Source: a virus. From it: a stretch of DNA of 24,967 nt. Positions within the stretch are counted from its first letter, which is position 1, and the number at the start of each line of letters is the position of its first letter. Positions 1-24,967 of this stretch are shown here, in pieces. Below the pieces are notes generated by a model. The model searched no databases and was not told the origin of the DNA. It was given only the letters and a program-made list of their open reading frames with translations. The stretch lies in IMG/VR virus record IMGVR_UViG_3300020433_000045, positions 1-24,967 of that record. One strand, 5' to 3'. The translations under genes and the position numbers were made by a program.

Positions 1-1676
1 CGACTAATATTGCCATATAGTTTTTGATTAAGAACAGTTTGACTTAAAGTAGATGTAATTCTGTACTTTGCGTTTGGGAAAAACACAGAAGCCGCACTAT
101 TTAAAGCAGCTTGGATAGCAGCAGTATCATCTGTACTACCGTCACCAGTTGCCCCAAAGTCTTTTACGGACACGACATCAGCTAATTTACTATCAACGGT
201 TCTTGTTACAGCACCAGTACCAGAAGCTGTAAAATTAACTTGTGATGCTGTTGAAACACCAACGACATTTCCATAAATTGTATTTGCAGTTACAATACCA
301 ACTGCTAGTGTTGCATTATTATTTGCAAGTGCATTGGTTCCAGTTGGATTCGTGGTTCCGATACCGACATTACCTGTTGATGTGATGCGAAGTTTTTCAA
401 CAGTTGAAGAACCATCACGCATCATTATTTTCAAATCACCATTTTCAATTGATATAAGTGCTCTACCTCTGAGAGTTGTGAGGTTAGCATTCCATGAAAG
501 TAAATCTAATCCAGGTCCGAAATCATCATGAACTCTTGCAAGTTTAATTATTGAACTGGTATCAATTAAATTTATTGGTCTAAATGCAGTTTCACCAGCG
601 TTTACAGATGTATCTAAAGTATTAGATAAATTTGCATGAGTTACACTATCTCCAGCAAGTATTTTTCCAGCAACATCTAATTTTGCGACAGGATCAGTAA
701 TCCCGATACCAACATTACCTGATGCTGTAATACGAAGTCTTTCGACTCTTCGATCAGTTCTATCACCAGATGGTTGTGTTTCCCATCTCCAATGAGAACC
801 ACCATCACTCTGCACAGAACCAACTTGATTTGCAATTGCATTACCAAGTTCATTTACAGTATCAATGAATATGTTTCTTGACAATGATGCAGATGAATCA
901 GAAGTTTTTAATTGCATTCCAACATATTCGCTTCCTGAACCAGACAACATCAAACCAGTTCCACTAAAAGTATTCAACTCTAATCTATTAATTGAAGGAT
1001 TATAGATAAAATTACTATTAGTGTCAACTTTTATACTTTGGTTTCCTGAAGTTGAATCAACAAATGTAATATTAAAATTTGAATTATCATTAGATGCAGT
1101 TACTGCAACCTGTGATGCAGCACCAGCTGAAAGAGTTCCGACATTTACCCAGTCTACCTGTGTTCCCGTTGATGAAAGAACTTGTCCTGAAGTTCCTGAA
1201 TCTCCATCTTTATCATATATTTTATTATTAAATCTTGCATCACCACGAATGTCTAATTGTGCTAATGGATCAGTGGTTCCAATACCAACTGAACCAAATC
1301 CTGTAATATTAAATGTAGGTCCAGCATTATTATGGGAAGTTCCATCAGTTGGAGTTTCAAACTGATATTCTGATGCCTGAAAACGAAGTCTCCTATATCC
1401 TTTATCTGAAAAAAGTCGATTATAAGATAAAATTCTGGCACCATGTTTATCGCCAGCACTATCACTATTTGCATTAATTTCAAGTCCACCTGTTCTTTTA
1501 CTTTCAGATCCATCATGATGCATGGCAAGATCAGCACCAGCACGAGGTATAGTTCCAATTCCAATATGAGAGCTAATTCCAATTCCAAATTCATTAACAG
1601 TGCCAGTTGCTAAAGTATGATAAGTGGTTCCAATACCGACACTCCCATCTATAAAATAATGATAAGTTGTTCTCAT
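1..1676 (-). CDS. Tail fibre / tail spike protein, 3' end beyond the window
   Basis: The reading frame stays open from an ATG at 1676 to the window edge, so about 558 residues are visible and the C-terminus is missing. It carries several copies of a fibre motif of the type VGIGTT(D/N)P...L(D)I, for example near residues 12-17 and again further on. Near residue 500 is the segment VSVKDFGATGDGSTDDTAA, the entry motif of pectate-lyase-type beta-helix domains found in phage tail spikes. This suggests a fibre shaft followed by a right-handed beta-helix that may bind or cleave surface polysaccharide of the cyanobacterial host. The start overlaps the stop of the 54-aa ORF (ATGA), so the two are probably translationally coupled. 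Family membership is judged from motifs only; which sugar or receptor it binds cannot be read here. Confidence 0.8.
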   Translation of the reverse strand, partial: MRTTYHYFIDGSVGIGTTYHTLATGTVNEFGIGISSHIGIGTIPRAGADLAMHHDGSESKRTGGLEINANSDSAGDKHGARILSYNRLFSDKGYRRLRFQASEYQFETPTDGTSHNNAGPTFNITGFGSVGIGTTDPLAQLDIRGDARFNNKIYDKDGDSGTSGQVLSSTGTQVDWVNVGTLSAGAASQVAVTASNDNSNFNITFVDSTSGNQSIKVDTNSNFIYNPSINRLELNTFSGTGLMLSGSGSEYVGMQLKTSDSSASLSRNIFIDTVNELGNAIANQVGSVQSDGGSHWRWETQPSGDRTDRRVERLRITASGNVGIGITDPVAKLDVAGKILAGDSVTHANLSNTLDTSVNAGETAFRPINLIDTSSIIKLARVHDDFGPGLDLLSWNANLTTLRGRALISIENGDLKIMMRDGSSTVEKLRITSTGNVGIGTTNPTGTNALANNNATLAVGIVTANTIYGNVVGVSTASQVNFTASGTGAVTRTVDSKLADVVSVKDFGATGDGSTDDTAAIQAALNSAASVFFPNAKYRITSTLSQTVLNQKLYGNIS

Positions 1677-1837
1677 GATACTATTTCTCCTCTTAATTCT
1701 GCTAGTTTTGCTGTTGCTAAAGTCTCCAAACAAGTCCAGTAAGTTTCCCCACTTACTTTATAATCGTCACAGAAGTAACCAGCAATATCTTCGTGAAGAT
1801 TCTGTAATTCAACAATTTTTTCCCTGTCAATATTCAT
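1673..1837 (-). CDS. Small 54-aa protein ahead of the tail fibre
   Basis: This 54-aa ORF starts MNIDREKIVE and ends LRGEIVS. It is acidic, probably helical, and holds two cysteines plus an aromatic patch (ETYWTCLE). It sits between a structural gene ending at 1844 and the fibre gene, with a 4-nt ATGA overlap to the fibre start. The tight packing in a one-strand operon is the main support for it being real. Small proteins just before fibre genes are often assembly or attachment factors, but nothing in this sequence proves that. I do not recognise the family. Confidence 0.6.
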   Translation of the reverse strand: MNIDREKIVELQNLHEDIAGYFCDDYKVSGETYWTCLETLATAKLAELRGEIVS

Positions 1838-1843
1838 GATTAC

Positions 1844-2665
1844 TTAACTACCCTCAACATAGAAAGTCAAATTTACAGGGTCATTTGCCATATTTATTAT
1901 GTTTTCTAACTCTGTTTTTCTTATTTTAACTTGGCTAAGTCCATAATAATAACTATGTCTTTGTGTATATTTAAATTTAACTTCTTTCTTCAATTCACCA
2001 ACAGTTTCATTCATATAAGTATTTCTTGTTGCTCGAAGTGTTTCTATTTCTTCTAGTAGTGCATTTCTTCTTGCAGTATAAGTGGTAGGAGGTGTGGTTA
2101 CATAACCAGGATACGCAGTATCATAAGTGTCACCAGTGCTGATTTCACAAGCGTCACCATCATCATCACTTGCTTTACTTTCTTGAGCAAAAAATGTTCT
2201 TCCTACGCCAATAATTGTGGTTACACCAACTCCTAAATTACCAGTTATAATATTTTCAAAATCTCCTCCTCCCATCATATTTGTAGTGGCACCAAATACA
2301 GTTGTTGAAAAAGGATTGGGACCAGAGTAGTTAGGATCCTCTGAATCATTTCGAAAACCCTGAACAACATCAAACTGAAAAACTTCACCAACTGGAAGTG
2401 GAGAATTAACATCAGGATCTGGATGCGGAATTGTTTTACCACAAGATACGGAAATTAAAGTTGTCAAAATCTCTAGCTCCTTTACTTTTAGATTAACGGC
2501 TTGGGTCAATTCACAAACTCTTCGATCAAAATTTGTTGCAGGAACAATTAGATCATCAAGGTTTACTTGAATTCCAGCAATGAGTTCAGGAAGTTGTATA
2601 ACTTGTCTGTCAACAGTTTCCAACTCATCAGTTGCTTTACCTATTATATCATTTCTAATTGTCAT
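1844..2665 (-). CDS. Putative virion structural protein, 273 aa
   Basis: The N-terminal part (about residues 1-75) is predominantly helical, with regularly spaced hydrophobics (LPELIAGIQVNLDDLI, LKVKELEILTTL). The middle (about 80-190) is rich in Gly, Thr, Asn and Pro, including a run of small residues around NMMGGGDFENIITGNLGVGV. The C-terminal third is again helical and charged (LLEEIETLRATRNTYMNETV). A helix, linker, helix layout inside a baseplate and fibre operon suggests a virion or neck/fibre connector protein. The start touches the stop of the upstream gene. I do not recognise a named family; the structural role is inferred from context. Confidence 0.65.
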   Translation of the reverse strand: MTIRNDIIGKATDELETVDRQVIQLPELIAGIQVNLDDLIVPATNFDRRVCELTQAVNLKVKELEILTTLISVSCGKTIPHPDPDVNSPLPVGEVFQFDVVQGFRNDSEDPNYSGPNPFSTTVFGATTNMMGGGDFENIITGNLGVGVTTIIGVGRTFFAQESKASDDDGDACEISTGDTYDTAYPGYVTTPPTTYTARRNALLEEIETLRATRNTYMNETVGELKKEVKFKYTQRHSYYYGLSQVKIRKTELENIINMANDPVNLTFYVEGS

Positions 2666-3492
2666 TAGAGTGCTCTCCTATCGTAATGATATCCAGCAAT
2701 TGAATACTGATCATTCTGACCTGGATAATCTTCGGGTGAATTTCCTTCATACTCTGGAATCAAACGTTCACCATCTTTTCTCTCACCATAAACTATGTAA
2801 CTACAGTGAGTTGGAAGATTACTGTGATTCTTAACTATAATTCTATTCTTTGCAACTGTATAATACAAGTATTGATAAGTTCCAATCGGAGTTAGATGAA
2901 CAGTAATTGTTTTAGTATCAACTAAATCTTTCCAGTAATCAGGAAGTTCAATGAATTCACTGTCTTTTAAAATACCTCTGTAGTATACACCACCTTCTGG
3001 ACCTTCTAAACAAATATATCTTAACCTATGATTTTCTTTAGTTGGATGTTTAATATCAAATCCTTTCCAACCTTGAGGGTTTATAGTTCCTCTAACTTTT
3101 GCGAGAGTTATGCCATTCAAAACTGAATTCCCATTAACACATAGTGTTCCATTAATGGTTTTGGTTCCATTCGTAGTATCTGCAGCATTAACAGTATGAA
3201 CTCCATTAAATATCGAAGCACCAGTACAAGTATATAATCCTAGCTGATTTGTATTTCCAATAAAATTAGATACACCAATAACTTCAAGGGAAAATGGTGC
3301 TGCTAGTGCCAAAGGAGGTCCAATACTTACTGCTGCTCTTGGAACACCACTTGGTAATTGACCACCAAAGATACTAATACCTGGACAGGTTAAAACTCCA
3401 GTCGGTAATACTTGTGGAATTCCTAACTTTGAAAAATCAGGAGATCCTATGTGAACTGCTCCCGTTTGTACTTCTGCATTTCGAATTGACAT
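2665..3492 (-). CDS. Putative tail fibre-associated structural protein, 275 aa
   Basis: Two parts are visible. Residues about 1-130 are low in charge and rich in Gly, Ile, Val and Asn, with short repeats such as NGTKTINGTLCVNGNSVLNG, typical of beta-structured fibre shafts. Residues about 135-255 form a compact domain beginning GWKGFDIKHPTKENHRLRY, then CLEGPEGGVYYRG, IELPDYWKDLVD and TVHLTPIGTYQ. I recognise this domain type as one that recurs in cyanophage fibre and structural proteins, but no function is assigned to it. The gene sits 2 nt after the spike candidate and touches the 273-aa gene, so all are probably co-transcribed. Confidence 0.7.
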   Translation of the reverse strand: MSIRNAEVQTGAVHIGSPDFSKLGIPQVLPTGVLTCPGISIFGGQLPSGVPRAAVSIGPPLALAAPFSLEVIGVSNFIGNTNQLGLYTCTGASIFNGVHTVNAADTTNGTKTINGTLCVNGNSVLNGITLAKVRGTINPQGWKGFDIKHPTKENHRLRYICLEGPEGGVYYRGILKDSEFIELPDYWKDLVDTKTITVHLTPIGTYQYLYYTVAKNRIIVKNHSNLPTHCSYIVYGERKDGERLIPEYEGNSPEDYPGQNDQYSIAGYHYDRRAL

Positions 3493-3494
3493 AA

Positions 3495-4100
3495 TTAACC
3501 AGAGAAGAATTTTTTCGCTTTATCTAAAACATTCATTATTTGACTAGTTACTCCACCAGCAAATAACGATTCAGCACCAGATGATATTTGTATTGGAGCT
3601 GCCTCTGAATATAAACTTAAATCTGATCCTCCATTGATGTGCATTTCTTCTGCTGCGATTAAGTTTGTATTATCCCCATCAAGAGTGATATTACCAGCAT
3701 CTACATTCAGACGTTTTCCACCTTCAATAAAAACTCCATCTTCATCAGAGGCTCCTTCTGATATTATCTGAACTCTCTTGCCTTTGAGAATTAGAGTATC
3801 GTCTGATTCAATTTTTATATAACCATTTTCAGATTGAATATGTATTGATGCATCATCATCAGTTGCTTTTTGACCAGAATAAATTTCTACAGATTTATTT
3901 GACCTAATTTTCATATTACCTTGTTTATAAAAATGAATACCTTGATAAGTGTCTGTAGTCATACAATACTCTGTAGGTCCATGTGCCTCACTTTCTACAC
4001 CAGAAGATATTTCAAAATGCGGATATGATCTTCGGTAATATTCTGTAAGTTGTTTCGCAGTTTCATCTGCGACTAACTTTTTAATTTCCTCTTCACTCAT
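3495..4100 (-). CDS. Putative baseplate central spike, beta-helix type (201 aa)
   Basis: After a short helical N-terminus (residues 1-25), residues about 50-165 are a run of short beta-strands broken by Gly/Asp/Asn turns (GNMKIRSNKSVEIYSG, GYIKIESDDTLILKGKRVQI, GGKRLNVDAGNITLDG). This resembles the C-terminal beta-helix needle of T4 gp5 and of VgrG proteins. In T4 that needle is part of gp5 itself; here gp5 ends in a Ser/Gly tract and this separate gene starts in a TAATG overlap with its stop, behind a strong GGAGG site. The likely role is the membrane-piercing tip at the bottom of the tail tube, or a partner of it. The assignment rests on strand pattern and position, not on a residue-level match. 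Confidence 0.6.
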   Translation of the reverse strand: MSEEEIKKLVADETAKQLTEYYRRSYPHFEISSGVESEAHGPTEYCMTTDTYQGIHFYKQGNMKIRSNKSVEIYSGQKATDDDASIHIQSENGYIKIESDDTLILKGKRVQIISEGASDEDGVFIEGGKRLNVDAGNITLDGDNTNLIAAEEMHINGGSDLSLYSEAAPIQISSGAESLFAGGVTSQIMNVLDKAKKFFSG

Positions 4101-6979
4101 TAGTAACCTCCTCCATAGTATCCACCACCATATCCACCTGATCCTGATGAACCACTACTACCTGATGAACCAGATGAACCTGATGAACCAGATGATCCAG
4201 AAGAACCTGATGAACCAGATGATCCAGAAGAACCTGAAGAACCAGATGATCCTGATGATCCTGATGATCCAGAAGAACCTGATGATTCAGAAGATTCTGA
4301 AGATTCCGATGACTCTGAAGATTCAGAAGAACCTGAAGAACTACTACTGCTAGAACTAGAACTAGAAGAAGAACTTGAGGAACTAGAAGAACTTGAAGAA
4401 CTTGAGGAAGAACTACTACTGTCACTAGAAGTGGAAGTAGAACTAGAACTAGTCTCTTCAGACTCATCACTAGTTTGATCAGTATTAATGTTATTGGTGC
4501 TAGTTGTGTTTATATTTATTTGGTCATAAGAAGTTGCAGATGGTTCATCTGCTTCTGATGGTGCTCTCACTACTACTCCCCCAGTGGGTGATAATTTAGT
4601 TCCAGTAGATGTTCTATCAGTAGGACAGTCAATAACACTTGGTATTCCAATTAAAGGTTTCGGAGTTGCATCTACAATGTACTGTAAATTATATGACATG
4701 ATTGGAATAAACTCTGCACCAACTCCAGTTGTTGTGTTAATGGAGTAATCTGGAATGCTTGTAAACTGTTGATTATACCCATCTGGAATAATTACCTCAA
4801 CTATACCACCGCCTGGTGTAATAACTATTGGGAAATTAGTATTTCCAATTCCAATTGTGTCTCCAGATGTGTATCCAATACCAGGTTGATCTACATAAAG
4901 ATCAGTTATAATACCAACTATGTCAGTTCCAATTCCTGCATTTGGAGGAGCAATAGCAATTGGTGGTACAATAGGATCTGTTGGATCTATAGGAGCTGGA
5001 GTTGGGGGAGCAAATGTTTCACCACAATACCCAAAACCAGATTCTCTAATAATTATTCTTTTAACCTCACCATCTTTAACTATTGCTTCAGCTTGTGCAC
5101 CTGTTCCATGTCCTGTATTGTCAATAATTGAAACAGCATTTTGATTAGTATATCCACTACCACCATTTAATACTTCAATAGAGAATATTTTAGTATTATT
5201 TCCAACAACTGCTTTTAATATTGCACCTGATCCCTTTCCAGTTATTGAAACTTTAGGTGGAATACATTTAGGATAAACCACTCCTGGTCTAGAAGGGAAT
5301 ATATCATCTTGATCATTTGGATTATCATTGACTTGATTGCAAGCATTAAATATTGAATTTTTTCCACCAAATAAAGTAATAGTTGAAACTGCTGCTTCAA
5401 TTGATCCTAGACCTTTATCTAATTGACCTGCTGAATCACCTCCCGTGAGAACATCAACACTTGTTAATATATCTCGAAGTGGAGTTCCATTATATGAATA
5501 CTCTGGAACTTCTCCCGTATCACCAAAGACATCATCTATTTTACCACTAATACCTGAAGATATTCCAGTTAGAGATGAACTAATACCAGAGAATACATCT
5601 ACATTGCTTATAATTTTTTCCCATTGATCTCCCTTTGTTTCTACTGCTGCATTTACACTTGAAACCCATTCACTTTCTTTTGAACATTTTTGCTCATCGC
5701 ATCCAATAAAAGAGTATATTGATTTTGCTAAACTACTAACATTTTTCAAAACTCCACTTACAGATCCCAATCCACCCATTAACCAATTTAATCCACCCAT
5801 TATACCACCCAAACCATTCTCAAGAAAATTAAATACCTTTGCAAAGATACCTGATACAAATTGTTCAGCTGCACATAAAGGACCATTTACAATTCTTCCA
5901 ATCAAATTCTGGAACATATTTCCAATAAAATTACCAATATTACCAATCATTTTTTCAAACACACAGAAAATCAAAGATATAATACCTTTGAATCCTTTAT
6001 GTAAAATACCATCCTGTAGGAATGAAGTTATACCTGTAGGAAGAGTTTTAAAAGTTCCTAAAAAAGTTCCAAACAGTTTATTTAATTTCCCAATTAATTT
6101 TTTTCTTATCTGTTTTGTGACTCCTTGAATTATTCCACTTACTTTCTCTCTAATTTTTCTTATCTGATAGTCCATATCAACAATTTGATTTGTTAATGGA
6201 TCTATAAATTTATCGCCAATACTTTCAAGTGTAGATGTAAATGATATAAAATCTTTAAGAATTGAGGTTATTCGACCTATTGCACCACTACCACAAGTGC
6301 TATCTTTAGTAATAGTTTTTGTTGTTAATCTTTCTGTAATTGTTTGTGCGTCTGATGATGCGTTTTGGCTAGCACGAATTGAACTATTAAATTCTGCTGT
6401 ATGTTTTCCAGTATTCCTATTCCTATTCCTATTCCTATTTCTTTCATAATCTTTTTCAATTTTTTGTTTAAGTTTTCCTGAAGTAGTGGTTCTAGCTGTA
6501 GCTGGTGTTTTGTTAGCCCAAGGATCAAAGTTTTTAAATTGAGAACTTTTATATGACTCGACTTCTTGCTTTGTTGTGCTATTACTTTTTACACTCTGTG
6601 ATCTGTGAAGTAAACCCATTATCACTGGTTGTTGTGCTTCTTCTCCATCCAAGAAAAAACCAATAGCAGTTTCACCACCAACTAAAGACATTGTTTCTCC
6701 TCTTCCACCAGTACCATCTCCCATCATTGGATCTTGCATTACGTGTGCCCAAGGAAGATCTTTCTCTTCCAACTGGGCACCGTCCCAAGGATGATATCCA
6801 ATGATACGTACTTTTACTCTTTGACCAAATTCACCATTTGCATCGGAAATCTCATTTTCTTTTTTCCAATAATCAGGATGAGCAACTCGACCAATCCACC
6901 AAGTGAATCCGTCTCGTCCAAGAACATTCGATTTTAATAAAGACTCATCAATCATCGTATACTCTGCATTCAAATGCAT
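4100..6979 (-). CDS. 5: gp5-like baseplate hub subunit without lysozyme domain (959 aa)
   Basis: Residues about 24-130 match the N-terminal OB-fold of T4 gp5: FTWWIGRV, then GQRVKVRIIGYHPWD, DLPWAHVMQDPMMGDGTGG, and a GLLHRS ending. T4 gp5 (575 aa) then has a lysozyme and a beta-helix needle. Neither is seen here. Instead there is a linker with an NRNRNR repeat (about 176-184), a long amphipathic, hydrophobic helical stretch (about 240-440, e.g. GIISLIFCVFEKMIGNIGNF), Gly-rich beta repeats of the GSGYT/GTGA type (about 560-760), and a Ser/Gly tract to the end. A second start (MIDESLL, ATG at 6955) is equally plausible because it overlaps the previous stop by less. It should form the hub with gp27 below the tail tube. 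Confidence 0.8.
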   Translation of the reverse strand: MHLNAEYTMIDESLLKSNVLGRDGFTWWIGRVAHPDYWKKENEISDANGEFGQRVKVRIIGYHPWDGAQLEEKDLPWAHVMQDPMMGDGTGGRGETMSLVGGETAIGFFLDGEEAQQPVIMGLLHRSQSVKSNSTTKQEVESYKSSQFKNFDPWANKTPATARTTTSGKLKQKIEKDYERNRNRNRNRNTGKHTAEFNSSIRASQNASSDAQTITERLTTKTITKDSTCGSGAIGRITSILKDFISFTSTLESIGDKFIDPLTNQIVDMDYQIRKIREKVSGIIQGVTKQIRKKLIGKLNKLFGTFLGTFKTLPTGITSFLQDGILHKGFKGIISLIFCVFEKMIGNIGNFIGNMFQNLIGRIVNGPLCAAEQFVSGIFAKVFNFLENGLGGIMGGLNWLMGGLGSVSGVLKNVSSLAKSIYSFIGCDEQKCSKESEWVSSVNAAVETKGDQWEKIISNVDVFSGISSSLTGISSGISGKIDDVFGDTGEVPEYSYNGTPLRDILTSVDVLTGGDSAGQLDKGLGSIEAAVSTITLFGGKNSIFNACNQVNDNPNDQDDIFPSRPGVVYPKCIPPKVSITGKGSGAILKAVVGNNTKIFSIEVLNGGSGYTNQNAVSIIDNTGHGTGAQAEAIVKDGEVKRIIIRESGFGYCGETFAPPTPAPIDPTDPIVPPIAIAPPNAGIGTDIVGIITDLYVDQPGIGYTSGDTIGIGNTNFPIVITPGGGIVEVIIPDGYNQQFTSIPDYSINTTTGVGAEFIPIMSYNLQYIVDATPKPLIGIPSVIDCPTDRTSTGTKLSPTGGVVVRAPSEADEPSATSYDQININTTSTNNINTDQTSDESEETSSSSTSTSSDSSSSSSSSSSSSSSSSSSSSSSSSSSSSSGSSESSESSESSESSESSGSSGSSGSSGSSGSSGSSGSSGSSGSSGSSGSSGSSGSSGSSGSSGSGGYGGGYYGGGY
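4103..4455 (-). repeat. Ser-rich then SSG/SSE triplet repeat at the gp5 C-terminus
   Basis: About 117 codons are low complexity: a near-pure serine run, then SSE units, then at least a dozen SSG units, ending in a Gly/Tyr tail (GGYGGGYYGGGY). In DNA the SSX part is a degenerate 9-nt tandem repeat. Serine codons mix TCN and AGT/AGC, so the protein sequence is kept while the DNA varies, which argues for selection on the peptide. The tract also creates long shadow ORFs on both strands. Confidence 0.9.
6413..6439 (-). repeat. Hexanucleotide microsatellite in gp5
   Basis: ATTCCT on the plus strand is repeated four times exactly plus a partial unit. On the coding strand it encodes alternating Asn-Arg in the linker after the gp5 OB domain. 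A 6-nt unit keeps frame if copy number changes. Confidence 0.85.
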
Positions 6980-7214
6980 CTGGATGGTTATCGCAATAAA
7001 TTTCTAGATGCTTATCTTCGTGTCTTGTGTGCCAATCATTAATTCGACCTTCATTAGGTTCCACCACATCATCCTTATGATATGTTTCATAATCAGCATG
7101 AACATTTTCAAGTTCATCTACTGTGTATTCTAACATACCATGATTGATATGTTCCTTGCCATCTTCAGGATCGATGTGTACTTCATGGTTTAAGTCGTGT
7201 TTGATTTGTGACAT
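6948..7214 (-). CDS. Small acidic, His-rich conserved protein (88 aa)
   Basis: This 88-aa protein is strongly acidic and rich in His and Tyr (YETYHKDDVVEPNEG, WHTRHEDKHLEIYCDNHP). It has no membrane segment and no recognised domain. It lies between the gp27-like and gp5 genes, overlapping the start of gp5, with a good AGAGGTAA site upstream of its ATG. Position suggests a baseplate or hub assembly role, or simply a structural hitchhiker. The clustered His, Asp, Glu and two Cys could bind metal, which is speculation. Confidence 0.65.
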   Translation of the reverse strand: MSQIKHDLNHEVHIDPEDGKEHINHGMLEYTVDELENVHADYETYHKDDVVEPNEGRINDWHTRHEDKHLEIYCDNHPDAFECRVYDD

Positions 7215-7229
7215 AGTAGTTACCTCTTT

Positions 7230-8537
7230 TTAAGATGCGTTGGTTCCGTAAACACCATAAGAATCTCTTATAAGTTTAAGAGAGGTTGTATTTTGATTAA
7301 GAGAAAAATGATGACATAATTCTTTAATTAAATAATTGCCACTCCTTTTAGTGTCAATTTCTGTTCCTTTACCAGCTTCTAAACTAGGAAGTTCACAGAA
7401 AATAACATCACCAACCATTAACTTTATATTACATGGTACAAGAATATTTAGTGACTGTGTAAACAATAAGTTATATCTTGAGAATGATCTTGCCATATCA
7501 CCTTCATCTCGACTTGATGGATTCAAAAGACTTGTAACTCCATGATCAGATGTTCTAAACAGTTGTCGTGATGGTGCTCCTGCAAATAATTCTGCAGGTG
7601 TGTCCATTCCATCTCCACCTAATGTCCCTGCTATTTGATCTGACAAATCATACTTATAATAACTCACTAGATGAGTTTGAGTGTTATAAAAAATACTTTG
7701 ATTAGAATACATACCAATACGTAAAGATCTCCTCACATCAATATTTTTATCTAAAAAGTATTCAATTATCTGGAAATTATCCTCTTCCGAATTTGAATTA
7801 ACTCCACCAAATCCTTTCGAAACATATCTAAATTTTGCTTTCTTTTTATCAGAGTCTACTTGAGCATTTGAAACTAATTTTTCTACACTTCTAAAATTAA
7901 ATCCATCTTGATTTTCATAAAAGAAATATCCAGAAGTTCCATTTGACTCACCATCTTTTGTTCCGTCTTCACCACTCGTTCCAGATTTATTTACTATGAC
8001 AGGAACTGCTTTTGGTGCTAACCATTGAAGAATATAAAAAGGTTTTCGAGTATTTCCATAAAAAGAATATTCACCTCTTGTTTCTTCGATATCGCATTCC
8101 TTTTCAGTAAATAAATCTTCTTTTAAAATTTTTTCGACGTGAGTGCTAATTGGAACATTTTCGAATTTACGAGGACATCTAGAAATTTCATTAATGAAAT
8201 GTTCTTTCGAAGACAAGTATAAATTAAAAGTTACACTCTGTTTATCTGATTGCAACTCACCAACTTTATAAACATACATCGTTTTTTCACTATCCATCTT
8301 AAACTCTCCAGATGGAAGAGAAAAATCTAATACAACTCTTTCTCCTCCACGAATTGGTAATTCACTTACGATATTAAAACTAAACATCGCACTCACCTTC
8401 ATTGAAACACAAGGTTCTAAAATATCTTCATAATAATCGACAGAAAGTGTACCATTAGCTAGATCAAATTTTTTAGACCCATCTAAAGACTCAATGAAAA
8501 AATCTTCAATTTTAATACCAGTTAGTGAATTTGCCAT
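7230..8537 (-). CDS. 27: gp27-like baseplate hub subunit (435 aa)
   Basis: The size is close to T4 gp27 (391 aa) and the gene lies directly before the gp5 unit, its structural partner. The N-terminal half is beta-rich (LSVDYYEDILEPCVSMKVSAMF, GGERVVLDFSLPSG, VTFNLYLSSKEHFINEISRC). The central motif FYILQWLAPKAVPVI followed by GYFFYENQDGFNFRS is the pattern I know from phage hub proteins of the gp27 / gpD type. A C-terminal beta region (LNILVPCNIKLMVGDVIFCELPS and GNYLIKELCHHFSLN) also fits this fold. It should form the trimeric cup joining the tail tube to the gp5 spike. The gene overlaps the stop/start of the 398-aa gene. No search was run to confirm family membership. Confidence 0.65.
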   Translation of the reverse strand: MANSLTGIKIEDFFIESLDGSKKFDLANGTLSVDYYEDILEPCVSMKVSAMFSFNIVSELPIRGGERVVLDFSLPSGEFKMDSEKTMYVYKVGELQSDKQSVTFNLYLSSKEHFINEISRCPRKFENVPISTHVEKILKEDLFTEKECDIEETRGEYSFYGNTRKPFYILQWLAPKAVPVIVNKSGTSGEDGTKDGESNGTSGYFFYENQDGFNFRSVEKLVSNAQVDSDKKKAKFRYVSKGFGGVNSNSEEDNFQIIEYFLDKNIDVRRSLRIGMYSNQSIFYNTQTHLVSYYKYDLSDQIAGTLGGDGMDTPAELFAGAPSRQLFRTSDHGVTSLLNPSSRDEGDMARSFSRYNLLFTQSLNILVPCNIKLMVGDVIFCELPSLEAGKGTEIDTKRSGNYLIKELCHHFSLNQNTTSLKLIRDSYGVYGTNAS

Positions 8538-9733
8538 TAGTTTGCATCAAGTTTAGTTAAAAGCATTCCTTCTTGATTATTAGATTTAATAATCACGGTT
8601 CCACCGCCAGTTGTACCACCACTTGTAGTTTGACTGCTATTATTTACTACATTACTTCCACCACCTGTCTGGTTACTATCATCTTGAGAATTATTAACTG
8701 GAACAACAATAGTTTTTTTCCTTCTTCTCTTATTATACGATCTTCCCATTTGTTTTTTCTCTGCCTTTACAGTTTCTAATTTTTTCTGAACTCCTGTAAA
8801 TCGATCTGCAAGACCACCAGACACACTCCTACCAATTTTCGATCCTATAAATCCAGAAGCAATACCACCTGTAAGAATAGCAGCAGCGTAAAGGATACGA
8901 GCACCAGGAATTGGAGCAACAAGTAGAGGGGCAGCTGCTTTTGCTGTAATTGCTGCACCAATTTTAAATCCTTTACCAAATCCAAGAAAACTACCAGTTG
9001 CCTCTGCTGCTCCACCAACAAATGCTTGTTTAGCCGTCTGACCTTCTTGTAATCTATCTACTGTGGTCATAGCAGCATCTGCAACAGCAAGTACACTTCC
9101 TCCTTTTTTAACTATATTTCTTCCAACACCTTTTAATCCTTTGTTCAAGACAATCTTTTTAGGTTTAAAAATTGATGTTTTTACTTTTGGTATTGGTTTT
9201 TTGACTACATTTGGTTTTATTTTTGGTTTTATATTTGTTTTAACTACTTTACCTCTTATCTTTGGTGCTTTGATTTTTCCTTTTGGAACTTTGATTTTAG
9301 TTTTTGGTGCTTTGATTTTTTGGTTTACTACTCTTTTTGGTATATTAATTTTTCTTGGTATCCTTCCACTAAAATCAGTTGCAGTTGAAATTCCTTTTGC
9401 TAATGGATTTTTTTCACTACCCTTTCCTCCTGTACCATCTCCAGAACCACCACTCATCAAACCTGCAGCTGCACCAATACCAAGTGCACCTATTCCAAGT
9501 AATGCTAATAATCCAAGTCCACCACCTTTAGATCCCTTGTCTAAATCTTTTATCTCTTTCTTACTTGGAGATTTTATTCCCTTTAAAGCTGCACTACTTG
9601 ATTCTATCCATCTTAAGAATAATTTGAGTTCTGATTTTTTTCTAAATTTGAGACTAGAAACTACACCAGTAGGTGGAATAGTTTTTACCTTTCTTGATAG
9701 AGCGTATAATGGTGACTTTTTTCCTTTAATCAT
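8537..9733 (-). CDS. Virion structural protein with Lys-Pro repeats (398 aa)
   Basis: From the N-terminus: a basic helical segment, a Gly-rich hydrophobic stretch (LGLLALLGIGALGIGAAAGLM, about 73-93), a Lys/Pro/Ile repeat region (about 130-195, units like KIKAPK, KIKVPK), a second hydrophobic Ala/Gly segment (about 255-300), and a Thr/Gly/Asn-rich C-terminus. The protein is very basic in the middle. It sits between the 477-aa protein and the gp27-like hub. In T4 this part of the tail cluster holds gp28 and gp29, the hub/tape-measure proteins, and hydrophobic Gly-rich segments are common in tape measures. I infer a tail-interior or hub role, but the family is not recognised. Confidence 0.6.
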   Translation of the reverse strand: MIKGKKSPLYALSRKVKTIPPTGVVSSLKFRKKSELKLFLRWIESSSAALKGIKSPSKKEIKDLDKGSKGGGLGLLALLGIGALGIGAAAGLMSGGSGDGTGGKGSEKNPLAKGISTATDFSGRIPRKINIPKRVVNQKIKAPKTKIKVPKGKIKAPKIRGKVVKTNIKPKIKPNVVKKPIPKVKTSIFKPKKIVLNKGLKGVGRNIVKKGGSVLAVADAAMTTVDRLQEGQTAKQAFVGGAAEATGSFLGFGKGFKIGAAITAKAAAPLLVAPIPGARILYAAAILTGGIASGFIGSKIGRSVSGGLADRFTGVQKKLETVKAEKKQMGRSYNKRRRKKTIVVPVNNSQDDSNQTGGGSNVVNNSSQTTSGGTTGGGTVIIKSNNQEGMLLTKLDAN

Positions 9734-9735
9734 AA

Positions 9736-11169
9736 TTATCCATCAACAATATTCATAAGACTTTTTGCAGTTTGATCAGAGATAGTATCAAAGTTTTTGG
9801 AGGGAAAGAATACAATAGAAGGTGATCCTCCTCCAGTTGGAAGTGGATTCGAAGATCCTCCCATGACTTGTGGTTCATTATTAGAACCAGACATTGCTGT
9901 TGGAACATATTCAATTATAGGGTCATCACTTTCTTCCTCAATTGGTTTTTCAATGTTTTCAACTATCTTCGTATTTTTACTAGTATCAGCTTTTACATTC
10001 TCAATATCACCCTCTTTAATACCTTCAACTTTACTATCAGAAACTTCTTTAACTTCTTTTGATTCTTTACCACCCTCTACTTTACTTTGAGAAGATACAC
10101 TTTGATTAGCATCTGATTTAATTTCTTCTCTTGTTTCCTTTCTGAGTTTTCTAGTCTCTGCCTGATACAATCTCAATTCTTTTTCTTTTGCAACTCTTTC
10201 TTTACTTGCAAAAGGTAAAGACTTTATTTCTTCTATTAATTTCTTCTCTCCAGTTTTCCTATCAGCAACTACCTGCTTCTCTGCAGCATCCATATCTTTA
10301 TCCATGGTCTTTTTTGTTTCATTGAGTTTTGATCTTTCTGCTTCTACTTCTTGAAATATTTTTTCTTGTTCTTCAGTTCTACCATGCTTACTATGCCTTA
10401 TCTCTTGCTGAGTTCTATCATTACTGAGACCTTTAGTATTCATTCCAGCATCTTTTAATCTCTGATCTAATTCACTGTGTTTTTTACTAAATTCATCTCC
10501 ACCAGTAATCATATCTCTAATAAAACCAGCTGGATTGTATATCCATTCGGGAACAATTTGTTTAATCAAACCACCAATCAACTTGCTCATAGCATTCCAT
10601 AAGAAACCAACTATTGGTTTAGCATATTTTTCTAAAAATCCAAAAATAGCACCTCTAATCTTTTCATTAGAAAGTAAAGCAATAACACCTCCAGCAGCAA
10701 TCAATCCCAAGACACTCAAGACAAAAGGATTAGTAAGAAGTGATGCAACACTTAAAAGTCCACTTAACATACCAAGACCACCACCTAAAAGACCACCCAA
10801 CAAACCACCTTTCTTCTTACCACCTTTCATTTTTAAACTGTCAGTTATATTTCGAATCTGAATCTTTAATAACTTGGTAGTCTCAAACATATCTACCAAT
10901 GCATTTCTTGTTATCTTTAAATTATTTCGCAATATCTTTGCTGTTTTCTTTGCACCAAAAAAATCTAGATAGTTTTTTACAAACTGGGAACTATCATTCT
11001 CTCTTCTTTCTTTTGCAAGTTGTTTTGTTGGTGGTAGTAATTTTTGAGCAACCTTAATCGGAGTTCCCATCAAAGTAGATCCAAGTTTCTTACCACTAGA
11101 TAACAAACTCTTTGCACCTATTTTGGTTTTATTAAAAAAATTACTTGGTTGCTTTAAAAAGGATTGCAT
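9736..11169 (-). CDS. Putative tape-measure or hub structural protein (477 aa)
   Basis: Residues 1-110 are basic and helical. Residues about 112-170 are a hydrophobic Gly/Leu-rich block (KKKGGLLGGLLGGGLGMLSG then LLTNPFVLSVLGLIAAGGVI) that could span a membrane. Residues about 230-400 are a long, highly charged helical region likely to be a coiled coil (EEQEKIFQEVEAERSKLNE, AEKQVVADRKTGEKKLIEEI). The C-terminal tail is disordered. A hydrophobic block plus a long coiled coil, directly after a gp26/chaperone pair, is what a tape measure gene looks like in many phages. T4 gp29 is 590 aa. The role is inferred from layout, not from a recognised match. Confidence 0.6.
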   Translation of the reverse strand: MQSFLKQPSNFFNKTKIGAKSLLSSGKKLGSTLMGTPIKVAQKLLPPTKQLAKERRENDSSQFVKNYLDFFGAKKTAKILRNNLKITRNALVDMFETTKLLKIQIRNITDSLKMKGGKKKGGLLGGLLGGGLGMLSGLLSVASLLTNPFVLSVLGLIAAGGVIALLSNEKIRGAIFGFLEKYAKPIVGFLWNAMSKLIGGLIKQIVPEWIYNPAGFIRDMITGGDEFSKKHSELDQRLKDAGMNTKGLSNDRTQQEIRHSKHGRTEEQEKIFQEVEAERSKLNETKKTMDKDMDAAEKQVVADRKTGEKKLIEEIKSLPFASKERVAKEKELRLYQAETRKLRKETREEIKSDANQSVSSQSKVEGGKESKEVKEVSDSKVEGIKEGDIENVKADTSKNTKIVENIEKPIEEESDDPIIEYVPTAMSGSNNEPQVMGGSSNPLPTGGGSPSIVFFPSKNFDTISDQTAKSLMNIVDG

Positions 11170-11174
11170 TTGAC

Positions 11175-11348
11175 TTATGAATTTTCTTGTATCCTTGCAT
11201 TTTCTTCTTCAATATATTGATTGAGTAACGCAAGATAGATATCTCTTTCCCAAGGCATCATATTTTCAATTTCAGTTAGTGAGTATTTATGATGTTGCAT
11301 TAAAGAAAAATTAATTTTGAAGTATGACTCAAGATCAATATGAGACAT
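11175..11348 (-). CDS. Tail chaperone-like 57-aa ORF, probable frameshift extension of gp26
   Basis: The ORF starts MSHIDLESYF, with ATG 2 nt after the gp26 stop, and contains LTEIENMMPWERDIYLALL, a motif pattern I associate with the T half of G/GT-type tail assembly chaperones. It has no Shine-Dalgarno at a proper distance from its ATG. It is in the -1 frame relative to gp26 and that frame is open across the gp26 stop, so ribosomes slipping at 11357-11363 would make a gp26 fusion of about 299 aa. Such chaperones hold the tape measure during tail assembly, and the next gene is a tape-measure candidate. In T4, gp51 (hub assembly factor) occupies a comparable functional place; equivalence is not shown. 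Confidence 0.75.
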   Translation of the reverse strand: MSHIDLESYFKINFSLMQHHKYSLTEIENMMPWERDIYLALLNQYIEEENARIQENS

Positions 11349-11378
11349 ACTCAACCGAAAAAAGACGCTAATCCCTCC
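11321..11378 (-). promoter_or_regulatory. Predicted -1 programmed ribosomal frameshift signal at the gp26 3' end
   Basis: On the coding strand, in order: an SD-like GGAGGG at 11378-11373; nine bases; the heptamer T TTT TTC (11363-11357) in the gp26 frame as X XXY YYZ; one Gly codon and the gp26 stop TGA; and a hairpin from 11351 to 11321. The hairpin pairs AGTATG with CATACT and, after one T-T mismatch, CTCA with TGAG around a 9-nt loop. The spacer from heptamer to hairpin is 5 nt. The SD, slippery site, hairpin order matches E. coli dnaX. The -1 frame leads into the 57-aa ORF. Confidence 0.75.
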
Positions 11379-12073
11379 AATACAATTTCACTTTCAACTT
11401 TAGTGTTAGGATTCGTAACTTTTAAAGTATGAGAAAGTTTCGGCATTGTTTCAAAGAAAGTTTCAAGTTCTTTAAATTGTTTTGAATTTAAATCTTGAAG
11501 CCACTCTTTAAGTTCCTTTTTCGTACAATCAGACGCTGCCCATGACTCTTCATCATTGTAGACCATATCAATACATGAAGCAATGATGTCAAAAGATTGG
11601 TCTAATTGATCCACTTCTCCAGAAATTTCAAAATTGTTTGCAATAAACTCATTCATAGAAGGATACTTCATCCTTAATGTTAAGTTTGGATTTAGAACAA
11701 TATCTTTTTTATGTTGATTATTTGTTTGAATTCCAATCTCATCAATATAAACTTTCACAGGAACAGTTGTTTCATTATCATCAGGACAGGTAACAATTAA
11801 ATCAAGTGCCTCTCCAACAGACTTACCTCGAATATTTAAAAATAGATATTCAATATCGAAAGTTGGAAGTTCTTCAATTTTAACTCCTCTGGTACTAATA
11901 CAATCTTTTAGAATTTTTTTCACTGCATTAGTAATACTTTTATTATCTCCACCTTCTAAAGCAAGAATAAGAACTTTCTCTTCTCTTACTAAAAATGGAC
12001 GATATTTAATCTTCTTACCATTTGAAGGTAACTGCAACTCATAAAGTGGAGTTGATATTTTTGGTAAAGGCAT
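11351..12073 (-). CDS. 26: gp26-like baseplate hub / tail assembly protein (240 aa)
   Basis: The N-terminus has the gp26 family signature: PKISTPLYELQLPS, then IKYRPFLVREEKVLILALEG and a later KKILKDCI. T4 gp26 is 208 aa, so the length is similar. The middle contains LPTFDIEYLFLNIRGKSVGE and TCPDDNETTVPVKVYID, which also fit. The C-terminus, LEGLASFFG, lies on a slippery run of T, and the Phe-Phe codons are the predicted frameshift site. In T4 gp26 is a hub protein; in a G/GT-like arrangement it would be the abundant short chaperone form. The gene follows the tube-fold protein with a 35-nt gap containing a CTAAATA element. Confidence 0.85.
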   Translation of the reverse strand: MPLPKISTPLYELQLPSNGKKIKYRPFLVREEKVLILALEGGDNKSITNAVKKILKDCISTRGVKIEELPTFDIEYLFLNIRGKSVGEALDLIVTCPDDNETTVPVKVYIDEIGIQTNNQHKKDIVLNPNLTLRMKYPSMNEFIANNFEISGEVDQLDQSFDIIASCIDMVYNDEESWAASDCTKKELKEWLQDLNSKQFKELETFFETMPKLSHTLKVTNPNTKVESEIVLEGLASFFG

Positions 12074-12098
12074 AATACTTAATACACTTCAGTAACTT

Positions 12099-12105
12099 TA
12101 TTTAG
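12099..12105 (-). promoter_or_regulatory. Candidate T4-type late promoter element CTAAATA
   Basis: CTAAATA lies 25 nt before the gp26 start codon, similar to the spacing of the CTAAATAG ahead of gp4. It differs at one place from the T4 late core TATAAATA. The match is short and could be chance. Confidence 0.4.
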
Positions 12106-12108
12106 TAG

Positions 12109-12840
12109 CTAAAAAATAGTTGGATAATGTCTCGAAGTAAGTTTTTCAATAGTATGTCTTGAGTAACTCCATCCTATAGTTAACTGTGTATAGATGCTAT
12201 TATCATACGTAAGCGGAACTGTTTGAATATCTACTGGGAAACAATCATGGAATCTATAATTCAATAGTGGTAAATTATTAAACTTCTTGTTCTTATCATT
12301 TGGATTTACAACTAGGTTTCTTTCAAATTTTGTAACTGATATATCTCTTTTATAACTATCTGGATATCTAAGTCTATAATATGAAGATCTGTCTCTATAT
12401 TTTCCATACTGACTCTCTCTATCTCCTTCATATTTTCCAGTTGAATCATGAATTGGATTGATAAAGTTCATCCACTCCTCAAACAAACGAATAATATTAT
12501 ATTGGTCATCAATATAAAAAGTCAAACTAAAATTATCATACACACGATATGTTGCAAACTTTTCAATTACACCTTGGCGACTTCCTCTTTCCTCAAGAAT
12601 AAAATTTGTTGAACTTGGAAGAGAAGCTTGAGAACATAAAAGATCATAACTCTCATAACTCGCTCCAAGATTATCAAATATACCGCAACGAGTTAAATGT
12701 CTATGCAAATCTCCATCACTACCTCCTCGGTTCAAATTTAAAGAGACTTTGAACTGACTGGAAATAGCAAGTTTTGTGATGATATTACTGACATCATTCA
12801 TATTGATATATAAAGATTCAGTAGATACTGGAATTGACAT
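12109..12840 (-). CDS. Tail-tube-fold baseplate protein (243 aa)
   Basis: The pattern resembles tail-tube type proteins (gp19, gp54, gp48 group): YDLLCSQASLPSSTNFILEE, then VYDNFSLTFYIDDQYNIIRLFEEWMNFI, followed by a Tyr/Arg-rich segment, and RFHDCFPVDIQTVPLTYDNS near the end. Tube proteins share a 'substrate in, force on a helix, return strand' layout of this kind (a SLP motif, a ...F.EWM..I helix, then a final ...F.D.FP..I....L.Y motif). It is the first gene of the minus-strand tail operon and lies next to gp26 and divergent from gp4. The T4 hub cluster includes gp54 (320 aa), the tube initiator, so gp54 or a tube-related completion protein is a reasonable guess. I am not sure which. Confidence 0.65.
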   Translation of the reverse strand: MSIPVSTESLYINMNDVSNIITKLAISSQFKVSLNLNRGGSDGDLHRHLTRCGIFDNLGASYESYDLLCSQASLPSSTNFILEERGSRQGVIEKFATYRVYDNFSLTFYIDDQYNIIRLFEEWMNFINPIHDSTGKYEGDRESQYGKYRDRSSYYRLRYPDSYKRDISVTKFERNLVVNPNDKNKKFNNLPLLNYRFHDCFPVDIQTVPLTYDNSIYTQLTIGWSYSRHTIEKLTSRHYPTIF

Positions 12841-12848
12841 CTAAATAG
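12841..12848 (+). promoter_or_regulatory. Candidate late promoter element CTAAATAG for the gp4 operon
   Basis: CTAAATAG sits 27 nt before the gp4 start codon in the short divergent intergenic region. It is one of two near-identical elements in this window placed similarly before tail-region operons. No sigma70-type -35/-10 pair is evident here. Confidence 0.4.
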
Positions 12849-12875
12849 TTTTTAAGTTAACCTCATAGTATATGT

Positions 12876-13316
12876 ATGTCATATAGTGGAAAATATTACC
12901 CAAGGCACCCGAACAAATATAAAGGTAATCCTACTAATATAGTATATAGGTCACTTTGGGAAAGAAAATTTATGAACTACTGTGATATCACAGAAAGCAT
13001 AGATGAATGGGCATCAGAGGAGTTTTGGATACCTTATCGTTCTCCTATTGATAATCGAATGCATAGATACTTTCCAGATTTTTTTGTAAAATACAAAGAT
13101 AAAAAAGGAAAGATAAGATGTTTGGTCATTGAGGTCAAACCAAAAAGAGAAACTAAAATGCCTCCACAGAATCCAAAGAGAAGAACAAAATCTTGGGCAT
13201 ATTCAGTTAAGAAATGGGCAGTGAATGATGCTAAATGGAAAGCAGCAAGAAGTTTTTGTGCAGATCGCAAGTATGAATTTAAAATTATGACCGAAGATGA
13301 TTTAGGAATCAAATGA
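12876..13316 (+). CDS. 4: gp4-like head completion protein (146 aa)
   Basis: It matches T4 gp4 (150 aa, also called gp50/65) from the start: MSYSGKYYPRHPNKYKGNP, then NIVYRSLWERKFMNYCD. Residues PDFF (67-70) and IEVKPK (85-90) give a PD...(E)xK arrangement, as in restriction-type nucleases and the TnsA-like fold. E29 in SLWER could complete the site. The protein acts at the end of head assembly, after DNA packaging, before tail joining. A second ATG 4 nt upstream (12872) is out of frame. It is the first gene of the plus-strand island and overlaps the next gene start (ATGAGC). Confidence 0.9.
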   Translation: MSYSGKYYPRHPNKYKGNPTNIVYRSLWERKFMNYCDITESIDEWASEEFWIPYRSPIDNRMHRYFPDFFVKYKDKKGKIRCLVIEVKPKRETKMPPQNPKRRTKSWAYSVKKWAVNDAKWKAARSFCADRKYEFKIMTEDDLGIK

Positions 13317-13789
13317 GCATTGGAGAAAGAATCAGAGAAAAAGCAATGGGTGTTCCTGGCACTGATCCAGATTGGTATGCAAATGAATTGTATACTGAAC
13401 TATCAGAAGTTGGTGAGACTCGTTTTCCAGAGATTGGAGAACTTTGTTTCTTCTCTTATTCTGCTGCATATTCAGAAAAGTATCCATTTTATGATCGAAG
13501 ACCACTTGTATATGTGATGGAATATCAGAGTGATAAGATACTCGGAGCAAACCTCCACTATCTAAATCCAGACTATCGTGATGGAATTGCAAAAGGGTTG
13601 CTAAATAAAACTAGTGCGATACTACCGAAGAAAACATTACATCGATATTTTTTCAGTAATATTGGAGATACTTTTATAATTCCTTCGACTCTTGAAGACT
13701 ATGCAAGTGTTGCACAATTGGTAACTGAAAACTTTGTGAATAAATATGGACAAAAGGTATCACCACAGAAAGCTTGGGATAGTATTTAA
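13313..13789 (+). CDS. Conserved phage virion-associated protein (158 aa), function unknown
   Basis: The ORF starts MSIGERIREKAMGVPG and contains the motif YPFYDRRPLVYVMEY followed by ILGANLHYLNPDYRDG. I know this pattern ('Y.D..PLV....... GLNLHYL.P..R') from a widespread group of proteins beside head and tail completion genes in T4-like marine phages. It overlaps the stop of gp4 by 4 nt and is followed directly by gp48. In T4, gene 2 (DNA end protector, 274 aa) neighbours gene 4, so some related role is possible, but this protein is much shorter and I would not transfer the name. A soluble protein with no membrane segment. Confidence 0.7.
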   Translation: MSIGERIREKAMGVPGTDPDWYANELYTELSEVGETRFPEIGELCFFSYSAAYSEKYPFYDRRPLVYVMEYQSDKILGANLHYLNPDYRDGIAKGLLNKTSAILPKKTLHRYFFSNIGDTFIIPSTLEDYASVAQLVTENFVNKYGQKVSPQKAWDSI

Positions 13790-15181
13790 ATGGCATTCAA
13801 AAAAGTAAAGACTATAAAAGACGGAGTAAGACTGTATTATGACAGTAGTACTGGTGATTATGAAGTTAGAAGTCAAAAATCAAGCTTAAAAAGATATATT
13901 GAAGGAAGAGGTGAACAGGTTTTATATAAAAATGGAGTTTTTCAACCAGGACAAACTGGAAAACTTACGCAAGCACAAACAGATGATATAGTAAATTCAG
14001 TATATGATATCAAAAAGAAAATTGGTGTCACAGCAGTTGCAAATCTTCCAGCAGATTATAAACAAACAGAGGCAGATGCTTTTAAGGCTGCACAAGAATG
14101 GCAAAATTCTAAAACGAATGACACAACAGAAAAAGGTGAAGTATTTAATAATTCTAATATACAAAATGGATCTTCAAATACACTCTTAAAGAGTTTTAAT
14201 GTATTGAAATATCCAATTGATGCGGATTATGGAAATACTCAAGACTACATGGTGATAAAACAATATACTTACAAAGCAGTAAGAGGAGATTTATTCGCTG
14301 GAAAAGGAAGTCCACTTCAAGATTTTGCAAATGGTGTAGTAAGAGACGACCCAAGAAAAGATTATATCAATATGGTTAAACTTCCAATACCAAATACTTT
14401 AACTGATTCAAATAATGTTGCTTGGGGTCAAGATACAATGAATGCGATGAGTGCTGCTATCGCAGGTGCTGTTTCTAAAGTTGTAAATCCAAAAAATATT
14501 GATGCTCTTGTTAATGATTTTGGAGGAACTCTAAAAGAGGGTGTAAGTACAGCAAGAGGAGCACTATCTAAAGAGAATATGGCACAGATGAGAAAAGACC
14601 TTGGACAAGTTTTAAAAGATTCAAATATTCAAAATGCAGCAAGTGCAAACATTGGATCTTCTATTTTAAATATGCTTGGTCAGAATATGAGTGCAGAAAG
14701 TATATTAGCAAGAGGTCAAGGAAAAATCCCAAACAGTAACTTGGAATTATTATTTAATTCTCCTGCTCTTCGAAAATTCCAATTCACTTGGAGAATGAGT
14801 CCTAGAAGTAGAGAAGAGGCAATGGTGGTAAATAAAATAATAAGATCATTTAAACAAGGAATGTCAGCTAAAAAATTAAGTCCTACATCTGGTGGTGCTT
14901 CTTTCTTTTTAGGAACACCAAATATTTTTGATCTTCAATTTAAAACTGGTGGAGATCAATTAATTGATGGTTTATTTAGAGTTAAGACTTCAGCATGCAC
15001 CAACACTGCTGTTTCATATACTGATGGTGCACAATGGTCTGCATATGATGATGGTCAACCAACATCAATTAACTTAACGTTAGCTTTTGAGGAACTAGAA
15101 CCAATATACGATACTGATTACAGTGAAACTCCACTAGGATCTGGATTGCAAAAAGTTTCTGATACTTCAATAGGATACTAA
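13790..15181 (+). CDS. 48: gp48-like baseplate tail-tube cap protein (463 aa)
   Basis: The C-terminal half carries the gp48/gp54 signature: LRKFQFTWRMSPRSREEAMV, NKIIRSFKQGMSAKK, then FFLGTPNIFDLQFKTGG and a late INLTLAFEELEPIYDTDY. T4 gp48 is 364 aa. The extra length here is in an N-terminal region (about 1-120) with a Lys/Asp-rich beta segment and a polar linker. In T4, gp48 binds the hub on the baseplate and starts the tail tube with gp54. The start follows the previous stop with no gap, and the stop overlaps the gp53 start (TAATGG), so the genes are translationally coupled. Confidence 0.85.
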   Translation: MAFKKVKTIKDGVRLYYDSSTGDYEVRSQKSSLKRYIEGRGEQVLYKNGVFQPGQTGKLTQAQTDDIVNSVYDIKKKIGVTAVANLPADYKQTEADAFKAAQEWQNSKTNDTTEKGEVFNNSNIQNGSSNTLLKSFNVLKYPIDADYGNTQDYMVIKQYTYKAVRGDLFAGKGSPLQDFANGVVRDDPRKDYINMVKLPIPNTLTDSNNVAWGQDTMNAMSAAIAGAVSKVVNPKNIDALVNDFGGTLKEGVSTARGALSKENMAQMRKDLGQVLKDSNIQNAASANIGSSILNMLGQNMSAESILARGQGKIPNSNLELLFNSPALRKFQFTWRMSPRSREEAMVVNKIIRSFKQGMSAKKLSPTSGGASFFLGTPNIFDLQFKTGGDQLIDGLFRVKTSACTNTAVSYTDGAQWSAYDDGQPTSINLTLAFEELEPIYDTDYSETPLGSGLQKVSDTSIGY

Positions 15182-15879
15182 TGGCATACTTCGAAGAACT
15201 ACCAGAAATATCTTACATTTCTCGTTTGGCTAATTCAAATAGAAATGAAGATAGAATATTGGTTAAAAATATATTCAAGAGAGCAAAGTTAAGGACTGAT
15301 ATTGAATCAGCAATTACTGCATTTAATTATTATCAAATTGAAGAAGGTGAAAGACCAGATACTCTTGCGAAAAAAATATATGACAATGAAGAATTAGATT
15401 GGGTTATCTTAATTACAAATAATATTACAAATATTCGAGACCAATGGCCATTGAGTAATAACGATTTGAATTCTTATATGTTAGATAAGTATGGTTCTGA
15501 AGAAAACATATCAAAAGTTCATCATTACGAAACAAAAGAAATTAGAGATTCATCAAATCGACTAATTATGAAAGGTGGTTTAGTTGTTGGTGAAGAATTT
15601 AAATTTGAATATAACACTCCAGTGGGTGTTGCTTCAACTGGAAATATTTACAATGCTCCAACAATGATTAAAGAAGAATCTGCAAGAGGTGCAGTAACTA
15701 ACTATGAATATGAAAATAAAAAGAATGATGAAAAGAGAAAAATAAAAATATTAAAAAGAGAATTTGTTCCTGTAATTATAACCGACCTTCGAAATATTAT
15801 GAGGTATGATAAATCAAGTTCACAGTATGTTTCAAGAAAAGTGATAACAACGTATAACCCAAGAAAATCTGGAGTATAA
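15181..15879 (+). CDS. 53: gp53-like baseplate wedge subunit (232 aa)
   Basis: It matches the gp53 family: MAYFEELPEISYISR, VKNIFKRAKLR, then YYQIEEGERPDTLAKKIYDN, LDWVILITNNI and DQWPLSNNDLNSYMLDKYGS. T4 gp53 is 196 aa. The N-terminal 120 residues hold the LysM-like wedge core; the remainder is basic (KNDEKRKIKILKREF). In T4 it is a wedge component that promotes joining of wedges around the hub. It is the last gene of the plus island and is followed 2 nt later by the terminator shared with gp32. Confidence 0.9.
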   Translation: MAYFEELPEISYISRLANSNRNEDRILVKNIFKRAKLRTDIESAITAFNYYQIEEGERPDTLAKKIYDNEELDWVILITNNITNIRDQWPLSNNDLNSYMLDKYGSEENISKVHHYETKEIRDSSNRLIMKGGLVVGEEFKFEYNTPVGVASTGNIYNAPTMIKEESARGAVTNYEYENKKNDEKRKIKILKREFVPVIITDLRNIMRYDKSSSQYVSRKVITTYNPRKSGV

Positions 15880-15881
15880 AA

Positions 15882-15905
15882 AAACCCCTCATAGTTGAGG
15901 GGTTT
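15882..15905. terminator. Bidirectional hairpin terminator between gp53 and gp32
   Basis: AAACCCCTCA pairs with TGAGGGGTTT (10 bp) around a 4-nt loop, flanked by A-rich and T-rich sequence on both sides. It lies between the gp53 stop (plus) and the gp32 stop (minus), so it can end both transcripts. Confidence 0.9.
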
Positions 15906-15913
15906 AAATTTTA

Positions 15914-16837
15914 TTATTCGTTAACTAATCGTGAAAAGTAACTCAATGAATCATCTTCTTCATCAGAAGAAGTTTCTGCTACTGGTTCTGGTGCTGGTGA
16001 TTTCTCATTAAAAGTATCATTTGCATGATCATAAGAACTCAAACCTTCACTTAGATCTTCTAAATCTTCATCAGCCACTACAGTTTTCTTTGGTTGATTC
16101 AATCCAAGAACATACTTCAAACGAGTTTCAAGTTGTTCATATGTTTTGAATTTATCTGGTGCATTAAACTCATTTAGATCATACAATGAATTATAGATCT
16201 TTTCTAACTTTGCATCATCATCAAATAAAGGTGATGGACTTGCAAACTCTGACTTGTCATAGTTCTGATAACCTTCAACTTTACGAATCTTTAACTTAAA
16301 GTTTGCACCTGCCCAGAAATCAAATGGGTTGATTGCATCTTCATCAGCAAACTCTGGTTGCATTGCTTCTGATATTTTATCAAATATTTTCTTTCCATAT
16401 CTGAATAAAAATACTTTACCTTCGTTTTCTGGATTAGAAGGATCACTTACAACAAATATGTTACTGTAGTAAGATAACTTACGCTTTTGCTTACGTGCAA
16501 TCTGTTTGTTTGCATCGGATCCAGAGTTCCATAATTGAGTATTATGTTCTGATACAGGATCTTTTTGTCCTAAAGTGGTTAAAGAATTCTCAATAAACCA
16601 ACCACCAGGTCCTTGGAATGCGTGTGAGTATAATCTTGTCCAAGGAAGATCGCATCCTTCGGGTTCTGGAAGAAAGCGAATAATTGCATATCCATTACCA
16701 GACTTATCTACTGCTGGTTTCCAGATACGTTCATCAATATTACTGTTTCCTTTATCATTAAGTTTCTCTACTTGTTTTATTAGTCTATCTGTTAGAGAAC
16801 CAGATCTTGATTTCTTTTTTAAATTTGCGAATGACAT
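15914..16837 (-). CDS. 32: gp32-like single-stranded DNA-binding protein (307 aa)
   Basis: The T4 gp32 pattern is clear: GNGYAIIRFLPEPE (48-60), LSYYSNIFVVSDPSNPENEGKV (121-142), RYGKKIFDKI (146-155), FWAGANFKLKIRKVEGYQNYD. The N-terminus is basic (NLKKKSRSG, LTDRLIKQ), as needed for cooperative binding. The C-terminus is strongly acidic, which in T4 contacts partner proteins. T4 has zinc ligands H64, C77, C87 and C90; here a His is kept (H72) but the three Cys positions are Asn/Pro/Glu-type residues, so no zinc site is seen. I place the start at MSFANL; an in-frame ORF reaches 17002 but its extra 55 residues fall in a structured leader. No Shine-Dalgarno precedes the chosen ATG. Confidence 0.9.
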   Translation of the reverse strand: MSFANLKKKSRSGSLTDRLIKQVEKLNDKGNSNIDERIWKPAVDKSGNGYAIIRFLPEPEGCDLPWTRLYSHAFQGPGGWFIENSLTTLGQKDPVSEHNTQLWNSGSDANKQIARKQKRKLSYYSNIFVVSDPSNPENEGKVFLFRYGKKIFDKISEAMQPEFADEDAINPFDFWAGANFKLKIRKVEGYQNYDKSEFASPSPLFDDDAKLEKIYNSLYDLNEFNAPDKFKTYEQLETRLKYVLGLNQPKKTVVADEDLEDLSEGLSSYDHANDTFNEKSPAPEPVAETSSDEEDDSLSYFSRLVNE

Positions 16838-17057
16838 GTGGATTATTTTGGATGTTTGTTTTGTTGTATTAAAGAGGGAGGTTGGATTCCTGTGTACCAA
16901 CAAAGAACGGGCATTACTACAGTAGTAAAAACGTCCTTGCCTGAGACCCGACTGGTAGGTCGGTTCTGCATCGCTGCAGCAGCACCACCTGTGTCTCATC
17001 ACCTTAACCAGCAGTTGCCAGTAAGTTTATTCAGTCACTCCCTATGTTGCGTCCAAC
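16838..17057 (-). ncRNA. Structured gp32 5' leader with possible pseudoknot and G-free tract
   Basis: The leader is about 220 nt from the predicted start of transcription. Helices I can pair by eye: ATGTTG/CAACAT (17059-17044); P1 TGAGAC/GTCTCA (16998-16993 with 16947-16942) enclosing CTGC/GCAG and CCGAC/GTCGG (16963-16948), the latter abutting P1; GTTGG/CCAAC further down. GGTGG at 16989-16985 can pair with the CTACC loop at 16958-16954, giving a pseudoknot. From 16888 to 16838 there are 51 bases without G, up to the gp32 AUG. The core is more GC-rich than its surroundings. Confidence 0.6.
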
Positions 17058-17063
17058 ATTGTT

Positions 17064-17092
17064 ATTATAATACCTTACTATTTATATGTCAA
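17064..17092 (-). promoter_or_regulatory. Consensus sigma70 promoter (with overlapping late element) for gp32
   Basis: TTGACA (17092-17087), 17-nt spacer, TATAAT (17069-17064): perfect consensus in both hexamers and spacing. The spacer also contains TATAAATA (17086-17079), the T4 late promoter core, so the gene could be read both early and late. It overlaps the 3' end of the DUF1825 gene. Confidence 0.9.
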
Positions 17093-17426
17093 CCCCCTCA
17101 TCCAAATCTTTTTCAACCTTCTTTATTGTCTCATCTAATTGCTGAAAAAACTTGTCCATACCTGTCATTTCATTAAATCCAAACATCTTTGCTGCTTCCA
17201 ATATATGATCTTTTATTTGTATTGCCTCTGGATCATCAGACAATGAAACACGGAAGAAAAATATCTTTTGTTTTTCTAAAAATAATTTTAATTTTCCAAC
17301 ATGTTCTCTTCTCTCCTCTTCATTAAGAACACGACCAGATGACATAGTGAGTGCTAAATCTCTTTGTAAATTTTCCAATTCCAAAATATCATTTCTGACT
17401 TGCTCTGATTTAAAAAATTCACTCAT
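17082..17426 (-). CDS. DUF1825 family protein (114 aa)
   Basis: The pattern FFKSEQVRNDILELENLQRDL, EERREHVGKLKLFLEKQKIFFFRVSLS, MFGFNEMTGMDKFFQQLDETI matches the small cyanobacterial DUF1825 proteins, which are helical and about 110 aa. Function is unknown; the family is found in cyanobacteria and their phages. The gene lies between gp59 and gp32 in a place where T4 has no counterpart, and its stop lies within the gp32 promoter. The ATG overlaps the gp59 stop. A cyanobacterial origin is likely. Confidence 0.8.
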   Translation of the reverse strand: MSEFFKSEQVRNDILELENLQRDLALTMSSGRVLNEEERREHVGKLKLFLEKQKIFFFRVSLSDDPEAIQIKDHILEAAKMFGFNEMTGMDKFFQQLDETIKKVEKDLDEGVDI

Positions 17427-18037
17427 TAATCTTTCCCCTGTTGTAATTTGGTAATTAAATAATTTTTATATTTTAACATATTGATATTTAGAAAGGGAAT
17501 ATATTTCTTAATTTTAATACTGACGGTTTCCCACACAGGATCAAGTAATTGTTTATCATGATCTTTAATGTATGAAAATATCTTATCATATATCACCATC
17601 TCTTCAATTGATATATTTTCAGCAAAGTATTCTTTAAGTATTGGCGAATGTCCTTTCTTACAAGAAAAAAATTCTTCAAGACCATATTGATCAAACATAC
17701 GGTCTGCATTGTTTTTAAAATTTTCAAATAAATTATTGTTTCTTTCTTCCCACTTCAAATATTTTTTTTCACCACTATCAATAATTTGTCCTATCCATAC
17801 ACTATTGGAATCAAATGACTCAATAAAATTTGCCAAGAAAAAGTTTCGTATTTCTTTTTCTGTCTTTTTCCTTGACATTCTCTCAAAAAAGTAACGATCT
17901 TTTCTTCTATTAAAAGCTGCTGTAGATGATCTAGATCTTCCACGATACTTGAAGTAATCATACTTCTCTTTTGTAAAGTGGTTTTTAAATGCCAGATAGT
18001 TTTTATAAACTTCAATCGGGGTCAACTGGTTCGACAT
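17426..18037 (-). CDS. 59: gp59-like helicase loader (203 aa)
   Basis: It matches T4 gp59 (217 aa): LTPIEVYKNYLAFKNHF at the N-terminus, then NRRKDRYFFERMSRK and FFLANFIESFDSNSVWIG, and in the C-terminal part FSYIKDHDKQLLDPVWETVSIKIKKY. These follow the order seen in T4 (..KRRDKYFFQKLS.., ..ISNLVAN..AWIGDI.., ..IDKHDEQTDNLVWNNYSIKLK..). gp59 loads the gp41 helicase on forked DNA coated with gp32. Its neighbours gp32 and the gp33-like gene keep T4 synteny. The gene overlaps the upstream small ORF by 26 nt. Confidence 0.9.
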   Translation of the reverse strand: MSNQLTPIEVYKNYLAFKNHFTKEKYDYFKYRGRSRSSTAAFNRRKDRYFFERMSRKKTEKEIRNFFLANFIESFDSNSVWIGQIIDSGEKKYLKWEERNNNLFENFKNNADRMFDQYGLEEFFSCKKGHSPILKEYFAENISIEEMVIYDKIFSYIKDHDKQLLDPVWETVSIKIKKYIPFLNINMLKYKNYLITKLQQGKD

Positions 18038-18209
18038 TATCTAATTCTTCAATTGAGTCAACAGGAACTTCTGCTTCTCCTATACGATACCAATGCTGAT
18101 CTATACCAACACTATCAGGTCTTACCCCAAGATACTCAAGGTCAGACCAATTATGTTCACGCAGCATTGCTTGTAAACGGTAGTGTATTAATTCGGATTT
18201 AGATGGCAT
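18012..18209 (-). CDS. Small conserved cyanophage protein (65 aa)
   Basis: The protein begins MPSKSELIHYRLQAMLREHN and ends in an acidic tail (EELDNVEPVDPD). It looks like an N-terminal helix followed by a short beta region (WYRIGEAEVPVDSI). The start overlaps the stop of the gp33-like gene (TAATG) and the end overlaps gp59, so it is read as part of the replication operon. I do not recognise a function. Confidence 0.7.
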   Translation of the reverse strand: MPSKSELIHYRLQAMLREHNWSDLEYLGVRPDSVGIDQHWYRIGEAEVPVDSIEELDNVEPVDPD

Positions 18210-18469
18210 TATAAAGGTAGTCTTGCTCTTGATGTTTTTTTCATAAAGTTAAGTTGTTGTGCATCATACTTTAACTTTTCTTTTAATGGTTTTGACATTA
18301 ACTTGGATACTGCTTCAAGTTCAATTTTATTCTCATCACAAAAAGTGATGATAGCATCAATGTAATTGAATTTATTATCCTTTGCTATTTTTTCTACTTC
18401 TTGTGCAAACTGTGCTTGACACAAGAATTTTTCCTTCATCAAATCATCTACTTTTTTCTTAGTCTCCAT
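18209..18469 (-). CDS. 33: gp33-like late transcription accessory protein (86 aa)
   Basis: I take METKKKVDDLMKEKFLCQ as the start because AGGAGAG lies just upstream; a longer in-frame form (to 18568) would overlap the nuclease gene by 110 nt. The protein is helical, with DAIITFCDENKIELEAVSKL then MSKPLKEKLKYDAQQLNFMKKTSR, a pattern I know from cyanophage proteins annotated as gp33. T4 gp33 (112 aa) links RNA polymerase to the sliding clamp at late promoters. The place next to gp59 and gp32 also fits T4 order. The protein sequence is too diverged from T4 for certainty by eye. Confidence 0.7.
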   Translation of the reverse strand: METKKKVDDLMKEKFLCQAQFAQEVEKIAKDNKFNYIDAIITFCDENKIELEAVSKLMSKPLKEKLKYDAQQLNFMKKTSRARLPL

Positions 18470-19139
18470 ACTCTCCTGTTTTGTATTCGACAAATTTTTT
18501 AATGTATTTGGTAAGAAGTTTAATATACTCACCTTTGTTTCGTTTTTCATAGACAACGCATTCTCCATTTTCAGATACCATGATTGTGATAAGTTTTTTA
18601 ACTGGTATACCAGTCATTTCATAATACATGCAAGCATACGCAGTCTCTTGCACGAAATAATTTTCAATCCATTCTTCAGGTTTAATTTTGTTTGATGTCT
18701 TAAAATCTATTACTGCGAGTTCCCCATCATACTCTGCTATGCAGTCAACTCTACCTGCCAAACCAAGATAATCACTATACAGGGATTTCTCTAAAGCGTG
18801 TATGTTATTTATACGATTGAGATTTTTTTGAGAAGATAAGAATAGAAACTTGGTTGAAGGAAGAATATCAAGTTTGTTGATATCTTCATTATTCAAATAG
18901 TGTTCTACAACATCATGAAATTTAGTGCCTCTAAAAGTAGATTCTCTGGTGATTTTATTTGCCTTTTCATCCCCAACTTTTTTTCTCCATTTGATAAAAA
19001 CATCACGATTATAAAAACTTGTAACTGAAGTAATGGATGGATACATTTTTCCAGTTGGAGTTTTATAGTAACGAGTTCCTTCAATAGTAGAAACTGATAA
19101 ATCAGGTTCTTCTTTTAAATAATCTAAATGTTTAAACAT
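18459..19139 (-). CDS. RecB/Cas4-like PD-(D/E)xK exonuclease (226 aa)
   Basis: Catalytic motifs are visible in order: a His in GTKFHDVVEHYL (residues 71-82), D132 in LAGRVDCIAEYDG, the D145-x-K147 pair in LAVIDFKTSNK, and QETAYACMYYE (164-174). These are the hallmarks of RecB-type nucleases. It is likely to act in phage recombination or DNA degradation. It lies between phoH and gp33-like, its start overlapping the phoH stop (TAATG). The single-domain length fits a stand-alone PD-(D/E)xK nuclease. Substrate (ssDNA or dsDNA, 5' or 3') cannot be told from sequence. Confidence 0.85.
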   Translation of the reverse strand: MFKHLDYLKEEPDLSVSTIEGTRYYKTPTGKMYPSITSVTSFYNRDVFIKWRKKVGDEKANKITRESTFRGTKFHDVVEHYLNNEDINKLDILPSTKFLFLSSQKNLNRINNIHALEKSLYSDYLGLAGRVDCIAEYDGELAVIDFKTSNKIKPEEWIENYFVQETAYACMYYEMTGIPVKKLITIMVSENGECVVYEKRNKGEYIKLLTKYIKKFVEYKTGEYGD

Positions 19140-19903
19140 TACATACCTAGAGCAATTTTAGTAAGGAGATAGTTTCGGACAAGTCCAGAACGAACGATAT
19201 CATCAATGCCAAATTCAATTGATTCAAAATCTTCAGTCATTGATAGAATGATTTGTTTAAAATCTAATATACCATTCTTTTCATTAGTTTTAACAAGATC
19301 AGTTTGTGCAGCATCACCACAGAAAATAATCTTACAATTTTCACCAACTCTTGTTATTATACTATCTAATTCATGAAAATTCAAGTTTTGCATTTCATCT
19401 ATTAACAAAATAGAATTATCCATTGTTGTTCCACGAATAAAAGATGTAGACCAAAACCCAATAGTTTCTTGAGTTTTAAGTGCACCATACAACATTTCAA
19501 AGTCTTGATCGGATGGCATTTCAAACATATACTTTACCATATTCTTATATGGAATTTGATATAAGAATGACTTGTCTTCATGATCACCTGGTAAAAATCC
19601 AATCTCTCGTGTAGATACAAGAGAACGAACTACATATACTTTTTCATATGGAGTTATTGGATTTAAAACATCTCTCAAAGCAAGATATAATGCTACAAAT
19701 GTCTTACCTGTACCTGCTGCACCATAAGCAAAAACATTTTTACCTTTATCATATGCTTCAAAGAATTTTTCTTGATTCTTTGTCAATGGTTTAATTTCAA
19801 CCATTGATTCTGAGTTAATTGGTTTTTTTCTTTTTAATTGTTTATTACTCATACTACCAATCCCAGAAGAGTTTCCGTTTCCGTTTCTTTTTTTAGCTGG
19901 CAT
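19139..19903 (-). CDS. phoH: PhoH-like P-loop ATPase (254 aa)
   Basis: After a basic, disordered N-terminus (1-35), the ATPase core shows the Q-motif region (KPLTKNQEKFFEAY), Walker A GAAGTGKT (61-68), Walker B ILLIDEMQN (165-173) and sensor FCGDAAQTD (194-202), all typical of PhoH. The gene is widespread in marine phages and in cyanophages in particular. In E. coli phoH is phosphate regulated, but the phage role is not settled; an RNA helicase or nuclease-helper activity has been proposed for the family. It sits in the replication operon between an FmdB-like gene and a RecB-like nuclease. Confidence 0.95.
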   Translation of the reverse strand: MPAKKRNGNGNSSGIGSMSNKQLKRKKPINSESMVEIKPLTKNQEKFFEAYDKGKNVFAYGAAGTGKTFVALYLALRDVLNPITPYEKVYVVRSLVSTREIGFLPGDHEDKSFLYQIPYKNMVKYMFEMPSDQDFEMLYGALKTQETIGFWSTSFIRGTTMDNSILLIDEMQNLNFHELDSIITRVGENCKIIFCGDAAQTDLVKTNEKNGILDFKQIILSMTEDFESIEFGIDDIVRSGLVRNYLLTKIALGM

Positions 19904-19905
19904 AA

Positions 19906-20157
19906 TTAGAAACTATAATCACGATTTTTACGAACATTTGCACCTGGTTGCTTTGATGCTCTATCTAAGACTTCATTCCAACCAGACGATGCTGCTTCCC
20001 CTGTCCATCTGAACATTTCTTGAGATGAAGCACAACCTTCAGACCAATCTCTATCCCAATCGGGATTGTCCTTTCTCCATTGATCGTACTCTTTCATAGT
20101 CATAGAGAGTTCTTTTTTTTCCTTTGTCTCTTTATGTATTACTGGATATGTGGGCAT
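19906..20157 (-). CDS. FmdB-like small protein without zinc-ribbon cysteines (83 aa)
   Basis: From MPTYPVIHKETKEKKEL the protein follows the FmdB-type N-terminal layout (MPTY.....C....). Only one Cys is present (in SEGCASS), so the zinc ribbon is lost. The middle is WRKDNPDWDRDWSEG, and the tail is polar with a basic end (GANVRKNRDYSF). A longer in-frame start at 20193 is possible and would overlap thyX by 10 nt; I prefer MPTY because the family begins there. Function unknown. It is read between thyX and phoH. Confidence 0.65.
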   Translation of the reverse strand: MPTYPVIHKETKEKKELSMTMKEYDQWRKDNPDWDRDWSEGCASSQEMFRWTGEAASSGWNEVLDRASKQPGANVRKNRDYSF

Positions 20158-20183
20158 GGATTTTTTAAGTTTTGTAAAGTTAT

Positions 20184-20816
20184 TTAGACCCATTCAAGGG
20201 CTTCTGATACTGCAGGGAATTGTTCGGTAAACACCTCACGACACCCTTCTGCGATTATCATATGTTCTTTCTGTGTTCCGTGTGCAGACCTTAAATTAAT
20301 ATAATGAATCCAAGAACGACAAGAACCAGTCATATAAATTTTTGTAGGAGTACAAAGTGGTAGTACCATTCTAGCACACTCTTTTGCTACTCCGTGTTCG
20401 ATCATTTGATTATATAATGATTGAGAAGAACTGAATAAAGTAATCATTTGCTTATTCAACTTTTCTACGACCTCTGGTTCTAAATCATCTATACTATTTT
20501 GACGATTCTTTTTATCTTGTCTACGTAGTTCTGGTAGTTCAATATCTCCTAAAGAATTAGTCTGTGCGTATCTTTGAGAAAATTCTTGAAACGTGAAAGA
20601 TCTGTGTCTTAAAATCTGTGCTGCAATAGCACGAGTCGTTTCAATCTCAAGTGTCATTGTTGATTGTTCAAACACAGACCAATGGTTATGTTTAATACAA
20701 TACTTTAACAATCCAGAATAATTTTCATTATCTTGGTTAGATGGATTTGAGACTCTAGCAATATATGCCATCGTCTTCTCTGCATCTGGTGTAACACTTA
20801 CTAAATTAATAGTCAT
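20184..20816 (-). CDS. thyX: FAD-dependent thymidylate synthase ThyX (210 aa)
   Basis: The ThyX motif RHRX7S is present (RHRSFTFQEFS, 70-80) followed by QRY, and HWSVFEQ (45-51) fits the substrate-binding region. The C-terminal PLCTPTKIYMTGSCRSWIHYINLRSA is also typical. The enzyme makes dTMP from dUMP using methylene-tetrahydrofolate and NADPH with FAD, feeding phage DNA synthesis. ThyX, rather than T4-type ThyA (td), is the usual enzyme in marine cyanophages. It has its own promoter in the upstream terminator and opens the replication operon. Confidence 0.95.
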   Translation of the reverse strand: MTINLVSVTPDAEKTMAYIARVSNPSNQDNENYSGLLKYCIKHNHWSVFEQSTMTLEIETTRAIAAQILRHRSFTFQEFSQRYAQTNSLGDIELPELRRQDKKNRQNSIDDLEPEVVEKLNKQMITLFSSSQSLYNQMIEHGVAKECARMVLPLCTPTKIYMTGSCRSWIHYINLRSAHGTQKEHMIIAEGCREVFTEQFPAVSEALEWV

Positions 20817-20839
20817 AAAAGTAAGTTCTATTATGGTTA

Positions 20840-20868
20840 ATCATAGCATAAAAAAAGAAGGGGATCAA
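20840..20868 (-). promoter_or_regulatory. Sigma70-type promoter for thyX, inside the upstream terminator
   Basis: TTGATC (20868-20863), 17 nt, TATGAT (20845-20840) with TG one base before it (extended -10). The -35 lies in the loop and 3' arm of the terminator hairpin. It would start the thyX-to-gp59 operon about 20 nt before the thyX start codon. Confidence 0.6.
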
Positions 20869-20875
20869 CCCCTTC
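20850..20875 (-). terminator. Rho-independent terminator after the YRG / 28-aa peptide genes
   Basis: GAAGGGG and CCCCTTC form a 7-bp stem around a 5-nt loop, followed by seven T on the minus strand. It closes the small-gene operon that runs from the talC side. Confidence 0.9.
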
Positions 20876-20878
20876 GTT

Positions 20879-20965
20879 TTATTTTCCATACAGAAACTGA
20901 ACTTCAGCACTTATGATTGTGAGAAAGATGGCAGATGCCAAACAAATCTCTAGAGTTTCAATCAT
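20879..20965 (-). CDS. Predicted 28-aa single-pass membrane peptide
   Basis: The ORF reads MIETLEICLASAIFLTIISA then EVQFLYGK. Residues about 5-24 are a hydrophobic helix. The ATG overlaps the stop of the YRG peptide (ATGA), so the two are probably coupled, and the terminator follows immediately. Very small membrane proteins are common in photosystems and cytochrome b6f, and in phages, but I do not recognise this one. It could be a chance ORF; tight packing argues against that. Confidence 0.5.
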   Translation of the reverse strand: MIETLEICLASAIFLTIISAEVQFLYGK

Positions 20966-21087
20966 TTAACACTTGTAAGTTCTTTTTCTAATCTTACACC
21001 ACGGTAAGTTAAATCGACCTTGTTAGTTTGCTGTCCTTTGTTCCTGTCGGTGTCATATACAACACCACGGTATGTGACTTTTGCCAT
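20962..21087 (-). CDS. 41-aa 'YRG' peptide (DUF4278-like), downstream peptide of a riboswitch-type RNA
   Basis: The peptide has two TYRGV copies (residues 5-9 and 27-31): MAKVTYRGVVYDTD and VDLTYRGVRLEKE. This resembles the small cyanobacterial YRG proteins (DUF4278 type) encoded after glutamine-responsive 'downstream-peptide' RNAs. An AGGAG site lies 8 nt before the ATG. The upstream 35-80 nt hold the riboswitch-like RNA. In the host, glutamine reports nitrogen status, so the phage could make this peptide in response to nitrogen supply. That link is inferred from the RNA type. Confidence 0.75.
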   Translation of the reverse strand: MAKVTYRGVVYDTDRNKGQQTNKVDLTYRGVRLEKELTSVK

Positions 21088-21120
21088 CGGTTTTCTCCTG
21101 TAAGTAGTAGGTTTTTTAGA

Positions 21121-21164
21121 CCGTTCCTTCAGTCGGCATTTGCGTCTCCCGTAGGAGATGAACG
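21121..21164 (-). ncRNA. Glutamine riboswitch-like RNA (glnA / downstream-peptide type)
   Basis: Core: P1 CGTTC (21164-21160) pairs with GAACG (21126-21122); P2 TCTCC/GGAGA closes on a TACG tetraloop; the 3' side reads GACGCAAATGCCGAC then TGAAGGAACG. The CGUUCAUC...GAC...GAAGGAACG skeleton matches what I recall of the glnA and downstream-peptide RNAs, and the YRG peptide follows. The usual GGAAGUAGG core is replaced by GCAAAUGCC, so ligand binding is not assured. Confidence 0.65.
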
Positions 21165-21193
21165 AACCCGTTCCGTGTCGGCTTACTTGCGTC
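21121..21193 (-). repeat. Partial tandem duplication of the riboswitch 3' half
   Basis: The 3' half of the RNA occurs twice in tandem: GACGCAA(G/A)T(AA)GCCGAC...GGAACGG at 21193-21168 and 21147-21121. The first copy includes the last codons and stop of the 67-aa gene. Confidence 0.75.
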
Positions 21194-21386
21194 CAATGAT
21201 ATAAGCATCACAGTCATCTGACACTTTAGTTCTCAAGTAATCTATAAGATACTCGTGAGCATCAGAGTTAAGATTCTTATCGCTAAGTATCTCAATTCTG
21301 TTTTTATTCCATTCCGAACAAGACATTTCCCAATGGGAAGCATTGTGTTCAGCAAGGAGTAATGCCAGTAGTGTGAGTTCTATCAT
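21183..21386 (-). CDS. Small protein before the riboswitch-like RNA (67 aa)
   Basis: The N-terminus MIELTLLALLLAEHNAS is hydrophobic but short, so a weak membrane or signal-anchor segment is possible. The remainder is soluble, with HWEMSCSEWNKNRIEIL and a helical HEYLIDYLRTKV. Its last codons (GRK, stop) are part of the riboswitch-like duplicated unit. It has its own promoter. Family unknown. Confidence 0.65.
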   Translation of the reverse strand: MIELTLLALLLAEHNASHWEMSCSEWNKNRIEILSDKNLNSDAHEYLIDYLRTKVSDDCDAYIIGRK

Positions 21387-21405
21387 TTTGGATGAACGTA
21401 AAGGT

Positions 21406-21434
21406 ATGTTAGCATACCCACACTATATAGTCAA
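21406..21434 (-). promoter_or_regulatory. Sigma70-type promoter for the 67-aa gene and riboswitch region
   Basis: TTGACT (21434-21429), 17 nt, TAACAT (21411-21406), with TG before the -10 (extended). Transcription would begin about 12 nt before the 67-aa start codon and run through the riboswitch-like RNA. Confidence 0.65.
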
Positions 21435-21465
21435 CCAATTTTGTAATTTGTGTTACATTTTTATC

Positions 21466-21663
21466 TTATTTTAAGGTTTCTGGGTCAACACCATAGTCCT
21501 CAAGAAGTTTATCTACATAAGTTTGATCTCCTGATAGTTTCTTTACTTCATACAAAGGAGACTTCTGATACTTCTTTATCTTTTTATATTCTTTTACAAT
21601 TTTTCTGATTGCTTTTTTCTTGTCCTGCAAATCATCTTTCTCATTATTAAATCCTTGAGACAT
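21466..21663 (-). CDS. Small basic conserved protein (65 aa)
   Basis: The middle is a Lys-rich helix (KKKAIRKIVKEYKKIKKYQKSP, broken here after the first part), then YEVKKLSGDQTYVDKLLED. It is a small cyanophage-type protein with no recognised domain. It follows the 50-aa ORF by a few bases in an operon of small genes. A nucleic-acid-binding role is possible from its charge but not shown. Confidence 0.6.
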   Translation of the reverse strand: MSQGFNNEKDDLQDKKKAIRKIVKEYKKIKKYQKSPLYEVKKLSGDQTYVDKLLEDYGVDPETLK

Positions 21664-21668
21664 TTTAT

Positions 21669-21821
21669 TTACTTTTCCCTAACAAGTTTAAGATCTCTTG
21701 GATTTAGACCATCAGCAATTAACGCATCTAATTTATTCTTTGCATCTTCTTTAATTAGATTTGTTGCAATTGTTACCCATCCTTGAGTTTCAAATTGTTG
21801 TAATGTATAGAGTGGTTCCAT
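21669..21821 (-). CDS. Small conserved protein (50 aa)
   Basis: The protein begins MEPLYTLQQFETQGWVTIAT and continues as a helix (LIKEDAKNKLDALIADG), ending DLKLVREK. The compact, well-balanced composition looks like a real protein rather than a shadow. It is too short for many ORF lists, but lies neatly between two neighbours on the same strand. Function unknown. Confidence 0.65.
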   Translation of the reverse strand: MEPLYTLQQFETQGWVTIATNLIKEDAKNKLDALIADGLNPRDLKLVREK

Positions 21822-21850
21822 GATGTTTAATAATAGTGTTAGTTTATATA

Positions 21851-22084
21851 TTATTGATTATACTTATCTTGATTTTTAAAAAATTCATTCATACTTGATT
21901 GGCAGTCAGGTGGTTCTGGATCTCTGTATCCTTTCATTTTTTTCCAATTACTATGCAATGCTTGAAGATGCCATGATTGAGACAGACTTTTAGGACCGTT
22001 CTCTAATAGATCAAGTTCCATCTTATTCTTTGTATAAGATTTATACTCTTCTCTCCAATTTGAATCGTCGTAATTTTGAGTCAT
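21851..22084 (-). CDS. Small conserved protein (77 aa)
   Basis: The sequence is polar and rich in Trp, Tyr and Asn (WREEYKSYTKNKMELDLLENG, LSQSWHLQALHSNWKKM). No recognised domain. It follows a promoter and begins the run of short genes that leads toward the riboswitch-like RNA. Role unknown. Confidence 0.6.
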   Translation of the reverse strand: MTQNYDDSNWREEYKSYTKNKMELDLLENGPKSLSQSWHLQALHSNWKKMKGYRDPEPPDCQSSMNEFFKNQDKYNQ

Positions 22085-22107
22085 GATTGGTTACTGTTTT
22101 GTTAAAA

Positions 22108-22136
22108 ACTATAGCACAAGATTTATGTTTTGTCTA
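22108..22136 (-). promoter_or_regulatory. Sigma70-type promoter upstream of the 77-aa gene
   Basis: TAGACA (22136-22131), 17 nt, TATAGT (22113-22108). It overlaps the 3' end of the previous gene and lies about 24 nt before the 77-aa start. Confidence 0.6.
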
Positions 22137-22412
22137 CTGTTTTCTTTTTTTCTTTTTAGTTGATGGTGCTACGCTATTGTCAAAGGTTTTTGGATTTATA
22201 ATTCCTTTAGTCCAAGAAATTGCTTCAACATTTTTATACTTATCATAGTAAACATCAAAAACATCTACAACTGCTTTCGCTCTTACAATGTCATACTTGA
22301 CCTCATCATCGACTTTATATGTGACAATAAAAGAATCGGTTGGTAACTTTTTATCTTCTGCACTTTTTAAGTCACACTTTTCACGAACTAACTTAACTTT
22401 AGTGCTATCCAT
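22134..22412 (-). CDS. Conserved cyanophage protein (92 aa)
   Basis: I start it at MDSTKVKLVREKCDLK because the ATG overlaps the upstream stop (TAATG) behind GGGGAGG. The core, PTDSFIVTYKVDDEVKYDIVR then DVFDVYYDKYKNVEAISWT, alternates strands and reads like a small alpha/beta protein. I recognise it as a protein common in cyanophage genomes with no known function. The C-terminus is a basic Lys/Arg tail (TKKKKRKQ). Confidence 0.7.
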   Translation of the reverse strand: MDSTKVKLVREKCDLKSAEDKKLPTDSFIVTYKVDDEVKYDIVRAKAVVDVFDVYYDKYKNVEAISWTKGIINPKTFDNSVAPSTKKKKRKQ

Positions 22413-23020
22413 TAACTTCGACCTCCCCACTTGATATCTGGATACGCTTCAGAAACTATCTCTTTTGAGATATCATACTTATCGGTTAACTTTTTATCTT
22501 TTACAAGACAAAGTATTTCTGCTTCTAGAGGATGAAGACCTTGAAGAATTTGAATAAACATTGTTTCTCTTGAAAGAGATTTTAATCTGTCATTTCCACC
22601 CTTGACAAAATTATAAAACTTTTTAAATTCTTGTCGAATTGAAGTTCTTCCTCTTGTTAGATCATCACTAGTACCTATGGAATTGGAATTATTATATCCC
22701 ATAGTTGCAGTTTGTTGATTTATTCGAGTCGAAAGAGTTCCACTCGTATTCTGTTCTTCTTCTAAACTTGAGTATGGAACTTCACCAGGTGGAAGCAAAC
22801 TGATTACCGTGTTATCAAAATTCCAAATAAACAAACTTTTTATTGAGGGATGCCCATACTTCTTCAAATATTCTATCTTCTTTGCTTTAGTTCTTTGTTT
22901 AATAACAAGATCAAACACTTCAAATGCAAATGGGTTTGGAGGTAATGCAACTAAAGTTTCTGGATGCAATGTTTTGACTTTTTTAGTCGTCCTCTTCACT
23001 GTCTTCGGTTTCGTAGTCAT
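22412..23020 (-). CDS. DUF6433-like cyanophage protein (202 aa)
   Basis: The conserved core reads ALPPNPFAFEVFDLVIKQRT, HPSIKSLFIWNFDNTVISLLPPGEVPY, TSIRQEFKKFYNFVKGGND, MFIQILQGLHPLEAEILCLVKD and AYPDIKWGGR, which I recall as the DUF6433 family of T4-like cyanophages. Function unknown. I begin at MTTKPKTVKR; a longer form from 23053 would overlap the upstream gene by 70 nt. The N-terminal Lys-rich stretch is probably disordered. The gene is translated just before the 92-aa gene and overlaps its start. Confidence 0.7.
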   Translation of the reverse strand: MTTKPKTVKRTTKKVKTLHPETLVALPPNPFAFEVFDLVIKQRTKAKKIEYLKKYGHPSIKSLFIWNFDNTVISLLPPGEVPYSSLEEEQNTSGTLSTRINQQTATMGYNNSNSIGTSDDLTRGRTSIRQEFKKFYNFVKGGNDRLKSLSRETMFIQILQGLHPLEAEILCLVKDKKLTDKYDISKEIVSEAYPDIKWGGRS

Positions 23021-23204
23021 AATTGTTTTCAAATCTAAATGCGACAATTTCATCAGGTATTAAATTACCATGTTGATCATACATTTCTGGATGCATGGAT
23101 AATTTATTTGATTGATGGGTATGGATCATATAACCTATTATACCACCAACAAGCATAAAAATCAAGGTCAAAAGAGAAAAGATTGTTAGAGTAGTTGCAG
23201 TCAT
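22983..23204 (-). CDS. Small membrane-anchored protein (73 aa)
   Basis: A single membrane helix is clear (residues about 6-26, LTIFSLLTLIFMLVGGIIGYM), followed by a soluble tail with HPEMYDQHGNLIPDEIVAFRFEN and an acidic end (TEDSEEDD). This type of protein is common in cyanophages. A good AGGAG site lies upstream of the ATG. It overlaps the DUF6433-like gene at its 3' end. Function unknown. Confidence 0.7.
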   Translation of the reverse strand: MTATTLTIFSLLTLIFMLVGGIIGYMIHTHQSNKLSMHPEMYDQHGNLIPDEIVAFRFENNYDYETEDSEEDD

Positions 23205-23222
23205 AGATCTCCTAAAGTAATT

Positions 23223-23417
23223 TTATTTTTCTATTCGAAAATTAAATTCAAAGTTAAAATAAATTTTTCTTTTAAATATAGAAAAAGTTTTTTCAAATTT
23301 GATTTTCGATGGTTTATTCAGTTTTTGTTTTTGTTTTTCTCCAAGTATAAGTTCTACTCCTTTATTTATCGTCAATTCAGACGAACTTTTTTTCTTGGAG
23401 ATATTTGATTGTGTCAC
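23223..23417 (-). CDS. Small basic protein with GTG start, overlapping glutaredoxin (64 aa)
   Basis: It begins at GTG (MTQSNISKKKSSSEL) and continues TINKGVELILGEKQKQKL, then a basic, Phe-rich C-terminus. GGAGG lies 5 nt before the GTG, inside the glutaredoxin GGCSD codons. The overlap with the glutaredoxin gene is 41 nt. The composition looks like a real protein and I vaguely recall similar small proteins in this place in cyanophages. Function unknown. Confidence 0.5.
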   Translation of the reverse strand: MTQSNISKKKSSSELTINKGVELILGEKQKQKLNKPSKIKFEKTFSIFKRKIYFNFEFNFRIEK

Positions 23418-23655
23418 TACATCCTCCTAATTTTTTTCCGTTTAAAAGTATTTGTGGAAAAGTCGATCCATTACCGAACTCTCCATAAAATGCGTTCCTA
23501 TCAAAATGTTCTCCAAGTGTATAAACTGTATAAGATGCTTGGATATGATCTAATACTTGAACAATTTGACGACAATAGGGACATCCAGTCTTTGAGTAGA
23601 CTGTGTAGTTTTGAGTTCCTAAAACTTTTTCTTCTGGTTCTAAATTTCCGTGCAT
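23377..23655 (-). CDS. Glutaredoxin (92 aa)
   Basis: The dithiol motif CPYC is at residues 25-28 (YSKTGCPYCRQ), TFPQI at 65-69 (the cis-Pro loop), and GGCSD at 77-81 (glutathione binding). Length is typical. It could support ribonucleotide reductase, as T4 NrdC does, or redox balance during photosynthesis-driven infection. It follows talC with a short gap that carries an ATAAATA late-like element overlapping the talC stop. Confidence 0.9.
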   Translation of the reverse strand: MHGNLEPEEKVLGTQNYTVYSKTGCPYCRQIVQVLDHIQASYTVYTLGEHFDRNAFYGEFGNGSTFPQILLNGKKLGGCSDTIKYLQEKKFV

Positions 23656-23673
23656 GATTCGATTATAAAATAA

Positions 23674-23680
23674 TATTTAT
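23674..23680 (-). promoter_or_regulatory. Candidate late promoter core ATAAATA before glutaredoxin
   Basis: ATAAATA at 23680-23674 matches seven bases of the T4 late element and lies 18 nt before the glutaredoxin start. In an AT-rich genome this may be chance. Confidence 0.3.
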
Positions 23681-24324
23681 TGTTTTGATATAGCGTTTGC
23701 ATAATCTTTATCGAAGATCTCAATACCTACGTCTGTCAAAATGTGTCCATACATTTTTTCAAAAATAGACGGAGGCATTGTCACTATATCTGCACCTTGT
23801 GCAAAGGAGTGTTCTACATCACCCACAGAGCGAATTGATGCAGATAATATTTCGCACATATCATATGGTAATACTTCTCTTATACGTTTAATCAGATTGC
23901 ATCCACCAAATCTTTGATCATCAACACGACCAACAAAAGGAGAAATGTATTTTGCACCTGCTTTTGCAGATAAAATAGCTTGAGATACACTAAAAATTAG
24001 TGTAACATTTACTTTGATACCATCTTTTGACAACTGTTTACATACCCATAATCCATCAGGTGTACAGGGAACTTTAATTGTGGTTTGATCTTTTCCAAAT
24101 TTTTTAATCAATCTTGCACCCTCTAATGCCATTTCTGCAGCACTACCCACAACCTCCATACTTATATCTGGAATACCTGCACGAATTAATTCTTGGTAAA
24201 CTTCTTCTGGATCACGACCACTCTTCATAATTAATGTCGGGTTAGTAGTAATGCCATCAATCAATCCAGTTTTGAAGTGTTCTTTGATTGATTTAGTATC
24301 TGCGGTATCAAGAAAAATCTTCAT
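23677..24324 (-). CDS. talC: Transaldolase, TalC type (215 aa)
   Basis: The sequence follows the small TalC/fructose-6-phosphate aldolase-like family: MKIFLDTADTKSIKEHF, DGITTNPTLI (23-32), TIKVPCT with the Schiff-base Lys at K84, NVTLIFS, ISPFVGRVDD and the C-terminal ADIVTMPPSIFEKM. TalC is a hallmark auxiliary gene of cyanophages. It supports the pentose phosphate pathway, giving NADPH and ribose for phage nucleotide synthesis while the Calvin cycle is held back. It has a strong promoter just upstream and is read with glutaredoxin and the small-gene run. Confidence 0.95.
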   Translation of the reverse strand: MKIFLDTADTKSIKEHFKTGLIDGITTNPTLIMKSGRDPEEVYQELIRAGIPDISMEVVGSAAEMALEGARLIKKFGKDQTTIKVPCTPDGLWVCKQLSKDGIKVNVTLIFSVSQAILSAKAGAKYISPFVGRVDDQRFGGCNLIKRIREVLPYDMCEILSASIRSVGDVEHSFAQGADIVTMPPSIFEKMYGHILTDVGIEIFDKDYANAISKQ

Positions 24325-24349
24325 AAGAAAAAAATAACTAAACTATCTA

Positions 24350-24685
24350 TTACTTTGATAAGTATAACACAAAATTTTTCATAGTGTCAACATCATAATT
24401 GTATTGATTTAAAAACTTATTACAATCTTGGCATATGTCAGTAGTTAATTTTGTATTAGTTTTCTTACATATTTCACATTTACCCAATCGATATTTCTTT
24501 CTATTCTTTTCTTTAATTCTATCTCTTGTACAAGTTTTACATTCATACGAGTAAGAAGATTTTAAACTTAAGTTCTTACGTATTTTATAGTAGTCTGCCA
24601 ATAAACTTTTTCTAACACCACACTTCTTACAAACTCTATCGACTAAAAGAAGATGTTCTGTTTCTAACTGTTCTTCAAAATCCAT
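24350..24685 (-). CDS. Zinc-ribbon protein with four CxxC pairs (111 aa)
   Basis: Four Cys pairs are visible: CKKC (residues 19-22), CKTC (about 49-52), CEIC and CQDC. The spacing CxxC...YY...CxxC followed by a basic KEKNRKKYR segment resembles the N-terminal metal-binding module of phage HNH or endonuclease VII-type proteins, but no HNH catalytic part is seen. It may be a stand-alone zinc protein or a remnant. It sits between psbD and talC, and its 3' end contains the talC promoter. Confidence 0.65.
   Translation of the reverse strand: MDFEEQLETEHLLLVDRVCKKCGVRKSLLADYYKIRKNLSLKSSYSYECKTCTRDRIKEKNRKKYRLGKCEICKKTNTKLTTDICQDCNKFLNQYNYDVDTMKNFVLYLSK
24361..24390 (-). promoter_or_regulatory. Strong sigma70-type promoter for the talC operon
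   Basis: TTGACA (24390-24385), then TATACT (24366-24361) at 18 nt, or TTATAC (24367-24362) at 17 nt. It lies at the 3' end of the 111-aa gene and would start transcription about 30 nt before talC. Confidence 0.85.
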
Positions 24686-24727
24686 TCTCGTTGGTTCAAT
24701 AATTTATATATCAAAATCTAATTGGAC

Positions 24728-24758
24728 AAAAAAATACCCCGAAAATTTTTTCGAGGTA
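24728..24758 (-). terminator. Rho-independent terminator after psbD
   Basis: TACCTCGAA pairs with TTCGGGGTA (one G-T pair) around a short A/T loop, followed by seven T on the minus strand. It separates psbD from the zinc-ribbon gene. Confidence 0.85.
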
Positions 24759-24784
24759 AATGTAATTAAAAGTTGATTTTTGTT

Positions 24785-24967
<183 letters not shown>

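Follow-up and report, generated by a model that had tools for sequence, protein, structure and literature searches.

The end of gene 26 in this T4-like virus carries what we read, with a probability of about 0.92, as a −1 ribosomal frameshift site through which one gene would yield two tail assembly chaperones, a short form (gp26, TAC-N) and a long form (the gp26-gp51 fusion, TAC-NC), in the manner of lambda G/GT. The site is significant because it is conserved: an in-phase TTTTTTC, TTTTTTT or TTTTTTG stands shortly before the gp26 stop, with gp51 in the −1 frame, in 203 of 203 distinct loci that keep this layout.

Locus and elements of the putative frameshift site

The window, by which we mean the whole stretch of 24,967 bases analysed here from an IMG/VR virus record, arranges its genes in the T4-like order usual for cyanophages: gp26, head closure, DNA end protector, tail tube cap, wedge subunit, ssDNA-binding protein, PhoH and transaldolase. 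The virus is related to ocean cyanobacterial phages, an affiliation which the genes for transaldolase and PhoH (23677–24324 and 19139–19903, minus strand), auxiliary genes typical of cyanophages, also back. Elsewhere in the window, the ORF of a late-promoter regulator (gp33-like, 18209–18568) overlaps that of an exonuclease (gp46/47-like, 18459–19139) by about 110 nt on the minus strand; the family match of the former is confined to residues 43–118, and its real start probably lies further downstream. A 959-aa homologue of the baseplate hub/tail lysozyme (4100–6979, minus strand) bears near its C-terminus a collagen-like repeat (residues 901–949, E 3.8e-5, slightly short of the Pfam cut-off). 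The features of the locus are as follows.

11351–12073, minus strand: gene 26 (putative TAC-N), zero-frame product of 240 aa with the C-terminus ...EGLASFFG*
11373–11378, minus strand: SD-like GGAGGG, within codons TTG GAG GGA, 9 nt 5' of the heptamer
11372–11364, minus strand: 9-nt spacer between GGAGGG and the heptamer
11357–11363, minus strand: T TTT TTC, the slippery heptamer, in phase with gp26 (TCT TTT TTC)
11353–11351, minus strand: gp26 stop TGA, with a single Gly codon (GGT) between heptamer and stop
11321–11351, minus strand: 3' hairpin, putative stimulator, 6 bp + T.T mismatch + 4 bp, 9-nt loop
11175–11356, minus strand: −1 frame extension (putative TAC-C domain, 'gp51'), 60 codons RLSMSHIDLESYF...ENS + stop
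11175–11348, minus strand: 57-aa ATG-started ORF inside the extension, possible minor independent product
9736–11169, minus strand: next gene, 477 aa, tape-measure candidate by position and composition

A sequence-only reading had described this arrangement, from the SD-like GGAGGG through the 9-nt spacer, heptamer, Gly codon and stop to a hairpin starting 5 nt past the heptamer, and every part of it was recovered at the same positions on the minus strand. The −1 frame, claimed to be open through the small ORF, is open around the site for 70 codons, to the stop at 11177–11175, and the fusion would comprise 239 + 60 = 299 aa.

Conservation of the slippery heptamer

The motif proposed as a signal is indeed present, but taken alone in this window it is close to chance. 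The 6735 codons of the window contain 8 in-frame TTTTTTN sites versus 8.2 expected from codon shuffles, 0.116 such sites are expected in the final two codons of the 25 genes taken together, and motif statistics within the AT-rich window alone are not significant. A heptamer by itself is weak evidence in an AT-rich genome, and the weight therefore rests on comparison with relatives.

In the first 45 viral contigs, whose proteins were 67–99% identical, all carried TTTTTTC one codon 5' of the stop with the −1 frame open. Profile searches and named phages enlarged the set to 208 distinct junctions, from which the 203 comparable loci were obtained by setting aside the T4-group phages, which have a separate gene 51, and a small Ackermannviridae-like set, in which three vibriophages lack the heptamer and Acinetobacter phage nACB2 has TTTTTTT. 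The comparable loci cover cyanophages, pelagiphages and KVP40-, Aeromonas-, Stenotrophomonas- and Rhizobium-type phages, and include phages of Pelagibacter, Nitratidesulfovibrio, Stenotrophomonas, Aeromonas, Rhizobium and Cronobacter as well as Vibrio phage D484; the heptamer was also found in five named phages read separately, namely KVP40, PX29, Astolliot, Xanthomonas X1 and Stenotrophomonas DLP6. Conservation in relatives had been proposed as the check on the frameshift claim, and heptamer, frame and −1 extension are kept down to about 25–30% protein identity. The heptamer lies 0–1 codons from the stop in 192 of the 203 loci, two codons in one and eight in ten, the last being contigs in which the zero-frame stop has moved eight codons further on while heptamer and −1 frame are still kept.

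One might suppose that the gp26 C-terminus simply needs its Phe-Phe pair as a protein and that gp51 lies in the −1 frame by chance, and the pair is indeed kept even in T4-type gp26 (KEFFELL), which lacks the heptamer. We regard this coincidence as scarcely credible, as synonymous choice is free (TTT 1623 versus TTC 573 elsewhere in gp26) and TTTTTTC/T/G following a T is still universal. The codon 5' of the Phe pair ends in T in all loci although its residue varies between S, D, A and N, and other Phe-Phe pairs within gp26 read TTT-TTC in 6 of 201 cases, mostly at one homologous position and hence non-independent. Furthermore, the T4-group phages, in which gene 51 is separate and full-length, have the Phe pair and no heptamer.

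A second explanation would place the slip in transcription, with RNA polymerase stuttering on the T run and producing mRNAs in both frames. The site is after all a run of T, reaching 7–8 in 13 loci, but exactly six T are found in the other 190, and transcriptional slippage usually needs runs longer than six. Phase, SD-like element and downstream structure moreover typify ribosomal slippage, and we hold the transcriptional route to be very improbable.

The −1 extension and the start of gp51

The −1 extension is open in all 203 loci over 56–69 codons and is homologous across distant groups by hmmsearch. Free gp51 would be obtained more simply if ribosomes terminated at the TGA and restarted at the ATG two bases on, releasing the 57-aa product that public annotations imply. 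This ATG, the fourth codon of the extension (codon 3, counting from 0), occurs at the same place in 125 of the 203 loci, and three vibriophages without the heptamer, K361, YC and K452 (L088, L097 and L098), show a TAATG stop-start overlap instead. Against such reinitiation, 44 of 99 representatives carry no ATG, GTG or TTG within the opening 12 codons of the extension, so that in these the start of the conserved domain is reachable only via gp26; Aeromonas phage G2 likewise lacks a start codon near the point where its extension begins. In the window, the ATG falls within the hairpin's 5' arm and, as the sequence-only reading had noted in calling the Shine-Dalgarno of this ORF poorly placed, none occurs 5–9 nt 5' of it. 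Reinitiation also leaves unexplained both the universal heptamer and the match of T4 gp51 to the fusion. We thus consider it unlikely as the principal route; it may contribute a minor product beside the frameshift, and some free gp51 may be made from its own ATG in the window.

Putative stimulatory elements

GGAGGG or GAGGG occurs in 132 of the 203 loci, at a conserved Glu-Gly nine bases upstream of the heptamer. The element partly overlaps this Glu-Gly, and it is missing in 21 loci. Its conservation, which had been put forward as a further check, is borne out at the codon level: where Glu is present at this position, GAG is used in 131 of 166 loci versus 29% elsewhere in gp26.

The proposed hairpin is present 3' of the heptamer and shows covariation. 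Its arms in the window, AGTATG-T-CTCA and TGAG-T-CATACT, enclose a 9-nt loop (MFE −12.7 kcal/mol, z −3.6), and one extra G.U pair is possible (11352/11320). Among the 99 representatives, the 45 bases 3' of the heptamer have a mean z of −1.54 (standard error 0.16) against dinucleotide shuffles, whereas these loci give means between about −0.6 and +0.1 when folded at other offsets; z lies below −1.5 in 51% of representatives directly 3' of the heptamer versus 6–24% at the other offsets. Within the clade of the window, a single stem position is seen as T-A, G-C and A-T, and stem covariation exceeds the shuffled and most of the slid controls, a control that is not independent of relatedness.

RNAalifold found no consensus structure in the mixed set, since part of the clade carries a different hairpin. 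Six loci and their relatives (L112, L122, L126, L128, L139 and L161) have a different short hairpin about 10–24 nt past the heptamer, in the forms GGTCC-ATAT-GGACC, GATCC-ATAT-GGATC and GGTTC-ATAT-GAACC, whose changes match on both sides by eye; a pair-count test of this GGTCC-ATAT-GGACC type, made on the mixed set, came out near chance. Several deep clades have no strong fold 3' of the heptamer, and Rfam returned sub-threshold chance matches only. These data support a structured element 3' of the heptamer whose exact form varies.

Protein families and the equivalence to T4 gp51

gp26 belongs to Pfam PF12322, T4_baseplate (E 2.8e-73; 246.7 bits versus a curated cut-off of 24.5), and matches phrog_150, baseplate hub, at E 1.9e-78, while the extension matches phrog_634, the gp51 family, at E 6.4e-31 and the C-terminus of phrog_150 at E 9e-9. 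T4-type gp51 (250 aa) aligns with phrog_150 over positions 13–281 of 282 (E 4e-88). A profile built from nothing but fused products aligns T4 gp51 gap-free through the junction with 45.3 bits, to be compared with 25.5 bits for its gp26 part and 22.3 for its extension, and T4 gp26 matches the first part only. The −1 ORF of the window holds just the C part of gp51, not a full-length T4-type gp51, and its N part would come from gp26 via the proposed frameshift. So the two forms which T4 encodes as genes 26 and 51 would here be made from one gene, as judged from these alignments. The earlier likening to lambda G/GT was right in design, and the fused gp26-gp51 product finds a match in T4 gp51.

For T4, gp26 and gp51 have been catalogued as chaperones of hub assembly, with gp51 not in the particle (PMC3004832), and this absence fits the chaperone reading. 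Compared with PDB structures, the model of gp26 ranks the HK97 tail assembly chaperone 2ob9 first, a match that is not significant (E 0.62, probability 0.28–0.63), and searching PDB sequences with the profile of gp26 yielded no meaningful hit.

The next gene had been named a tape-measure candidate, a claim which comes out weaker than it was stated: the assignment is plausible, but a firm match to a tape-measure family is absent. Its 477-aa product has a Gly-rich hydrophobic segment and a long charged helical region, and its best PHROG match is to phrog_12706, tape measure, at a weak E of 0.15. In Pelagibacter phage HTVC008M, clear tape-measure matches lie just downstream.

A model for the two chaperone forms

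According to the frameshift reading, most ribosomes would terminate at the TGA (11353–11351) and release the 240-aa short form, putatively TAC-N. A minority would pause, held by the hairpin and by GGAGGG as it pairs with 16S rRNA, and would slip by −1 on T TTT TTC, both tRNAs-Phe re-pairing to TTT TTT. These ribosomes would then read past the stop and produce the 299-aa long form, TAC-NC, bearing the gp51 domain. On the model of lambda gpG/gpGT (reviewed in PMC5009743), the short form may coat the tape-measure protein and the long form may recruit the tail-tube subunits through its C-terminal domain, and the rate of slipping would set the ratio of the two forms.

Annotation and evolution

A comparison of T4-like genomes from 2010 noted that cyanophage gp51 has about 20% of the usual length and lacks the first ~200 residues, and listed gp51 as 'missing' in Aeh1 (PMC3037559). 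The frameshift explains the short cyanophage protein, as the missing part is gp26; it probably explains the 'missing' gp51 of Aeh1 as well, judging from Aeromonas phage G2. Most public records that we read, from cyanophages and other T4-like phages, present gp51 as a small gene of its own, in many cases begun at an internal Met, or omit it. For instance, in S-RIM8, S-CAM3, Syn10 and ACG-2014e (L093, L095, L099 and L100) it is annotated from an internal Met or omitted, and the start of the conserved domain is lost. The frameshift reading thus supplies an annotation rule for gp51, and the long-unexplained 'catalytic' gp51 of T4 becomes testable as the long chaperone form.

In the three heptamer-less vibriophages, gp26 homologues are followed by a gp51-like −1 ORF that begins at the TAATG, with homology clear only in YC (E 7e-7), which suggests that stop-start coupling has replaced frameshifting there. 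As for the distant alignments, one (A3) was too divergent for a scan of the collection, and another (A4) returned only Vibrio phage YC again. As a tentative scenario, to which we give rather less than even odds, the T4-like superfamily would originally have used the frameshift and would have given it up on two or more occasions: the T4 group in favour of a separate, full-length gene 51, and some Vibrio phages, having lost the heptamer, in favour of TAATG coupling. In the cyanophage line the site would have been improved by an SD-like element and by a covarying hairpin, which would set the chaperone ratio.

Comparison with known systems

The locus resembles lambda gpG/gpGT in its proposed pairing of a short tail assembly chaperone with a long −1 frameshifted one upstream of a tape-measure gene, here a candidate. 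In lambda the slippery sequence is GGGAAAG and the T part lacks a start codon of its own; the present site instead has T TTT TTC, and its extension contains an ATG, the likeness being one of design rather than of demonstrated sequence homology. Escherichia coli dnaX uses three stimulatory parts, an SD-like element about 10 nt upstream, the heptamer and a 3' hairpin. All three are also found at the gp26 site, with spacings of 9 and 5 nt and with statistical support, their function here being putative. The heptamer of dnaX is A AAA AAG and its frameshift product is shortened, whereas that of gp26 would be extended.

T4 itself offers a likeness in its products, since its gp26 corresponds to the short form and its gp51 aligns at full length with the fusion, and a difference in its genes, which are two, divergently oriented, and without the heptamer. 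The closest precedent lies within the T4-like phages. Poly-T frameshift signals in their TAC-N genes are credited by PMC12846349 to Vladimirov, Gautam and Davidson 2022 (Virology 566:9-15), and the two-gene solution of some of them is credited to the same work by PMC10885494. As far as these citing accounts convey, the gp26/gp51 chaperones of that study are of the same families (PF12322/phrog_150 and phrog_634), with the same TAC-N/TAC-NC design. The frameshift of these chaperones being already published for T4-like phages, the locus is therefore not a new kind but a well-supported new example, to which three things may be additions: the conservation of the SD-like element, the variation of the hairpin, and the vibriophages that have lost the heptamer.
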